Shown in pieces: positions 1 through 64,000 of a DNA stretch of 64,000 nucleotides. The stretch comes from Microbacterium sp. SORGH_AS_1204. Lineage in GTDB: Bacteria; Actinomycetota; Actinomycetes; Actinomycetales; Microbacteriaceae. Location of the stretch: assembly GCF_030818935.1 (NCBI RefSeq), contig NZ_JAUTBD010000001.1:3410001-3474000 (forward strand). The letters run 5' to 3'. Every line of letters starts with the position of its first letter. Position 1 is the stretch's first letter. The position numbers and the translations under genes are program-made. The notes under the pieces are model-generated. The model did not search any database, was not told the DNA's origin, and saw nothing but the letters and a program-made list of their open reading frames with translations.

Positions 1-1098
1 ACCTCTCGCTGTCGCGAGATCGTGTTCATCCACGGCCAGACGTGCGAGATTCGTCAACGACTGAGCGACCTCTGATGCCTGACCACCCGCACGTCGCAAC
101 TCGAGTGCTTCGAGGAAGACCGCACGCGACCGCGAGAGATCGTTTGTCGCCTGGCAGGCGAGACCGATCTCATCCAAGATCCGGCATCGAACCCGCCGAG
201 CCTCTGCATCGTCGCCGGTCACTAGCGTGATTGCCTGCTCAAGCCGACCAATAGCGGCGACCGGGTCGCGGCGCCGCCTGAGCACGCTGGCCTGAGCAGC
301 AAATGCCTCGGCCGCCGCCGCCGAAAAGAGACCTGAACCGCTCGTTTGTGACATCTCAATCGCGGCCTGCGTGGTGGTGTGCGCTTCCTCGAGATCACCC
401 TCTCGCGCGAGTTGCCGCGCATGAGCGAGCAACTCGACTGGACCGCCTATTGCCGCCGCGCGGCGCAGGTTCGCGCTCCCCGCATCGGCTTGTCCAAGTT
501 CTATGAGCTTCTCCCCTTCAATACGGAGTCTCGCTGCTCGAAGAACCTCGCGTCCGGTTGACGACACGAGTTCGATGTGACGGGGAGTCTTCACAGTTGA
601 TTCCGCACCCCATCCGTCCAGTCGCGCCGAGATCTTGTCGGCAAGATCGAGCGCGTCGGCAACTGACTCGAAGAGCATTGAATGAAGCTCGATCATCTGC
701 GCCTTGAAGGTTGACACCGCGGGTTCAGGAGCGGGGCTGTCGACGAATCCGATCCATACGTCGCGCATCGGTTGGCCGGCTTGTCCAAGCTCGAGCAACC
801 CCGTGAAGATCTCCTCTTCGGTACCTGACGTGTATCCCCACGAACTCCCTGTCTCGGAACCCCAACGCTCCTTGAATACAGCCACCAGAAAGTGGCACTC
901 GCTGATGAGTTCATTGATGGCCGCTTGGGCGCGTCGCGCCGTTCCTCGCTTGTTCTCCCACCCAACGACGCTGAAGCGTACTCGACCGCTCGATTGCCGC
1001 TCGTTCCACTCATCCACTGTCCGGCGGAACACGTCGCGTTCTCGATCGGCGTCGCTCGGCGTTGCAAGAAAGATGTTGAGCGGAAGCACGTCGGTCAC
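1..1098 (-). CDS. TIR-like (DUF4062-type) domain plus TPR protein, partial at the left edge
   Basis: An uninterrupted frame runs from a GTG at 1098 to the window edge: 366 codons with no stop, so the C-terminus lies outside. Residues about 8-115 look like the DUF4062/TIR-like N-terminal domain found in STAND-type and TPR proteins: a first strand NIFLATPSD, then an acidic and basic helix, WENKRGTARRAQ, CHFLVAVFKERWG and SGTEEEIF. From about residue 200 the chain is helical with TPR-like spacing (LARLAVDEHDLATA at the edge). The start is supported by a TATGGT box 6 nt upstream (leaderless). Base composition is visibly lower in GC than the rest of the window, and GGATGCC is absent, which suggests transfer. 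Such architectures occur in signalling and anti-phage sensors; that role here is inference. Confidence 0.6.
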   Translation of the reverse strand, partial: MTDVLPLNIFLATPSDADRERDVFRRTVDEWNERQSSGRVRFSVVGWENKRGTARRAQAAINELISECHFLVAVFKERWGSETGSSWGYTSGTEEEIFTGLLELGQAGQPMRDVWIGFVDSPAPEPAVSTFKAQMIELHSMLFESVADALDLADKISARLDGWGAESTVKTPRHIELVSSTGREVLRAARLRIEGEKLIELGQADAGSANLRRAAAIGGPVELLAHARQLAREGDLEEAHTTTQAAIEMSQTSGSGLFSAAAAEAFAAQASVLRRRRDPVAAIGRLEQAITLVTGDDAEARRVRCRILDEIGLACQATNDLSRSRAVFLEALELRRAGGQASEVAQSLTNLARLAVDEHDLATARG

Positions 1099-1104
1099 GG
1101 CGTG

Positions 1105-1110
1105 ACCATA
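1105..1110 (-). promoter_or_regulatory. Leaderless -10 box for the TIR-like/TPR gene
   Basis: TATGGT on the minus strand sits exactly 6 nt before the GTG at 1098, the usual distance for a leaderless actinobacterial promoter. Confidence 0.45.
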
Positions 1111-1228
1111 CCGCGCGAACGCGCCCGCGGCGACGCGAACGACTTGCAAGAGACGTCAGCTCGACGAGAAAGTGTCACGACAAAGAGGCCCTGAGGGTGC
1201 GCGTAATGCCCGAGATTCTTGACATTCG

Positions 1229-2350
1229 GTGTCATCTCGCCGCGTTCCCGACAACGTCGACGACGTCGACATGCTCTGGCACCCGCGCGCGCAGAGTGCC
1301 CCCGTGAAGCAGCCGTTCTCGAGTCGCGTGCTGTGGGACATGGTCGACGGCCCGATGCCAAGGGGTCTCCTCGGCGTGGGCAGCGGCGACGTCGTCGTCA
1401 CCCGCGAGGCGCGCAGCCTCTACCTGGGCGGCTACTCTTCGAGCTTCCGCAATCGGCTCTACGTCGCCGACGGGTCGATCGACGGGTCGCTCGCGGAGGC
1501 GTCCTGGCGAGTGCGGACCGACAGACGCGGTCGCGCCGCCGCTCTCGCGCCGGACCCGCCGCGGTCGGCCTGGGACGGCGGCGGTATGCACACCCCCTCG
1601 TATCTGCCCGCGACGGACACCCACCCGGAGCGCATCTACTACGCCGGTCGCAGCGGCCGACGTCACGTGGGAGCGGGGAGCTCATACGCCATCGGCGTGC
1701 TCGAACGCCTCGACGGCCGCTGGCGCCGAACCAGTGACCCGCTCCTTCGCGGCGCGGGAGGCAGGCCCAGCCTGCTCGAGCCCCGCGTCGTGCGAGACGC
1801 CGGACGGCACGTGATGTGGTTCCTCGCGGCGCCGCACGAGGTGGCCCCCGGCGAGCAGCCCGATTACGAGCTGCGCTGCGCGACGAGCGCCGACGGAGTG
1901 ACCGACTGGAGCGAACCTCGTGTCTTCGCCACCTCGACGGAGGGCTTCTTCGATGTGGCACTCACGCGCACGGGCGAACGGTGGTCGTTGATCCTCGCGA
2001 GGGGCAGGAACCTGCACGGGACTCGGCCCTACCCGCCCCAGGGCCTCTGGGCGATGTCGGCGCCGCGGCTCTCCCCCGACAGGGCGGACTGGAGCGAGCC
2101 CAAGAGGATCCTCGACACCGACGCCCCGGACGTTCCGGCGTGGATGGGCGCGGGAGTGTGCGATCCCGCCGCGCACGTCGATGCCGCGGGACGTCTCACC
2201 GTGTTCGTCACCGGCACACGCCGTCGTCGATCGTGGCTCGAACTCGCCCAGACCCGACTACGCCGCGGGCGCCGGCCGCCGCCGCCCGCGCCGTTCTTCC
2301 TCGCCACGGGCGTGCTGAGCTTCGACGCTTTCACCGCCCTGGTGGAGTGA
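1229..2350 (+). CDS. GH43-like five-bladed beta-propeller protein
   Basis: This 373-residue protein has repeated beta-propeller-like segments with tryptophan- and aspartate-rich turns (HTPSYLPATD, DYELRCATSADGVTDWSEPR, GVCDPAAHVDAAGRLTVFV), as in the GH43/GH32/GH68 glycoside hydrolase superfamily. The alternating pattern of EPRVV and FFDVALTR blocks is typical of such folds. No signal peptide is visible, so it should be cytosolic. The start is uncertain: the GTG at 1229 has no Shine-Dalgarno sequence, and an ATG at 1271 or 1340 is possible. It is a single-gene unit, convergent with the next gene. I cannot identify the catalytic triad with confidence, so the substrate and even enzymatic activity are unknown. 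Confidence 0.55.
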   Translation: MSSRRVPDNVDDVDMLWHPRAQSAPVKQPFSSRVLWDMVDGPMPRGLLGVGSGDVVVTREARSLYLGGYSSSFRNRLYVADGSIDGSLAEASWRVRTDRRGRAAALAPDPPRSAWDGGGMHTPSYLPATDTHPERIYYAGRSGRRHVGAGSSYAIGVLERLDGRWRRTSDPLLRGAGGRPSLLEPRVVRDAGRHVMWFLAAPHEVAPGEQPDYELRCATSADGVTDWSEPRVFATSTEGFFDVALTRTGERWSLILARGRNLHGTRPYPPQGLWAMSAPRLSPDRADWSEPKRILDTDAPDVPAWMGAGVCDPAAHVDAAGRLTVFVTGTRRRRSWLELAQTRLRRGRRPPPPAPFFLATGVLSFDAFTALVE

Positions 2351-2380
2351 ACACGCGCCGAGCACCCGATCGCGCACCGC

Positions 2381-3052
2381 TCACCCATCCGTGTCCAGCC
2401 ACGACGCGATGTCGACGCCGTGGTTGTCGGGCGAGGCGATGCTCCAGTACGCCGGCGCCTGCGAGTCGTCGACCAGGCGTCCGCCCTCGGCGAGCGCAGC
2501 ATCCACTCGTCCCTGCGCGTCGGAGGCGGGGACGAACACGTCGAGGTGGGTGCGCCCGCGCTTCGGCCGGTCGCCGGTGAGGGGATTGAACGCGAGATCG
2601 GGCGCGATGCGCAGGGGGTCGACGGCATCCGTCTCGCCGACGGGGTCGTAGCCGAGCACGGCGAGGAAGAACGGCCGCACGTCGGCCTCGGAGTGCTGCG
2701 CGACGTAGATGCTCAGCGACTGTACCGCGGTGGGGTCGGCGCGGAGTCCGAGCCGGCCGGCCGCCTGCGACACCGCGGCCGCGAAGAGAGGAGCCGCGGG
2801 CGCGATCCCACCCGTCGCCCACAGGGGCACCCGCACGACGACCGCCTCGGGCCGCACGTCGATGTCGGGCAGGATGCCGTGCTCCTCCGCCGCTGCGGAT
2901 GCGGGCTCCACGAGACTCGCCGCGTGACGGAGCGACGATGCACGGAAGACCGCCTGCACACCGGAACTGACGACCCGCCAGTCGGCCACTCCGGCCGCGT
3001 CGTGGAACTGCTTCGAGCTGATCGTCTGCGCGTCCTCGGTCATGTCGACCAT
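2381..3052 (-). CDS. Pterin dehydratase-like plus glyoxalase-like (VOC) protein
   Basis: The 223-residue product joins two parts. Residues 10-95 resemble the 4a-hydroxytetrahydrobiopterin dehydratase fold (ISSKQFHDAAGVADWRVV, then ASLVEPASAAAEEHG and DIDVRPEAVVVRVP). The C-terminal half resembles the glyoxalase_6/VOC domain (FFLAVLGYDPVGE, RTHLDVFVPASDAQGRV, DNHGVDIASW). This arrangement is common in Actinobacteria and its reaction is generally unknown. The ATG at 3052 is preferred over 3115 because the alignable part starts just after it; 3043 is an alternative. It converges on the propeller gene with a 30-bp gap. Confidence 0.6.
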   Translation of the reverse strand: MVDMTEDAQTISSKQFHDAAGVADWRVVSSGVQAVFRASSLRHAASLVEPASAAAEEHGILPDIDVRPEAVVVRVPLWATGGIAPAAPLFAAAVSQAAGRLGLRADPTAVQSLSIYVAQHSEADVRPFFLAVLGYDPVGETDAVDPLRIAPDLAFNPLTGDRPKRGRTHLDVFVPASDAQGRVDAALAEGGRLVDDSQAPAYWSIASPDNHGVDIASWLDTDG

Positions 3053-3223
3053 GAGAGGCCATTCCGGGTGCAAGCGCAAGCAGCCTTGCGGCTGGACCGG
3101 TTCGCTCGTGTGCATGCCGTGTGCGAGACGGCGGAGGACGGTTGCAACGTGCGCACGACGCGTCGGCGAGACGCGGTCTCGCGATCAGCGGCTCAGGGGC
3201 GGGCGTCCCGGAGCGGCCGGGCC

Positions 3224-3970
3224 TCAGCGTGCCGCGATCAGCGCCTCGAGCGGACCCTCCGGCAGCACGACCCACCCCTCGCGCCGGGCGACCCCGAGCA
3301 TTCCGGATGCCGGGGGCTCGAACAGCCGCAACGCTCCGGCCCGCGTCGACAGCGCCGCGATGACCGCGTCGAAGGCGTCGGCCTTCGCAACGGCGAGGGG
3401 GCCGAAGGATCCGAGGTCGAGCCATGGAGCCCGCTCGCGCAGGGAGTCGAGCAGGGTCGCGCGGCGCGTGGCATCCACTCGATACCCCGTCGTGTCGAAG
3501 CCCCACAGCCGCAGCGAGCCGCCGGGGTAGACCTCGAACAGGCGCCCTTCCGCCGCGCGGTCGACCGGGAAGCCGGCCTCGGCGAGACGAGACGTCAGTC
3601 CCGCCCCGCGCAACGCCGTCACGCCGAGGCGGTCGGTCGACACGCTCAGCGGCCAGCGCCCGATGCGGTCGCGCACGACGTGGTCGGTGTGGCGATAGAC
3701 GAGCGTGCGTCGCCAGTCGGCGCCCCCGTCGACGGATCCGAGCGATGGCTCGACGTGGTGAGCCCGGATGAAGTCGACGAAGGCGTCGGGCCACCCCAGC
3801 GGACAGTCCACACCGAGCCACGCGTCGCCGGAGGAGACGGATGCCACGATGTCGGCATCCTGGATCCCGATCTCGAGCCGCGTCAGGTGGGCGACGCCGT
3901 GGGCCCAGTCGATCTCGGCGAGCGCGGTGCCGGGGACGGCGGCGGCGAGGTCGACTCCGATGGTTCTCAT
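3224..3970 (-). CDS. DUF429 family protein
   Basis: A 248-residue protein beginning MRTIGVDLAAAVPGTALAEIDW, which has the RNase H-like first strand typical of DUF429. Conserved pieces include DCPLGWPDAFVDF, YRHTDHVVR, FEVYPGGSLRLWG and KADAFDAVIAAL. The acidic residues on the first strand, after DCPLG and near KADAFDA are where RNase H-like folds place metal ligands, but no activity is established for the family. The ATG at 3970 has no good Shine-Dalgarno but has TAAGCT 7 nt upstream, so it is probably leaderless. It is transcribed alone and diverges from the small membrane protein at 4099. Confidence 0.75.
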   Translation of the reverse strand: MRTIGVDLAAAVPGTALAEIDWAHGVAHLTRLEIGIQDADIVASVSSGDAWLGVDCPLGWPDAFVDFIRAHHVEPSLGSVDGGADWRRTLVYRHTDHVVRDRIGRWPLSVSTDRLGVTALRGAGLTSRLAEAGFPVDRAAEGRLFEVYPGGSLRLWGFDTTGYRVDATRRATLLDSLRERAPWLDLGSFGPLAVAKADAFDAVIAALSTRAGALRLFEPPASGMLGVARREGWVVLPEGPLEALIAAR

Positions 3971-3977
3971 CGTGAGG

Positions 3978-3983
3978 AGCTTA
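3978..3983 (-). promoter_or_regulatory. Leaderless -10 box for the DUF429 gene
   Basis: TAAGCT lies 7 nt before the ATG at 3970 on the minus strand. Confidence 0.45.
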
Positions 3984-4098
3984 GGCGGGCGGGGCGGGCA
4001 CGGGCGGGGGCGAGGCTGAGGGGAGGCACCCGCTGCACAGCCCGCGCCCGTCGGCAACACACCCCCCGATCGGCCGCGCGACCTGGGAGGATCGGGGC

Positions 4099-4470
4099 AT
4101 GGCAGACGACGATCTTCCCGATTCGCTGGAACCGGCGATCGACGTGCCGCCGCGCGACGAACCGCCCCCGCCCCCGACACCCAAGGGCGACCTGCGCGTG
4201 GCCTCCGTGGTCGCGATCGTCACGGGCGTGGTCGTCATCGCGTGGTACCTCTTCGTCGTCACGGCCAGCACCATCTCGGAGCTCGACAACCTGGCGTGGA
4301 TCCAGATCGGCATGTGGGTGCTCGCGGGAGTGTCGTTCGTGTGCGGCATCCTGAGTCTGAACGCCCGCATGGCGCGCGAGCTCGCCGCGGCCGGATTCAT
4401 CGCGGGCGTCGCGGCGGGGCTGCTGTCGATCTCGATCGGCTTCTTCAGCGGGCTGGAACTTCTGAACTGA
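4099..4470 (+). CDS. Small three-helix membrane protein
   Basis: This 123-residue protein has an acidic, proline-rich cytoplasmic N-terminus (residues 1-30, with a PPPPPTP run) followed by three hydrophobic segments at roughly 34-56, 66-85 and 94-117. I do not recognise a named family; small DUF4064/DUF308-like membrane proteins look similar. It stands alone between the divergent DUF429 gene and the AraC regulator. The start codon fits the acidic MADDDLPDS opening. No function can be assigned. Confidence 0.7.
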   Translation: MADDDLPDSLEPAIDVPPRDEPPPPPTPKGDLRVASVVAIVTGVVVIAWYLFVVTASTISELDNLAWIQIGMWVLAGVSFVCGILSLNARMARELAAAGFIAGVAAGLLSISIGFFSGLELLN

Positions 4471-4547
4471 GGCGGCCCCGGGTGACGGCACGGGTGAGCC
4501 GCCGCGCGTCGCGGAATATCGCCCGGGCCGTCGCGGTTCGCGGTGAC

Positions 4548-5426
4548 ATGACGCCGGAGCCCGCTCTCGAACGCGCCCTGTCGACGATCGACGTGCATCC
4601 CGGCCGCGGGTGGCAGCAGCAGTTGACCGTCGGCGAACGCCTCACCCTGCCGCGTGGGGCGGCCGCGCTCGTCTACGTGCGGGCGGGCGAGCTCACGGGG
4701 GCCACCCACCGCTCGGCCTGCACGGTCGACGCGGCGGCGGGCACGGCGACCACCGTCGACGGCGGGCGCACGCTGCTCGCCGGCGACGCCTTCCTGTCGC
4801 TCGGATGCCACGACCTCGCCCTCGCTTCCCGGTCGGGGGCCGAGGTCACCGTCGTCCCGCTCGAACTGACCCCGACGGCCGAGACGCGAGCGCTGCCGCC
4901 GCTGGTGTTCGTCAGCGGCTTCGCGCACGCGGAGCCCGCCGCCGCGGGACTCGCCGCGCACCTCGGCATCCCTCACGACACCGGCGGGCGCACCGGTGAC
5001 GACACCATCTGCAAGCTCATGGTCACGACCGTGCTGCTGACGGCCCTGCGCCTGTGGGCCTCAAGCGACGGCGACGCGACGTGGCCTCCGCGCAGCGACG
5101 ACCCGTTCCTCTCTCGTGTCGTCGCCGCGGTCGACGCGGATCCCGGACGCGAGTGGAGCATCGACCAGCTTGCGGCGCTGGGAGCGATGTCGCGTTCGGT
5201 CTTCGCGGCACGGTTCCGCGAGGTCTTCGGCACGTCGCCCGCGGCGCACGTGACCGAGGTGCGCATGCGCCGGGCGAAGCAGCTGCTGGATGCCGGGACG
5301 CCGGTGTCGGAGACGTCGCGCGCGCTCGGCTACGCCTCCGACGAAGGCTTCCGGCGTGCCTTCCGCCGGCACACCGGCGTGGCGCCGTCGGCGTGGCGAG
5401 CCGGTCGGCGGGCGCTCGTCGGCTGA
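4548..5426 (+). CDS. AraC family transcriptional regulator (cupin N-terminus)
   Basis: The 292-residue product has an N-terminal half of beta-strands matching the AraC_binding/cupin_6 type of ligand domain (about 1-170) and a C-terminal double helix-turn-helix (about 185-290). The HTH region shows WSIDQLAALGAMSRSVFAARF and the second helix pair RRAKQLLDAG, ending in the classic GYASDEGFRRAFRRHTGVAPS. The ATG at 4548 gives a full-length member; upstream in-frame sequence is not protein-like. Its convergent neighbour is an MFS exporter, and AraC/cupin_6 regulators often control such exporters, so that exporter is a plausible target (inference). Confidence 0.85.
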   Translation: MTPEPALERALSTIDVHPGRGWQQQLTVGERLTLPRGAAALVYVRAGELTGATHRSACTVDAAAGTATTVDGGRTLLAGDAFLSLGCHDLALASRSGAEVTVVPLELTPTAETRALPPLVFVSGFAHAEPAAAGLAAHLGIPHDTGGRTGDDTICKLMVTTVLLTALRLWASSDGDATWPPRSDDPFLSRVVAAVDADPGREWSIDQLAALGAMSRSVFAARFREVFGTSPAAHVTEVRMRRAKQLLDAGTPVSETSRALGYASDEGFRRAFRRHTGVAPSAWRAGRRALVG

Positions 5427-5515
5427 CGCTTCTCCGGCGCGGATTCGCGGTGCCGGAGCGACGCCGCGCCTTGCCCCGGGCGCGGCGCGAGGGGGGCGCG
5501 GCGGCGAGCGCACGG

Positions 5516-5580
5516 TTTGGGGCGGATTTGGCCGATCGGGGCGAGAAATTCCTGCCCCGAACGGCGGGATCCGCCCCGAA
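5516..5580. repeat. Nested dyad element C (convergent intergenic)
   Basis: Two 8-bp words (TTTGGGGC at 5516-5523 and ATCGGGGC at 5535-5542) are 11 bp apart. After 11 bp comes the inverted word GCCCCGAA at 5554-5561 and again at 5573-5580, also 11 bp apart. Outer 9-bp arms GGGGCGGAT and ATCCGCCCC pair perfectly. It lies between the convergent araC-type gene and the MFS gene and could act as a bidirectional terminator. It shares its geometry with elements at 40124 and 48886. Confidence 0.7.
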
Positions 5581-5594
5581 CCCGTGGGCTCCGC

Positions 5595-6795
5595 TCAAGC
5601 CCGCGCGGGACGCGGGGCACGCAGCGACAACCCGAACAGCAGAGCCCCGACGACCAGGAGCGCGATGCCGATGGCATCCACCGTCATGACGCTCGTCGCA
5701 TCGACCAGGATGCCGCCGACGCTCGCCGCGATCACGATGCCGAGCTGGAACCCGGTGACCATGAGGCTGCCGCCGGCCTCGAGCCGGTCGGGCATGCGGT
5801 GGCCGACCCAGGTGTTGACGATGATCAGCCACGACGCGAAGAAGAAGCCCCACACCGCCACGGCGGCCGCGACGAGCGTCACCGCCCCCGGGAGCAGCAG
5901 GACGATCGCGATCGCGACGGCGATGACGAGTGGCCCTCCCACGGCGAGACGCGCGAATGCGCGGTCGACGATCATCCCACACCAGGATGTTGCCGACGAG
6001 GCCGCCGGCGCCGAACAGCGCGAGCATCAGCACGATCGTGCCCGCGTCGACATCGGAGATGCGTTCGAGCGAGAGGCGGATGTAGGTGTACGCCACGAAG
6101 TGGCCCAGCACGACCAGGACGTGACCGATCATGCCGCTGCCCACCCCGGGGCGCCGGAGGGTGTCGATCAGGATGCCGATGCTCGACGCGGCGGCCGGCG
6201 GAACGGGCGGAAGCGCGACGCGCACCGCGATGCCGATGGCGGCCGTCAAGGCGGCGACGAGCAGGAAGACGGAGCGCCAATCGAGCACCTCGCTCAACGC
6301 GACCCCGAGGGGAACTCCGGCCACCGTCGCCAGGGAGACGCCGGCGGAGCCGAACATGACGGCGCGCCCGATGCGGTCGGGACTCGCCAGTCGCGCGGCG
6401 ACCGTGATCGACATGGACCAGAAGGCGCTGATCGCGGCTCCCAGCAGGAACCGCGCGACGAGGATCGCCGGCAGACTCGGCACCAGGGCGACCACGAGAC
6501 TCGACACAGTCGCCGCAGCGGCCGCGCCGACCAGCAGCGTGCGGCGGTCGAGGCGGGGGAGCAGCAGTCCGACGGTGGGGGCGAAGAGCAGGCCCGCCAG
6601 TGCGGTGACGGCGACCGTCTGGCCCGCCTGGCCCGGAGTGACACCGAGCGACGAAGCCATCTCGGTGAGCACCCCGTTCGGCAGGAACTCGGCGGTGACC
6701 AGCAGAAAACTCAGCAACATCACGACGATGAGGCCGCCGTACCGCAGGACGGACGGACCGGTGACGGGCGTGGGAACGGGGGCGGTGGTGGTCAT
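5595..6795 (-). pseudogene. MFS transporter (DHA1-like efflux), frameshifted
   Basis: The reading frame starts at the ATG at 6795 (MTTTAPVPTP) and encodes a 12-helix major facilitator with the usual first helix GGLIVVMLLSFLLVTAEFLP, the loop PRLDRRTLL and the helix-5 stretch SAGVSLATVAGVPLG. At about 5976-5978 the frame breaks. The last four helices continue in another frame from about 5975 (MIVDRAFARLAVGGP) to 5595. Removing one G from the GGG triplet there restores a continuous protein of about 399 residues. So the gene is either recently inactivated or the base is a sequencing error. It belongs to the drug/arabinose-efflux type of MFS; the substrate is unknown. Confidence 0.75.
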
Positions 6796-6934
6796 CTTCC
6801 GATCGTCGCGCGACCCCTCGGTGCGCGCCGGGCCGTTCGTCCGCGGCATCCGACCGATCGTCCGGCGGGGCCCACGGCAACTTCGGCGCGCCCGCTCGTC
6901 GGCACCCGAGCATGCGAGTCTCCGCGCGCCGTCC

Positions 6935-8203
6935 TCAACCGGCGCGCGAGGCCCGCGACACCGCCCGCTGCGCCCGCCACACCAACAGCAGCCCGACAAC
7001 CCAGAACGGCACCTGCACGAGCTCGGCCAGCCGGAAGGCGGCGGGCGAGTACTCCGCCCCACCCGCCTGCAGGGTGAGCGCGGCCCCGATCGCCAAGATG
7101 ACCAGGATGCTCGACGAGAAGCCCGCCCCGTTGACCACGCCCGAGGCGGTGCTGAGCCGTTCGCGCGGGTTGTGGTCGCGCACGATGTCGAAGGCGACCA
7201 TCGAGGCCGGACCCCCCGCGCACATGGCGAGGGCCAGCACGACCAGGAGCGCCAGCGGCGCGCCAGCGGGGAACGCCAGCACCGACGCCCACGACGCCGC
7301 CTGCACTCCGACGACGCCGACCACCAGCGGCGTGCGCGCGTGGGGGAAGCGTCCCGACGCCGCGCCGACCAGCGGCCCGAGGACGATGCCGCCCACGACG
7401 TAGACCGAGAACAGGGCGCCGGCGGTGCCGGCATCCACTCCCTGCCCGGCGGTGAGGAACGGGAAGCCCCAGAGAATGGCCCCGAAGGCGTTTCCCGAGA
7501 ACGACGTGACGAAGTGCACCCAGAACGCCAGGCGGGTTCCCGGCGACCGCCACGCCTCGCGCACCGCGCGCACCACCGAGGTGCGCTCGACGACCGCGGG
7601 CCGGCGTTCGCGCACGGCCACCGCGACCAGCACCGCCGTCAGCGCCGTGAGCCCACCGAGCGAAAGGAAGGCGGCCGTCCAGCCCGAGAATCCGACGAGG
7701 GCCGCGAAGGGCACGACGCTGATGATCTGTCCGAACTGGCCGAGGAGGCCGGTCACCTGCACCGCGGTCGGCGCGAGTCGCCGCGGGAAGCGCATGCCAA
7801 TGACGCGCAGCACACCGGGGAAGATGGCGGCCTCGCCGGCGCCCATGAGCAGACGCGCGGCGATGGCGACACCGACGTCGGGGGCGACGGCGAGCAGCAC
7901 CTGGGCCGCAGCCATCACGGCCATGCCGGCCGTCAGCACGGTTCCCGCGCCGAACCGGTCGAGCAGCAGACCCACGGGCAGCTGCAGTGCGCCGTACACG
8001 CCGAGCTGCACGACCGCGAGCAGCGACAGCGTCGCCGCGGTGATCGCGAACCGGTCGGCCGTCTCGATGCCCAGGGCGGAAAGAGACGTGCGATTCACGA
8101 TCGACACGACGTAGGCGACGATCCCGACCGTCCACGCGGCGACGGCACCGAACCCGAAGGGCGGCACGGACGACCGCGGGACGACCGGGATGGCGGCCGT
8201 CAT
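6935..8203 (-). CDS. MFS transporter, coupled to the alpha-mannosidase gene
   Basis: A 422-residue major facilitator with 12 hydrophobic segments. It shows the helix 2-3 loop signature LLLDRFGAGTVL and a helix-5 motif RLLMGAGEAAIFPGVLR. The gene overlaps the end of the upstream GH38 gene by ATGA (start at 8203, GH38 stop at 8202-8200), which implies translational coupling. The family carries sugars, sugar acids or peptides. Coupling to alpha-mannosidase suggests import of mannose-containing sugars or handling of the hydrolysis product, which is inference. The C-terminus ends in a basic tail on the cytoplasmic side. Confidence 0.8.
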   Translation of the reverse strand: MTAAIPVVPRSSVPPFGFGAVAAWTVGIVAYVVSIVNRTSLSALGIETADRFAITAATLSLLAVVQLGVYGALQLPVGLLLDRFGAGTVLTAGMAVMAAAQVLLAVAPDVGVAIAARLLMGAGEAAIFPGVLRVIGMRFPRRLAPTAVQVTGLLGQFGQIISVVPFAALVGFSGWTAAFLSLGGLTALTAVLVAVAVRERRPAVVERTSVVRAVREAWRSPGTRLAFWVHFVTSFSGNAFGAILWGFPFLTAGQGVDAGTAGALFSVYVVGGIVLGPLVGAASGRFPHARTPLVVGVVGVQAASWASVLAFPAGAPLALLVVLALAMCAGGPASMVAFDIVRDHNPRERLSTASGVVNGAGFSSSILVILAIGAALTLQAGGAEYSPAAFRLAELVQVPFWVVGLLLVWRAQRAVSRASRAG

Positions 8204-11200
8204 CCGCGCGTCAACCGAAGGGTGACGACCTGGAACGGCCGCAGCTCCAGGGCGATCGCGTCGCCCTCGTGCGCGATGTGCCGGGAACGCGCCATGTCGT
8301 CGCGGAGCGCACGCTCGAGCAGGTCGACCTCCTCGACCGACGCGACGTCGAAGCCGGGGACGAGGAGCGTCGAGGCACGACGACCGAGCGCCTCGTACAC
8401 GCGCACGATCACGTCGCCCGAGCGGTCGTCGGCGAGCTTCACGGCCTCGACGCGCACGCCCTCGTCCGTCGAGCGCACGACGCTCCACGGCTCGACGGTG
8501 CCCTCGGCCGCGGGGCGACGCAGCGGCAGGTTCTGTTCGTAACCGGAAGCCACGACCGCGGCGATGTCGGCACCCGGGTGCACGGCGTAGCGGAACACGT
8601 GGTGGCCGGCATCCTGGATCGGGTCGGGCGAGTTCGCGGCGCGCACCAGGCTCAGGCGCACCTCGGTCTCGACCTCCCCCGACGCACCGACCGTGCGGGT
8701 GATGTCGTGGCCGTAGGTGGCGTCGTTGGTCACGCCGATGCCGTAACCGGGCTCCTCGACGTGCACCCAGCGGTGCGCCATGACCTCGAACTTGGCGTCT
8801 TCCCACGAGGTGTTCGTGTGGGTCGCGCGGCGCACGTGCCCGTACTGGATCTCGGCGCTGTGGTGGTGCGCGTGCACGACGAACGGCAGCGACGCCTTCA
8901 GCAGCTTCTCGCGTTCGTTCCAGTCGAGGTCGACCGTGAAGTGCGCGCGCACGTCGTCGGCGTTCACCGCGATGGTCTGCGTCAGGTGCGACGTGCCGAA
9001 CGTGCGGGTCACGACGACCCGGGCGCGCAGATCGCCGTCGATGACCAGCTCGACCGCGTCGGCGGCATCCAGGTCGTCGAAGGTGTAGCGGTAGTGCGCG
9101 TCGATGTCCCACGCGTCCCAGGCGTTCGGCAGGTCCTGGTGCAGCTGCAGCAGGTTGGCGACGCGGCCGGCGGGCACGAGCTCGCGGTTCTCGGCGAGGT
9201 CGACGATCGAGGTGACGAGGCCCCGGGCATCGACCGTCACACGGACGAGGCCGTTGTCGAGCACGATGGCCTCGCCGTCGTGGCGCGCGGTCACCGGGTG
9301 CGCGGGAACGACGGGGACGAGGGATGCCACGCCCAGCGCCGGCGTCTCGACGAGTGCGAGCGGGGTGCCCTCGGCATCCAGGGCCAGAGACCGGCGCGCG
9401 TGGTCAGCGGAGTTCACGACCGCGGCGGACAGGCCCGCGGCCTCCAGCGCCTCGGCGATCGAGCGCTCGAGCTCGGCGAGCGCGATGGCGTAGTCCTCTT
9501 CGTTCTGCTCGTGCACCCACTGGATGGAGGAGCCGGGGAGGATGTCGTGGAACTGCTGCAGCAGCACGCCCTGCCACAGGCGGTCGAGCGCGTCGTAGGG
9601 GTACTCGGCGCCCTTGAGGGCTGCGGCCGTCCACCACAGCTCGGCCTCGCGCAGACGGCCCTCGGCCTCGCGGTTGCCGCGCTTCTCGCGGGCGTGCGAG
9701 GTGAAGGTGCCGCGGTGCAGCTCCAGGTACAGCTCACCCACCCACACGGGGGCGTCGGTGTACTCGGCTTGCGCTGCGGCGAAGAAGTCGTCGGGGTGCT
9801 CGATCTCGACGCGGGGCGAACCCTCGAGCGACTCCACGCGGCGTTGGCGCTCCATCATCTCGCGGATGGGTCCGCCGCCGCCGTCGCCGTAGCCGAAGGG
9901 CACGAGCGAGGTCGTCGCCTTGCCCTTGTCGCGGAACTGACGCACGGCGTGGTGCAGCTCCTCGCCCTCGAGCGTGGAGTTGTAGGTGTCGATCGGCGGG
10001 AAGTGCGTGAAGATGCGCGAGCCGTCGATGCCCTCCCACCAGAAGGTGTGGTGGGGGAACTTGTTCGTCTGGCTCCACGAGATCTTCTGCGTGAGGAACC
10101 AGTCGAGCCCGGCGAGCTTCGCGATCTGCGGGAACGCGGCGGTGTACCCGAACGAATCGGGCAGCCAGATGCCGTGCGTCTCGACGCCGAGCTCGTCGCG
10201 GAAGAAGCGCATGCCCTGCGTGATCTGGCGCACCATCGCCTCGCCGCTGGGCAGGTTGCCGTCGGGCTCGACCCACTGCGAACCGACGACGATCCACTGG
10301 CCCGCGGCGATCGCGGCCTTGATGCCCTCCCACACGTGCGGGTAGCGCTCCTTGACCCACGCGTACTGCTGCGCCGACGACGCGGCGAAGCGGAAGTCGG
10401 GGTACTGCTCGGCGAGGGCGAGCACGTTCGAGAACGTGCGGGCGGTCTTGCGCTTGGTCTCGCGGATGGGCCAGAGCCACGCGGTGTCGATGTGCGCGTG
10501 ACCGATGCCCGAGAGGCGGTGGGCCGAGGCGGATGCCGGGCGCGAGAGCACGTCGACCAGCTCGGCCCGCGCGCCGGCGGCGGTACCGACGATGTCGTCG
10601 AGGCGCAGCACGTTCAGCGCCCGCTCGAGTGCCCGCATCACCTCGTGCCGGCGGGGCTCGGTCTCGGGCAGCTCCTTCATGAGCTGGTAGAGCACCTCGA
10701 CGTCGAACTGCAGCGCCCACACCTCGGGCTCGAACACGGCGAGCTCGGCGGTGCGGAAGGTGTAGATCGGCTTCTCGGGCGCGGTCTTCTTCGAGCCGAA
10801 TTTCGTCGGGATGAAGTCGTTGACCAGGATGTCGGGGTTGGCCGCGGCCTCGACGAAGAAGTGCACGGGCTCGCCGCCGGCGGCTTCTTCGGTCAGGCGC
10901 ACGTAGTGGTTGCGGGGGTGGATGCCCTTCACCTGCACGCCGTCAGCGGTGTGCACGAGCGCCTCGGCCTGGTTGCCGGGCCAGTCGCCCTGGAAGCCCG
11001 GGTCGAGCAGCAGCTCGACCGTGCGGCCGGCCCAGTCGGTCGGGATCTCGCCGGTGACCTCGAACCACCACGTCGACCAGGCGCGGCCCCAGCTGTCACC
11101 CACGGCGAAGGGCGTGTACTCGGCGGCGAGGGCCTCGGATGCCGGGACGGGCTCGTCGGGCACCATCCAGGCTTTCAGCGCGACGGGGACGCGAGCCGAG

Positions 11201-11274
11201 TACACGGCGGGGACGATGCGCTCGGTGAGGACGCGGTGGATGCGCTCTTCGACGAGGGTGAGGTTCTGGTGCAC
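8200..11274 (-). CDS. Alpha-mannosidase, glycoside hydrolase family 38
   Basis: The 1024-residue enzyme has the full GH38 layout: an N-terminal beta domain, the catalytic domain from about 250 to 530, a helical linker and a long C-terminal beta domain. The zinc-binding HAHIDTAWLWP lies near residue 258, the nucleophile aspartate is in LPDSFGYTAAFPQI near 368, and HDILPGSSIQ is near 576. No signal peptide is seen, so it acts on imported oligosaccharides in the cytosol. The GTG at 11274 has GGAG about 8 nt upstream and is followed directly by the alignable VHQNLTLVEERIHRVL. It is separated from the upstream GH4 gene by 171 bp that contain a hairpin, and is coupled to the MFS gene downstream. 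Confidence 0.93.
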   Translation of the reverse strand: MHQNLTLVEERIHRVLTERIVPAVYSARVPVALKAWMVPDEPVPASEALAAEYTPFAVGDSWGRAWSTWWFEVTGEIPTDWAGRTVELLLDPGFQGDWPGNQAEALVHTADGVQVKGIHPRNHYVRLTEEAAGGEPVHFFVEAAANPDILVNDFIPTKFGSKKTAPEKPIYTFRTAELAVFEPEVWALQFDVEVLYQLMKELPETEPRRHEVMRALERALNVLRLDDIVGTAAGARAELVDVLSRPASASAHRLSGIGHAHIDTAWLWPIRETKRKTARTFSNVLALAEQYPDFRFAASSAQQYAWVKERYPHVWEGIKAAIAAGQWIVVGSQWVEPDGNLPSGEAMVRQITQGMRFFRDELGVETHGIWLPDSFGYTAAFPQIAKLAGLDWFLTQKISWSQTNKFPHHTFWWEGIDGSRIFTHFPPIDTYNSTLEGEELHHAVRQFRDKGKATTSLVPFGYGDGGGGPIREMMERQRRVESLEGSPRVEIEHPDDFFAAAQAEYTDAPVWVGELYLELHRGTFTSHAREKRGNREAEGRLREAELWWTAAALKGAEYPYDALDRLWQGVLLQQFHDILPGSSIQWVHEQNEEDYAIALAELERSIAEALEAAGLSAAVVNSADHARRSLALDAEGTPLALVETPALGVASLVPVVPAHPVTARHDGEAIVLDNGLVRVTVDARGLVTSIVDLAENRELVPAGRVANLLQLHQDLPNAWDAWDIDAHYRYTFDDLDAADAVELVIDGDLRARVVVTRTFGTSHLTQTIAVNADDVRAHFTVDLDWNEREKLLKASLPFVVHAHHHSAEIQYGHVRRATHTNTSWEDAKFEVMAHRWVHVEEPGYGIGVTNDATYGHDITRTVGASGEVETEVRLSLVRAANSPDPIQDAGHHVFRYAVHPGADIAAVVASGYEQNLPLRRPAAEGTVEPWSVVRSTDEGVRVEAVKLADDRSGDVIVRVYEALGRRASTLLVPGFDVASVEEVDLLERALRDDMARSRHIAHEGDAIALELRPFQVVTLRLTRG

Positions 11275-11404
11275 GGTGGTCTCCGGTTCGGGGCTACGCG
11301 GGTTTCGGGGGCGCGGGTTCGGGTCTCGCGCCGAGCGGGTCGGGGGCCGCGGCGGGGGTCGGGATCCGCGCGACACGGGGTGCGGGGAGGGTGTGGCGTG
11401 GTGC

Positions 11405-11441
11405 GGGGGTGCGGTGCCGTTCGGGCCGACGCCGCACCCCC
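11405..11441 (-). terminator. Hairpin terminator or attenuator after the GH4 gene
   Basis: Perfect 10-bp arms GGGGGTGCGG (11405-11414) and CCGCACCCCC (11432-11441) enclose a 17-nt loop. The hairpin starts 4 nt after the GH4 stop codon on the minus strand. It may limit readthrough into the alpha-mannosidase gene. Confidence 0.6.
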
Positions 11442-11445
11442 GGGT

Positions 11446-12786
11446 TCAGCGGAGGTACGACAGGTCGGCGAAGCTGGAGCCGGCGTCGTCCAGCAGGGCG
11501 CGGGCCACGCGCACCGAGTCGATGAGCGGGTGGTGGGCGAGGGCGCGGAGGGCCGCGGCGCGCGAGCCGCCGAGCGCGGCCTCGATGGTCTGCCGCTCGA
11601 CGTATTTCACCGTGGTGACGAGGCCGAGCCCGAAGGCGGGGACGGCCGCGCTCTCGATGGGGCGCGGGCCGTCGGCACCGACGATGCACGGCACCTCGAC
11701 CACGGCCTCGCTGTCGAGGCCGGCGAGCACACCGCCACTGGGGACGTTGAGGATGAGACGGGCCGACTGATCGTAGGCGATCGCGCGCATGAGGGCGATC
11801 GCGACGTTCTCGTACCCGCCGGAGACGAGGTCTTCTTCATCGCGGTCGCCCATACCGGCGGAGTCGCGGTTGGTCGCCATGTAGGTGACCTCGCGCTCGT
11901 GGCGGCAGGCCTCCCAGGCCGCGTGCGGGCGGGGTGCGGTCGCAGCCGTGTCCCAGAAGCCGGCCTGCTGGTCGAGCAGATACCGCCCGCGGGTGGTCGC
12001 GGCGTACTGGTCGGCCTGCAGCACGTCGCGGCGGTACGAGTAGTAGTGCAGGTATTCGTTGGGCAGGGCGCCGAGCGTCTGGATCCAGTCGGCGCCGAAC
12101 AGCGCCCCCTCTTCGAACGACTCGATGCGCTCGGGCGAGGCGAGCAGCTCCGGCAGCAGGTCGACGCCGTCACGGCGGAGGGCCGTGAGCCAACCGAGGT
12201 GGTTGAGGCCTGCGTACTCGATCTCGACGTCGGCCGAATCACGGATGCCGAGGGCTCCGAGCGCACGACGGGCGAGGCCGATCGGCGAGTCGCAGATGCC
12301 GATGACGCGCTTGCCGAGCACGCGGCCCATGGCCTCGGTGACGACGCCGGCGGGATTGGTGAAGTTGATGACCCAGGCGTCGGGGGCGACCCGCTGGATG
12401 AGCTCGGCGAGCTGCATGGCCACCGGGAGGGTGCGCAGCGCATAGGAGATGCCGCCGAACCCGACGGTCTCCTGGCCGATGACCCCGTGCGACAGGCCGA
12501 TGCGCTCGTCGGTCGCCCGACCCGCCATGCCGCCGACGCGGATGGCGGAGAACACGAAGTCGGCGCCGCGCAGTCCCTCTTCGGCATCCGTGTGCACGCT
12601 CACGCGCGGCGCGTCGGGGAAGTCCCGCGCCTGATCCTCGAGGATGCGGGCCATCGTGCGCAGCCGCGTGCCGTCGGTGTCGATGAGGGCGACCTCATCG
12701 ACCCGGCCCGGGTCGCGGTCCAGGAGGAGGGCTCGGTAGACCAGAGGGGTGCGGAATCCTCCGCCACCGATCATGGCAAGCTTCAT
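11446..12786 (-). CDS. GH4 family glycosidase (6-phospho-beta-glucosidase type)
   Basis: The 446-residue protein opens with the NAD-binding loop KLAMIGGGGFRTPL, typical of GH4 enzymes, which use NAD+ and a divalent metal in a redox-assisted hydrolysis. Family motifs are present: NFTNPAGVVTEA near residue 140, CDSPIG near 165 (metal-binding cysteine) and GLNHLGW near 195 (metal-binding histidine). Its start overlaps the stop of the DeoR-type gene by ATGA. The pairing with a PfkB kinase and a deaminase on the other strand fits an amino-sugar disaccharide substrate, but phospho-sugar versus free-sugar preference cannot be read from sequence. Confidence 0.88.
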   Translation of the reverse strand: MKLAMIGGGGFRTPLVYRALLLDRDPGRVDEVALIDTDGTRLRTMARILEDQARDFPDAPRVSVHTDAEEGLRGADFVFSAIRVGGMAGRATDERIGLSHGVIGQETVGFGGISYALRTLPVAMQLAELIQRVAPDAWVINFTNPAGVVTEAMGRVLGKRVIGICDSPIGLARRALGALGIRDSADVEIEYAGLNHLGWLTALRRDGVDLLPELLASPERIESFEEGALFGADWIQTLGALPNEYLHYYSYRRDVLQADQYAATTRGRYLLDQQAGFWDTAATAPRPHAAWEACRHEREVTYMATNRDSAGMGDRDEEDLVSGGYENVAIALMRAIAYDQSARLILNVPSGGVLAGLDSEAVVEVPCIVGADGPRPIESAAVPAFGLGLVTTVKYVERQTIEAALGGSRAAALRALAHHPLIDSVRVARALLDDAGSSFADLSYLR

Positions 12787-13529
12787 GCGGTCACAATCTC
12801 GACATTCCGTCGGCCCAGGGACTCGACGATCGGGCCCTCGAGCGGCGCATCGGTGATGAGCCGCCGCAGGGCGAGGGGCAGGGCGATACGCCCGGCGCCG
12901 GTGCCGGGAAACTTGCTGTGGTCGGCGAGCACCGTCGCCGCGTCGCACGCGGCGAGCATGGCCTGCTTGATCGGCACTTGGGCGAGGGTGGTGTCGCGCA
13001 GATCGCCCTGCGGCGACATGCCGCTGACGCCGAGGAAGGCGTGATCGGCGCGGATGAGGCGCAGCGATTCGGTCGTGAGGTGGCCGGAGACGCTGCGATA
13101 CACCGGGTCGTAATCGCCGGGGAGCAGCACCAGGTGCGTCTCGCGCTCGTCGCGCAGCACGTCGTAGATGGCGAGGTTGTTCGTGATGACGGTCACCGCG
13201 CGGCCGCGCAGAAGGCGGGCGAGCTGCAGCGTCGTCGTTCCCACGTCGAGGATGACGGCCTGACCGTCGTTGATGGTCGCGGCCGCGGCCTGGGCGATGC
13301 GCTCCTTGCCCTCGCGGTTGACCGGCTCGACGGTGGCGAACGGGGCGTCGCCCTCGCTCATCACCGCACCGCCGTGCGTGCGGCGCAGCAGCCCCGCGTC
13401 GTCGAGGCGCTGCAGATCGCGACGGATCGTGGCGATGCTCGAACCGGTGGCTTCGGCGAGCTCGGCGACCGTGGCGGCCCGAGCGGAACGCAGGTGCTGG
13501 AGGATCTCGCGATCTCTGACGTCTTTCAT
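12783..13529 (-). CDS. DeoR family repressor of the glycan locus
   Basis: A 248-residue DeoR-type regulator. The N-terminal winged HTH (residues 3-58) shows REILQHLRSARAATVAELAE and SIATIRRDLQRLDDAGLL with the GGA wing. The C-terminal DeoRC sugar-phosphate domain has GTTTLQLARLL and ADHSKF. The ATG at 13529 starts the recognisable MKDVRDREIL; an upstream in-frame start at 13583 lies in AT-rich promoter DNA and is less likely. It is translated first in the leftward operon and faces the PfkB kinase gene across a 131-bp AT-rich gap containing a palindrome. It probably represses both directions and responds to a phosphorylated sugar made by the kinase (inference). Confidence 0.88.
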   Translation of the reverse strand: MKDVRDREILQHLRSARAATVAELAEATGSSIATIRRDLQRLDDAGLLRRTHGGAVMSEGDAPFATVEPVNREGKERIAQAAAATINDGQAVILDVGTTTLQLARLLRGRAVTVITNNLAIYDVLRDERETHLVLLPGDYDPVYRSVSGHLTTESLRLIRADHAFLGVSGMSPQGDLRDTTLAQVPIKQAMLAACDAATVLADHSKFPGTGAGRIALPLALRRLITDAPLEGPIVESLGRRNVEIVTA

Positions 13530-13578
13530 GGTGCGATCACCATAGCGCTCAAAATCGCTCAGTAACAAAATGTTTACA

Positions 13579-13592
13579 CGCAAAAATTTGCG
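13579..13592. promoter_or_regulatory. Candidate operator between the DeoR gene and the kinase operon
   Basis: A perfect inverted repeat CGCAAA-AA-TTTGCG sits in the unusually AT-rich divergent region 13530-13660. The direct repeat ATCGCTCAGT/ATCGCTCGGT flanks it (13554 and 13601). A TATAAA at 13613-13618 could be the -10 of the rightward operon, with TTGCGC at 13588 as a loosely spaced -35. DeoR proteins bind such dyads; that this is the site is inference. Confidence 0.5.
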
Positions 13593-13660
13593 CGGTCCTG
13601 ATCGCTCGGTGCTATAAACGGTGCAACGCCCCCGGTCGTCACCGCAGAGAGGAGGGGCTC

Positions 13661-14686
13661 ATGACGGTTGCATCCCGCCCCACCCCCCGCCTCCTGACGG
13701 CGGGACAGCTCTTCCTCGATCTGGTCTTCGCCGACCTGGCCGCAGCCCCGCGCCTCGGCGAGGAGCACTGGACCCCCGCGTTCGGCTGGGGGCCCGGCGG
13801 CATCGCCAACTACGCGATCGCCGCCGCCCGCCTCGGCGTCGACACGGTGCTCTGCGCCGACGCCGGCACCGACGCCCTCTCGCGCCTGGTGAGAGAGCGG
13901 ATCACCGACGAGGGCATCGCCGACGGCATCCGCGAGGTCTCCGACTGGGCCCTGCCCGTCACCGCCGCGATGAACTACGACGGCGACCGCGCGCTCGTCA
14001 CCGGCGGGCGCCCCGCCGCCCCGCTGGCCTCCCTGCTCGCCGACGCACCGGTCACCCCGGTGGCGGCCCTGCACATCGACGACTCGGTGTCGGAGTGGGT
14101 GCGCGAGCGCGCCGCCGCCGGCACGAAGGTCTTCGCCGATATCGGCTGGGACGCCGACGACAACTGGGATCCCGCAGCCCTCGACGTGCTCGACGGATGC
14201 CACGCCTTCCTGCCCAACGAAGCCGAGGCCCGCGCGTACACCCGCGCCGACGACGCCCGCGCGGCCGCCCGCGCTCTCGCCGAGCGCGTACCCCTGGCCG
14301 TGGTCACCCGCGGCGGCCACGGCGTGATCGCCGTCGACGCGGCGACCGGAACCGAGGTCGAGATCGGCGCCGTCGCCATCGACTTCGTCGACGCGACCGG
14401 CGCCGGCGACGTCTTCGGCGGCGCGCTGGCCGCCGCCGAGCTGACGACGTGGACGCTTCGCGAACGCGTCGAGTTCGCCACCCTCGTCGCGGCCATCACG
14501 GTGTCGCGTCCCGGCGGCGCGGCAGCCGCTCCCCGCCTCCACGAGCTGCTCCCCTGGCTCGACGCCCACCCGGCGGCCGCCGACCCGGCGCGCTTCGCCT
14601 TCCTCCGCGCCGCGCTGCACGACGGCGCATCGCCCTTCGCCGCCCCACCCCGCCCCACCCCGTCCTCACACCGCACCCGAATCTAG
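13661..14686 (+). CDS. PfkB family carbohydrate kinase
   Basis: The 341-residue product is a ribokinase-like sugar kinase. It shows the glycine-rich N-terminal signature GWGPGGIANYAIAAARLG and the second PfkB signature DFVDATGAGDVFGG, whose aspartate is the catalytic base. A strong Shine-Dalgarno (GAGGAGGGG) precedes the ATG at 13661. It is first in a six-gene rightward operon with an ABC importer, NagB and a GH2 enzyme. In this setting its likely job is to phosphorylate the free sugar released in the cytosol, plausibly glucosamine, to feed NagB; fructokinase or ketohexose kinase activity is also possible. The C-terminal 20 residues are proline-rich and probably disordered. Confidence 0.82.
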   Translation: MTVASRPTPRLLTAGQLFLDLVFADLAAAPRLGEEHWTPAFGWGPGGIANYAIAAARLGVDTVLCADAGTDALSRLVRERITDEGIADGIREVSDWALPVTAAMNYDGDRALVTGGRPAAPLASLLADAPVTPVAALHIDDSVSEWVRERAAAGTKVFADIGWDADDNWDPAALDVLDGCHAFLPNEAEARAYTRADDARAAARALAERVPLAVVTRGGHGVIAVDAATGTEVEIGAVAIDFVDATGAGDVFGGALAAAELTTWTLRERVEFATLVAAITVSRPGGAAAAPRLHELLPWLDAHPAAADPARFAFLRAALHDGASPFAAPPRPTPSSHRTRI

Positions 14687-14699
14687 GAGTGAACCACCC

Positions 14700-15974
14700 A
14701 TGATCACCCTCACCCCGCGCCACCGACGCGCGCTCGGCACCGTCGCCGTCGCCGCCGTCGCCGCCGTTTCCCTCTCGGCCTGCTCCGGCGGTGCCGGTGG
14801 TTCCTCCGACGGGCCCCTGACCCTGTGGACCTGGCCCGGCGGCATCGGCGAGAGCGTCGTGGACGCGGCCAAGACCGAGTTTCCCGACGCCAAGCTCGAG
14901 GTCACCACCATCGGCGACGACGTGAAGCAGAAGCTCGTCACCGTCTTCACCGGCCGAAGCGGCATCCCCTCGATCACCGGCATCAAGGGCGAGGACATGC
15001 CGTACTTCCTGCAGCAGGCCGACCTCTTCACCGACCTCAAGACCCTCGGCATCGACGACAAGCTCGCCGACTTCCCCGCCTGGAAGCTCGCCGAGGCCAC
15101 GACCCCCGACGGCAAGCTCATCGGCCTTCCCACCGACATCGGCCCCACCGCGCTGTATTACCGCACCGACGTGCTGGCCGCCGCCGGGCTTCCGACCGAT
15201 CCGGCCGCCGTCGCCGCGGCCACCAAGACCTGGGACGACTACTTCGCCTTCGGTGAGAAGCTCAAGGCCGCCACCGGCGCCTACCTCGAGGTGTCGATGG
15301 AAGACGTCTTCACGAAGGTCATGGGCCAGGGCGAGACGAAGATGGTGTCGCAGGACGGCGAGTTCCTCGGCGACAGCGCCCAGGTCAAGAAGGCCTGGGA
15401 CACCGCGATCGAGGCCAATGAGCGCGGCCTCGTCGCCGGCATCCAGGACGGCAGCCCCGACTGGGCCGCCGCGGTGAACAATGGATCTCTGCCGACGCTC
15501 CTCGGCGCCGCGTGGTACCAGGGCGATATGAAGAGCAACGCGCCCGACACCTCCGGCAAGTGGAACGTCACCGCGATGCCCGGTGGCCCCGCGAACATCG
15601 GCGGCTCGTTCCTGACGATCCCGGCCTCGACGGGCAACACGGAAGAGGCGGTGAAGATCGTCGAATACCTCCTGGATGCCGAAAACCAGGCCACCACGTA
15701 CACCGAAGTGGGCAACTTCCCGTCCTCGACCGCGGCACTGAGCCAGCCTGCGCTGCAGCAGCCCGACCCGTTCTTCGGCGGCCAGGTGACCACCGACGTC
15801 TTCAAGACGGCCTCCGAGAACATGCCGATCAGCTACACCAGCCCGATCGACAACGAGCTGCAGGCTCCCTTCATCACGGAGCTGACGAACGTGCAGTCGC
15901 AGGGCAAGGACCCGAAGCAGGCGTGGAACGACGCACTGGCCGCCGCCCAGCAGGTGTGGGAGCGCTCTAAGTGA
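14700..15974 (+). CDS. ABC sugar importer, substrate-binding lipoprotein
   Basis: A 424-residue extracellular binding protein of the maltose/oligosaccharide class (family 1). The N-terminus is a lipoprotein signal: basic TPRHRRALG, a hydrophobic stretch and lipobox LSAC with the lipidated cysteine at residue 28. The mature part begins LTLWTWPGG, and the hinge regions resemble SBP_bac_1 proteins (GLPTDIGPTALYYRTDVLAAAG, FLTIPASTGNTEEA). It is followed without a gap by two permease genes (GTGA overlap). No ATPase gene is present in the locus, so a shared MsiK-type ATPase elsewhere is expected, as is usual in Actinobacteria. Ligand identity is inferred from neighbours only. Confidence 0.9.
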   Translation: MITLTPRHRRALGTVAVAAVAAVSLSACSGGAGGSSDGPLTLWTWPGGIGESVVDAAKTEFPDAKLEVTTIGDDVKQKLVTVFTGRSGIPSITGIKGEDMPYFLQQADLFTDLKTLGIDDKLADFPAWKLAEATTPDGKLIGLPTDIGPTALYYRTDVLAAAGLPTDPAAVAAATKTWDDYFAFGEKLKAATGAYLEVSMEDVFTKVMGQGETKMVSQDGEFLGDSAQVKKAWDTAIEANERGLVAGIQDGSPDWAAAVNNGSLPTLLGAAWYQGDMKSNAPDTSGKWNVTAMPGGPANIGGSFLTIPASTGNTEEAVKIVEYLLDAENQATTYTEVGNFPSSTAALSQPALQQPDPFFGGQVTTDVFKTASENMPISYTSPIDNELQAPFITELTNVQSQGKDPKQAWNDALAAAQQVWERSK

Positions 15975-16939
15975 CATCCGCCACGCGCGTCATGACGGCC
16001 TCGGGGGTGCGCCCCAGCGCGCGCCCCCGGGGCCGGGGCCTCATCCGGCACTGGCCGATGTACGTGGCCATCGCCCCCTTCTTCCTGCTGTTCCTCGGCT
16101 TCGGCCTCTTCCCGACGGCCTACTCGCTCGTGCTGTCGTTCCAGGACTGGAACGGCCTGGGGGCGGCCAAGTGGACGGGCATCGACAACTACACGCGCCT
16201 GTTCACCGACCCGACGTTCTGGCTGTCGGTGCGCAACACGTTCGTGATCTTCGTGCTGTCGACATTCCCGATGCTCATCATCGCTGTGGCCGTCGCCGCG
16301 ATGCTCAACAACGCCGTCCGCTTCAGCACCGCTTTCCGCATCGCCTACTTCGTGCCCAACATCACCTCGGTGGTGGCGATGGCCGTGCTGTTCGGCTCGA
16401 TCTTCGGTGAGAACTTCGGTCTCGCCAACGCCGCCCTGCACTCACTGGGACTCCCCGGCGTGCAGTGGCTGTCGACGCCCTTCGGCATCCAATTGACGAT
16501 CTCGATCCTCATCACGTACCAGTGGACCGGGTACAACGCGATCATCTTCCTCGCCGGCATGCAGTCCATCGGCGGCGAGGTCTACGAGGCCGCCAAGCTC
16601 GACGGCGCCGGCCCTATCCGCAGCTTCTTCTCGATCACGCTGCCGCTTCTGCGCCCCACGATCATCTTCGTGCTCGTCGTCTCGACCGTCACCGGCATGC
16701 AGAGCTTCACCGAGGCCCAGGTGCTCACGGCGAGTTCCAGCACCACCAACCCGAACAGCGGCGGAGCAGGTCAGGGCGGCCTGACGATGGTCCTGTACTT
16801 CTACCAGCAGGCCTTCAGCTACAACCGCTTCGGCTATGGCGCCGCGATCGCCTGGGGCGTGTTCCTCATCGTCGTGATCTTCACCATCATCAGCTGGCGC
16901 TTCACCGCCGGCAAGAAGGAAGACCAGGCCCGCGCATGA
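15971..16939 (+). CDS. ABC sugar importer permease (MalF-like)
   Basis: The 322-residue membrane protein has six predicted helices and the ABC permease EAA loop EAAKLDGAGPIRSFFSITLPLLRP at about 205-230, which docks on the ATPase. Its start is a GTG at 15971 overlapping the stop of the binding-protein gene, so translation is coupled. It forms a heterodimer with the next gene product in the cytoplasmic membrane. The first helix (YVAIAPFFLLFLGFGLFP) follows a basic N-terminal tail. Confidence 0.92.
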   Translation: MTSATRVMTASGVRPSARPRGRGLIRHWPMYVAIAPFFLLFLGFGLFPTAYSLVLSFQDWNGLGAAKWTGIDNYTRLFTDPTFWLSVRNTFVIFVLSTFPMLIIAVAVAAMLNNAVRFSTAFRIAYFVPNITSVVAMAVLFGSIFGENFGLANAALHSLGLPGVQWLSTPFGIQLTISILITYQWTGYNAIIFLAGMQSIGGEVYEAAKLDGAGPIRSFFSITLPLLRPTIIFVLVVSTVTGMQSFTEAQVLTASSSTTNPNSGGAGQGGLTMVLYFYQQAFSYNRFGYGAAIAWGVFLIVVIFTIISWRFTAGKKEDQARA

Positions 16940-17832
16940 CCGTCACCACGCCCCCGCCCGCCACGGTCACCGAGCACATCACCACCGCCGGTGTGCCCGT
17001 GCGCCGCCGCCGCAAGGCGACCCCCGGCCGCGTGCTGCTGTACGGCGTGCTCACCGCCGGCGCGGTCGTCTCGCTCTTCCCGCTGTACTGGCTGGTCGTC
17101 ATGGCCAGCAACTCCACGAGCGACATCTACACGACCCCGCCGACCTTCGTCCCCGGCCCGCGCCTCTTCGACAACATCGGCGCGGTCTTCTCGCGCATCG
17201 ACTTCGCGGGCTCGCTGCTGAACACGGTCATCGTGGCCTGCAGCGTGACGTTCCTGGTGCTGCTGTTCGACTCGCTCGCCGCCTTCGCGTTCGCGAAGTT
17301 CGAGTTTCCGCTGCGCCGGACGCTCTTCACGATCACTCTCGTGACCTTCATGCTGCCGATGCAGCTGGCCGTCATCCCGCAGTTCATCACCATGACCAAC
17401 CTCGGCTGGGTGGGCCAGCTGCAGGCGCTCATCGTGCCCGCCGCGGCCAACGCGTTCGGCATCTTCTGGCTGCGGCAGTACATGGTGGCATCCATCCCCG
17501 ACGAGCTCATGGATGCCTCGGTGCTCGACGGTGCGGGCTTCTTCCGCCAGTGGTTCACGGTGTGTCTGCCGCTGATCCGTCCGGGCTTGGGCTTCCTCGG
17601 CATCTTCACCTTCATCGCCGCGTGGAACGACTACCTGTGGCCGTTGGTCGTGCTGACCAACCCCAACCAGGTGACGCTGCAGGTGGCGATGGCGCAGCTG
17701 AACACCGCGTTCGGTCAGGACTACGGCATGGTCATGGCCGGCGCTCTGCTCGCCGTGCTGCCGCTGCTCATCGTCTTCCTCATCGGTGCCCGCCAGTTCA
17801 TCGGCGACATCGCCAAGGGCGCGATCAAGTGA
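16936..17832 (+). CDS. ABC sugar importer permease (MalG-like)
   Basis: A 298-residue permease with six helices and the EAA-type loop MDASVLDGAGFFRQWF near residue 195, characteristic of MalG partners in carbohydrate ABC importers. It overlaps the preceding permease by ATGA and the following nagB-like gene by GTGA. The N-terminal 30 residues are cytoplasmic and basic (RRRRKATPGR). It should pair with the 15971 permease. Confidence 0.92.
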   Translation: MTVTTPPPATVTEHITTAGVPVRRRRKATPGRVLLYGVLTAGAVVSLFPLYWLVVMASNSTSDIYTTPPTFVPGPRLFDNIGAVFSRIDFAGSLLNTVIVACSVTFLVLLFDSLAAFAFAKFEFPLRRTLFTITLVTFMLPMQLAVIPQFITMTNLGWVGQLQALIVPAAANAFGIFWLRQYMVASIPDELMDASVLDGAGFFRQWFTVCLPLIRPGLGFLGIFTFIAAWNDYLWPLVVLTNPNQVTLQVAMAQLNTAFGQDYGMVMAGALLAVLPLLIVFLIGARQFIGDIAKGAIK

Positions 17833-18581
17833 GCGTGATCGTTCCTCCCGCCCTGGTTCCGGTCTCCCCGACCACACGCGTGATCTCCTGCGCGGCCGAC
17901 GAGATCGGCGAGGTCGCCGCCGCGATCGTCGCGACCGTCCCGTCCGATGGCGTGCTCGGGGTGGCGACCGGCTCCTCCCCGCTCGCGCTGTACGCGGCGC
18001 TGATCCGTCGCCGCGCCGAGGGCCTGCGCACCGAGGGGCTGCGCCTGCTCGCCCTCGACGAGTACGTCGGGCTCGCCGCATCCGATCCCCGCTCGTACGC
18101 GGCGTACGTGCGCTCGGTGATCGCCGAGCCGCTCGGCATCCCGGCCCACAACGTCCGCGTGCCGAGCGGCTCGACCGCCGCCGACGGCGCGGCGTACGAG
18201 CGCGCCATCGCCGAAGCCGGCGGCGTCGACGTGCAGATCGTCGGCATCGGACGCAACGGCCACATCGGCTTCAACGAGCCGGGTTCGGATGCCGAGACCC
18301 GCACGCGCGTGGTCGAGCTCGACGAGAGCACGCGCCGCGCCAACGCCGAGCATTTCGGCGGCGACCTCTCCCTGGTGCCGACCCACGCGATGACCCAGGG
18401 CGTCGCAACGATCCTCTCGGCCCGGCGGATCGTGCTCGTGGCCGCCGGCTCCACGAAGGCGGCCGCCCTGCGCGCAGCCCTGACCGGCCCCGTCACCGCC
18501 GACAACCCCGCCTCCTTTCTGCAACGGCATCCCGACGTCACCGTCGTCGCCGACCCCGACGCCCTCCGAGAGGACCGATGA
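17829..18581 (+). CDS. nagB: Glucosamine-6-phosphate deaminase
   Basis: The 250-residue enzyme converts glucosamine-6-phosphate to fructose-6-phosphate and ammonia. The phosphate-binding loop GVATGSSPLALY is at about 39-50, the LDEYVGL motif with the catalytic aspartate at about 76-82, and GRNGHIGFNEPGS with the histidine and glutamate of the active site at about 141-153. It is slightly shorter than the E. coli enzyme and lacks the C-terminal allosteric extension. Overlaps on both sides place it inside the sugar operon. Its presence is the main reason to think that the transported sugar contains glucosamine. Confidence 0.92.
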   Translation: MSVIVPPALVPVSPTTRVISCAADEIGEVAAAIVATVPSDGVLGVATGSSPLALYAALIRRRAEGLRTEGLRLLALDEYVGLAASDPRSYAAYVRSVIAEPLGIPAHNVRVPSGSTAADGAAYERAIAEAGGVDVQIVGIGRNGHIGFNEPGSDAETRTRVVELDESTRRANAEHFGGDLSLVPTHAMTQGVATILSARRIVLVAAGSTKAAALRAALTGPVTADNPASFLQRHPDVTVVADPDALREDR

Positions 18582-21535
18582 CACACCTCGGCGATCCCAC
18601 CCCCGGATCCGACACCCGCCTCCCCCCGCGTGCCTGGCTGCGATCCGACGCCCCGGTCCAGAGCCTCGACGGCGACTGGGCCTTTCTTCTGCACGACGCC
18701 GACCCGGGCGACGACCTCGACGGACCGCCCCCGTTCGCGGCCGTCGACGCCGACGTCACGGGGTGGGACCGCATCCCCGTGCCCTCGCACTGGGGCCTCT
18801 ACGGGCACGGGCACCCCACGTACACGAACATCCGGTACCCCTTCCCGCTCGACCCCCCGCACGTACCCGACGCCAACCCCACCGGCGACCACCGGCGCAC
18901 CTTCGACTGGCATCCCTCTTTCTGCCCGGGCGGACGCACGCTCCTGCGCTTCGAGGGCGTCGAGTCGCTCGCCACGGTGTGGCTGAACGGCACCGAGATC
19001 GGCTGGTTCACGGGCAGTCGGCTCATGACCGAGTTCGACGTGACCGACCACCTTGTCGACGGCGAGAACGTGCTCGCCGTGCGCGTGCACCAGTGGTCGG
19101 CGGCGAGCTACCTCGAAGACCAGGACCAGTGGTGGCTGCCCGGCATCTTCCGCAGTGTCTCGCTGCAGGGCCGGCCCCTGAACGGCCTCGACGACGTCTT
19201 CGTACGCGGCGACCGCGACCCCGCGACCGGCGTCGGAACCCTCGACGTGCGCCCCCGCGGCGGCTGGCCCGTGACCGTGACGGTGCCGGAGCTCGGCATC
19301 CGTGAGACGTGGGCCTCGGAGGGGGCCCCGGCCCCGCTCGCGATCGGTGCGGTCGACGCCTGGACGGCCGAGACGCCCCGCCTCTACGACGTCGAGGTGT
19401 CGACGGATGCCGAGACCGTGCGCCTGCGCGTCGGCTTCCGCCGCATCGAGATCGTCGGCGACCGGCTGCTCGCCGACGGCCGCCCCCTCATCTTCCGCGG
19501 CGTGAACCGCCACGAGACCGACCCCGACCGCGGCCGGGTGTTCGACGAGGACTACGTGCGCGGCGAGCTCGAGCTCATGCGGCGGCACAACATCACCGCG
19601 ATCCGCACCGCGCACCAGCCCCCGCACCCGCGGGTGCTGGAACTGGCCGACGAGATCGGCTTCTGGGTCGTGCTGGAATGCGACCTCGAGACCCATGGGT
19701 TCTGGGACGTCGAGTGGACGGGCAACCCCGCCGACGACCCCGCCTGGCGCGACGCGTGCCTCGACCGCGTCCGCCGCACGGTCGAGCGCGACAAGAACCA
19801 CGCGAGCGTGGTGATGTGGTCGCTCGGCAACGAGTCGGGCACCGGTCGCAACCTCGCCGAGATGGCCGGGTGGATCCGCGAGCGCGACGACTCTCGCCCC
19901 ATCCACTACGAGGGCGACTACGGCGGGGCGTACACCGACGTGTACTCGCGCATGTACCCCACGATGGAAGAGATCGCCTCCGTGTGCGGCGATCAGACCA
20001 TGGCCGTGCACGAGATCGGCCCCGCCGAGGGCGCACGCCAGCGGGCGAAGCCCTTCGTGCTGTGCGAGTTCGCGCACGCGATGGGAAACGGCCCCGGCTC
20101 GCTCGCCGACTACGAGCGGATGGTGGAGCAGTACCCCCGCCTGCACGGCGGGTTCGTGTGGGAGTGGCGCGACCACGGCATCCGCACCCGCACCGCCGAC
20201 GGCACCGAGTTCTTCGCCTACGGCGGCGACTTCGGCGAGCCGGTGCACGACGGCGTCTACCTGATGGACGGCCTCGTGCTCTCGGACGGCACCCCCTCGC
20301 CCGGCCTCGGCGAACTCGCCGCGGTGTGGGCCCCGGTGACGCTCGAACGCGTCGGCGGGCGCGGCTGGCGCGTACGCAACCGGCAGCATTCCCTCTGCAC
20401 CGATCACCTCGACCTGCGCTGGCGAGTCGAAGACGACGGCATCCGGGTCGCCGACGGCGTGCTCCCTGCGCCGATCCTGTCGCCCGGTGCCGAGACGGTG
20501 ATCGAGCTGCCCGCGGCGGGGATCCCGGATGCCACCGGCGAGCGCTGGATCACGCTCGAGGCCGTGTGGCGCGACGCTCCGGCGTGGGGTGCAGCGGGGC
20601 ACGTCGTCTCGCGCGCGCAAGCGCAGGTGAACGCCGTTCCCCCGCGCGCCGCGCGAGCGGCCGTGGGCGGTTGGCGCGGCGACGCGCTGGGCGATGCGGT
20701 GTTCGACCGCCGCGGCGGCCTCGTGCGCTGGCGCGACCTCGAGGTGTCGGGGCCGCTGCCGGAGCTGTGGCGCGCACCCACCGAGAACGACCAGCTCGAC
20801 GGCCAGGGCTCGTACGAGACGGCCGACCCGGCACTGACGAACGGACGCGGCGACGAGAGCACCCCGGCGTCGTCGGTGCGGTGGCTCGAGCGCGGCCTCG
20901 ACCGCCTGCAGCACCGCGTGCTGTCGGTGGAGCGCACCGAGCAGGGGCTCGTGAAGCGCGTGCGGTCGATGGCCGCGCACAGCGCCCAGGGCATCGAGAC
21001 GACGTTCGCGTGGCGCCTCGACGGCGACGGCCTGCGGTTGCACACCGACATCCGCCCGTTCGGCCCGTGGGATTGCACGTGGCCGCGCGTCGGCGCACGG
21101 ATCGGTCTGCCCGGTGCCCTCGCCGACGAGCGGGCGCGGTGGTTCGGCACGGGGCCGGCGGAGTCGTACAGCGACAGCGCCGAGGCCGCGTACGTCGGCC
21201 GCTTCGAGGCCGCCGTCGACGAGCTCGGCGTCGCCTACGGTCGCCCACAAGAGACCGGGCACCGCCCCGGTCTTCGCGCCCTCGACCTCGGCCCGCTGCA
21301 CCTGCGCGCCGTCGCCTCGGGCTCGACCGGGCTCCCCGGCTTCCAGCTCGACCGTCACACCGCGCAAGAGCGCACCGGCGTCGCGCACGCGCATGAGCTG
21401 CCGCCGTCGCAGGGACTGTGGCTGTACCTCGACTCCTCCCAGCACGGCCTGGGCTCGCGCGCATGCGGCCCCGACGTGCTGCCCCGCCACGCCCTGTGGC
21501 CGCGCGCGGTGTCGTGGACGGTGGTGTTCGAGTAA
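18578..21535 (+). CDS. Beta-galactosidase, glycoside hydrolase family 2
   Basis: A 985-residue LacZ-type enzyme with the five expected parts: sugar-binding domain, immunoglobulin-like domain, TIM barrel (about 300-590), a second Ig-like domain and the beta-gal small chain. The acid/base glutamate is in WSLGNESG (near residue 418), the nucleophile glutamate in CEFAHAMGNG (near 495) and the small-chain motif in ELWRAPTENDQ (near 734). No signal peptide is seen, so it cleaves imported beta-galactosides. The ATG overlaps the nagB stop by ATGA, making it the last gene of the operon. Exo-beta-glucosaminidases also belong to GH2, but the intact small chain favours galactosidase. Confidence 0.9.
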   Translation: MTHLGDPTPGSDTRLPPRAWLRSDAPVQSLDGDWAFLLHDADPGDDLDGPPPFAAVDADVTGWDRIPVPSHWGLYGHGHPTYTNIRYPFPLDPPHVPDANPTGDHRRTFDWHPSFCPGGRTLLRFEGVESLATVWLNGTEIGWFTGSRLMTEFDVTDHLVDGENVLAVRVHQWSAASYLEDQDQWWLPGIFRSVSLQGRPLNGLDDVFVRGDRDPATGVGTLDVRPRGGWPVTVTVPELGIRETWASEGAPAPLAIGAVDAWTAETPRLYDVEVSTDAETVRLRVGFRRIEIVGDRLLADGRPLIFRGVNRHETDPDRGRVFDEDYVRGELELMRRHNITAIRTAHQPPHPRVLELADEIGFWVVLECDLETHGFWDVEWTGNPADDPAWRDACLDRVRRTVERDKNHASVVMWSLGNESGTGRNLAEMAGWIRERDDSRPIHYEGDYGGAYTDVYSRMYPTMEEIASVCGDQTMAVHEIGPAEGARQRAKPFVLCEFAHAMGNGPGSLADYERMVEQYPRLHGGFVWEWRDHGIRTRTADGTEFFAYGGDFGEPVHDGVYLMDGLVLSDGTPSPGLGELAAVWAPVTLERVGGRGWRVRNRQHSLCTDHLDLRWRVEDDGIRVADGVLPAPILSPGAETVIELPAAGIPDATGERWITLEAVWRDAPAWGAAGHVVSRAQAQVNAVPPRAARAAVGGWRGDALGDAVFDRRGGLVRWRDLEVSGPLPELWRAPTENDQLDGQGSYETADPALTNGRGDESTPASSVRWLERGLDRLQHRVLSVERTEQGLVKRVRSMAAHSAQGIETTFAWRLDGDGLRLHTDIRPFGPWDCTWPRVGARIGLPGALADERARWFGTGPAESYSDSAEAAYVGRFEAAVDELGVAYGRPQETGHRPGLRALDLGPLHLRAVASGSTGLPGFQLDRHTAQERTGVAHAHELPPSQGLWLYLDSSQHGLGSRACGPDVLPRHALWPRAVSWTVVFE

Positions 21536-21562
21536 GCGGGGCGCGGAGCGCATAATCGATGG

Positions 21563-21604
21563 CCCCGTTTTTATGAGATAGTGCCCTAAGTCAGAAAAAC
21601 GGGG
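21563..21604. promoter_or_regulatory. Promoter-region dyad upstream of the Fic gene
   Basis: Perfect 10-bp arms CCCCGTTTTT (21563-21572) and AAAAACGGGG (21595-21604) enclose 22 bp of AT-rich DNA. The dyad lies 28 bp after the beta-galactosidase stop and 9 bp before the Fic start. It could be an operator over the fic promoter or a terminator for the sugar operon; the AT-rich centre favours an operator. Confidence 0.5.
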
Positions 21605-21613
21605 CGGCCTCTT

Positions 21614-22891
21614 ATGAGTTCTGAACAGCAGCCGACACCTGTGGACGCCGCCGCTGAAAACGAGCGGACGGCGTCCCCCAACGTTGGCCCAGCAGGCCAG
21701 CAGCGGGACACTCCCTGGCCGCCCGTCGCCCATGAAACGCGAGGATGGGTGCCGGCCGCGGCCGTCGGCATCCGCGCTGCGCGCGCGGGTTATGCCCGTG
21801 TCGATTACGAAGCATCCGTGCCCCCGTCGATCGCCTCCCTGCATCCTGTACTCATGCCCCACATCGCCGCAGAGGCGGAGGAAGCCGCGGCTGAACTGAC
21901 GCGGTTCGACGCCGAACTCGGCAGCCGGGTCGCCGGTTTCGCACCCGTTCTCTTGCGGTCGGAGGCCGCGTCCTCGTCGCAGATCGAGAATCTCACCGCA
22001 TCCGCCCGTGCGATCTTCTCCGCCGAGCTCGGTGCGAAGGGATCACGGAACGCTGAGCTGGTCACCGCGAACACCCGCTCGCTGCAGGCGGCTCTCGAGC
22101 TCGCCGAGCAGATCACGCCCGACAGCATCGCGTCGATGCACCGCGTGTTGATGGAGTCGCAGCCACGGCACACCCCCGGCGAATATCGGACGGAACAGGT
22201 GTGGATCGGCGCCCGGAGCGACTCACCCGTCGACGCCGAGTTCGTCCCTCCACACCACGAACGCGTCGCGGATCTCGTCGAAGACGTCACTCGTTTCGCC
22301 GCCCGTTGGGATGTGCCGTCGCTCACCTCCGTCGCGATCGCCCACGCACAGTTCGAGACGATCCACCCGTACACCGATGGCAACGGCCGAACGGGGCGAG
22401 CCCTGGCGCAGTCGATGCTCCGATACCGGGGCGTCACGACGAACGTCGCGATCCCCGTGTCCGCGGGCCTCCTGGCCGACGTCGACGGGTACCACGCCGC
22501 GCTGACCGCCTACCGCCGGGGAGACCCGAACCCGATTGTGCGGGCCTTCGCATCCGCAGCCTTTCGCGCCGTCGCCAACAGTCGTGAACTCGTCTCCGCC
22601 ATCGACGAGATCCGCGCCACGTGGGCCGATCGACTGACCGTCCGTCGCGACTCCAGTGCCTGGCGACTGCTCGACGTTTTCACGCACCAACCTGTGCTCG
22701 ACTCCGCGACCGCCGCTGCGGAACTCGGAGTCTCGCAGCCGAACGTGTACCCGCCGCTGAGGGCGCTCGTCGACGCGGGAATCGTCCGCTCCAAGGCGGA
22801 GCACAAGCTCGGACCGTTCTGGCGCAGCGAGGAGATCCTGGACGCCATCGACGCGTTCGCGGCAAGGGCGGGGCGCCGTCAGCGCAACTGA
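21614..22891 (+). CDS. Fic family protein (predicted AMP transferase)
   Basis: The 425-residue protein contains the Fic core motif HPYTDGNGRTGR at about 251-262, matching HPFxxGNGR with tyrosine for phenylalanine, so the catalytic histidine and phosphate-binding loop are intact. An N-terminal inhibitory helix motif, SxxxEN in SSSQIENL near residue 122, is the class II auto-inhibition signature. A C-terminal winged-helix-like region (about 340-400, AAAELGVSQPNVYPPLRALVDAG) is usual in this subfamily. Family members transfer AMP or another nucleotide moiety to target proteins. No toxin partner gene is adjacent. The target is unknown. Confidence 0.88.
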   Translation: MSSEQQPTPVDAAAENERTASPNVGPAGQQRDTPWPPVAHETRGWVPAAAVGIRAARAGYARVDYEASVPPSIASLHPVLMPHIAAEAEEAAAELTRFDAELGSRVAGFAPVLLRSEAASSSQIENLTASARAIFSAELGAKGSRNAELVTANTRSLQAALELAEQITPDSIASMHRVLMESQPRHTPGEYRTEQVWIGARSDSPVDAEFVPPHHERVADLVEDVTRFAARWDVPSLTSVAIAHAQFETIHPYTDGNGRTGRALAQSMLRYRGVTTNVAIPVSAGLLADVDGYHAALTAYRRGDPNPIVRAFASAAFRAVANSRELVSAIDEIRATWADRLTVRRDSSAWRLLDVFTHQPVLDSATAAAELGVSQPNVYPPLRALVDAGIVRSKAEHKLGPFWRSEEILDAIDAFAARAGRRQRN

Positions 22892-22934
22892 CTCGCCGTG
22901 ACGACGCCCGCGTCGTGGGCTCGTTGCCCAGCGC

Positions 22935-24032
22935 TCAGACCTCGACGCCTTCCCCCGCGAACGCCGGCCCCACGTACCGCGCCGAGGGGCGGATGATTTT
23001 CGCGTCGCGCGCCTGTTCGAGCACGTGCGCCGTCCAGCCGATCGTGCGCGCCAGCGCGAAGGTCGGCGTGAACATCTCACGCGGGACGCCGCACTGCTCC
23101 ATCACGACGGCGGCGTAAAACTCGACGTTCGCGTGCAGCGGCCGCTCCGGTCGACGCTCCGCGAGCTGGCGTTCGGCGTCGGCCTGGAACGCCAGCGCCT
23201 GCGTCACACGTGACCCGCCGAGACCGCGGGCGACCTCGCGCAGGAGCTCCGACCGCGGATCGGCCGTGCGATACACCGCGTGCCCGAACCCCATGAGTCG
23301 TCTCCCCGCCGCCAGTTGGCCGGCGATCCACGCCTCGGGGTCGTCGCCCGCCCGGTCGAGGCTGTCGAGGGCGCGCGCCGGGGCTCCGCCGTGCAACGGC
23401 CCTGACAGCGCTCCGAGCGCGCCGGTCAGGCAGGATGCCATGTCGGCCCCCGTCGACGCGATGACCCGCGCCGTGAACGTCGAGGCGTTGAAGCCGTGGT
23501 CCATCGCCGCGATGAGGTAGGCCGACAGCGCGTGCACGTGGGCGGCATCCGGGGTGCGGCCCGTCACCGCCTCGAGGTAGTCCGCGACGACGCCGCCGCC
23601 GGTCGCCGCCGCGCCGGCGAGGGCAATCGGTGTGACCGCCGCGAAACGGATCGCCTCCTCGAGCCTCTGCGCCTCATCGAGGTCGTAGAGCGCCGACGAG
23701 CCGCGCATGGATGCCGCGAGGGTCCACACCGCGCGCAGGGCCACGAGCGGTTGGTCGGTGCGCGCCCCGACCGCGGCGATGAGTTCCGGCATCCGCGGGT
23801 CGGACTGTGCGGCGGCGATGCGCTCCGCGAAGGCCGCGCTGCGCGCGGCATCGGGCAGGCCGCCGACCACGAGCAGGTGCCAGACGTCTTCGAACGAACG
23901 GGTGCGAGCCAGCTCGACCGCCGACCAGCCGCGGTACTGGTACCAGCCGGCCTCGCCGTTCACGTCGCTGATGGTCGTCTCGGCCGCGACGACGCCGTTG
24001 AGGCCGCGGGGCACATCGATGAGATCGTTCAT
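22935..24032 (-). CDS. Citrate synthase-like enzyme (CitA type)
   Basis: A 365-residue citrate/2-methylcitrate synthase family member, close in layout to actinobacterial citrate synthase 2. The two catalytic histidines are in DHGFNAST (near 178) and MGFGHAVY (near 250). The acidic catalytic position is glutamate (HANVEFYAAVV near 302) instead of the aspartate of classical enzymes; the CitA subfamily commonly has this residue. The start at 24032 matches MNDLIDVPRGLNGV, where the family begins; there is no Shine-Dalgarno and a CACACT box sits 6 nt upstream. It diverges from a second, HTH-bearing synthase across 52 bp. Whether it makes citrate or 2-methylcitrate cannot be told. Confidence 0.87.
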   Translation of the reverse strand: MNDLIDVPRGLNGVVAAETTISDVNGEAGWYQYRGWSAVELARTRSFEDVWHLLVVGGLPDAARSAAFAERIAAAQSDPRMPELIAAVGARTDQPLVALRAVWTLAASMRGSSALYDLDEAQRLEEAIRFAAVTPIALAGAAATGGGVVADYLEAVTGRTPDAAHVHALSAYLIAAMDHGFNASTFTARVIASTGADMASCLTGALGALSGPLHGGAPARALDSLDRAGDDPEAWIAGQLAAGRRLMGFGHAVYRTADPRSELLREVARGLGGSRVTQALAFQADAERQLAERRPERPLHANVEFYAAVVMEQCGVPREMFTPTFALARTIGWTAHVLEQARDAKIIRPSARYVGPAFAGEGVEV

Positions 24033-24064
24033 GCGCTCAGTGTGGAAACATGACGACGACGGCG

Positions 24065-24074
24065 TCAACGTTGA
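24065..24074. promoter_or_regulatory. Palindrome between divergent citrate synthase genes
   Basis: TCAACGTTGA is a perfect 10-bp palindrome in the 52-bp gap between the two divergent synthase genes. It ends 10 bp before the ATG of the HTH-bearing enzyme. It is a plausible operator for that protein, but this is inference from position. Confidence 0.4.
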
Positions 24075-24084
24075 TCGGATCAAG

Positions 24085-25260
24085 ATGACCGCGCCTCTTC
24101 CCCGCCTTTCGGCCGCACAGGTCGCCGCCCGCCTCGGCGTCAAACCCGAGACCGTGTACGCCTACGTCTCGCGCGGGTTGCTCACCCGCGAACGCCACGC
24201 GAACGGCTCGACGTTCGACGCGCTCGAAGTCGAGGCGTTCGCGGCGAGCCGCCGGCGCACGGCGACACGCGCTCCCGCCCACCCCACCACCGGGATGCCG
24301 CTGGCCGTCGTGCAGACCGACATCGCCGACATCGAAGACGACGAGCTGCTGTACCGCGGCCGCCGGGCGCGCGACATGATCGACCGTCCGTTCGCCGAGG
24401 TCGTCGCGTGGCTGTGGGATGCCGAGCGCACCGATGCGCCCGACCCGGCCATCGGCAGCGCGCGCGAGATGGTGGCCGCCCTGCCTCCGCACGCGGGGGC
24501 CATGGACCGCCTGCGTGCGGCCCTCACCGGGTTGGCCGCCGACGACCCCCTGCGGCAGGACCCGTCACCCGCCACTCTGCACCGCATCGGGTGGACGCTG
24601 CTCACGGGCCTTCCCGTCGCCCTGGGCGGCGACCCGCACCCCGACATCGCGCGGTCGCTGACCAGCGCCTGGGGCACGTCGGCATCGGCGGACGCCGCCG
24701 TCAACGCCGCCCTCGTCCTGCTCATCGATCACGATCTCGCCGTGTCGACGTTCGCCGCTCGTGTCGCCGCCTCCGCCCGCGCCGACGGCTACGCCGCTGT
24801 CAGCGCCGCCCTGGGCGCTGCCGACTCCCCCCTGCACATCTCCGCCGCGACGCGCACCGCCCGCCTGCTCATCCGCGTGCGCCGGGGTCTCGAACCCGAG
24901 CGGGCTCTGGCCGAAGCGCTGCAGGACGGAAACGGCATCCCGGGCTTCGGGCACCCGCTCTACGCGGGCGTCGACGATCGGGCCGACGCGCTCTTCCCGC
25001 TTCTCGCGGATCTCCCCGATGGGAAGGGGACGATGGATGCCGTGCACCGCCTCGCCGACGTGGTGGCGGGCCGCACCCGGCTACGGCCCAACGTCGACCT
25101 CGCGCTGGCGGCGTTGGCATCCGGAGCTCGTCTGCCGGATGACGCGGCGAGCACGATCTTCGGCGTGGGCCGCATCGCCGGGTGGATCGCGCACATCGCC
25201 GCGGAGTACGAGGAGCCGGCGATGCGACTTCGACCCCGGGGTGAATACGTGGGACGGTAG
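24085..25260 (+). CDS. Citrate synthase-like protein with N-terminal helix-turn-helix
   Basis: The 391-residue product begins with a MerR/excisionase-like HTH (residues 8-55: LSAAQVAARLGVKPETVYAYVSRG then EVEAFAASRR) and continues as a citrate synthase-like domain. The catalytic equivalents are IDHDLAVSTF (near 216), GFGHPLYAG (near 290) and PNVDLAL (near 336, aspartate kept), so activity is possible. Such HTH fusions occur in Actinobacteria next to a second synthase; a dual enzyme and regulator role has been suggested by architecture, not shown here. The start is the ATG at 24085, immediately before the HTH. Confidence 0.85.
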   Translation: MTAPLPRLSAAQVAARLGVKPETVYAYVSRGLLTRERHANGSTFDALEVEAFAASRRRTATRAPAHPTTGMPLAVVQTDIADIEDDELLYRGRRARDMIDRPFAEVVAWLWDAERTDAPDPAIGSAREMVAALPPHAGAMDRLRAALTGLAADDPLRQDPSPATLHRIGWTLLTGLPVALGGDPHPDIARSLTSAWGTSASADAAVNAALVLLIDHDLAVSTFAARVAASARADGYAAVSAALGAADSPLHISAATRTARLLIRVRRGLEPERALAEALQDGNGIPGFGHPLYAGVDDRADALFPLLADLPDGKGTMDAVHRLADVVAGRTRLRPNVDLALAALASGARLPDDAASTIFGVGRIAGWIAHIAAEYEEPAMRLRPRGEYVGR

Positions 25261-25266
25261 TCACCT

Positions 25267-25288
25267 CCTAGCCAGGTCGATGGCTAGG
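25267..25288. promoter_or_regulatory. Operator dyad of the toxin-antitoxin operon
   Basis: Perfect 8-bp arms CCTAGCCA (25267-25274) and TGGCTAGG (25281-25288) flank 6 bp. The right arm overlaps the TAGGAT -10 box (25285-25290), which lies 6 nt before the antitoxin ATG. This is the expected place for autoregulation by an antitoxin or toxin-antitoxin complex. Confidence 0.65.
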
Positions 25289-25290
25289 AT
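25285..25290 (+). promoter_or_regulatory. Leaderless -10 box of the toxin-antitoxin operon
   Basis: TAGGAT, then 6 nt, then the ATG at 25297. There is no Shine-Dalgarno, consistent with a leaderless transcript. Confidence 0.55.
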
Positions 25291-25296
25291 GCCGCC

Positions 25297-25548
25297 ATGA
25301 TGTACAACGTCCTCGAGGCGAGGAACAACCTGTCGAAGCTGATCGCCGACGTCGAGTCGGGGATCGAGGTCACCATCGCCCGGCGCGGTGTGCCGGTGGC
25401 ACGTATCGTTCCGATGGATTACGCACCGGAGCGACCGCGAAACGCGTTCGCAGCCTGGCTGCGTGAGCACCCGCTCACGCCCGAACGCGCGCGACCCGTC
25501 GAGGACATCGACGCGATCGTCGCCGAGAATCGAGCCGCCGGGGCGTGA
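25297..25548 (+). CDS. Antitoxin, Phd/YefM family
   Basis: An 83-residue protein whose first 45 residues carry the Phd/YefM dimerisation and DNA-binding fold: NVLEARNNLSKLIADVESG then EVTIARRGVPVARIVPM. The C-terminal half is charged (ERARPVEDIDAIVAENRA) and should be the part that wraps the toxin. ATGs at 25297 and 25300 are both possible. The stop overlaps the toxin start by GTGA. It is expected to neutralise the PIN-domain RNase encoded next and repress the operon through the dyad upstream. Confidence 0.87.
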   Translation: MMYNVLEARNNLSKLIADVESGIEVTIARRGVPVARIVPMDYAPERPRNAFAAWLREHPLTPERARPVEDIDAIVAENRAAGA

Positions 25549-25943
25549 TCTATGTCGACAGTTGCCTCATCATCTACGCGGTCGAGCGTGACGACGCCCT
25601 CGGCGAGAGGGCGCGCGCGGTGCTCTCGTCGGCGGAGCTCCCGCTCGCTCTGAGCCCGCTCGTCATGCTCGAGTCGCTGGTGAGACCGATGAGAGACGGC
25701 GACGCGCAGGCGCAGCTGACCATGTGGAGTGCGTTCGATGCTTTCGAACTGCTGCCGGTCGAGCCCGACACGTTCCTCGACGCGGCGATGCTGCGTGCAC
25801 GCTATCGAGGCCTGCAGACCGCGGACGCCCTGCATCTGGCCGTCGCCCGACGGACCGGGTGCACGGCGTTCTGGACGAACGACTCTCGCCTGGAGGCCGC
25901 GGCGCCCGGGCTCGCGATCGACGTGATCGGGGCACCGAGCTGA
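25545..25943 (+). CDS. PIN-domain toxin (VapC-like RNase)
   Basis: The 132-residue protein starts IYVDSCLIIYAVE, containing the first metal-binding aspartate of PIN nucleases. The remaining acidic residues are in MLESLVRP (glutamate), TADALHLAVA (aspartate) and FWTNDSRLEA (aspartate), so the four-residue active site is complete. PIN toxins cleave RNA, usually tRNA or rRNA loops. GTG start at 25545, overlapping the antitoxin stop. It probably acts in the cytosol when the labile antitoxin is lost. Confidence 0.88.
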   Translation: MIYVDSCLIIYAVERDDALGERARAVLSSAELPLALSPLVMLESLVRPMRDGDAQAQLTMWSAFDAFELLPVEPDTFLDAAMLRARYRGLQTADALHLAVARRTGCTAFWTNDSRLEAAAPGLAIDVIGAPS

Positions 25944-25985
25944 CCGGCGCACGGGTGGGCAACCGCACACGGTGAGCGGACCGGG

Positions 25986-26399
25986 TCAAGAGACCCCGAC
26001 CAGCGTCAGCACGCTCCGCAGTCCTTCCGGCGTCCCCGGCCAGTGTCGCTCGATCGCTGGCATCCCGGCATGCCGGATGGCGAAGCGCAGCGCGACGGCG
26101 ACGACGATGGCGTCATCGGCGTATCCGATGACGGGCAGGAAGTCGGGGACGATGTCGATCGGCGAGAGCAGGTAGACGAGGAGGCCCGCGAGCCACCACC
26201 GGGTCCCCCTCGGCACTGTCGGGTCGACCACCAACCGCCGGATCAGGCGCACCACATCGGGTGCGAGCCGCAGCAGGTCCCGCCAGTTCACCGAGGCACC
26301 CGCTCGTCGCTGCTGCCACCACAGCACCGCGATCAGCGCGACCCACAGCGCGGCGACACCGGCCAATACGCAGGCGACGACGACGAGCCACTCAGGCAC
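25986..26399 (-). CDS. DUF1232 (YkvA-like) membrane protein
   Basis: A 137-residue protein with an N-terminal helix (residues 4-27, VVVACVLAGVAALWVALIAV) and the DUF1232 core LLVYLLSPIDIVPDFLPVIG with the following YADDAIVVAVALRFAIR. The function of the family is unknown. It lies 6 bp after the mobA-type gene on the same strand, so it may be cotranscribed with the molybdenum-cofactor genes, although no functional link is known. It converges with the toxin gene. Confidence 0.85.
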   Translation of the reverse strand: MPEWLVVVACVLAGVAALWVALIAVLWWQQRRAGASVNWRDLLRLAPDVVRLIRRLVVDPTVPRGTRWWLAGLLVYLLSPIDIVPDFLPVIGYADDAIVVAVALRFAIRHAGMPAIERHWPGTPEGLRSVLTLVGVS

Positions 26400-26405
26400 G
26401 GGTGA

Positions 26406-27236
26406 TCAGCGGTTCTGCCACCCGCGGGCCATCTCGACCACCGCGGCGACCGCGGCCTCGGTGTCGGCGGGTGAACCGCCCGCCCGACCGGCGACGAGTC
26501 CCGCAACGAACGCGCTGAGCGGGGCCGCGGGGCGCGCCACACCGTTCGCGACGTCGCGTGCGAGGTCGAGCACCAGCGAGATGGGGATGTCGCCATCGGC
26601 CAAGCCGAAACGCTCGGCGAGCGCGGCGCTCCACTCGTTGAGCGCTTCGGGCGGCAGGGTGCGGGATTCGGTCATGGCTCCTCCTCGGGCTCTCCGCAGA
26701 TCGTCCCACGTGTCGATGTCGTGCGTCAGCCCGGGGTCGACCGCCACGGGCAGCACGGTCAGCCGACCGAGCAGGGCCCGCATCGACGCGTCGCGCCCGC
26801 GGTCGGGAAGGGTGGATGCCGCTGCCCGCAGCGCCGCGGTGCGGTAGCGGCCGATGAGCCACTGCGGCCGGCCGTCGGCGAGGCACGCGCCGTCGGCATC
26901 GGCCGGGAGCGGGTCGGACAGCAGCGCCACCGCCGCGTCGACGGTCGGCAGGTCGCAGGCGACGAGGTAGACCTCGTCGGCATCCACGTCGTCGAGAGCG
27001 GCGACGATGGCGGCGACCGGCCCGCCGAAGGGCGGGTCTTCGCGAACCCACCGCACGTCGAGTCCCTCGGCGAGCACGGGCGCCGCGACGACGACGCGCT
27101 CCGCGCCGCCCGCCCGCACCGCGCCGACCGCGGACGCCAGCAGCGTCGACCCGTTCACCTCGAACAGCGGCTTGATCGCGCCGCCGACGCGCGTCCCGCG
27201 GCCCCCGGCCAGCAGGATCGCGTCGACGCTCACCAC
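26406..27236 (-). CDS. mobA: Molybdenum cofactor guanylyltransferase with DUF6457-like C-terminus
   Basis: Residues 1-185 form the MobA nucleotidyltransferase: AILLAGGRGTRVGG binds GTP, KPLFEV follows, and VACDLPTVD carries the metal aspartate. Residues from about 190 (PPEALNEWSAALAERFGL) to the end form a helical domain like DUF6457 (DIPISLVLDLARDVANGV). In many Actinobacteria that domain is a separate small gene next to mobA or fdhD, so this looks like a fusion. The product attaches GMP to molybdopterin for the bis-MGD cofactor used by formate dehydrogenase-type enzymes. It overlaps the moeA stop by 7 bp and is translated after it. Confidence 0.85.
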   Translation of the reverse strand: MVSVDAILLAGGRGTRVGGAIKPLFEVNGSTLLASAVGAVRAGGAERVVVAAPVLAEGLDVRWVREDPPFGGPVAAIVAALDDVDADEVYLVACDLPTVDAAVALLSDPLPADADGACLADGRPQWLIGRYRTAALRAAASTLPDRGRDASMRALLGRLTVLPVAVDPGLTHDIDTWDDLRRARGGAMTESRTLPPEALNEWSAALAERFGLADGDIPISLVLDLARDVANGVARPAAPLSAFVAGLVAGRAGGSPADTEAAVAAVVEMARGWQNR

Positions 27237-28417
27237 CGGGTCACCGTGACTTCATCGCCCTCGACGAGGTCGTGCTCGCCCGGCGGGATGACGGCGAGCC
27301 CGTCGGCCTCGCCCAACCCGCGCGTGCCGTGCGCGGTCGGCGTGGCGGTCCAGCGGGCGGGATCGCTGCGGTCGAGGTGCACCGGCACGTACTGCACCCT
27401 GTCGGGCCGCGCGCGACGACCGGCGGCGAGCGCGACGCGCATCGTCTCGCGGCCCAGGTCGGCGTCGCCCTCGAGGGCGCGCAGTGCCGGCCGCACGAAG
27501 AGCTCGAAAGACACGGCGGCGCTCACGGGGTTGCCGGGGAGGCCGAAGAGCAGGATGCCACCGGCCGTGCGGCCGAAACCCTGCGGCTTGCCCGGCTGCA
27601 TGCACACGCGGTCGAAGCGCATGACGTCGCCGAGCGTGTTCTTGACGACCTCGTACGCCCCCGCGCTGACGCCGCCCGAGAACACGACGACGTCGGCGCC
27701 CGCCGCTTCGGCGGCGGCGATCGCCTGGCGCGGGCCGTCACCGTCGTCGCCGACGCTCGTGCGCAGCACGACCTCGGCCCCGGCCTCTTCGGCGAGTCCC
27801 GCCAGCAGCACGCTGTTCGACTCGGGGATCTGGCCGCGCCGCAGCCCGGAGCCCGGAGCGACGAGTTCGGAGCCGGTCGAGACGACGGTGATCCGGGGGG
27901 CGCGCGAGACCGAGACGGTGCCGATGCCGGATGCCGCGATCGCGCCGATCCTCATCGCGGTCAGCCGGCCGCCGGCGTCGACGACGAGCTTGCCCGCGCG
28001 CACGTCGGAGCCGCGACGGCGGATGTGCGCGCCGGGCCCGCGCGGCGCGGCGAGGACCGAGACCGGATCGAGACCGCCGGCGAGACCCCGTTCGGTGTCT
28101 TCGAAGGGCACGACCGCGGTGGCATCGGTCGGCACGGGCGCCCCGGTCATGATGCGTGCGGCATCACCGGCATCCATGCGCGGGTCGAGATCGGTGCCGG
28201 CGGGCAGGTCGGCGATCACGCGCAGGGTGGCGGGCGCGGTGAGGTCGCGCACCGCGAAGCCGTCCATGGCGGAACAGTCGAAGGCCGGCACATCGACTCC
28301 CGCGAACACCGGATGCCGCAGCACCCGCCCGCGTGCCGCGGCGACGTCGCGCTGCTCGGCGGCGAACGGCACGACGGCGTCGAGAACCGCGGCGAGGTGG
28401 TCGGCGACGCCGATCAC
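27230..28417 (-). CDS. moeA: Molybdopterin molybdenumtransferase
   Basis: The 395-residue protein has the MoeA order of domains: N-terminal AFDCSAMDGFAVR, the MoCF-binding core with STGSELV (near 181) and SGGVSAGAYEVVK, the GLPGNPVSAAVSF motif (near 293), and a C-terminal beta domain. MoeA inserts molybdenum into adenylylated molybdopterin. GTG start at 28417. It is the first gene of a leftward moeA-mobA-DUF1232 unit. Together with mobA, and with fdhD and the oxidoreductase 8 kb away, it supports a working bis-MGD pathway. Confidence 0.92.
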   Translation of the reverse strand: MIGVADHLAAVLDAVVPFAAEQRDVAAARGRVLRHPVFAGVDVPAFDCSAMDGFAVRDLTAPATLRVIADLPAGTDLDPRMDAGDAARIMTGAPVPTDATAVVPFEDTERGLAGGLDPVSVLAAPRGPGAHIRRRGSDVRAGKLVVDAGGRLTAMRIGAIAASGIGTVSVSRAPRITVVSTGSELVAPGSGLRRGQIPESNSVLLAGLAEEAGAEVVLRTSVGDDGDGPRQAIAAAEAAGADVVVFSGGVSAGAYEVVKNTLGDVMRFDRVCMQPGKPQGFGRTAGGILLFGLPGNPVSAAVSFELFVRPALRALEGDADLGRETMRVALAAGRRARPDRVQYVPVHLDRSDPARWTATPTAHGTRGLGEADGLAVIPPGEHDLVEGDEVTVTRW

Positions 28418-28578
28418 GCGGTGCTCCGGGCGGGGGTGGCGTGCATGGCTCCAGCGTAGGCCGGGGCACCGACATCGCCCGCGGATGTTCCGAGTGGGTC
28501 AGGGGGGAGTGGCGGGGGCGCGGCAAGAGCGAGGGGCAGGGACCGGCATGAGCGCGGCTTCAGGCGTGATGGCGGGAG

Positions 28579-28646
28579 GATGTGGGACGAGCGGAGGATT
28601 CGTGAGCGCTCCCACGCCCTCCCTTCGCCACATCTCCTCCCCTCAT
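28579..28646. repeat. Interspersed repeat R1, copy 1
   Basis: About 67 bp in the 287-bp divergent gap 28418-28704, closely matching 59019-59085. The shared core includes GCGGAGGA, then GTGAGCGCTCCCACGCCC, and CTCCCCTCA. The block contains short dyads (GGAGG with CCTCC). Nothing else was seen in this gap apart from the -10 box at 28693. Confidence 0.6.
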
Positions 28647-28692
28647 CCCGCCCGACGCCGCCCCTCCGCACCCGCCCCCGCCGGGTCCCGGC

Positions 28693-28698
28693 TACCGT
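28693..28698 (+). promoter_or_regulatory. Leaderless -10 box for the DUF1990 gene
   Basis: TACCGT, then 6 nt, then the ATG at 28705, with no Shine-Dalgarno. Confidence 0.5.
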
Positions 28699-28704
28699 GG
28701 CCCC

Positions 28705-29190
28705 ATGGACGAGCTGACCTACGACGAGGTCGGCGCGACCGCCGGCGAGATGCCGGCCGGTTACCACCACGTGCGGGCGCGCCGGGTGGTCGGACGCGGC
28801 CGCGACGACTTTGAGCGCGCCGCCGATCGGCTGCTCGCGGGCGAGGCGCAGCGCCGGGCGGGCGCGCGGGTCGAAGCATCCGAGACGCCGTTCCGCGTCG
28901 GCACCCGGGTGACGATGCGCCTGGGGCTCGGCGTCCTGAGCTTCCGCATCCCGTGCCTCGTGGTGTGGACGCAGCGCACGGCGACCTCGGCGGGTTTCGC
29001 CTACGGCACACTGCCGGGTCATCCCGAGCGCGGAGAGGAGCGGTTCACGCTGACCCTGCGCCCGTCGGGTGAGGTCGTGTTCGAGATCGCCGCGTTCTCG
29101 AGGCCCGGACGCTGGTTCACGCGTGTCGGCGCCCCGCTCGGCCGCCTCGTGCAGGCGTGGATGACGCGACGGTACCTGCGCGCGCTCTGA
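28705..29190 (+). CDS. DUF1990 family protein
   Basis: The 161-residue protein matches DUF1990 in length and layout: LTYDEVGAT at the start, GYHHVRARRVVGRGRDDFERA, TRVTMRLGLGVL, FAYGTLPGHPERGEERF and a C-terminal RLVQAWMTRRYLRAL. The GTLPGHPE(R/S)GEE motif is the family hallmark. The biochemical role is unknown. It is a single leaderless gene between moeA (divergent) and the second ABC importer. Confidence 0.85.
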   Translation: MDELTYDEVGATAGEMPAGYHHVRARRVVGRGRDDFERAADRLLAGEAQRRAGARVEASETPFRVGTRVTMRLGLGVLSFRIPCLVVWTQRTATSAGFAYGTLPGHPERGEERFTLTLRPSGEVVFEIAAFSRPGRWFTRVGAPLGRLVQAWMTRRYLRAL

Positions 29191-29428
29191 CCCCGCCGCG
29201 CGCGCGGGCGTGCCGCGGCGACCCGTCGCAGCCCCGCGGGCTGCCGCCTCCCGGGCCACGGCACAGCGCGACATCTCGCCCACGCGGCGACCCGTTGCCC
29301 CCGACCCGGCGCGACCCGCTTATCCCACTCCCCGACCGCTTTGGCAATGCCCTGGACCTTCTCGGAGCACTTCTCGACCCTGGCGAAGCGCTTCTCGGTG
29401 TCGAGGGCGCTCGCGAGAGGAGACCGCC

Positions 29429-29470
29429 ATGAACCACGACGACGCCGCCCCCGACCGGCCCCACCGGTGA
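29429..29470 (+). CDS. 13-codon upstream ORF ahead of the ABC permease
   Basis: ATG at 29429 encodes MNHDDAAPDRPHR and has a much better Shine-Dalgarno (GAGAGGAG, 6 nt upstream) than the permease start. Its TGA at 29468-29470 overlaps the permease GTG at 29467, giving GTGA. This looks like a translated leader that loads ribosomes for re-initiation. Alternatively it is the true start of the permease cut off by a frameshift. The rest of the 29191-29428 gap shows nothing recognisable. Confidence 0.4.
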   Translation: MNHDDAAPDRPHR

Positions 29471-30444
29471 CCCTCTCGCCCCCCTCTGACGTCGACGCCG
29501 ACACCGCCGCCTCTCCCCGGAAGCACCGCCGCCCTCCCCGCCAGAAGGTCAAGTACAACCGCCGCGAAGCGATCGCGGGCTACCTGTTCATCTCGCCGTG
29601 GATCCTCGGGTTCCTGATCTTCACGGCCGGGGCGATGATCTACAGCCTCGTCATCTCGTTCTCGAGCTACAACCTCGCCACCGGCGCCGCGCGCCCGGTC
29701 GGTGCGAGCAACTACGCGCAGCTGTTCGAAGACCCGCGCGTGGCGGTGTCGCTCGGCAACACCCTGTTCTACGCCGTGATGGCGGTGCCGCTCGAGATCG
29801 CCTTCGCGCTGTTCCTCGCGCTGCTGCTCAGCCGCGTCGGCCGGGGCGCGGGCGTCTTCCGGACGCTGTATTACCTGCCGAAGATGACCCCGGCCGTGGC
29901 GACAGCGGCGGTGTTCTTCCTGCTGCTCAACGGCAACTCGGGTGCGATCAATCAGGCGCTCGGGGCCATCGGCATCCAGGGTCCGCAATGGCTCGTCGAC
30001 CCGGCCTGGGTCAAGCCGAGCATCGTGATCATGGCGCTGTGGACCGTCAGCGGCACGATGGTGATCTTCCTCGCGGCGATCAAGAACGTGCCGGTCGACC
30101 TGTACGAGGTCGCGCAGATCGACGGCGCGGGTCCCATCCGCCGGTTCTTCTCGATCACGCTGCCGATGATCTCGGGCGCCATGTTCTTCAACGTCATCGT
30201 GCTGACGATCGCGGCCTTCCAGGTGTTCGACCAGGCCTACCTGCTGTTCTGGCGCGACCAGAGCAACGCCTCGCCCGAGGCCTCTCTCTTCTACGCCATC
30301 TATCTGTTCCAGCAGGCGTTCCGGCAGTTCAACTTCGGCTTCGCCGCGGCGATGGCGTGGCTGCTGTTCGTGATCATCCTGCTCATCACGCTCGTGCAGG
30401 TGCGGCTCGGCAACCGCTTCGTCTACTACGAGGGGGACCGCTGA
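29467..30444 (+). CDS. ABC sugar importer permease (MalF-like), second system
   Basis: A 325-residue permease with a basic, disordered N-terminus (SPRKHRRPPRQKVKYNRRE), six helices beginning AGYLFISPWILGFLIF, and the EAA-type loop VAQIDGAGPIRRFFSITLPM near residue 216. GTG start at 29467, overlapped by the 13-codon leader ORF; the next permease follows with a TGATG overlap. This importer is arranged permease, permease, binding protein, unlike the first system (binding protein first). No ATPase gene is present, so a shared one is assumed. Confidence 0.88.
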   Translation: MTLSPPSDVDADTAASPRKHRRPPRQKVKYNRREAIAGYLFISPWILGFLIFTAGAMIYSLVISFSSYNLATGAARPVGASNYAQLFEDPRVAVSLGNTLFYAVMAVPLEIAFALFLALLLSRVGRGAGVFRTLYYLPKMTPAVATAAVFFLLLNGNSGAINQALGAIGIQGPQWLVDPAWVKPSIVIMALWTVSGTMVIFLAAIKNVPVDLYEVAQIDGAGPIRRFFSITLPMISGAMFFNVIVLTIAAFQVFDQAYLLFWRDQSNASPEASLFYAIYLFQQAFRQFNFGFAAAMAWLLFVIILLITLVQVRLGNRFVYYEGDR

Positions 30445-31379
30445 TGGCCACCACCCTCCAGACCCCCGGGGTGGCGCAGGCGCGCCCCGAGCTGGTCGTC
30501 CCGCCGCGCAGACGCTGGCGCCGCGCGCTCAGCCAGCCGAAGACGCTCGCCGGCCGCGTCATCCTCGCTGCGGTGCTGGTGCTGTTCGCGCTGCTGTTCC
30601 TCTACCCCTTCGCGTGGCTGCTCGCGGCGAGCCTCAAGCCGCGCGGCGAGGTGTTCGACAACGCCCTCATCCCGAAGACGTTCACCCCCGGCAACTACGC
30701 CGAGGTGTGGAACCAGCTGCCGCTGCTGAACTGGATGTTCAACAGCGTCGCGATCGCCCTGCTCGCCGCGACCACCGTCGCCGTGATGAGCTCGATCGTC
30801 GCGTTCGGGTTCGCGTACTTCCGTTTCCCCGGCCGCGGATTCCTCTTCGGCCTGGTACTGGCGACGATGATGCTGCCGGGCGCGGTGACGATGATCCCGA
30901 TCTACCTGATCTGGAAAGAGACGGGGCTCCTCGGCACGTGGGTGCCGCTGTGGGGCATGAACCTCTTCGGCAGCGCCTTCTACGTCTTCTTGCAGCGACA
31001 GTTCTTCCTCGGCGTCCCGCGCGAACTGTTCGAGGCGGCGCGTCTCGACGGCTGCAGCGCGTGGGGCCTGTTCTGGCGCATCGCGATGCCGTTGTCGATC
31101 CCGTCGTTCATCATCGTGTTCCTGTTCGAGTTCCAGGCCAGCTGGAACAACCTGCAGGCGGCGCTCATCTACCTGAACGCGGGCAGCGTCGACGAATTCA
31201 CCGCCCCGCTCGGCATCGCCTACGCGATGACGAAGTACAGCCCCAGCGCGGGCGGGCAGGGCGACTACCAGTACGTCATGGTCGCCTCGCTGCTGGTCAC
31301 CCTCCCGATGCTCATCATCTTCGCGTTCGGCCAGCGGTACTTCGTCGAAGGCGTCGCCACCCAAGGCCGCAAGGGCTGA
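30444..31379 (+). CDS. ABC sugar importer permease (MalG-like), second system
   Basis: A 311-residue partner permease. It has six helices (first ILAAVLVLFALLFLYPFAWLL) and the loop LFEAARLDGCSAWGLFWRI near residue 200, which contacts the ATPase. TGATG overlap with the preceding permease. The extracellular loop region ALIYLNAGSVDEFTAPLGIA is typical of carbohydrate permeases. It precedes the binding-protein gene by 28 bp. Confidence 0.9.
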   Translation: MATTLQTPGVAQARPELVVPPRRRWRRALSQPKTLAGRVILAAVLVLFALLFLYPFAWLLAASLKPRGEVFDNALIPKTFTPGNYAEVWNQLPLLNWMFNSVAIALLAATTVAVMSSIVAFGFAYFRFPGRGFLFGLVLATMMLPGAVTMIPIYLIWKETGLLGTWVPLWGMNLFGSAFYVFLQRQFFLGVPRELFEAARLDGCSAWGLFWRIAMPLSIPSFIIVFLFEFQASWNNLQAALIYLNAGSVDEFTAPLGIAYAMTKYSPSAGGQGDYQYVMVASLLVTLPMLIIFAFGQRYFVEGVATQGRKG

Positions 31380-31407
31380 AATCCCCCCGTTTCGAAAGGA
31401 CCCCATC

Positions 31408-32772
31408 ATGCGCAAACGCTCCCTCGCCGGTGTCGCCGCGGTCGCGGCATCCGCTCTCCTCCTCACCGCGTGCGGCGGCGGCGGCGCAGAAGAGCAGGCC
31501 GCCGACGTCGACTTCTCCGCCGCGCCGACCGGCACCCTCGCCGCGTGGGGCTTCGAGAACGCCGACGACGTCGGCCAGTCCCGTCTCGATCACGCGGCCG
31601 AGCAGCTCGCCGACGTCGAGGTGACCCTGGATGCCACGGCCTTCGACGCCCAGAAGTTCACCACCCGCATTGCGAGCGGCGACGTTCCCGACGTCGTGCA
31701 GATGGACCGCCGCTACGTCACGACGTATGCCGCACAGGGACTGCTCATGCCGCTCGACGCATGCTTCAAGGCGAAGAGCGTGAATCCGACCGAACGCTGG
31801 TACCAGAACGTCGTCGACGACGTCACCTACGAGGATGCCGTGTACGCGGTGTCGCAGTTCTACCAGCCGCCGGCGATCCTGCTGAACATGAACGTGCTGA
31901 ACGAGGCGGGCGTCACGCCCGAGGAGTTCGACACGTCGGACATGGACGGCCTGCTCGCCGCGATCGGGAAGATCTACCAGGCCTCGGGGAGCAACCCCAC
32001 CCGGCTCGGTTTCGACCCCGTCGCCACCGGACAGGGCGGACTCTGGGTGCTCGGCATGGGCGGACAGCTCACCGACGACACCGGTAAGCCGACGCTCGAC
32101 GACCCGGCGAACGCCGCGGGCATCGAGGCGCTCAAGCAGATCACCGACGCGCAGGGCGGCTACGCCGCGGTGAAGAGCTTCACGGATTCGTTCGACACCT
32201 TCGGCGACGCCAACCAGTTCGTGCAGAACCAGGTCGGCGCGCAGGTCGCGAACCAGTGGTACCCCAACGTGCTCGGCGCCTACCGCGACCGGATCTCGCT
32301 GCAGGCGGTTCCGTTCCGGGATGCCGAGGGGCAGCCGTTCTCGCTCGCCTCGGGCACCGCGTTCGTGATCCCCGCGGGGGCGAAGAACCCCGCCGCGGCC
32401 TGCGCCTGGATGACGGAGCTGACCTCGACGGATGCCTGGATGGCCGCGGGCGCGGCACGCGCGTCGACCATCGAGAGCAAGGGCGGGCTCAACACGGGCC
32501 TGTTCACCGGCTCACCCGAGGCCGACGAGATGATCCGCGAACAGTTCGTCGTGCCGACCGGCGACGCGGGCTTCGACCAGGTGATCTCGACGTACTACGA
32601 GGTCGTCGAGAACGGGAAGTCGTTCGGCTCGTCGCCCGCCGGGCAGGACATCCAGAACGAACTGAACAACGCCATCACCGCGGCGCTGCTCGGCGACAAG
32701 ACGACCGAGCAGGCGCTCGCTGACGCACAGGCCGCCGCGCAGCGCGCCTACGACAACGCGACGGCGGGCTGA
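31408..32772 (+). CDS. ABC sugar importer, substrate-binding lipoprotein, second system
   Basis: The 454-residue product has a lipoprotein signal (MRKRSLAG, hydrophobic core, lipobox LTAC with cysteine 22) and a mature family 1 extracellular binding domain. Indicators are DVPDVVQMDRRYVTTYAAQGL, the hinge stretch PEEFDTSDMDGLLAAI and a C-terminal helix QALADAQAAAQRAYDNA that is typical of sugar-binding proteins. GAAAGGA stands about 9 nt before the ATG at 31408. The ligand cannot be predicted; no glycosidase or sugar regulator lies beside this system. Confidence 0.9.
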   Translation: MRKRSLAGVAAVAASALLLTACGGGGAEEQAADVDFSAAPTGTLAAWGFENADDVGQSRLDHAAEQLADVEVTLDATAFDAQKFTTRIASGDVPDVVQMDRRYVTTYAAQGLLMPLDACFKAKSVNPTERWYQNVVDDVTYEDAVYAVSQFYQPPAILLNMNVLNEAGVTPEEFDTSDMDGLLAAIGKIYQASGSNPTRLGFDPVATGQGGLWVLGMGGQLTDDTGKPTLDDPANAAGIEALKQITDAQGGYAAVKSFTDSFDTFGDANQFVQNQVGAQVANQWYPNVLGAYRDRISLQAVPFRDAEGQPFSLASGTAFVIPAGAKNPAAACAWMTELTSTDAWMAAGAARASTIESKGGLNTGLFTGSPEADEMIREQFVVPTGDAGFDQVISTYYEVVENGKSFGSSPAGQDIQNELNNAITAALLGDKTTEQALADAQAAAQRAYDNATAG

Positions 32773-33128
32773 GCGGGCGGGCGTCCCGGTCTCGGGCCGG
32801 GGCGCCGGCCGGGCCCGGGGCGCCGGCCCGCCGGGCGTCGGTGTAGCTGGGCTGCGCCGTGCATGACTCAGGAGGAACTCGGCGATCGACGCGCGATCCA
32901 CGGCAGTTCGATCGTTCTGCAGGAGTTGGGCACGCGCAGCGGGCGCCGCTGCGACGGGGACCGGGGCCGAACGGCTGTGACGCCGGACACGGTCCCGCCG
33001 GACGGCAGACGCAGCAGCGACCTGCGACATGGCGACGCAAAACCGAAGGCCCCGCCGAAGCGGGGCCTTCTCACCGGTAGCCGGGACATCCAAGGTGTGG
33101 GGAGTCGAAGCCTCAGGTCAGTGCCGTA
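32773..33128. other. Convergent intergenic region with terminator
   Basis: No gene seen in 356 bp. The first 70 bp are extremely GC-rich with two copies of CCGGGGCGCCGGCC; the middle has no recognisable feature. A strong hairpin stands at 33046-33069. Confidence 0.6.
33046..33069. terminator. Bidirectional hairpin terminator
   Basis: Perfect 9-bp arms AAGGCCCCG and CGGGGCCTT with loop CCGAAG, preceded by AAAACCG and followed by CTCACC. It lies between the second ABC operon and the convergent alkaline-shock operon. Confidence 0.8.
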
Positions 33129-34193
33129 TCAGGAGGGAGGACGCTCGTCCTCCACCACCGACTGCACGCTGTCGGTGGCCGGGGTCTTGTCGCCGGGGCG
33201 CACCTCGTCGGCGGCGATCGCGATGTCGATCGCGGCGTCCTCCAGCGCTTCGGCCACGACGTCGCTCACGTCGCCGCGATCGTCGGCGTCGGTCGTCGCG
33301 TCAGCGGCGATGGCGTCAGGGGTGGTCGCGCCGGCGGCCGTGTCACGGACGGTCACTTCATCGGCGGGACGCGAGGGTTCGAGGCCTTCGGTCACGCGGT
33401 CTGCGGCGGCGATGTCCGCCTCGGCGTCGGCGGCGGCCACGCGCTCCCGGGCGGCCTGCACGGTCTGTTCGACGGCGGCTGCAGCTCCCACGGCGACATC
33501 CTTCGTCTTCGACACGGCGACGTCCACGGTCTCCGACGCGCTGGCGGCGAGGTCCTTCGACCGGGCCACCGCGTCATCCACGGCGACCGACGCGCGGGCC
33601 TTCAGGTCGTCGACCGTCTCGGAGGCCCGAGCCACGGCGGCATCCGTCCGATCCTTCACGTCACCAGCCGCTTCGCGAGCGCGGAGCGCGGCGGCATCCG
33701 CCCGGTCCTTGACGTCGGCGGCAACCACCGAGGCGCGGTCGGCGGCGTCCTTCGCCCGGTCCTTGACGTCGTCGGCGACCTCCGCCGCGCGCGCCGCCAC
33801 GGCATCCGCCCTCTGCTCGGCCTCGGCGACGACGTCGCGGTCGAACGGTCCGAAGACCCCGGTCACGACGACGTTGACGTCGATCGTCCCGCGCCCGAGC
33901 GGCTCGAGAGCCGACCGCACCGCGGCCCGTACGGCGTCGGACACCTCGTGCAGCTTGTGCGGGTAGTCCACGACGAGCGAGACGGTCGCGGTGACCGAGT
34001 CGGCGCGGTCGGTGTCGATCTTCACGCCGGGTGCGGTGCTCGCGAGTCCCACGCGCTCCCGGACGGCGTCCGAGGCGCGACCGAGCAGGCTGCCGAGCGC
34101 GTGCACGCCCGGAACCGACCCCGCCGCGGTCGCGGCGAGGGTCGCCGCGGCGTCGAGATCGGGCGGCTCGATGGTGGCATCGATGGTGGTCAT
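33129..34193 (-). CDS. Asp23/Gls24 family protein with repetitive helical tail
   Basis: The 354-residue protein has two parts. Residues 20-125 form an Asp23/Gls24 domain (VPGVHALGSLLGRASDAVRER, PGVKIDTDRADSVTATVSLVV, DVNVVVTGVFGPF). Residues 130-260 are a long run of amphipathic repeats of about 11 residues built on VKDRADAAALRAREA and VDDLKARASVAVDDA, like apolipoprotein or LEA-type helices. The last 90 residues are acidic and low-complexity. GAGGAGA precedes the ATG at 34193. It is the last gene of the six-gene envelope-stress operon. Asp23 proteins gather at the membrane through AmaP; the tail may bind lipid or protect the envelope under stress (inference). Confidence 0.82.
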   Translation of the reverse strand: MTTIDATIEPPDLDAAATLAATAAGSVPGVHALGSLLGRASDAVRERVGLASTAPGVKIDTDRADSVTATVSLVVDYPHKLHEVSDAVRAAVRSALEPLGRGTIDVNVVVTGVFGPFDRDVVAEAEQRADAVAARAAEVADDVKDRAKDAADRASVVAADVKDRADAAALRAREAAGDVKDRTDAAVARASETVDDLKARASVAVDDAVARSKDLAASASETVDVAVSKTKDVAVGAAAAVEQTVQAARERVAAADAEADIAAADRVTEGLEPSRPADEVTVRDTAAGATTPDAIAADATTDADDRGDVSDVVAEALEDAAIDIAIAADEVRPGDKTPATDSVQSVVEDERPPS

Positions 34194-34213
34194 GACGTCT
34201 CCTCGTGGGGGTG

Positions 34214-34801
34214 TCAGTGCACGCGGGTGTTCTCGCGCGCGAGTTTGGCACGCAAGCCGCTGTGGATGGAGATGTAGGCGCGCAGGTTCTGGCCGGTGAT
34301 GGCGGCGAGGTTGGTGACGAGGGTGTCGACGTGCGCGGCGACCTCGCGGGGGGAGGTGTTCTGCCGTGGAGTGACGGCGACATGCAGCACCGACTCGCGG
34401 CCCACCTCGCCGGCGGTGATGCGGGAGGAGAGGATCTCGTCGCGCTCGGCGAGGGCGTTCTTCAACGCCTCGGAGGCGAAGCCATCGGTGACGGTGATGC
34501 GGCCTTCGGCGTTCGCGCTGCCGGTGGACTGCAGCGCCGCCTGGCGGCGACCGCGCACGGCGGAGGCGGCGATGACGATGAGGATGACCGCGATCACCAC
34601 GATTGCGGCGACCGCACCCCAGCCGGCCGACTCCCGGCCCAGCGAGACGAGCCAACCCTGGAAGCCACCCATGACGGTGGTCCAGGTGTCGGTGCCGCCG
34701 GGGACGAGCCCGACCAGCAGTGCCAGCGCCGCAAGGCCCAGCAGCACGACGGCGACGAGGAAGAGGACGAAGCGGTTCAGACCGCGACGCGTCGCATTCA
34801 T
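34214..34801 (-). CDS. AmaP-like alkaline shock membrane anchor
   Basis: A 195-residue protein with two N-terminal helices (about 10-32 and 60-83) and a cytoplasmic C-terminal domain containing ITVTDGFASEALKNAL, SVLHVAVTPRQNTSPREVAAH and a terminal RAYISIHSGLRAKL. This two-helix hairpin plus Asp23-like soluble part is the AmaP arrangement that anchors Asp23 to the membrane. Its start overlaps the stop of the DUF6286 gene (TGATG), and the Asp23-tail gene follows after 20 bp. Confidence 0.75.
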   Translation of the reverse strand: MNATRRGLNRFVLFLVAVVLLGLAALALLVGLVPGGTDTWTTVMGGFQGWLVSLGRESAGWGAVAAIVVIAVILIVIAASAVRGRRQAALQSTGSANAEGRITVTDGFASEALKNALAERDEILSSRITAGEVGRESVLHVAVTPRQNTSPREVAAHVDTLVTNLAAITGQNLRAYISIHSGLRAKLARENTRVH

Positions 34802-35379
34802 CAGGACTCCTTGGTGTCAGGGCGCTCGACGCGCACGTGCGTGCGGACGGCGGGCGTCAGCTTGTACTCGGCGATCTCCTCGTCGACGATGCGACGCAGC
34901 TGCGCCTCGTCGACGGGGATGCCGACCGGGGGACGCACGGTCACATCGACCGAGCGGTGGGCGACACCCACCACGATGTCGTCGCGGGCGATGCCGGATT
35001 CGTTGCTGAGGTGGGTGGCGAGAGCGGATGCCACCACACCGTTGTCGACGACGACGGCACGCTCGCCCCAGGCCATCTCGTGCTTCGACAGGCGCCCCGG
35101 CTTGAGGGCCAGGACCAGCACGATGAGGCCGAGGATCGCGAGGACCACACCGCCGACGATGAACGCCGCCGGCTGAAGGGCCGTGGGCGCGGCCACGACG
35201 GCCTGCAAGGCCTCGCCGGGGGCGACCAGCAGCGGCTGCGCACCGGTGAGGTTCAGGATGATCTCCACCGCGGCGTACGCCAGGGCGAGAAGCAGCAGCA
35301 CGACCACGACGAGCATCGCCACGGTGCGCGGCGAATGGGTCTCGCGACGCACCACGGTGCGCAGCACGGCGTCAGTCAT
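34801..35379 (-). CDS. DUF6286 domain membrane protein
   Basis: A 192-residue protein starting MTDAVLRTVVRRETHSPRTV, with two hydrophobic segments (about 21-44 and 69-95) and a soluble end (GERAVVVDNGVVASALATHL, DIVVGVAHRSVDVTVRPPVG), matching the DUF6286 family of actinobacterial stress operons. The ATG at 35379 shares its A with the TGA that would end the upstream Asp23-like gene. A continuous frame runs further upstream to 35769, but I treat that as a frameshift product, not a true fusion. It probably works with AmaP and the Asp23 proteins at the membrane. Confidence 0.75.
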   Translation of the reverse strand: MTDAVLRTVVRRETHSPRTVAMLVVVVLLLLALAYAAVEIILNLTGAQPLLVAPGEALQAVVAAPTALQPAAFIVGGVVLAILGLIVLVLALKPGRLSKHEMAWGERAVVVDNGVVASALATHLSNESGIARDDIVVGVAHRSVDVTVRPPVGIPVDEAQLRRIVDEEIAEYKLTPAVRTHVRVERPDTKES

Positions 35380-35769
35380 CACAGCACTCGCTTTCGCTGA
35401 GGGGCGCTCGCGCCCGAAATGGTCAGATCCACCCGCGAGATCTCTCGACCGAACAAGCGGGTCAACCGCGACTTCAGTTCCCCCCTGAGCCACCCGGGCG
35501 GCCTCCAGCACGGGCGTCGCGGCGCGCACGGCCTCGGTGTCGTCGAGGCGCGGTACGGGGAACGGCGTGGTCACGCGCACGGCGGCGGTGTCACGGGCCG
35601 AGACGATCTCGACGTGCACGCTCGTGGCATCCACCCCGATCACCTCGGCCGCAGCCCGCTCCGCCGTCTTCTGCAGCACACGGTCCGCGATGTTCACCCG
35701 ACCGGCGGGGAGGCCGGGGCCGGCAACCGTACGGCTGCCGACCCCGGGCGAAGCGGTGACGGTGGTCAC
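35379..35769 (-). pseudogene. Asp23-like envelope stress gene, frameshifted in a G6 run
   Basis: The gene starts at the ATG at 35769 (MTTVTASPGVGSRTV) and is Asp23-like through VNIADRVLQKTAERAAAEV and VHVEIVSARDTAAVRV. At the six-G run (plus-strand C6, 35480-35485) the apparent frame turns into unlikely sequence that joins the DUF6286 gene. With five Gs the frame continues as LKSRLTRLFGREISRVDLTI and stops at TGA 35381-35379, just over the ATG of DUF6286, giving a normal protein of 129 residues. The extra G is either a sequencing error, a real mutation or a slippage switch. In the operon it sits between the DUF2273-like and DUF6286 genes with ATGA overlaps. Confidence 0.75.
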
Positions 35770-35954
35770 GATGTGCTCCGACCCTTGAAGGCGTTGACGA
35801 TGTTGCCGAAGTCGAGCTCACCCGCCGTGATGCGGGCGACGACCACGCCGATCGCCATGAACAGGGCCACGAGCACGAAGCCCCAGAATCCGAAGATCAG
35901 GGCGCTGAGGGCCAGAACGAGACCGACCAGGGCGCCCTTCGTCGTGGCGCTCAC
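35766..35954 (-). CDS. Small DUF2273-like membrane protein
   Basis: A 62-residue protein with two closely spaced helices (about 7-25 and 28-43) and a short soluble tail GELDFGNIVNAFKGRSTS. DUF2273 proteins of this size and shape are regular partners of Asp23 in Gram-positive stress operons. It overlaps its neighbours on both sides by ATGA-type junctions. Confidence 0.75.
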   Translation of the reverse strand: MSATTKGALVGLVLALSALIFGFWGFVLVALFMAIGVVVARITAGELDFGNIVNAFKGRSTS

Positions 35955-36424
35955 TGGACGCGCTTTTCGTTGCTGTCGTCGTTGTTGTCGTCACCCGGGA
36001 TGTGGACGTCGTTCACATCGACGTTGACCTCGACGACCTCGAGACCGACGAGACGGTTGATGGCACCGGCGACGCGGGCGCGCACCTGGTCGGCGACCTC
36101 CTGGATGGGGGCGCCGTACTCGACGACGACGGTGATGTCGGCCGCTGCCTGAGTCTCGCCGACCTCGACCTTGACACCCTGCGTCAGGTCGGTGGCGTTG
36201 ATGGCGTCACGGATCGCACCGAGCGCGCGGGCTCCGCCGCCGCCGAGCGCGTACACACCGGCGACCTCGCGAGCCGCGATACCGGCGACCTTGGCGACGA
36301 CGCCCTCGGCGATCGTGGTCTTGCCCTCGGTCTGGGCCTCCGCACCGCGGGCGCCCAGGGGACGGTTCACGCGCGATGCCGCCTGGGGGACGTTCTGGGC
36401 GGCGGGGGTGGTGTTCTCAGCCAT
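35951..36424 (-). CDS. Asp23/Gls24 family envelope stress protein
   Basis: The 157-residue protein has a disordered N-terminus (1-35), then a standard Asp23 domain: TTIAEGVVAKVAGIAAREVAG, VYALGGGGARALGAIRDAIN, ADITVVVEYGAPIQEVADQVR and VVEVNVDVNDVHIPGDD. It is first in the operon (36424 to 33129) and has GAAAGG about 8 nt before the ATG. Asp23 is the alkaline-shock and cell-wall stress marker in other Firmicutes and Actinobacteria; it is membrane-associated through AmaP. Regulation could not be read from the 427-bp upstream gap. Confidence 0.87.
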   Translation of the reverse strand: MAENTTPAAQNVPQAASRVNRPLGARGAEAQTEGKTTIAEGVVAKVAGIAAREVAGVYALGGGGARALGAIRDAINATDLTQGVKVEVGETQAAADITVVVEYGAPIQEVADQVRARVAGAINRLVGLEVVEVNVDVNDVHIPGDDNNDDSNEKRVQ

Positions 36425-36712
36425 GTCGATGCCTTTCAGAGTTCGTGACCCGGATGCTCCGGGGTAGGTGTTGCGACCTACATGACTAAGACGTACCGAA
36501 CGAGGTGAACGTCACGCCGGACTTGAAAAAGTTCGCGAGATCTGTATTCGCACGAATGGGTCGTGCCGATTCCCGAGGAAGCCGACGCGTAGTCGCGCTC
36601 CCGCGCCGGAACGATTCGCCGCCGCGGGAGGAGACCCGGGAACGGAGGATGCCACGCGGCCGGGCCATCCTCCCGTCGCCGAATCCCCTCCCTCCGCCAC
36701 GACCCCATCCCG

Positions 36713-36795
36713 CCGACCCCATGTCGGCGCACTGATGCCGCCGACCCGATCCCCCGACCCGATCCCCCGACCCGAGGTCGCCGACCCGATGTCGG
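36713..36795. repeat. 13-14 bp tandem repeat upstream of fdhD
   Basis: The word CCGACCCGA recurs at 36741, 36754, 36767 and 36781 (periods 13, 13, 14), with a degenerate start at 36713 (CCGACCCC). Variants end in TCCC or TGTCGG. Confidence 0.65.
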
Positions 36796-36805
36796 CGGCC
36801 CGGCG

Positions 36806-36811
36806 TACGCT
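36806..36811 (+). promoter_or_regulatory. Leaderless -10 box ahead of the fdhD leader ORF
   Basis: TACGCT, then 6 nt, then the ATG at 36818. The transcript would begin at the leader ORF, not at fdhD. Confidence 0.5.
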
Positions 36812-36817
36812 TCCCCC

Positions 36818-36850
36818 ATGTCCCCCTTCCCCGCCGGAGCCGACGCCTGA
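36818..36850 (+). CDS. 10-codon leader ORF upstream of fdhD
   Basis: ATG at 36818 encodes MSPFPAGADA and stops at TGA 36848-36850, one base before the fdhD ATG at 36852. It is placed exactly as a leaderless start after a -10 box, and fdhD itself lacks a Shine-Dalgarno, so fdhD may be translated by re-initiation. Functional status is inference. Confidence 0.4.
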   Translation: MSPFPAGADA

Positions 36851-36851
36851 C

Positions 36852-37721
36852 ATGGGCCGCCTCACCACGTCCCGCCGCGTCACGCGCATCACGCTCGAGG
36901 GCGCGAACCGTCAGCGACCGGATGCCATCGCGGTCGAAGAACCGCTGGAGATCCGCGTCGGCGGCTCCCCGCTGTCCGTCACCATGCGCACGCCCGGGCA
37001 CGACGTCGAGCTGGCCGCCGGCTTCCTCGTCTCGGAGGGTGTGATCAGTCGCGGCGACCAGTTCGCCCGCGCGATCCACTGCGGCGGCCCGGGCACCGGT
37101 GGTGCCGACGGCAACACCTACAACGTGCTCGACCTGACCCTCGCACCGGGGGTGGCCCCACCCACCCCGCGATCCTTCTTCACGACGAGCTCGTGCGGGG
37201 TGTGCGGCACGGCATCCATCGACGCTGTCGAGAAGGTGTCGAGCTACGACGTGTCCTCCGACGACATCGAGGTCTCGGCGCACGACGTCGCCGCCTTCCC
37301 CGACCGCCTGCGCGAGCGGCAGAAGACGTTCGACAAGACCGGCGGCCTGCACGGCGCGGCGCTCTTCGACGTCGTGACGGGCGAGCTGCTGGTCGCCCGC
37401 GAAGACGTCGGCCGACACAACGCGGTCGACAAGGTCGTCGGTTGGGCCTTGCTGAACGACCGGCTCCCGCTGCGCGGAACCGTGCTGCAGGTGTCGGGCC
37501 GCGTGAGCTTCGAGCTGGTGCAGAAGGCCGTGATGGCCGGCATCCCGATCCTCTCCGCCGTGTCGGCGCCCTCGTCGCTCGCCATCGAGCTCGCCGAGCG
37601 CGCGGGGCTCACCCTCGCCGCGTTCGTGCGTGGCTCGAGCATGAACCTCTACACCCGCGCCGATCGCATTCGCGTTCCGTCCACAACCCCCGCAGCGACA
37701 GAGGTCGCGAGCGTACGCTGA
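36852..37721 (+). CDS. fdhD: Formate dehydrogenase accessory sulfurtransferase
   Basis: A 289-residue FdhD. The redox-active cysteine pair is in SSCGVCGTAS (about 115-119), preceded by EEPLEIRVGG and HDVELAAGFLVSEGVI and followed by TGGLHGAALFD, REDVGRHNAVDKVVG and LTLAAFVRGSSMNLYT. FdhD moves sulfur from a cysteine desulfurase to the molybdenum cofactor and is needed by formate dehydrogenases. It lies 50 bp before the molybdopterin oxidoreductase gene on the same strand, so the two are probably cotranscribed. Confidence 0.93.
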   Translation: MGRLTTSRRVTRITLEGANRQRPDAIAVEEPLEIRVGGSPLSVTMRTPGHDVELAAGFLVSEGVISRGDQFARAIHCGGPGTGGADGNTYNVLDLTLAPGVAPPTPRSFFTTSSCGVCGTASIDAVEKVSSYDVSSDDIEVSAHDVAAFPDRLRERQKTFDKTGGLHGAALFDVVTGELLVAREDVGRHNAVDKVVGWALLNDRLPLRGTVLQVSGRVSFELVQKAVMAGIPILSAVSAPSSLAIELAERAGLTLAAFVRGSSMNLYTRADRIRVPSTTPAATEVASVR

Positions 37722-37771
37722 CCACGGCCGGATGCCACGAGCCCGGCGCCACGACCATCGGAGGGTCAAAG

Positions 37772-40093
37772 ATGGGTGAGTCCTTCGGACTGATGACCGA
37801 GAAGCCGCGCCAGGGGGGCCTCGGCCCGCGGGTCGACGGCGACTGGTCGAGCACGGGCGCTTACGAGCACCCGGCGGCCGGCTGGGGCGCCGCGCTGACC
37901 GTCGGCAAGGTGCTGCTCGAGCAGCGTCAGCCGGTCGCGGGCACCAAGGCGATGTTCACGATGAACCACCCCAAGAGCGGCTTCGACTGCCCCGGCTGCG
38001 CGTGGCCCGACGACAAGGGCGTCGCCCTCGACATCTGCGAGAACGGCATCAAGCACGTCACGTGGGAGATGACGCACAAGCGCGTGGGCAAGGAATTCTT
38101 CGCCGAGCACTCGGTGAGTGAGCTGTCGCAGTGGAGCGACTTCGAGCTCGAAGACGCCGGGCGCCTCGTCGGCCCGATGGTCTACGACGCCGCGACCGAC
38201 CATTACGTCCCCATCTCGTGGAACGACGCGTTCCGCCTCATCGCGCAGCACATCACGGCCCTCGATTCCCCCGATCAGGCGGCTTTCTACACGTCCGGTC
38301 GGTTGAGCAACGAAGCGTCGTTCCTCTACCAGCTGTTCGCGCGCGAGCTCGGGACGAACAACCTCCCCGACTGCTCGAACATGTGCCACGAGGGCTCCGG
38401 CCGCGGGCTCACGGCATCGCTCGCCACCGGCAAGGGCACCGCCGACCTCGAGGACTGGGAGAGCTGCGACGCCCTCTTCGTCCTCGGCGTGAATGCCGCT
38501 TCGAACGCCCCGCGCATGCTCACCAGCCTTGCCGAGGCAATTGACCGGGGCGCGCAGGTCGTGCACGTGAATCCGCTCCGCGAGGTCGCCGGCACCCGCA
38601 CGATCGTCCCGCACGAGATCGTCGACATGGCGACCTTCCACTCCACCCCGACCAGCACGATGAACCTGCAGGTGCGGCCGGGCGGCGACCTCGCGCTCGT
38701 CCGCGGCATGGCGAAGGTCGTCTTCGAGGCGTCCGAGGCCGACCCGACCGCCCTCGACCAGGCGTTCCTCGACGAGTACACGACGGGGCTCGACGACTAT
38801 CGCTCCCTCGTCGAGGCGACGACCTGGGACGAGCTGGTCGAGCAGGCCGGTCTGACCGCGGCCGAGATCCGCGCCGCCGCCGAGGTGTACCTCGCCTCGA
38901 AAGCCTGCGTCATCAGCTGGTGCCTCGGCGTCAGCCAGCACCAGCACGGCGTCGACACCGTGCGCGAGATCGTCAACCTGCTCCTGCTGCGCGGCAACGT
39001 CGGACGCAAGGGCACGGGCCCTTCACCCGTGCGCGGCCACAGCAATGTGCAGGGCAACCGCACCTGCGGCATCAACCACAAGCCCACCGAAGAGTGGCTG
39101 GCGAAGCTCGACGAGGTGTGCGGCATCACCTCGCCCCGCGAGCCCGGCCTCGACACCGTGCACACGGTGGCGGCACTGCACCGGGGCGACCTCAAGGTCT
39201 TCCTCGGCATGGGGGGCAACTTCGTGCGGGCCGCTCCCGACACCGCGCTCACCGCCGAGGGCATGAGTCGGTGCGAGCTGACCGCCCACGTGAGCACCAA
39301 GCTCAACCGCAGCCACCTCACCCATGGCAAGCAGGCGCTGATCCTCCCCTGCCTCGGCCGCACCGAGCGCGACGAGCAAGAGAGCGGGCCGCAGTCGATC
39401 TCGACCGAGGATGCCATGAGCTCGGTCATGCTCTCGCTCGGCTCCCGCAAGCCCGCGTCGCCGCACCTGCTCAGCGAGCCCGAGATCATCGCGAGGATCG
39501 CCCGGGCGACCATGCCCGATTCGGCGACGCCGTGGGAGTGGTACGTCGGCGACTACGACCGCATCCGCGACACGATGGCGAAGGTGCTGCCGGGTTTCGA
39601 GGGCTTCAATGAGCTCGTGCGACAGCACTACGGCTTCCGCATCCCGCAGCCCGCGCGCGAGCGCGACTTCCGCACGCCCTCGGGCAAGGCGGAGTTCTCG
39701 CAGGCTGCGTTGCCCAACGTCATTCCCGAAGAGGCCGATGTGCTGGTGCTGCAGACCATGCGGTCGCACGATCAGTGGAACACAACGATCTACTCGGCCG
39801 ACGACCGCTACCGGGGCGTGCGCAACATCCGCGAACTGGTGTTCATGAACCGGCGGGACATGAAGGAGCGCGGTATCGCAGAGGGCGACCTCGTCGATAT
39901 CGTGGCGACCTCGCGCGACGGCTCGGTACGCAGTGTCACCGCGTTCCGCGCGCTGGAGTACGACACCCCTCGCGGGAGCGCGGCCGGCTACTTCCCGGAG
40001 ATGAACGTGCTGCTCGGGCCCGACGACTACAGCCGCCAGAGCGATCAGCCGCTGATGAAAGACATCCGGGTGCGCATCGCGAAGACCGCCTGA
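37772..40093 (+). CDS. FdhF/YdeP family molybdopterin oxidoreductase
   Basis: The 773-residue protein matches the YdeP-type formate dehydrogenase alpha-subunit family. It lacks the N-terminal [4Fe-4S] ferredoxin-like insert of classical FdhF and has GFDCPGCAWPDD (72-80) instead. DCSNMCHEGSGRG (near 204) supplies the likely molybdenum-side cysteine. Further family pieces are SWCLGVSQHQHGVDTVREIV, MGGNFVRAAPD, THGKQALILPCLGRTERDEQ and the C-terminal cofactor domain with SAGYFPEMN-like GSAAGYFPEMN. GGAGGG precedes the ATG at 37772. Substrate is not certain: formate is usual by context with fdhD, but the E. coli homologue is linked to acid resistance. Confidence 0.87.
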   Translation: MGESFGLMTEKPRQGGLGPRVDGDWSSTGAYEHPAAGWGAALTVGKVLLEQRQPVAGTKAMFTMNHPKSGFDCPGCAWPDDKGVALDICENGIKHVTWEMTHKRVGKEFFAEHSVSELSQWSDFELEDAGRLVGPMVYDAATDHYVPISWNDAFRLIAQHITALDSPDQAAFYTSGRLSNEASFLYQLFARELGTNNLPDCSNMCHEGSGRGLTASLATGKGTADLEDWESCDALFVLGVNAASNAPRMLTSLAEAIDRGAQVVHVNPLREVAGTRTIVPHEIVDMATFHSTPTSTMNLQVRPGGDLALVRGMAKVVFEASEADPTALDQAFLDEYTTGLDDYRSLVEATTWDELVEQAGLTAAEIRAAAEVYLASKACVISWCLGVSQHQHGVDTVREIVNLLLLRGNVGRKGTGPSPVRGHSNVQGNRTCGINHKPTEEWLAKLDEVCGITSPREPGLDTVHTVAALHRGDLKVFLGMGGNFVRAAPDTALTAEGMSRCELTAHVSTKLNRSHLTHGKQALILPCLGRTERDEQESGPQSISTEDAMSSVMLSLGSRKPASPHLLSEPEIIARIARATMPDSATPWEWYVGDYDRIRDTMAKVLPGFEGFNELVRQHYGFRIPQPARERDFRTPSGKAEFSQAALPNVIPEEADVLVLQTMRSHDQWNTTIYSADDRYRGVRNIRELVFMNRRDMKERGIAEGDLVDIVATSRDGSVRSVTAFRALEYDTPRGSAAGYFPEMNVLLGPDDYSRQSDQPLMKDIRVRIAKTA

Positions 40094-40123
40094 CGCTGAC
40101 GCCGGGGGGCGGCGGGGGCACCG

Positions 40124-40194
40124 GATCCGGACGGGTGCAACAGATTCGGAGCGTTCGCACCGCGGCATCCGAATCTGTTTCCTTACTCCGAATC
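40124..40194. repeat. Nested dyad element A (convergent intergenic)
   Basis: The word GATYCGGA occurs at 40124-40131 and 40143-40150 (11 bp apart). After 17 bp the inverted word TCCGAATC occurs at 40168-40175 and 40187-40194 (11 bp apart). The inner arms extend to 12 bp, AACAGATTCGGA pairing with TCCGAATCTGTT. It begins 30 nt after the oxidoreductase stop in a convergent gap (40094-40369) and may be a bidirectional terminator. The geometry is identical to 48886-48956. Confidence 0.8.
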
Positions 40195-40369
40195 CGTTCC
40201 ACGGCCGCCATGGGCCCCGGGTCCCGCGCCGTGCACGGCGCCGCGGGCCGCCACGAACCCGGGCCGCCACAGGCCCCGCGCCGTAAACCCGGCCCGCCAC
40301 GAGCCCCGGGCCGCCACAGGCCCCGGGCCCTGCACCGCGCCGCGCGGCGGGCGCGGCCACGAACACCGG

Positions 40370-41206
40370 TCAGCCGGCGATCCCGCCGAAGGTGCCCGTG
40401 ATCGACTCCGTTCCCTGTTCGGTCAACGACGTCAGCACGAATTCCAGGGGCGCCCCCGCAATGCTCGCCGAAGCCATCTGCGGGGCGCTCAACCGCGCCT
40501 CGAGCTGCACCGCCTCGTCGGGTGTCAGGTGGGCGACGTAGAACGTCGGCTGATTGGGCCCCGCCGTGGGTGCTTCGAGGAGCACCTCGGCATCCGGATA
40601 ATCCCGGGCGACCGAGACGACCTCGCGCACGCCGTCCAGCGTCGTGAACGCGGGCACGTAGACGAGTCGGAAACGCTCGCGCAACGACGGCACCGTGAAC
40701 GTGCCCCCGTCGGCGAACAGCGTCGTCGAGGAGAGGGCGGTGATGAGCGGCTCGACGTCGTCGAGGGTCGCCGCCTCCGCGGACGGCCAGCCCAGACCCG
40801 CGAAGATCCCGCTGGCTCCCGGCACGGCCGCCGCCTCGAGAACGCCGGCGAGCGCGTCAACGGTTCCGCCGGGCTGCAGCGTGAACTGCCACTTGGGGGT
40901 CGCCGTGACCTCGGGGTCGAGCTGCACCGCGGACGGGTCGTCGGCACGCAGGGTGAGTTCGCGTTGCGTCTGCGTCGCGGCATCCTGCACCCGACCGGCG
41001 AAGTCCTGGACGGCGTCGTCCGCCGCCGCGGCATCGACCGTGATCGAAAGCGGCCCGTCGGCGGGCTCGCACGTCACGACGACCGGGTCTGCGCAGAGTG
41101 CGTCGAACGGGTTCTCCGTGGAGCCCGTACAGCCCACCGTGACGAGCACGAGCCCCGTGCAGACGATGCCGGAGACGAAGCGGGAGGAAAGGCGCATACC
41201 GGCCAT
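40370..41206 (-). CDS. Predicted lipoprotein of unknown function
   Basis: A 278-residue secreted protein with a lipoprotein signal: basic MRLSSRF, hydrophobic segment and lipobox TVGC with cysteine 26 (counted from 41206; the ATG at 41197 is equally good). The mature part contains beta-rich segments (PKWQFTLQPGGTVDALAGVL, FRLVYVPAFTTLDGVREVVS, PTFYVAHLTPDEAVQLEARL). I do not recognise a family. It is transcribed alone and convergent with the molybdopterin oxidoreductase gene. Confidence 0.7.
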   Translation of the reverse strand: MAGMRLSSRFVSGIVCTGLVLVTVGCTGSTENPFDALCADPVVVTCEPADGPLSITVDAAAADDAVQDFAGRVQDAATQTQRELTLRADDPSAVQLDPEVTATPKWQFTLQPGGTVDALAGVLEAAAVPGASGIFAGLGWPSAEAATLDDVEPLITALSSTTLFADGGTFTVPSLRERFRLVYVPAFTTLDGVREVVSVARDYPDAEVLLEAPTAGPNQPTFYVAHLTPDEAVQLEARLSAPQMASASIAGAPLEFVLTSLTEQGTESITGTFGGIAG

Positions 41207-41562
41207 CCCACCACGAGCCCCGACCGGGCCGGAATCAGGCGCCGCGACGCCGCGCCCACGTCGGCGCGCGCTCAGGCCTCGGCCCGACGCCGATCACAGG
41301 GCCGGGATCACGTTCAGCACCGGGACCGCGCAGGAGGATGCCGACGGCCCGGGGCAGCATGACGGCGGTGCGCCCCGCGAGCACCGGCGCGACGACGCGC
41401 GCGTGCACGATCCCCTACTGAGTCTGGATGACGACGGTCGGGAACATCCGAAGCGTCCGACCGTCGGGGTGGCGACGGGATGCCCCGCCGCCGCCCGTCA
41501 ACCCGGCTGACGGCCGATGCCGACGGAGCCCACCGTGAGACCTTCCCGACGAAGGAGGACCC
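41207..41562. other. Divergent intergenic region
   Basis: No gene seen in 356 bp. It separates the lipoprotein gene from the DUF1264 gene and carries a hairpin at 41433-41465. A TACTGA near 41415 could be a -10 box, which would put the hairpin inside a long 5' leader. Confidence 0.45.
41433..41465 (+). promoter_or_regulatory. Leader hairpin upstream of the DUF1264 gene
   Basis: Perfect 9-bp arms GACGGTCGG (41433-41441) and CCGACCGTC (41457-41465) enclose 15 nt, about 98 nt before the GTG start. Operator or leader structure; not distinguishable from sequence. Confidence 0.45.
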
Positions 41563-42276
41563 GTGACCAAGAACCGCCAGAGCCCCCTGAACGCCGCCGG
41601 AGAACGTAAGAGCGTGGGCCTCGCCGCTCTGGAGAAGGGCGCCGATCTCTTGCAGAGCACCGCACCGCTGAAGCACTTCGACGTCTACGTGTGCGGCTTC
41701 CACCCCGCGCTCGACGATCCGTCGATGCAGATGGAGGCCCACCACTACTGCCGCGTCGTCAACGACGACTTCATCCAAGCCACCCTGTTCGACGGGAACA
41801 CCCCGGATGCCAACCTCATCGGCATCGAATACATCGTGTCCGAGCGGGTGTTCGAGACGTTGCCCGAGGAGGAGCAGGAGTACTGGCATCCCCACAACTA
41901 CGAGATTCTGGGCGGCTCCCTCATCGCACCCGGACTCCCCGCCGCGGCGGAGAAAGCCCTGATGAAGCGGCTGATGAACAGCTACGGCAAGACGTGGCAC
42001 ACCTGGCACACGGGTCGTCACGACCTCGGCGGCGGGCACTCGTTGCCTCTCGGCGAACCGAAGCTGATGTGGTCGTTCAACCGCGACGGCGAGGCCGATC
42101 CTCGCTTGGAGGCGCACCGTGCCGAGGCGATGGATCTCGACCCCGCGAAGACCCGGGCTCGCCGCGCCGATCTCGCCGCCGACGCCCACCCGCAGCGCGG
42201 CGTGGACCGGCTCCGTCATCACTTCCCGGGATCGTCCCCGGTCGAGGGTGTGCGCGATCTCGCACACGACGACTGA
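41563..42276 (+). CDS. DUF1264 (OBAP-like) protein
   Basis: The 237-residue protein matches DUF1264, known from plant oil-body-associated proteins and bacterial relatives of unknown role. Diagnostic parts are KHFDVYVCGFHPAL, the HHYCRVVNDDFIQA stretch, NLIGIEYIVSERVFETLP, EYWHPHNYEILGG, NSYGKTWHTWHTG and LPLGEPKLMWSFN. GTG start at 41563 has GAAGGAGG about 6 nt upstream. The C-terminal 60 residues extend beyond the family and overlap the convergent glycerate kinase gene by 58 bp, so the stop region is shared in antisense. Confidence 0.87.
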   Translation: MTKNRQSPLNAAGERKSVGLAALEKGADLLQSTAPLKHFDVYVCGFHPALDDPSMQMEAHHYCRVVNDDFIQATLFDGNTPDANLIGIEYIVSERVFETLPEEEQEYWHPHNYEILGGSLIAPGLPAAAEKALMKRLMNSYGKTWHTWHTGRHDLGGGHSLPLGEPKLMWSFNRDGEADPRLEAHRAEAMDLDPAKTRARRADLAADAHPQRGVDRLRHHFPGSSPVEGVRDLAHDD

Positions 42277-43274
42277 CGCCCGACATCTGTCGAGGCCAGA
42301 ACGTGCGCCGTCGCCACGCGGACCGCGTCCGCCGCGTGCTGAAGAGAACGATCGATGCCGACGACGTCGGCGACGGCCGTGATGCCCGGACCGCGTGCAT
42401 CGCGCGCGACGACGCCCGCGACGACCAGGGCCGGCACGCCATGGGCCGCGGCGAGCGCGAGCACGTGACCCGGCCCCTTCCCCGCCTGCGTCGTCGCGTC
42501 GAAGGCCCCCTCACCCGTCAGCACGAGGTCGGCTGCGGAGACCGCGGCGACGAGGCCGAGGGCGTCGGCGATGTACGCCGCCCCATCGACGAGGTCGGCG
42601 CCCGCGGCGAACAGTGCGCCCGAGAGCCCCCCTGCGGCGCCCGTGCGCGGTGTTGTCCGCACGTCGCGACCGAAACGGTGGGCCCAGTCCGTGGCATCCG
42701 TCTCCAAGCGGGCCGTGAGGCGCGCCACCATGGGACCGTCGGCCCCCTTCTGCGGTGCGAACACCCGCGCGGCCTCCGCGAACGTGACCGTCGTGTCGGT
42801 GAGCACCACGACCCGGCCCGCGGGGAACGGCACGCGGTCTCCCAGCGCCTTGATGGCTCCGCGCCCGCCGTCCGTCATCGCCGAGCCGCCCATGCCGACC
42901 AGCACCCGGGCCGCGCCGGCGTCGAGGGCGAGCGCGATGAGCTCGCCGACGCCGCGGCTCGTGGCGCTCCACGGATCGTTGCCCTCGGCACCCCCGGCGA
43001 GCACGAGCCCGGATGCCGCTGCCGACTCGATCACGGCCAGGTCGCCGTCGAAGCGCCAGCCGGCGTCGACCGGGCGCCCGAGCGGACCGATCACCGTGTC
43101 GCGGCGGTTCGACCCGCCGAGGGCGTCGAGCGTGCCGTCGCCGCCGTCCGCCATCGGAATCACGGTGATGACGGCGTCAGCCCACCGCTTGCGGACGGCC
43201 GCGGCCATGGCATCCGCCGCTGCTCGCGCGGTCAGGGTGCCCTTGAACTTGTCGGGGGCGATGACGATCTGCAA
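42219..43274 (-). CDS. Glycerate kinase
   Basis: A 351-residue type I glycerate kinase. The N-terminus IVIAPDKFKGTLTA is the family signature, followed by PMADGGDGTLDALG, GGSAMTDGGRGAIKALGD and DLVLTGEGAFDATTQAGKGP. It phosphorylates glycerate at carbon 2, feeding glycolysis. The start is TTG at 43274 with GGAAGG upstream; the alignment to the family begins at the very next residue. The last 20 codons overlap the DUF1264 gene on the other strand and read as a non-conserved tail, so an earlier stop in the ancestor is possible. Confidence 0.9.
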   Translation of the reverse strand: MQIVIAPDKFKGTLTARAAADAMAAAVRKRWADAVITVIPMADGGDGTLDALGGSNRRDTVIGPLGRPVDAGWRFDGDLAVIESAAASGLVLAGGAEGNDPWSATSRGVGELIALALDAGAARVLVGMGGSAMTDGGRGAIKALGDRVPFPAGRVVVLTDTTVTFAEAARVFAPQKGADGPMVARLTARLETDATDWAHRFGRDVRTTPRTGAAGGLSGALFAAGADLVDGAAYIADALGLVAAVSAADLVLTGEGAFDATTQAGKGPGHVLALAAAHGVPALVVAGVVARDARGPGITAVADVVGIDRSLQHAADAVRVATAHVLASTDVGRQSSCARSRTPSTGDDPGK

Positions 43275-43382
43275 GGGCCGTCCTTCCCGTTCGGGATGAG
43301 CGCTGACCAGCCTACGTCGGCACCGGAGATACGGGAGGGCGCTCCGGCCGCCACCGCAGGGCGACGACCGGAGCGGTTCTTG

Positions 43383-43655
43383 CTACGACGCGGTCGTCTC
43401 GCGACGACGACGTGTCCGTACCCACTTGAGACAGCCGTACACGCTGATCAGCAGCCAGAACCCCTCGATCACGACGGACGCGAGGTTCCAGTGCGCGGCC
43501 AGCGAGACCAGCACCAGCACGGAGGCGACGGCGTTCAGCAGGGAGTAGCGCAACTGGTCGACGCGCACGCGGCCGATCTGCAGCAGCAGATAGGTGACGA
43601 CGACGAGCGCGACGCCGACGAGGCCGATAATGTTCGCGAGCTCGGTTGAAGACAT
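43383..43655 (-). CDS. CBU_0592-like small membrane protein
   Basis: A 90-residue protein with three hydrophobic segments (ANIIGLVGVALVVVTYLLLQ, YSLLNAVASVLVLVSLA, ASVVIEGFWLLISVYGCLK) and a basic C-terminus, matching the CBU_0592 family of small membrane proteins. AAAAGGA precedes the ATG at 43655. Function unknown. It diverges from purL. Confidence 0.8.
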   Translation of the reverse strand: MSSTELANIIGLVGVALVVVTYLLLQIGRVRVDQLRYSLLNAVASVLVLVSLAAHWNLASVVIEGFWLLISVYGCLKWVRTRRRRETTAS

Positions 43656-44041
43656 GGAGACGATCCTTTTCGGTCATCCCACCGCGCCGGAGTCGGCCGG
43701 CGGGAACGCTGAAGATGCGAGTGCCCGGGTGGCAGTCGCGCGAGGCCGTGCGGGCATCTCAGCGTCCGAAGTCGTCGTACACGCACGGAAGACTACCGCC
43801 GCCGATGCGCCTCGGCGGAGGGGCGCGATGATTCGAGAGAGCCGCAGCCCGTGCGGATGCTGCTCGTGTGCAGCCGCGACCGTCTGCACAGCCTTACCGC
43901 CGGGGCCGTGCTCTGCAGGTGGCCGGGGATCGAGGTCGCGTCGGTCGCCCTGCGGCTGTTCCGCCGACCACCCCGGCAATGTCGGCGGTCCCAACTAGAC
44001 TGATGCCCGTCCGGCCCCTGCGATTCTTGGAGCTCAGCCGC
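43656..44041. other. Divergent intergenic region upstream of purL
   Basis: No gene could be supported in 386 bp; frames open here show no conserved segment. The only recognisable feature is a -10 box at 43996-44001 for purL. Confidence 0.45.
43996..44001 (+). promoter_or_regulatory. Candidate -10 box of purL
   Basis: TAGACT about 40 nt before the GTG start, giving a short 5' leader of about 33 nt with GGAG near the start codon. Confidence 0.4.
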
Positions 44042-46381
<2,340 letters not shown>

Positions 46382-46427
46382 CGCCGCGCGGCGTCGGGCC
46401 CGCCCCGACGCCGCCGGCCCCGCCCGG

Positions 46428-46521
46428 GGTCACGGCCCGCCCGGGGTCACGGACCCGCCCAGGGTCACGGCCCCGCACAGGTCACGGCCCGGCCCAGGTC
46501 ACGGTCCGGCCCAGGTCACGG
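46428..46521. repeat. 17-bp tandem repeats downstream of purL
   Basis: The word GGTCACGG recurs six times, at 46428, 46445, 46463, 46480, 46497 and 46514 (periods 17, 18, 17, 17, 17), in a consensus like CCCAGGTCACGGCC. It lies between purL and a small membrane-protein gene. Confidence 0.75.
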
Positions 46522-46570
46522 CCCCCTCCGCCCGAGCATCAGCCCCGACACCCCCGAGAGGAGACGTGCG

Positions 46571-46708
46571 ATGACCGATGACGATGACGACATGACCGTC
46601 TTCAGCGACAAGCGCCAGAAGCGCGTCAAGATCACCGCGTGGATCGTGATCGCCGCGCTGATCCTCACCGGCGGTGGCGCCACGGTCATCTCGCTGATCC
46701 TGCGCTGA
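46571..46708 (+). CDS. 45-residue single-helix membrane protein
   Basis: ATG at 46571 encodes 45 residues: an acidic start (MTDDDDDMTVF), a basic stretch (DKRQKRVK) and one hydrophobic helix (ITAWIVIAALILTGGGATVI). A strong Shine-Dalgarno, GAGAGGAGACG, stands 5-15 nt upstream, which makes it likely to be a real gene. The positive-inside rule places the N-terminus in the cytosol. No family is recognised. It lies 190 bp after purL, beyond the tandem repeats. Confidence 0.65.
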   Translation: MTDDDDDMTVFSDKRQKRVKITAWIVIAALILTGGGATVISLILR

Positions 46709-46904
46709 GCAGCACCGCCTCCGCGCGAAGGGTCGGGCACCACCGCCACGCGAACGACTCGACGCCGTGGTCGATGTCGTGCGGGAAGAGCCTCAACGCC
46801 GTCGGCACCGTCACGCGTTCCCCCGCCGGGGGAAGCGTCGCCGGTCGACGTGCACCCGCGCAGCACGTCGCCCCACGCCGGGGCCTTCCCCGACGGCGCC
46901 AGAG

Positions 46905-47020
46905 CCCGCCCGAGGCGACGACACCGGCACGCCCGCCCTGCTGCGGATTCCGGCCTGACGCCCCCGCCCGAGGCGACGACACCGGCACGCCCGCCCTGCT
47001 GCGGATTTCGGCCTGACGCC
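46905..47020. repeat. 58-bp tandem direct repeat, two copies
   Basis: Copy 1 (46905-46962) and copy 2 (46963-47020) differ at only a few positions. Each contains GAGGCGACGACACCGG and ends near GGCCTGACGCC. Confidence 0.8.
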
Positions 47021-47044
47021 CAGCACCGTGACGGAGCCCCGACG

Positions 47045-47050
47045 TAGCAT
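47045..47050 (+). promoter_or_regulatory. Leaderless -10 box for the 47057 gene
   Basis: TAGCAT, then 6 nt, then the GTG at 47057. The same GTAGCATGG context precedes the paralogue at 48115. Confidence 0.55.
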
Positions 47051-47056
47051 GGGGGC

Positions 47057-48082
47057 GTGGAACCCCTCCTGGCCCTGTTCGCCGAGTGGTGGTGGATCGG
47101 CCCGGCCGCGGCCGGTGCGGGCACCGTCGGCTGGGTCGGCGTGCGCCGTACCCGTCGCCGCGCCCTCCCCGCCGGTTCGAGCACGCCCGGCGTGACGACC
47201 ACCGGCGACCGCGCCACTCGCGCGTGGGCATCGCGGCCACTGAGCAAGTCCGCAGCGCGTCGCCTCGAACTCGATGCCGCTCAGCTCGACCTGCAGACGG
47301 CGCGACTCGCCGTCGCCCGCGGTCGCGCCGACGTCAAGGTCGCCGACGCCGAGGTCGTCCGCGCGCAGGCGGAGCGCGCGGCATCCCGGGTCTCGCCCGA
47401 CGTCGTCTCCGCCGCGCGCGCGCGACTCGTCGACCGGCAGCGCGACCTTCGTGCCGCGGCGGCCGAGGTGCGCGCGCGGCGAGCGGGGGTCAAAGCCGCG
47501 AAGGCGATGCTCCCGGCCATCCGCTCCGGTAACGCGCCGTTGCCGATCGTGCGTCTCCTCGCCGAGCACGACGCGATCCTCGCCCGATGGATGGCGTACG
47601 AGACAGACCTCGCCCTCGCCATCGACTACCCGATGATGACCGACCCGCGCTCCCCGCTGCTCGCCGAATTCCTGCGCGCGCACGAGCGTGCCCAGTGGCT
47701 GCGCCCGGCCACGCCCCAGACACGCCTCGCACCGGCCGAGTTCCTCGCCTACCGCGACGCCGTGCGCCGCGCCGCGCACGCCTTCGACCACGCCGAGCAG
47801 ACGGCCCGCCGCGGCGAGCAGCAGCCCCGCATCGAAGAAGGCGACGCGTGGGGCCGGGTGGCATCCGATCTCGCCGAGACCGCCCAACGCGCGCTGTCGC
47901 GCTCGATGGAGTCGATGGGCCGGGCGGCAGCCCGCAGCTGGAGCGAACGCAGCGCAAAGCGCACCGCCAAGAGCGAACCGGATGCCGCGCCCTCGACGCC
48001 CCGAACCAGCGGCGACGCGCCGAAGAACGGCCCGGTGTGGCCGCCGCCCGCGCGCGATCGGCCGCGACCGCCGGCTTCCTGA
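47057..48082 (+). CDS. Membrane-anchored coiled-coil protein, paralogue 1
   Basis: A 341-residue protein with one N-terminal helix (WWIGPAAAGAGTVGWVG), a long alanine- and arginine-rich coiled coil (about 60-155), then a compact domain (about 165-260): HDAILARWMAYETD, PMMTDPRSPLLAEFLRA, LRP, FLAYRDAV and AFDHAEQTAR. The same domain recurs in the next gene product. The C-terminus (300-341) is proline-rich. No family name recognised. Leaderless GTG start. Overlap of expression with the next gene is plausible since each has its own -10 box in the same strand. Confidence 0.72.
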   Translation: MEPLLALFAEWWWIGPAAAGAGTVGWVGVRRTRRRALPAGSSTPGVTTTGDRATRAWASRPLSKSAARRLELDAAQLDLQTARLAVARGRADVKVADAEVVRAQAERAASRVSPDVVSAARARLVDRQRDLRAAAAEVRARRAGVKAAKAMLPAIRSGNAPLPIVRLLAEHDAILARWMAYETDLALAIDYPMMTDPRSPLLAEFLRAHERAQWLRPATPQTRLAPAEFLAYRDAVRRAAHAFDHAEQTARRGEQQPRIEEGDAWGRVASDLAETAQRALSRSMESMGRAAARSWSERSAKRTAKSEPDAAPSTPRTSGDAPKNGPVWPPPARDRPRPPAS

Positions 48083-48101
48083 GGCATCCGGGCTTACGGC
48101 G

Positions 48102-48107
48102 TAGCAT
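48102..48107 (+). promoter_or_regulatory. Leaderless -10 box for the 48115 gene
   Basis: TAGCAT, then 7 nt, then the GTG at 48115, in the context GTAGCATGG. Confidence 0.55.
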
Positions 48108-48114
48108 GGCGCCC

Positions 48115-48855
48115 GTGCACGACTTCTTCGCGTTCGCGGGCGACTACTGGTGGATGGTCTTCCCCCTCTTCGGCATGACCATGGGCGCCATCGGTGCGGC
48201 GAGCAAGCGCCGCGAGCTCGCGGAGCGTCGACGTCACCGAGAGCGCATCGAGCTCATTCGTGCGCAAGGCGGTGCCGCGCCCACGGTGCCCGTCACGGCT
48301 CCGCCACCCATCGCCGACGACCAGCGACGTGTCATCGCGGCACAGGATGCCGTCACGCACCGCTGGCTCGACTACGAACTCGACGCGTCGAAGCTCATCA
48401 GCTTCCCCGCCATGAGCGATGGCCGTCAGCCGCTGACGGCCGCGTTCCTGCGCGCGAAGAAGGTCGCCGACAACCTCCGCCCGCGAGACGGTGAGACCCT
48501 CCCACCCGAACGACTGCGGGAGTATCGCGAGGCCGTCACCGACTACGAGGTCGCCTTCGACGTCGCCGAGCGCGACGCGCGTCGCGTGAAAGACGCCGCC
48601 TTCTCCCCCGACGAACGCAAGCGCCTCGACACCGCGAAGCAACTGCTGGGCGTCGCCACCGACCAGGCGGCAACGCCGCACGAACGCCAACTCGCGTACC
48701 GACGCGTGCGCGAGGAGCTCGACGGGCTCATCTGGCTGAGCGACGAGGCCGTCGACGTGCTCGAGAAGAAGGTCGCGCTCGAGCTCCCACGCGGCACGGC
48801 GACGCGCCCGGCATCGACAACGCCCTCCGACGAGGCGACCGGCTCCGTCGCCTGA
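48115..48855 (+). CDS. Membrane-anchored protein, paralogue 2
   Basis: A 246-residue protein beginning MHDFFAFAGDYWWMVFPLFG, a short N-terminal helix, then a charged helix and the shared domain (about 80-165): QDAVTHRWLDYELD, FPAMSDGRQPLTAAFLRA, LRP, LREYREAV and AFDVAERDAR. This aligns almost continuously with the 47057 product, so the two are tandem duplicates of an unrecognised family. The leaderless GTG at 48115 is preferred over the ATG at 48106. It ends 31 bp before nested dyad element B. Confidence 0.75.
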   Translation: MHDFFAFAGDYWWMVFPLFGMTMGAIGAASKRRELAERRRHRERIELIRAQGGAAPTVPVTAPPPIADDQRRVIAAQDAVTHRWLDYELDASKLISFPAMSDGRQPLTAAFLRAKKVADNLRPRDGETLPPERLREYREAVTDYEVAFDVAERDARRVKDAAFSPDERKRLDTAKQLLGVATDQAATPHERQLAYRRVREELDGLIWLSDEAVDVLEKKVALELPRGTATRPASTTPSDEATGSVA

Positions 48856-48885
48856 CGCGTCGCCCGCCGACCCAGCCGGGTGCTC

Positions 48886-48956
48886 GATCCGGAAGGATGC
48901 AGGAGATCCGGATGGAATGGCCCGCGGCATCCGGATCCGACGCACGACTCCGGATC
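48886..48956. repeat. Nested dyad element B (convergent intergenic)
   Basis: GATCCGGA at 48886-48893 and 48905-48912 (11 bp apart), 17 bp, then TCCGGATC at 48930-48937 and 48949-48956 (11 bp apart). Length, word spacing and central motif CGCGGCATCCG are the same as in element A at 40124. It lies in the convergent gap between the 48115 gene and the DUF3253 gene. Confidence 0.8.
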
Positions 48957-48963
48957 TGCTGGT

Positions 48964-49224
48964 CTAACGCTTCCGACGGATCCGCACCGGCCCCCGGGCG
49001 GTGGTCACGTCGACCACCTCGCCCTTCTGTGTGACCTCGACCTCGCCGAGCTCGACCAACGAGTGCGCGGCGTCGCGCGCCGGCTGCATGAGGTCGCGCC
49101 AGTCGTCGCCGCCGACCACGCGAGCGGCCTCCGACGGGCAGATCGTCTTGTCGGCGTCGCGCGCCGCGAGCAGGTCGCGAATGGATGCCACGAGCCGGGG
49201 GTCCGCACCAGACGACGGGGTCAT
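48964..49224 (-). CDS. DUF3253 family protein
   Basis: An 86-residue protein: VASIRDLLAARDADKTICPSEAARVVGGDDWRDLM then ARDAAHSLVELGEVEVTQKGEVV and a basic end RIRRKR, as in DUF3253. The ICPSEAAR motif is its hallmark. The ATG at 49224 sits 6 nt after GACACT (minus strand), which fits a leaderless start better than 49245. Role unknown; the fold looks like a winged helix. It diverges from the DUF2071 gene over 47 bp. Confidence 0.85.
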   Translation of the reverse strand: MTPSSGADPRLVASIRDLLAARDADKTICPSEAARVVGGDDWRDLMQPARDAAHSLVELGEVEVTQKGEVVDVTTARGPVRIRRKR

Positions 49225-49259
49225 CTGTCCAGTGTCCCTCCGCACCGAGGCGCCGGGGC

Positions 49260-49265
49260 CAGAAT
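49260..49265 (+). promoter_or_regulatory. Weak leaderless -10 box for the DUF2071 gene
   Basis: CAGAAT, then 6 nt, then the GTG at 49272. One mismatch to TANNNT. Confidence 0.35.
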
Positions 49266-49271
49266 GACCCG

Positions 49272-50003
49272 GTGATCACTGAGCGCCACGCCCCCGACCT
49301 GCCCGGACGCGCCGTCATCGCGCAGCGGTGGAACCGCGCCGTCTTCGTGCACTGGCGCGTCGACCCGGCCGAGGTCGCCCCGCTGCTGCCCCCGGGAACC
49401 CGCCCCGACGTGCACGACGGGTCGGCGTGGGTCGGGCTCGTGCCCTTCGTGCTGAGCGAGTTCCGCTTCCTCCCGTTGCCCCCCGTGCCGCTGCTCGGCA
49501 CCTTCACCGAGATCAACGTGCGCACCTACGCCGTCGACGACGAAGGACGCCGCGGGGTGGTGTTCCGCACCCTCGAGGCGGAGCATCTCGCTCCCGTGCT
49601 GGCCGCCCGCGCCCTGTTCGGCCTCCCCTACCGCTGGGCCCGCGCGGGCGTTCGCACCGAGGGCGCGCGCATCGAGTACCGGTCGCGGCGGCACGGGCGG
49701 CGGCATCCGGAAACCCGTGTGCGAGCCACGCTCGGCGCCGACACGGTCGACACGCCCCTCTCGCGCTTCCTCACCGCCCGCTGGGGCTTTCACGAGCGGC
49801 ACCTCGGTCGCACCATCTGGGCGGCGAACACGCACGAGCCCTGGCCGCTCGTCTCGGCCGAGCTCGACGTGCTCGACGACGACCTCGTCGCCGACTCCGG
49901 CTTCCCGCAGCTCGTCGGTCGCACACCCGATTCGGTGCTCGCGATGCCCGCCGGCCACCCCGGCTTCATCACGCGTTTCACGGGTGCGCACGCGATCGCC
50001 TGA
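49272..50003 (+). CDS. DUF2071 (YqjF-like) family protein
   Basis: The 243-residue protein shows the DUF2071 pattern: WNRAVFVHWRVDPAEVAPLLPPG, GSAWVGLVPFVLSEFR, FTEINVRTYAVDDEGRRGVVF, ALFGLPYRWARAGV and FLTARWGFHERHLGRTIWAAN. The fold resembles acetoacetate decarboxylase, but no reaction is established. GTG start at 49272, leaderless by position. Confidence 0.85.
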   Translation: MITERHAPDLPGRAVIAQRWNRAVFVHWRVDPAEVAPLLPPGTRPDVHDGSAWVGLVPFVLSEFRFLPLPPVPLLGTFTEINVRTYAVDDEGRRGVVFRTLEAEHLAPVLAARALFGLPYRWARAGVRTEGARIEYRSRRHGRRHPETRVRATLGADTVDTPLSRFLTARWGFHERHLGRTIWAANTHEPWPLVSAELDVLDDDLVADSGFPQLVGRTPDSVLAMPAGHPGFITRFTGAHAIA

Positions 50004-50176
50004 ACCCACGGCGGCCGGCGGCGGCGCACACGACCGGCTGAACCCACGGTGGCCGGCGCACTTGAACCCGAGACGGGGCGGGCGCTCGGAGGACCGCGGA
50101 ATGACGGTGTGCCCGCACAGTCGCGGTCGGAAGCTACGAGAAGCCGCCCTTCCCGAGCAACGCCCCGCCCGCACGA

Positions 50177-50209
50177 CGACGGCCCCCTCCGGTGCAGAGG
50201 AGGCCGTCG
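50177..50209. terminator. Bidirectional hairpin terminator
   Basis: Arms CGACGGCC (50177-50184) and GGCCGTCG (50202-50209) enclose GC-rich DNA with further CCTCC/GGAGG pairing. It lies between the DUF2071 gene and the convergent betaine-binding protein gene. The rest of the 215-bp gap has a short direct repeat, TGAACCCACGG, at about 50001 and 50039. Confidence 0.65.
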
Positions 50210-50218
50210 CGAAGACAC

Positions 50219-51121
50219 TCAGCGCTGCGTCGAGAACGCGCCGGGGTTCTGCTCCAGCCAGGCGTCGACGGCCTCGGCCTCGCGACCCTCGCCGTATTCG
50301 TTGACCACGAGGTCTTCGAGCGAGCCGTACTGCTCGTCGTCGAGCTGGATGCCGGCGATGAGGTCAGCGGCATCCGGATACCGCTCGGCGAAGCCCGACG
50401 TCCCGAGGAAGTGAAGCGCCTCGGGGGCGCCCATCAGCCCCTGGGGGTCTTCGAGGTCCTTCACGTCGTAGGCGTCGTTGGCCCAGAACGGACGCCACAG
50501 CGTCACCGCGATGTCCTTCTGCGCCGCGATGGCGTTGTCGAGCTCGGTGAGCATCGCCGCGGTCGACGAGGTCACGAGCTCGAACTCGCCGTCGAGACCG
50601 TACCCGGGGAGCATCGTCTCCTGCGTCTGCGTGGTGAGACCGGCCCCCGGCTCGATGCCGTAGATGCGGCCGTCGAACCGCGCGGCCTCGCCCTTCAGCT
50701 GCTCGATGGAGTCGATGTCGACGTAGCTCGGCACCGCGATGGTCAGCTTGGCGTTGTCGTAGTACGCGCCGAGGTCGTCGATCTGGTCGCCGTAGCGGTC
50801 CATGTACGACTTGTGCGTGAGCTCGGGCCAGGCCGAGGGGTAGATGTCGACGTCGCCCTGGGCGAGGCCGGTGTAGAGGGGGCCCGCCTCGGTGAGCGTC
50901 TGCATCTCGACGCGGTAGCCGAGCTTGCCGAGCTGGTCCTCGAGCAGGTACGCGGTGCTGAGGCCGTCGGTCCACGAGGGCAGGAATCCGAGCGTGATCG
51001 TGCCCTTCTCGCCGCCGTCGCCCGAGCCGCCCTCGGCCATGTTGCCGCTCGCGCAGCCGGCGAGCAGCAGGGCTCCCGCGGCGCCGAGGGCGAGGCCGGA
51101 GGTGAGGTGTCGCGTGTTCAT
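50219..51121 (-). CDS. Glycine betaine/proline ABC importer, binding lipoprotein
   Basis: A 300-residue OpuAC/ProX-type substrate-binding protein. The signal ends in lipobox LAGC (cysteine 23). The mature part has the betaine-family beginning TITLGFLPSWTDGLSTAYLL, the tryptophan of DIYPSAWPELTHKSY that helps form the quaternary-amine cage, and VTLWRPFWANDAYDVKDLED. It is last in a three-gene leftward operon, after a 125-bp gap containing a long hairpin. GGAAGAG precedes the ATG at 51121. Choline or another compatible solute is also possible. Confidence 0.9.
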   Translation of the reverse strand: MNTRHLTSGLALGAAGALLLAGCASGNMAEGGSGDGGEKGTITLGFLPSWTDGLSTAYLLEDQLGKLGYRVEMQTLTEAGPLYTGLAQGDVDIYPSAWPELTHKSYMDRYGDQIDDLGAYYDNAKLTIAVPSYVDIDSIEQLKGEAARFDGRIYGIEPGAGLTTQTQETMLPGYGLDGEFELVTSSTAAMLTELDNAIAAQKDIAVTLWRPFWANDAYDVKDLEDPQGLMGAPEALHFLGTSGFAERYPDAADLIAGIQLDDEQYGSLEDLVVNEYGEGREAEAVDAWLEQNPGAFSTQR

Positions 51122-51165
51122 CACTGATTTCTCTTCCTTTTCGTATGCGAGTGCCTCCCCCGCGT

Positions 51166-51220
51166 GAGGGGTCATTTTCTGTCGCCTGGCGCGCGCCTAA
51201 GCGACGAAAACTGACCCCTC
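51166..51220 (-). promoter_or_regulatory. Intercistronic hairpin between permease and binding-protein genes
   Basis: Arms GAGGGGTCA (51166-51174) and TGACCCCTC (51212-51220) are perfect. Just inside, TTTTCTGTCGC pairs imperfectly with GCGACGAAAAC, so the whole stem is about 20 bp. Likely an mRNA processing or stability element that lets the binding protein be made in excess; this is inference. Confidence 0.6.
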
Positions 51221-51246
51221 GCGCGAAGGAGGGGGGATGCCGCGAC

Positions 51247-52242
51247 TCAGCGTCCGGACGACACCGGCGCGCGACGAGGCGAGGCGGGCGTGCGCTGCGG
51301 CGTCGCCGCGGCCTCCGTCGGGGCGGGGTCGATGTGCGGCTCCGCGGCGGGTCCAGCCGTGACGGCGGTCGCGACGCGGCGCCGGGCGATCGCGCCCAGC
51401 AGCGACCCGCGATTGTCGGCGCGGTTGCCGAGGGCCGCGGTGAGGCGGTCGAGGTAGACGGCGAGCACGACCACGCTGAGGCCGGCCTCGACGCCCTTGG
51501 GCAGGTTGACGGTCGAGATCGACTGCACGACCTCCTTGCCCAGGCCGTCGGCGCCGACGATGCCGGCGACGACCGCCATCGACAGCGCGAGCATGATGAC
51601 CTGGTTCACTCCCGCCATGATCGTGGGCATCGCGAGCGGCAGTTGGATGCCGCGAAGGATCTGCCCGGGCGTCGCCCCGAACGCGTGTCCCGCCTCGACG
51701 GTCTCGGAGTCGACCCCGCGGATGCCGAGCTCTGTCAGACGCACGCCCGGGGGCAACGCGAAGATGACCGTCGAGACGACTCCGGGCACCACGCCGATGC
51801 TGAAGAACGTGATCGCCGGGATCAGGTAGACGAAGGCGGGCATCGTCTGCATGAAATCGAGCACCGGCTTCAGGATCGCGCGGACGGTGGCGTTGCGCGC
51901 CGACCATATGCCGAGCGGCACCGAGATCGCCACGGCCACGACGGTCGCCACGAGCACCAGCGCGAGTGTCTGCATCGCGGTGACCCACTGGCCCATCGCG
52001 AGGATGAGCGCGAAGCCGATCACCGTTCCCAGCGCGAGCTTCCACGAGCGCAGCAGCCACGCGAGGGCCGCCGCGACGACGATGACCACGATGATCGGAG
52101 CGGCGAGCAGCACGTCGCTGAGCCCGCCGACGAGGAAGCGCACGATCAGGGCGATGACATCGAACACGCCCGAGAGGTTGTCGCGGACCCAGTCCACACC
52201 GGCATCCACCCAGGAGCCGACCGGAATGCGGAAGCCCTCCAT
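51247..52242 (-). CDS. Glycine betaine/proline ABC importer, permease
   Basis: The 331-residue permease is of OpuAB/ProW type. Its transport core has at least six helices (VLLAAPIIVVIVVAAALAWLL, GFALILAMGQWVTAMQTLALVL and following) and the EAA-type loop EAGHAFGATPGQILRGIQLPLAMP near residue 186. The C-terminal 70 residues (after LTAALGN) are alanine- and proline-rich and probably disordered. Start shares one base with the stop of the ATPase gene (TGATG). Confidence 0.92.
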   Translation of the reverse strand: MEGFRIPVGSWVDAGVDWVRDNLSGVFDVIALIVRFLVGGLSDVLLAAPIIVVIVVAAALAWLLRSWKLALGTVIGFALILAMGQWVTAMQTLALVLVATVVAVAISVPLGIWSARNATVRAILKPVLDFMQTMPAFVYLIPAITFFSIGVVPGVVSTVIFALPPGVRLTELGIRGVDSETVEAGHAFGATPGQILRGIQLPLAMPTIMAGVNQVIMLALSMAVVAGIVGADGLGKEVVQSISTVNLPKGVEAGLSVVVLAVYLDRLTAALGNRADNRGSLLGAIARRRVATAVTAGPAAEPHIDPAPTEAAATPQRTPASPRRAPVSSGR

Positions 52243-53561
52243 CAGCGCACCCCCTCGGTCTCGGATGCCACGACCCCCGCGGCAGCGGGCACCCCGTCGA
52301 GCACGGCGTCGATCTCAGCGGAGGGCAGGGGCTGCGGCAGCACGGTGAGTTCCTCGGTGGCGGTGGGGCCGGGGCCGAGGGCGGCGAGCAGGGTCACCCG
52401 AGGGATGACGCCGCTCAGGCGGCCCTCCGCGTCGAGCACGGCGAGCGGCAGGGGCGACTCGACCGAGGGCACGAAGAGGTTCATGAGCACCTCGTCCTCG
52501 CGCACGCTCTGCGGCAGCGGCCGCAGCTTCGACACGAGCGCGTTCTCGCCCGCGCGTACGAGCTTCATGGCATCCCGATCGGTGATGATGCCGAGCGGCT
52601 TGCGGTCGCGGTCGGTGACGTAGACGGCCGACATGTAGGCGTCGCGCATCTGTCGCAGGGCCGTGCGGGGGCCCGCCGAGGCGTCGACGCGCGGACGCGG
52701 CCGTTCCATGACGTTGCCGGCGGTCAGCACGCGGGCGCGGTCGACGTCCTGCACGAACTGCTCGACGTAATCGTTCGCGGGGTCGGTGAGGATGTCTTCG
52801 GGCGTGCCGATCTGCACGATGCGCCCGTCGCGCATGACGGCGATGCGGTCGCCGAGGAACATGGCCTCGTTGAGGTCGTGCGTGATGAAGACGATGGTCT
52901 TCTTCAGTGTCCGCTGCAGTTCGACGAGCTGCTCCTGCATCTCACGGCGGATGAGCGGGTCGAGGGCGCTGAACGCCTCGTCCATCAGCAGGATGTCGGT
53001 GTCGGCGGCGAGCGCACGGGCGATGCCGACGCGCTGCTGCATCCCGCCCGACAGCGCCGACGGGAGCTTGTCGCCCCAGCCGTCGAGACCGACGAGGGCG
53101 AGGATCTCGTGCGCTTTCGCGAGGCGCTCGGCCTTGCCGACCCCGCGCAGTTCGAGCGGGTAGGCGACGTTGGCGGCGACCGTGCGGTGGGGCAGCAGGG
53201 CGAAGTGCTGGAACACCATGGCGAGACGCTCGCGTCGGAGCGACCGCAAGCGCGCTGAGCCGACGCCCGTGAGCGCATCGCCCTGCACCTCGACGGTGCC
53301 GGCGGTGGCCTCGTGCAGGCCGTTCAGCATGCGGATGATCGTGGACTTGCCGGAGCCCGACAGGCCCATGATGACGAAGATCTCGCCGGGTCGGACGTCG
53401 AAACTCGCGTCGATGACGGCGGCGGTCCCGTGCTCGGCGATCTCGTCGCGACGGGCGCCGGAGCGGAGCTTGTCGACGGCGTCGTGCGGGGCACGGCCGA
53501 AGACCTTGAAGAGGTTCCGGGCCGAGAGGGCGGGCGCCTCGAGAGCAGGCGGATGGGTCAC
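52242..53561 (-). CDS. Glycine betaine/proline ABC importer, ATPase with CBS domains
   Basis: A 439-residue OpuAA/ProV-type ATPase. Walker A GLSGSGKST is near residue 68, the signature LSGGMQQRVGIARAL near 168, Walker B ILLMDEAFSALDP near 193, and the H-loop in VFITHDLNEAMFLGD. Two CBS motifs follow (about 290-430: YVTDRDRKPLGIITDRDAM and PLAVLDAEGRLSGVIPRVTL), which in this family sense ionic strength or cyclic-di-AMP. The start is GTG at 53561 with GAGG 7 nt upstream; longer in-frame starts up to 53774 read as non-coding. First gene of the operon. Confidence 0.93.
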   Translation of the reverse strand: MTHPPALEAPALSARNLFKVFGRAPHDAVDKLRSGARRDEIAEHGTAAVIDASFDVRPGEIFVIMGLSGSGKSTIIRMLNGLHEATAGTVEVQGDALTGVGSARLRSLRRERLAMVFQHFALLPHRTVAANVAYPLELRGVGKAERLAKAHEILALVGLDGWGDKLPSALSGGMQQRVGIARALAADTDILLMDEAFSALDPLIRREMQEQLVELQRTLKKTIVFITHDLNEAMFLGDRIAVMRDGRIVQIGTPEDILTDPANDYVEQFVQDVDRARVLTAGNVMERPRPRVDASAGPRTALRQMRDAYMSAVYVTDRDRKPLGIITDRDAMKLVRAGENALVSKLRPLPQSVREDEVLMNLFVPSVESPLPLAVLDAEGRLSGVIPRVTLLAALGPGPTATEELTVLPQPLPSAEIDAVLDGVPAAAGVVASETEGVR

Positions 53562-54130
53562 TGTGTACCTCGGCGGCCTTCGGGTGGCCGCGGCGGTCAC
53601 GCCCGGGTGGCAGCCGTCGGTGCTCTCCGGGGGTGGAGCACGCGCGCCGGATGTCGGATCCGTCGCCTCGGCCGCCGACCGTACGCTCGCGGCGCCTCCT
53701 CCCCCGAGGCGGCACCGGCGACCGCGGACTGGTCGGGTGGGCGGCCCGGAAACGGGCCTCGACCAAGGTTTCACGCAATGGATACGCTGGCAAATCGCCG
53801 ATCGCCTTGCGATTCAGGATGCCGTGTGTCACGCGCGGGCGCGTGCCCTGGGTTGTCGGCGGGTTCCCGACGGGGCCCGGCGCCGGTCGGTCCGGGCGTG
53901 TCGAGACGGCGCGAACGGGTCCCAGCGCGCGGCGATGGACGGGTGCGTCCCGGCCCGCGGCGGCGGCGCGGGCGCCTCCCCGGCCCGCGGCGACGGCGCG
54001 GACGCGCCGTGGCCCGCGACGGCCGTGCGAACGCGTCCCCGGCCCACGGCGGCGGCGCGGAAGCGCCGTGGCCCACGGCGGCCGTGCGGACGCGCCCCGG
54101 CCCGCGGCGACGGACGGGGGCGTCGCGGTC
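53562..54130. other. Long region upstream of the betaine operon
   Basis: No gene seen in 569 bp. From 53562 to about 53700 it is GC-rich and could be a structured 5' leader. The only AT-rich island, about 53760-53830, is the likeliest promoter site and has arms AATCGC and GCGATT. From about 53920 it is a tandem repeat. Confidence 0.5.
53952..54127. repeat. 29-30 bp tandem repeats, six copies
   Basis: GGCCCGCGG or GGCCCACGG recurs at 53952, 53982, 54011, 54041, 54070 and 54099 (periods 30, 29, 30, 29, 29). Alternate copies end in TCCCC or CGTGG. A degenerate copy precedes at about 53918. Confidence 0.75.
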
Positions 54131-54436
54131 TCAGTCGCTGACCGACTCCGCGGCCGCCGAGCGGTGGTGGCGGATCACCTCGGCCACGACGAAGTTGAAC
54201 CACTTCTCGGCGAAGGCGGGATCGAGGTCGGCGTCTTCAGCCAACCGCATGAGCCGGGCGATCTGCTGCTCCTCACGAGCGGGGTCGGATGCCGGCATCC
54301 CGTGCTTCGCCTTGAGCACGCCCACCTGCTTGGTGCAGCGGAAGCGCTCGGCCAGAAGGAAGATGAGCGCGGCGTCGATGTTGTCGATGCTGCCGCGAAG
54401 CCCCTGCAGGATCGTCGAGGGGTCGGCGTCGGTCAT
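54131..54436 (-). CDS. Chorismate mutase
   Basis: A 101-residue AroQ-type chorismate mutase: RGSIDNIDAALIFLLAERFRCTKQVGVLK, then REEQQIARLMRLAEDADLD and KWFNFVVAEVIRHHRS. The RxxID and the KxVGxxK-type helix residues expected at the active site are in place. The enzyme turns chorismate into prephenate for phenylalanine and tyrosine synthesis, probably together with DAHP synthase as in other Actinobacteria. It diverges from the AI-2E transporter gene. Confidence 0.88.
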   Translation of the reverse strand: MTDADPSTILQGLRGSIDNIDAALIFLLAERFRCTKQVGVLKAKHGMPASDPAREEQQIARLMRLAEDADLDPAFAEKWFNFVVAEVIRHHRSAAAESVSD

Positions 54437-54504
54437 GTGTCCTCCCAGATCGCTCCGACCCTACCGCGTGGGGCGGCGGTCCGAATGCCGCGACCCGGGA
54501 GTCC

Positions 54505-54510
54505 TACAGT
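54505..54510 (+). promoter_or_regulatory. Leaderless -10 box for the AI-2E family gene
   Basis: TACAGT, then 6 nt, then the ATG at 54517, with no Shine-Dalgarno. Confidence 0.5.
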
Positions 54511-54516
54511 GTCAAC

Positions 54517-55641
54517 ATGAGCCGATCGACGCGTCCCGACCCCACCGCCGCGGGAGCCGAGGCCGGCGCCCCGACCTCGCGCGACAGGCCCGTGTGGACG
54601 GGGATCTCTCGTCCGTACGCGGCGGGGTTCTTCCTCACGCTCGGCGGCCTCACGGCCGTGCTCCTGGCCTTCGCCCTGTCGAACCTGTCGACGGTGCTCA
54701 TCTACATCGCGATCGCGTTGTTCGTCGCCCTCGCCCTCGACCCGCTCGTGCGGTTCCTGGTGCGCCGCGGCCTGTCGCGCGCGTGGTCGATCGTCATCGT
54801 CTTCGGCGGTCTCGCGCTGATCCTCGCCGGGTCGCTCTGGTTGCTCATACCGCCCGTCGTGCGGCAGGTGGAGCAGTTCGTCGGCGACATCCCCGCGTTC
54901 GTGAACGACCTCATCGACAGCGACGCCGTGCGGTGGGTCGAGGCGAACTTCGGCGACAGTCTCGGCGACGTGCTCAAAGAGGTGCAGAACTTCGCCACGA
55001 ACCCGTCCAACATCGCGGCCATCGGCGGTGGCCTCCTGCAGGTGGGCATCAGCATCGGGACTTTCGTCTCGGGCGCCATCATCGTGCTCGTGTTGAGCCT
55101 GTACTTCCTGGCATCCCTCCCGCGGATGAAGAACAGTCTCGTACGCCTCACCCCGGCTCGCAGTCGCGCGACCGTCGCCGACATGACGGGGCAGATCACC
55201 GACTCCGTCGGCGGCTACCTCGCCGGAATGGTCGTGCTCGCCCTGTTCAACGCGGTGTTCGCCTTCATCGTTCTCACGATCGTGCAGCAGCCGTTCGCGG
55301 CGCTGCTGGCCGCGATGGCCTTCGGTATTACGCTGATCCCTCTCGTCGGGTCGGTGCTGTTCTGGGCGACCGCGACCGTCTTCACGCTCATCGTCAGCCC
55401 CACCGCGGGATTGATCTTCGCCATCGCCTACCTCGTTTACATGCAGCTGGAGGCATATCTGCTGACACCGCGTGTGATGAACCGCACGATCTCCATTCCC
55501 GGCGCGCTCGTCGTGATCGGCGCGCTCGTCGGCGGCACCCTGCTCGGTCTTCTCGGCGCGCTCGTCGCGATTCCCGTCACGGCATCCGTTCTGCTGATCA
55601 TCAAGCAGATCGTGATCCCGCGACAGGATGCCAAGAAGTAG
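54517..55641 (+). CDS. AI-2E family transporter (PerM-like)
   Basis: A 374-residue membrane protein with about eight helices. Family features are the double helix GGLTAVLLAFALSNLSTVLIYI, the soluble stretch QVEQFVGDIPAFVNDLID, and the C-terminal region FGITLIPLVGSVLFW followed by YLVYMQLEAYLLTPRVMNRTI and GALVVIGALVGGTLLGLLGALVAIP. Members include TqsA and sodium/proton antiporters, so the solute cannot be inferred. It stands alone, with a leaderless start. Confidence 0.87.
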   Translation: MSRSTRPDPTAAGAEAGAPTSRDRPVWTGISRPYAAGFFLTLGGLTAVLLAFALSNLSTVLIYIAIALFVALALDPLVRFLVRRGLSRAWSIVIVFGGLALILAGSLWLLIPPVVRQVEQFVGDIPAFVNDLIDSDAVRWVEANFGDSLGDVLKEVQNFATNPSNIAAIGGGLLQVGISIGTFVSGAIIVLVLSLYFLASLPRMKNSLVRLTPARSRATVADMTGQITDSVGGYLAGMVVLALFNAVFAFIVLTIVQQPFAALLAAMAFGITLIPLVGSVLFWATATVFTLIVSPTAGLIFAIAYLVYMQLEAYLLTPRVMNRTISIPGALVVIGALVGGTLLGLLGALVAIPVTASVLLIIKQIVIPRQDAKK

Positions 55642-55789
55642 GCGACCGCCTTCCGCGGCGCTGAGGCGCGGGGGCGCGGGGCGCTGGGGCTTGGGGGCGC
55701 GGTGCGCCGGGGCCGGCCGCCGGGGCGCTGTGGCACGGCACCGCCCCCGATGGCATCTCGGCACCGTGCCGCCGTTCGGAACTCCAACC

Positions 55790-56268
55790 GTGCACGGGCA
55801 CCACCGCCCCGGGCACCACCGCACGGCCGCACCCCACCCGTGCACAACGGCAGAGACCCCACACGACACACCGCCACGACGGCATCCGCACCGGCGTGTC
55901 CCCCACAACCCCCGCAGCCGTGCACGGGCACCACCGCCGCAGGCAACCACCGCACGGCCGCACCCCACCCGTGCACAACGGCAGAGACCCCGCACGACAC
56001 ACCGCCACGACGGCATCCGCACCGGCGTGTCCCCCACAACCCCCGCAGCCGTGCACGGGCACCGGCGTGTCCCCCACAACCCCCGCAGCCGTGCACGGGC
56101 ACCACCGCCCCGGGCACCACCGCACGGCCGCACCCCACCCGTGCACAACGGCAGAGACCCCGCACGACACACCGCCACGACGGCGACCGCACCGGCGTGT
56201 CCCCCACAACCCCCGCAGCCGTGCACAGGCACCACCGCAGCAGGCACCACCGCACGGCCGCAGCGCCG
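55790..56268. repeat. 130-bp VNTR-like tandem repeat
   Basis: Units begin GTGCACGGGCACC at 55790, 55920, 56051 (a 40-bp partial unit), 56091 and, degenerate, GTGCACAGGC at 56221. Full units are 130, 131 and 130 bp and almost identical. Each full unit has an inner dyad: GTGCACGGG at its start pairs with CCCGTGCAC about 47 bp later. Confidence 0.9.
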
Positions 56269-56285
56269 GATTCGCCTCGAATCCG
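56267..56285. terminator. Hairpin next to the lactonase stop
   Basis: Arms CGGATTCG (56267-56274) and CGAATCCG (56278-56285) with loop CCT, 6 bp after the lactonase stop on the minus strand. Probably a terminator for both convergent genes. Confidence 0.6.
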
Positions 56286-56291
56286 AACGGT

Positions 56292-57491
56292 TCAGCGCAT
56301 CGGCAGCAGCCGCGTCGGCGACGGCGACGCGGTGCGGTGACGCACTCGCCCCGGCACCCCGGTGCGCGCGTCGAGGGGCAGCGACACGATCTCGTGCGCC
56401 AGCTGCCCGGCGACGAGCAGCGTGTCGTCGACGACGACGTGGTGGCGCGGCCAGTGCGTGCCCGTTTCGGCCAACGCGAGCAGCTGCAGCGTCTCGCCCG
56501 CCCCGCGCACCGACAGCACGCCGACGGTGTCGCTACCGCGCACGCCGGCGTACAGCGTGGAGCCGTCGCGGCTCGCGCAGAGTTCGGCGGCGGTGTCGGT
56601 GTCGAGGGTGCCCAGGAGCGGTTGCCCGGAGCGCACGTGCCAGCGTCCCTCGCGATCGGGGGCGAGCACGAAGACCTCGCGGCTCAGCTCGGTCACGACG
56701 TAGAGGTGGCCAGACGGATGCCAGATTCCGTGTCGTGGGCCGCTGCCCTTCGGCAGCACGACATCCTGGACCGCCCGCAGGCCGTCGCCCGTCGCGCGCC
56801 AGATGCGGACGAGGTCGAGACCCATGTCGGTGGTGGCGACGAGCCCGCCCGGGAGGAAGATGCCCTGGTGCGCGCGCGAGACGCGGTCACCGGCCGCGGC
56901 CTCCTCCGACTCGGCATCGGTCTCGGGCAGCTCGTCGTAAACGGGGATGAGGTGCGCGTACTCCTCACCCGCCGCCTCGCGCAGCGCGCGGGCCGCGGCG
57001 GCGAGGTCGGGGACGACCGCGCCCGACACCCGCGCCCCGGTCGACACGGTCCCCTCGGTGGGTGCGGCGCCGTAGGGGTCGACGGCGTCGGCGGCGACCA
57101 CCGGACGAGACGGGCGGCCCGTGGCATCCAGGTCCATCCGCACGACGCGGCCGTCGCCCCAGCAGCTGGCGATGAGGAACGACGCGTCAGGCGAGACGGC
57201 GATGTGGCACACGGCCGCGCCCGCCTCGACGGGACGACCCATCGGGGTCAGGCGTGTCTCGGACGCGCGACGGTAGGCCTGCACGGTGCCGTCGAACTCG
57301 AGCGCGGCATAGAGCACGTCGAGTGTCGGGTGCGCGGCGATCCACGACGGCGAGCCGGGCGCGGCGACGGCCGTGGCGACCATCCCGAGGGGGCCACCGC
57401 CGCTCGGCGCATCGGCTTCACTGGCCTGCAGGATGCCGATCCCCTCCGCCGACCCGTTGTCGGGGGCGTAGGCGCCGACCCAGAACCGCAT
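56292..57491 (-). CDS. Lactonase family protein (6-phosphogluconolactonase type)
   Basis: A 399-residue seven-bladed beta-propeller lactonase: RFWVGAYAPDNGSAEGI, HPTLDVLYAALEFDGTVQAY, VCHIAVSPDASFLIASCWGDG, HQGIFLPGGLVATTDMGLDLVRI and GPRHGIWHPSGHLYVVTELS. The family is typified by YbhE, which hydrolyses 6-phosphogluconolactone, but others act on different lactones. Start ATG at 57491 shares a base with the purA stop (TGATG), so the two form an operon and translation is coupled. The functional link to purine synthesis is not obvious. Confidence 0.85.
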   Translation of the reverse strand: MRFWVGAYAPDNGSAEGIGILQASEADAPSGGGPLGMVATAVAAPGSPSWIAAHPTLDVLYAALEFDGTVQAYRRASETRLTPMGRPVEAGAAVCHIAVSPDASFLIASCWGDGRVVRMDLDATGRPSRPVVAADAVDPYGAAPTEGTVSTGARVSGAVVPDLAAAARALREAAGEEYAHLIPVYDELPETDAESEEAAAGDRVSRAHQGIFLPGGLVATTDMGLDLVRIWRATGDGLRAVQDVVLPKGSGPRHGIWHPSGHLYVVTELSREVFVLAPDREGRWHVRSGQPLLGTLDTDTAAELCASRDGSTLYAGVRGSDTVGVLSVRGAGETLQLLALAETGTHWPRHHVVVDDTLLVAGQLAHEIVSLPLDARTGVPGRVRHRTASPSPTRLLPMR

Positions 57492-58777
57492 CAGTCGATG
57501 AGGTCGTGCCGCACGATCACCTGGTCGCGCGCGGGTCCGACGCCGATGACCGAGATGCGTGTGCCGCTCATCTTCTCGAGCGCGAGCACGTAATCTTGCG
57601 CGGTCTGCGGCAAGTCTTCGAAGGTGCGCGCCGTCGAGATGTCTTCGCTCCAGCCCGGGTAGTTCTCGTAGATCGGCTTCGCGTGGTGGAAGTCGGTCTG
57701 ATTGACCGGGAGGTCGTCGAACCGCTCGCCGTCGACGTCGTACGCGACGCACACGGGGATCTGCTCGAGGCCGCCGAGGATGTCGAGCTTGGTGAGCACG
57801 AGGTCGGTGATGCCGTTGATGCGCGTCGCGTATCGCGTGATGGGGGCGTCGTACCAGCCGACCCGGCGGGGGCGACCGGTCGTTGTGCCGAACTCGAACC
57901 CACGTGAGCGCAGCCAGTCGCCGCTCTCGTCGAACAGCTCGGTCGGGAAGGGGCCGGAGCCGACGCGCGTCGTGTAGGCCTTGACGATGCCGACGATGCG
58001 GTCGAGCCGGTTCGGGCCCACGCCCGAGCCCGTCGACGCGCCACCGGCCGTCGCCGACGACGAGGTCACGAAGGGGTACGTGCCGTGGTCGACGTCGAGC
58101 ATGGTGGCCTGACCGCCCTCGAACACCACGACGTCGCCCGCCTCGAGCGCGTCGTTCAGCAGTAGCGAGGTGTCGGCCACCATGGGGCGAACGCGCTCCG
58201 CGTAGGCGAGCAGGTCGTCGACGATCTCGTCTGCGGTGATCGAACGACGATTGAAGATCTTGACCAGCAGGTGGTTCTTCTGGTCGAGGGCGCCCTCGAC
58301 CTTCTGCCGCAGGATGTTCTCGTCGAAGAGGTCTTGCACGCGGATGCCGACGCGGTTGATCTTGTCGGCGTAGGCGGGACCGATGCCCCGGCCCGTCGTG
58401 CCGATCATGCGCTTGCCGAGGAAACGCTCGGTGACCTTGTCGAGCGTGCGGTGATATTGCGTGATGATGTGCGCGTTGGCGCTGATCTTGAGGCGGCTCG
58501 TGTCGAGACCACGCGCGTTGAGGGCCTCGAGCTCGTTGAAGAGCACTTCGAGGTCGACGACGACGCCGTTGCCGATCACGGGCGTCACGCCCGGAGACAG
58601 GATGCCGCTGGGCAGCAGGTGAAGTGCATACTTCTCGTTGCCGATGACGACGGTGTGGCCGGCGTTGTTGCCGCCGTTGAACTTCACCACCCAGTCGGTG
58701 CGCTCACCGAGCAGGTCGGTGGCCTTGCCCTTGCCCTCGTCGCCCCACTGGACGCCGACGATCACGATTCCGGGCAT
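57491..58777 (-). CDS. purA: Adenylosuccinate synthetase
   Basis: A 428-residue PurA, which joins IMP and aspartate using GTP to give adenylosuccinate. Motifs are [16 protein letters not shown] (GTP-binding loop), [13 protein letters not shown] with the catalytic histidine, [36 protein letters not shown] and [19 protein letters not shown] stands about 8 nt before the ATG at 58777; an in-frame ATG at 58810 adds residues not found in the family. First gene of the purA-lactonase unit. Confidence 0.96.
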
Positions 58778-59018
58778 GTGCGCTCCTCGCGTCTGATTCC
58801 GGCGGTACACCCCATCCTATCGAGGACGTCCGACACCGCCCCGAACCGCGAACGGCCGCGGGCCGGCAGCGCTGGCGCGGGGGCGCGGGACGGGGCCGCC
58901 CCGCTCCGCAACACCGGCGCGCGATCGGGTGGGGGGGCGCCGGAGGGCTGGCCGCGGGGATGCCGCACTCGCAGCAGCCCTCGCGGTGACCGGCGGAGGA
59001 GACGTGTCGAGCGGAGTA

Positions 59019-59085
59019 GATGTGTCGAGCGGAGGAGACGTGAGCGCTCCCACGCCCTCCCGGCCCCGCATCCCCTCCCCTCACC
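59019..59085. repeat. Interspersed repeat R1, copy 2
   Basis: Matches 28579-28646 over about 67 bp, sharing GATGTG, GCGGAGGA, GTGAGCGCTCCCACGCCC and CTCCCCTCA. It is preceded by a duplicated GTGTCGAGCGGAG. Confidence 0.6.
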
Positions 59086-59278
59086 ACCGCCCCGCGTCGG
59101 CGTGGCCGCCCTCCCGCGCGCCCCACCACCCCACCCCGGCGCGAACACCACCCCGCGCGCCCCACGGCCCCGCGCCAGCGCGGACACCACCATGCGGGTG
59201 CGAACGCCGCCGGGCCGACACGGCGCCGCCCCAGCCGCCGGGCCGACACGGCGCAGACCCCCGACACCGGGCCACCGC

Positions 59279-59284
59279 TAGCCT
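59279..59284 (+). promoter_or_regulatory. Leaderless -10 box for the Pr6Pr gene
   Basis: TAGCCT, then 6 nt, then the ATG at 59291. Confidence 0.5.
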
Positions 59285-59290
59285 GGACCG

Positions 59291-60004
59291 ATGCTGCGAT
59301 CACGCGAGTGGGCCACCGGGTGGAGCCTCGCCCAAGTCGCCGTCGCCGCGCTGATCGCCGCCGCTGTGCTCGCACAACTCGTCTCGACGGTGTCGGGGGC
59401 GGTCGACCGAGAGCGCGACCTGACGACGGTGATCGCCAATTTCTTCAGCTACTTCACCATCCTTTCGAACGCGTCCGCCGCCGTCGTGCTCGTCATGGCG
59501 GGCGCGCGTTTCTTCGCGCGACGACGTGCCCTCGAAACCGACCCGCTCGCGCTCGCCACCGCACTGGCGTGGATCTCGACGTACATGATCGTCACGGGGG
59601 TGGTCTACAACCTGCTCTTGCGCGCCGTGGCGCTGCAGCCCGAGACGGTCGGCTGGTCGAACGAGGTCATGCACGTGTGGGGGCCGCTGTTCCTGCTGCT
59701 CGACGTGCTCGTCGGGCCGAATCGTCGGCGTCTGCCGTGGGTCGCCGCGTTCGGGGCGGCGATCTTCCCCATCGTGTGGATCGTCTACACGCTGCTGCGC
59801 GCCCCGCTGATCACCAACCCGACCACGGGCGCCCCGTTCTGGTACCCCTACCCGTTCCTCGATCCGGCGTCGCACGGGTGGGGCTCGGTCATCGGCTACA
59901 TCGTGGTGATCGCGTCGGGCATCGTCGCGCTCGCTTTCGGCGTCGTCGCTCTCGGCCGGGCGCGCGGCACGCGGCACGCGGCGCGCGGCACGCGGCGACG
60001 CTGA
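59291..60004 (+). CDS. Pr6Pr family membrane protein
   Basis: The 237-residue protein has six hydrophobic helices and the family features: VIANFFSYFTILSNASAAVVL, STYMIVTGVVYNLLL, NEVMHVWGPLFLLLDVLV, PIVWIVYTLLRAPL, FWYPYPFLDPASHGWGSV and a last helix. It resembles FAR-17a/AIG1-like integral membrane proteins. Function unknown. The extreme C-terminus (RGTRHAARGTRRR) is encoded by short repeats of GCGGCACGCGGC and may be a recent extension. Confidence 0.85.
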   Translation: MLRSREWATGWSLAQVAVAALIAAAVLAQLVSTVSGAVDRERDLTTVIANFFSYFTILSNASAAVVLVMAGARFFARRRALETDPLALATALAWISTYMIVTGVVYNLLLRAVALQPETVGWSNEVMHVWGPLFLLLDVLVGPNRRRLPWVAAFGAAIFPIVWIVYTLLRAPLITNPTTGAPFWYPYPFLDPASHGWGSVIGYIVVIASGIVALAFGVVALGRARGTRHAARGTRRR

Positions 60005-60077
60005 GGTCCGCTCTGGCCTCGAGGCACCGCGCCGGGCATACTGAGTCGCCCCGCCCGTGCAGAGAAAGCGGTTCCGG

Positions 60078-61076
60078 ATGCCACTGTGCTCGACGCGCTG
60101 GAAGAACCGCCTGTTCGCGGGTGCTCTCATCGCCGCCCTGCTCTCTTTCCTCGCGGGCACGCCCGCCGTCGCACGCGAGGTCGGCACCGCGGTGACGGCC
60201 CCGAGCCCGAACCCCCTGGCATCCGGACCCGCCCTGCCCACCTACTCCGCCGCGGCGGAGGCGCAGAAAGCCGCCGCGGCAGCCGGGCGCACGAGCGTGG
60301 CGAAGCAGATCGGGGTCATCGCGAGCCAGCCGACCGCCGTCTGGCTCGGCGAGTGGTACGACGACGCGACCCTCGTCCGGGTGCTGCAGGCGGAGTCGGG
60401 AGCCGCGATCCAGCAGAAGAAGACCGCGGTCTTCGTCCTCTACGCGATTCCGGCCCGCGACTGCGACTTCTACTCCTCCGGGGGCTTCGACGCTGCCGGG
60501 TACCAGCGGTGGACCCGCCTGGTCGCGCAGACGCTGCGGGGAACGCCCTCCGTCGCCATCGTCGAACCCGACGCGCTGTCCATGCTCGGACAGTGCGACG
60601 GGCAGGGAGACCGCCTCGGTCTCATCGCCGACGCGGTGCGCGTCCTGGCCGACGCGGGAGTCCCCTCGTACATCGATGCCGGCAACTCCAACTGGATCCC
60701 CGCCGAGACGATGGCGGAGCGACTGCGTGCCGCGGGAGTGGCGAGCGCCCGCGGCTTCTCCACCAACGTCTCGAACTTCAAGCTCACCGCCGACGAGCAG
60801 CGTTACGCCGAGAGCCTGCGGACGCTGCTCGGAGGCACCGCCCGCTACGTGATCGACACCTCGCGCAACGGACGCGGCTGGACGGGCGACTGGTGCAACC
60901 CTTCCGGCGTGGGTCTCGGCAGCACGCCGCGGGCCGTCTCGGGCAGCGGGGGGCTGGACGCCCTGCTGTGGATCAAGCGCCCGGGCGAGAGCGATGGGGA
61001 GTGCAACGGCGGTCCCGCGGCGGGCGTCTGGTTCGAGAAGGCGGCGCTGGAGCTCGTCGCGCTCCGCACCAGGTAG
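60078..61076 (+). CDS. Secreted glycoside hydrolase family 6 (endoglucanase-type)
   Basis: A 332-residue GH6 protein. The N-terminus is a signal peptide (MPLCSTRWKNRLF, hydrophobic core, cleavage near AVA-RE). The catalytic part shows AVWLGEWYDD, VLYAIPARDCDFYSSGG with the catalytic-region aspartates, AIVEPDALSMLGQC, SYIDAGNSNWIP, YVIDTSRNGRGWTGDWCNPSGV and LWIKRPGESDGEC. GH6 enzymes cut cellulose beta-1,4 bonds with inversion. The ATG at 60078 has GAGAAAG upstream; a GTG at 60057 is in frame. A CATACT at 60037-60042 may be the -10. No carbohydrate-binding module is attached. Confidence 0.9.
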   Translation: MPLCSTRWKNRLFAGALIAALLSFLAGTPAVAREVGTAVTAPSPNPLASGPALPTYSAAAEAQKAAAAAGRTSVAKQIGVIASQPTAVWLGEWYDDATLVRVLQAESGAAIQQKKTAVFVLYAIPARDCDFYSSGGFDAAGYQRWTRLVAQTLRGTPSVAIVEPDALSMLGQCDGQGDRLGLIADAVRVLADAGVPSYIDAGNSNWIPAETMAERLRAAGVASARGFSTNVSNFKLTADEQRYAESLRTLLGGTARYVIDTSRNGRGWTGDWCNPSGVGLGSTPRAVSGSGGLDALLWIKRPGESDGECNGGPAAGVWFEKAALELVALRTR

Positions 61077-61082
61077 ACGCCG

Positions 61083-61088
61083 TACCCT
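61083..61088 (+). promoter_or_regulatory. Leaderless -10 box for the cyclophilin lipoprotein gene
   Basis: TACCCT, then 7 nt, then the GTG at 61096. Confidence 0.5.
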
Positions 61089-61095
61089 GGAGCGC

Positions 61096-61779
61096 GTGCG
61101 CACTCGACTGATGTCCGCGGCCCTCGCCGCATCCGCCCTGCTCCTGCTCGCCGGATGCGCGTCGACCGAGCCGGCTCCGGCGACGAGCCCTTCGAGCGAG
61201 AGCACGCCGAGCGCCGGCGCGGTGTCGGGCGAGTGCGCCTACCCCGCCTCGGGGCAGCCCGCGGTCGACGTCACGCCGCCGGCGGCGGGGACCGAGCAGC
61301 CCACCGGTGAGGTGCAAGCGGTGCTGCAGACCTCGGCCGGCGACATCCCGCTGACCCTCGACGGCGAGCGCACCCCGTGCACGGTGGAGAGCTTCGTCTC
61401 GCTCGCCCAGCAGCAGTACTTCTCGAACACCGAATGCCACCGCCTGACCACCTCGGGCATCTTCGTGCTGCAGTGCGGCGACCCGACGGGCACCGGCCGT
61501 GGTGGACCGGGCTACCGGTTCGCCGACGAGCTCGACGGGAGCGAGACGTATCCCGCGGGCACGGTGGCGATGGCCAACGCCGGACCGGGCACCAACGGCT
61601 CGCAGTTCTTCCTGGTGTACGAAGACACGCAGCTCGACCCGGACTACACCGTCTTCGGCACGATGTCGCCCGAGGGACTCGCCGTCGTGCAGTCGATCGC
61701 CGCGGGAGGCGTCGCCGGCGGCGCGCGCGACGGCGCCCCGGCGAACCCCGTGACGATCACCGGCGTCACCGTCGGCTGA
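61096..61779 (+). CDS. Cyclophilin-type peptidyl-prolyl isomerase, lipoprotein
   Basis: A 227-residue extracytoplasmic isomerase. The signal (VRTRLMSAALAASALLLLAG) ends in lipobox LAGC with cysteine 21, followed by a serine- and proline-rich linker and the cyclophilin domain from about residue 75. Family motifs include TVESFVSLAQQQYFSNTECHRL, GIFVLQCGDPTGTGRGGPGYRF, AMANAGPGTNGSQFFLVYE and DPDYTVFGTM. It should assist folding of exported proteins at the outer face of the membrane. GTG start supported by the -10 box. Confidence 0.9.
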   Translation: MRTRLMSAALAASALLLLAGCASTEPAPATSPSSESTPSAGAVSGECAYPASGQPAVDVTPPAAGTEQPTGEVQAVLQTSAGDIPLTLDGERTPCTVESFVSLAQQQYFSNTECHRLTTSGIFVLQCGDPTGTGRGGPGYRFADELDGSETYPAGTVAMANAGPGTNGSQFFLVYEDTQLDPDYTVFGTMSPEGLAVVQSIAAGGVAGGARDGAPANPVTITGVTVG

Positions 61780-61847
61780 CCCTCCTCCCCAGGGGGCGAA
61801 AGGGAACGGACTGCCCCGCCGAGTCGGGGTGCGTGGTCGTGCCGCCA

Positions 61848-63302
<1,455 letters not shown>

Positions 63303-63315
63303 CGCACACGTTCGA

Positions 63316-63350
63316 CGAGAGCCCGCGGCGCGCAGCGTCGCGGGCTCTCG
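63316..63350 (+). terminator. argG terminator hairpin
   Basis: Perfect 12-bp arms CGAGAGCCCGCG (63316-63327) and CGCGGGCTCTCG (63339-63350) with an 11-nt loop, 13 nt after the argG stop. Confidence 0.8.
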
Positions 63351-63372
63351 TGCGCTCGGTGTCGAAACTCCC

Positions 63373-63435
63373 CGCTGACTTCGGCCATATGTGCGCGAGG
63401 AGTCCGCCCCGACGTACTTTTCGCGCACGTCAGCG
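63373..63435. repeat. Dyad repeat R2, copy 1
   Basis: Contains TGACTTCGGCCATATG at 63376-63391 and has arms CGCTGAC (63373-63379) and GTCAGCG (63429-63435). Inner GTGCGCGA pairs with TCGCGCAC. Confidence 0.65.
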
Positions 63436-63452
63436 AGGAGAGGGTCGCGAGC

Positions 63453-63533
63453 GACCCGCCGCGACTCGCTCGGGGCCCGGACCCGCCGCGACGTCCTCGG
63501 CGCCCGGACCCGCCGCGACGTCCTCGGGGCCCG
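63453..63533. repeat. 27-bp tandem repeat, three copies
   Basis: Units beginning GACCCGCCGCGAC at 63453, 63480 and 63507, each ending in CGGGGCCCG or CGGCGCCCG. They lie between the two R2 copies. Confidence 0.8.
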
Positions 63534-63540
63534 GGATCGG

Positions 63541-63600
63541 TGACTTCGGCCATATGCACGCCCCGAGCGCATCTTGGCGTTCATCTCGCCGAAGTCAGCG
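63541..63600. repeat. Dyad repeat R2, copy 2
   Basis: Contains the same TGACTTCGGCCATATG (63541-63556) and has arms GACTTCGGC (63542-63550) and GCCGAAGTC (63588-63596), ending in GTCAGCGAG as copy 1 does. Confidence 0.65.
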
Positions 63601-63657
63601 AGGGGGCGGCGGCCGAAGGTGAGGCGCGGCGACGGCGCGCGCGGGTCGTGCACCAAG

Positions 63658-63675
63658 TTGCACACACATGTGCAA
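63658..63675. promoter_or_regulatory. Candidate TetR operator
   Basis: TTGCACA, 4 bp, TGTGCAA: a perfect 7-bp dyad just upstream of the -10 box of the TetR-type gene. Likely the autoregulatory site. Confidence 0.6.
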
Positions 63676-63683
63676 GTTCGGCG

Positions 63684-63689
63684 TACACT
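63684..63689 (+). promoter_or_regulatory. Leaderless -10 box for the TetR gene
   Basis: TACACT, then 8 nt, then the GTG at 63698. Confidence 0.5.
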
Positions 63690-63697
63690 GGTCCCCC

Positions 63698-64000
63698 GTG
63701 AGCACCTCCACCCGCCGCGACGCCGTCGAGAACCGCGCCGGCATCCTGACCGCGGCCACCGCCGCCATCGGCCACGACCCGCGGGCGTCGATCGACACGA
63801 TCGCCCGCCGCGCCGGCCTCTCGCGCCGTGCCCTGTACGGCCACTTCGACGACCGCAACGCCATCGTCCGCGAGGTCATCGCCGCCGGCGCCGAGCGTTT
63901 CAACGCCATCGCCGCGGGCATCGACGACGCCGATTCGCGCGTCGCGCTGGCCCGCCTGGCATCCGAACTCTGGCGTGAAGCCGCGCACGTGCAGGCCGCC
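63698..64000 (+). CDS. TetR family regulator, partial at the right edge
   Basis: Only the first 101 codons are inside the window. The N-terminal HTH is clear: ENRAGILTAATAAIGHDPRAS then IDTIARRAGLSRRALYGHFDD and NAIVREVIAAGAERF, which matches TetR_N. GTG at 63698 is supported by the -10 box and by the family start. A dyad operator precedes it. The ligand-binding domain and any controlled gene are outside the window. Confidence 0.87.
   Translation, partial: MSTSTRRDAVENRAGILTAATAAIGHDPRASIDTIARRAGLSRRALYGHFDDRNAIVREVIAAGAERFNAIAAGIDDADSRVALARLASELWREAAHVQAA

Follow-up and report, generated by a model that had tools for sequence, protein, structure and literature searches.

During the analysis of a tandem array lying between an AI-2E family transporter gene and a lactonase gene of the soil bacterium Microbacterium sp. 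SORGH_AS_1204 (positions refer to the window, that is, the whole 64,000-nucleotide stretch that was analyzed), we found that each full unit of the array consists of one 86-bp nested palindrome and a locus-specific spacer. With a probability of about 0.6, we regard the array as a non-autonomous palindromic selfish element that has been tandemly amplified and is paired with an AbiEi-DUF559 nuclease gene elsewhere in the chromosome. Counted in support of this selfish-element reading are the dispersed family of copies, their near-fixed length, the element-free junction in relatives, the covarying outer arms, the bracketing of the nuclease genes by elements, and the likeness of the arms. The pairing of element and gene is itself well supported; cutting of DNA and mobilization of the element by the AbiEi-DUF559 protein are what we infer. 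The features of the locus are as follows.

54517–55641, plus strand: AI-2E family transporter gene (PF01594, E = 1.2e-52), left of the convergent gap.
55840–55925, unstranded: 86-bp nested palindromic element, copy 1 (outer arm 15, N9, inner arm 10, N18, mirrored).
55926–55970, unstranded: locus-specific spacer repeating with the element (also before copy 1, at 56097–56140, and, degenerate, at 56227–56262).
55971–56056, unstranded: 86-bp nested palindromic element, copy 2.
56063–56096, unstranded: right half of the element (inner arm, spacer, outer arm), within the 40-bp partial unit 56059–56098.
56141–56226, unstranded: 86-bp nested palindromic element, copy 3.
56292–57491, minus strand: lactonase (7-bladed beta-propeller) gene (PF10282, E = 1.2e-50), right of the convergent gap; its start is the choice of a simple gene caller, and its stop is at 56292.

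The array extends over about 55788–56262 and is made up of three full units that are nearly identical, a partial one of 40 bp, and, up to about 56262, a degenerate tail. Tandem Repeats Finder gave overlapping rows at 55788–56063 (period 131, score 522), 56019–56103 (period 40, score 170), and 55888–56233 (period 170, score 650), and with scores of 522 and 650 against a threshold of 50 the array is certainly a repeat; the copy spacing in the repeat search was 131, 40, and 130 bp. Thus, the three full units, 40-bp partial unit, and degenerate unit of the preliminary description are borne out by both searches, its partial unit (56051–56090) being 56059–56098 in another phase, and the gap is indeed convergent, with the transporter gene on the plus strand ending at 55641 and the lactonase gene on the minus strand having its stop at 56292. 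The 9-bp dyad that had been described for each full unit reflects a symmetry that is present in every one of them, but it is only part of the 86-bp nested palindrome. The two outer arms of each of copies 1–3 match at 10 of 15 positions and the two inner arms at 8 of 10, and the window locus thus represents a somewhat decayed version of the element. Other GC-rich tandem repeats occur in the window at 53905–54128, 46415–46525, 46905–47021, and 33635–33811; none of them matches the element, and the only window sites in the search of the own genome are the three in the array.

Comparison of the array DNA with its own genome gave 18 matches, 17 of them elsewhere. Among the loci compared, the spacer varies from locus to locus and the 86-bp nested palindrome is common to all. 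The element is laid out as an outer arm of 15 bp, N9, an inner arm of 10 bp, and N18, followed by the mirrored order, and its Microbacterium consensus is GTGCACAACGGCGGR-N9-CGACACGCCG-N18 plus the mirror image. A pattern search over 21 stretches (two of them without copies, and one region of genome G020 being present on two contigs) yielded 57 copies, 51 of which have a length of 86, and in a profile made with one copy per locus (18 loci) conservation is sharp from the first to the last base, plus about one base on each side. When the gap was left free (42 to 72), 18 copies in 15 stretches were obtained from 84,980 species represented by one genome each, all in Microbacterium, with lengths of 86 bp (15 copies) or 87 bp (3 copies). 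The covariance model R1 found about 53 sites in 23 clusters in the source genome (G000), with matches on both strands; one site is a weak 68-bp match (G000:C1:1618582–1618649). As for other lengths, copies of 77 bp (G226) and 68 bp (G000) correspond to 86 minus 9 and minus 18, and an 82-bp form, with spacers shorter on both sides, is seen in G450 and G502. The outer arm resembles a DnaA box. A longer transposon with the same ends, as would accompany a MITE of a DDE insertion sequence, was looked for through exact half-sites: all 22 in G000 are halves of R1 elements already listed, so that G000 holds no longer element with exact ends. Phage or plasmid origin was rejected, as the array DNA gave no phage match, the gene gave no phage or plasmid match, and the exact element pattern had no match in viral contigs.

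When the first 15 candidates per genome were scored, R1 matches were present in at least 176 of 295 Microbacterium genomes and in at least 77 of 299 genomes of the family, covering at least 38 of 85 genera. In the other genera, the inner arms largely stay CGACACGCCG / CGGCGTGTCG, and the outer arms are quite different in sequence yet self-complementary. Indeed, in the outer stem of 32 copies of exactly 86 bp, 127 cells were changed on both sides, compared with 40 ± 5.2 after shuffling (none of 500 shuffles as high). The inner arm showed no covariation across genera, nor did the arms in Microbacterium alone (29 copies), the latter being expected if the outer arm there is one fixed lineage-specific sequence. 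Because R1 includes pairing, its matches in other genera favor paired arms, and a set selected by the inner arms only was made as a check (27 of 30 loci scored, L197–L223, a few of them also R1 sites). In these 27 loci, mirrored positions 10–23 outside the inner arms pair in 56–89% of cases versus 30–48% in offset controls, with pairing at about background from position 24. Spacer positions 1–9 also pair more often (52–74%, control 28–40%), and the symmetry is thus not confined to the arms. The inner-arm pattern itself occurs in 50 of 299 genomes and its reversed form in 1 of 299.

This spread bears on the array as an ordinary minisatellite, produced by a chance slippage duplication with no special element in it. 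Periods and spacers are locus-specific at the arrays, and the partial unit fits slippage; however, the same 86-bp element recurs in 23 clusters with unrelated spacers and in at least 176 of 295 genomes of the genus. The dispersed copies refute slippage as a full account, which makes this explanation very improbable, and it survives only for the change in copy number. The array had earlier been taken for a variable-number tandem repeat (VNTR), and that interpretation stands to the extent that the duplication is local and tandem, the spacer being locus-specific and repeating with the element at the arrays read, but the locus is one site of a dispersed palindrome family rather than a repeat standing alone.

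The 23 clusters in G000 lie in convergent gaps (12), same-direction gaps (9, of which 6 are nearer a gene end and 3 nearer a gene start), a divergent gap (1), and the inside of a gene (1). These orientations come from a simple codon-usage gene caller, and their baseline is the 64-kb window only, which has 10 convergent, 35 same-direction, and 10 divergent junctions (6, 11, and 8, respectively, when only gaps from 100 bp upward are counted). The intragenic cluster is an array of four copies with a period of 162, equal to 54 codons, that forms an open frame in a TetR-type gene (L017:8512–10059, at about 1.485 Mb in G000), where it lies within a stretch of about 196 residues between TetR_N (residues 12–58) and TetR_C_24 (residues 276–360). 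At the AI-2E/lactonase junction, the gap of the source genome is 653 bp and holds the array. Among 18 relatives, the two genes adjoin in nine, separated by 2–170 bp that lack the arms; in one they are 685 bp apart, the intervening sequence being different and likewise without the arms; and eight have no lactonase gene within the examined stretch, including G007 and G006, the closest by transporter protein. As the junction is kept without the element in nine relatives, the array was either gained here or lost in the others. In one relative (G012, L096), the 170-bp gap after the AI-2E gene contains another stretch that is self-complementary by eye and has other arms.

The elements might instead be RNA hairpins, terminators, or mRNA stabilizers at gene ends, kept for that role, as their self-complementary arms covary across genera, 12 of the 23 clusters are convergent, and most of the same-direction ones are nearer the gene end. 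The preliminary description had suggested an influence on termination between the two genes, for which we obtained no backing: a simple scan of 55500–56500 for intrinsic terminators (a hairpin followed by a T run) returned 0 sites, although so many clusters are in convergent gaps. Moreover, nine element loci have no match in Rfam, R1 matches on both strands, the element is absent from the same junction in nine relatives, and a hairpin role leaves the matching repeats around DUF559 genes, described below, unexplained. We therefore consider such a role rather improbable. A reading in terms of RNA only was rejected on the lack of arm covariation in Microbacterium, the lack of inner-arm covariation across genera, and the Rfam result.

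Because REPIN-like repeats call for a RAYT partner, a Y1 transposase was sought. The architecture is the one described for REPINs in the cited part of PMC3116915, namely, doublets in inverted orientation, a cognate gene adjoining repeats of its own kind, and tandem clusters together with their flanks; however, Y1_Tnp (PF01797) was detected in 0 of 44 genomes, whereas the control search was positive in 5 of the 14 named genomes. It is therefore barely credible that a Y1 tyrosine transposase moves these elements as in a true REPIN/RAYT system, and descent from RAYT/REPIN was rejected because no such transposase was found in the 44 genomes. Clustering of the genes adjoining the elements revealed, alongside commoner families, one present in 13 loci (eight genomes; several loci overlap). 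Its proteins are about 280–300 residues long and combine a winged helix like that of AbiEi with a nuclease domain of the DUF559 / REase_MTES_1575 type. In four genera, the AbiEi-DUF559 gene is located between two elements about 1.1 kb apart, and in the source chromosome the gene paired with the element is at G000:C1:798798–799619.

A search for DUF559 in 34 genomes gave 131 places, with at least one in 31 genomes and eight in the source genome. Of these, 112 were scored with the family-wide model R2: every one of the 87 in the 20 element-rich genomes, and 25 of the 44 found elsewhere. Elements bracket 17 of the 112 genes from both sides; 16 of these genes belong to 15 of the element-rich genomes and the remaining one (L332) to a comparison genome, and two of the 17 brackets (L307 and L332) rest on weak matches. 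Three further genes have an element on one side only (L259, L265, and L274, the last at a contig start). Five of the 20 element-rich genomes have no gene bracketed on both sides (G333, G402, G502, G558, and G597), and in G597 one gene lies at a contig start with an element on its sequenced side. The downstream element sometimes overlaps the 3' end of the bracketed gene, and no second open reading frame is present between the brackets in the units listed. When bracketing is mapped onto a tree of the 112 DUF559 proteins, it takes 8 changes, fewer than in any of 500 shuffles (mean 16.2). All but one of the nine bracketed Microbacterium genes fall into a single clade, supported at 100/100. Members of this clade are found at two or more places: in six genomes a PucR-type and/or helix-turn-helix gene adjoins, and in G215 and G108 an aminotransferase-type gene does, the neighbors having been named by eye.

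In their outer arms, the bracketing elements resemble the dispersed copies in the same genome. When the flank arms and dispersed arms of eight gene-genome pairs were permuted, the true pairing alone was this good among 40,320 permutations, the dispersed arms being a chosen subset in eight groups with Microbacterium pooled. For G450 this comparison used the one-sided L259 and left out the two-sided L229, whose arm is mismatched, and copies L198, L200, and L201 were not used. The bracketed L229 has an arm unlike the dispersed arms of its genome, and in G475 its own dispersed arm is no closer than two others (distance 3 each). G450 and G108 each have two DUF559 genes with differently armed elements. 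At the level of genomes, a close relative of the gene (E up to 3e-70, a cut-off set after the list had been seen) is found in 74 of 295 Microbacterium genomes, and the element is present in at least 72 of these 74 versus at least 104 of the other 221, in a co-occurrence test uncorrected for phylogeny; 10 or more element matches are found in at least 67 of 74 and at least 31 of 221, respectively. The presence of element matches in those 104 or more genomes that have no close gene relative counts against the selfish-element reading.

The main rival to that reading is an operator role: the AbiEi-type winged helix would bind the palindromes and repress its own gene, with the dispersed copies serving as a regulon or as decoys. 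Binding of AbiEi antitoxins to inverted repeats in the promoter of their own gene is described in PMC7319586; the bracketed units do have one element upstream of the gene, and 9 of the 23 clusters are in same-direction gaps, 3 of them nearer a gene start than a gene end. An operator, however, would not readily account for the second copy after the gene, which sometimes overlaps its 3' end, and 12 of the 23 clusters are convergent and only 1 divergent. Arrays, including the one in frame within the TetR-type gene, are unlike operators, and the window site is without the element in nine relatives. For these reasons we regard an operator role as unlikely.

In its DUF559 domain, the protein has the conserved E-x-D, H, and D positions of an EDxHD/Vsr-like nuclease. 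PF04480 was above the cut-off in seven of seven proteins; AbiEi_4 was above it in one and below it in four others, the remaining two proteins being shortened at the N end, and PADLOC AbiEi matches were obtained in five of five proteins (E up to 0.01). Profile matches include 3hrl (5.8e-9) and, weakly, 3r3p, 'Mobile intron protein' (0.0041), which we take to be I-Bth0305I. An alignment of 17 proteins (16 bracketed plus L203) shows no variation at E176, D203, E213, H220, or D229 and hardly any at D215. The AlphaFold model of the protein was too poor to be used (mean pLDDT 44). The MTES_1575 domain has a Vsr-family restriction-endonuclease fold, as given in the consulted portion of PMC3710099, and EDxHD homing endonucleases dimerize on a target of nearly 60 bp, as stated in the corresponding portion of PMC3943268; a dimer on a target of that length would suit a long dyad element. 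DUF559 in a Vsr-like Caulobacter protein is thought to act in mismatch repair, according to PMC12907096, which makes repair an alternative role.

Matching repeats flank DUF559 genes more generally. When the upstream and downstream flanks were scored by their best 20-bp ungapped match, direct or inverted, a match of at least 18/20 was obtained for 75 of 112 DUF559 genes versus 5 of 150 controls, which were genes of comparable length; among the five, L185 is a DUF559 gene by accident, and without it the control is 4 of 149. Direct and inverted matches were both at least 17 in 60 of 112 DUF559 genes versus 2 of 150 controls, one of which is again L185, and flanks taken from two different genomes reached 18 in 1 of 148 pairs. 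The score of at least 18 was found for 17 of 25 DUF559 genes in element-free genomes versus 58 of 87 in element-rich ones, and the signal is hence not due to the one element. In the 14 flank pairs read, the repeats are mostly palindromes that differ from gene to gene. Within one clade of eight DUF559 genes, six of the eight own comparisons scored 18–20 and nearly all cross-comparisons were at background; in the clade around L239, related species have one palindrome in common. At one site, four related genes with the same neighbors by eye (L291, L301, L316, and L320) have two kinds of outer arm across four species, with the upstream and downstream copies agreeing at 19–20/20 within species and at 15–16 between kinds, which indicates that both copies changed together and the inner part was kept. 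Outside Microbacteriaceae, in further families belonging to its class, the signal is weaker (at least 18 in 8 of 27 scored genes, 2 of 29 being at contig edges). Judged from these flanking sequences, the pairing of gene and palindrome looks general among DUF559 genes.

Several further repeats were seen in the course of these comparisons. At L024:4166–4492 (about 344 kb in G000), a different tandem palindrome family has arms like GTGTCCCACTT / AGTGGGACA. In another species, a DUF559 gene (L314) has two occurrences of AGTGGGACA or its complement in each flank, which suggests another gene-palindrome pair. A 112-bp tandem repeat at L021:5499–5775 has a short palindrome, CCCTTCGACAGGCTCAGGGA, as its core, and none of the 112 DUF559 genes was found to have this core in both flanks. 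Upstream of the DUF559 gene at L262 (about 2.703 Mb in G000) about 30 consecutive G residues occur, which may be a feature of the assembly or of phase variation.

Under the selfish-element reading, a protein dimer would bind the two mirrored halves of the element and would nick or cut the element or its hairpin. Repair or copying may then spread elements to new sites, keep the two gene-flanking copies alike, and seed tandem arrays, in which unequal recombination or slippage would subsequently alter the copy number locally. For a broader proposal we see even odds: AbiEi-DUF559 genes would form a large Actinobacteria class of selfish nuclease genes, each cutting and copying its own palindrome as a dimer, with gene and palindrome coevolving, both brackets being rewritten together at a change of specificity, and non-autonomous copies spreading. 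The winged helix would act on the outer arm and the nuclease near the inner arm, and the whole would mean that the REPIN/RAYT lifestyle had been invented independently, starting from a repair nuclease that resembles homing endonucleases. No report of such gene-palindrome pairing was recognized in the part of the literature searched, and the set of palindromes and DUF559 genes is apparently large and undescribed. In Pfam, DUF559 is still a domain of unknown function, and genes with palindromes of their own would suggest a function for this large orphan gene family. Such pairing would also account for a class of intergenic repeats in these bacteria and provide a second, unrelated example of small palindromes living in bacterial chromosomes; the natural gene-palindrome pairs with different arms make the spread of such repeats directly testable.

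The system shares features with several known ones. Rickettsia palindromic elements, as presented in the available part of PMC10969869, are small palindromes of about 150 bp in frame inside protein genes, a position shared by the array in the TetR-type gene; the present element differs in being 86 bp long and in having a nuclease gene, a partner that goes unmentioned in that part of the source. With the antitoxins of AbiE type IV toxin-antitoxin systems (PMC7319586, in the part cited), the protein shares inverted repeats beside the gene and an N-terminal DNA-binding domain that is probably of the AbiEi type, but it has a C-terminal nuclease domain and its repeats are on both sides and dispersed. 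AbiE systems have an adjacent DUF1814 toxin gene, and no second gene lies between the brackets in the units listed. Invariant E, D, H, and D positions and the weak 3r3p match link it to EDxHD homing endonucleases such as I-Bth0305I, as far as these are covered by the part of PMC3943268 consulted. Unlike them, as there described, it has an AbiEi-like winged helix and is not seen in an intron or intein, its gene is bracketed by palindromes, and dispersed copies exist without the gene.

The closest likeness in organization is to the REPINs and RAYTs of Pseudomonas and others, in which, according to the cited part of PMC3116915, tandem clusters take in flanking DNA and a gene adjoins repeats of its own type. 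As in that system, so far as it is described there, the repeats are dispersed, intergenic, palindromic, and non-autonomous, they form tandem clusters with flanking DNA, the cognate gene stands beside its own repeat type, and a genome may contain several differing gene-repeat pairs; like a REPIN, the element is an inverted doublet with fixed spacing (86 bp in 51 of 57 copies, and 86–87 bp in 18 of 18 with a free gap). In contrast, the enzyme is an AbiEi-HTH/DUF559 nuclease and not a Y1 tyrosine transposase, and the element is 86 bp long, its inner arm being nearly constant and its outer arm specific to the lineage; inspection by eye revealed neither a GTAG nor a CGTC tag in it. The enzyme being unrelated, the system works like REPIN/RAYT without belonging to it, and we set it apart as a new kind because neither enzyme nor element is in the REPIN/RAYT family; if all gene-paired palindromic repeats were counted as one kind, it would be a variant of that kind. 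Collectively, we read it, by analogy, as a REPIN/RAYT-like selfish system built on a different enzyme.
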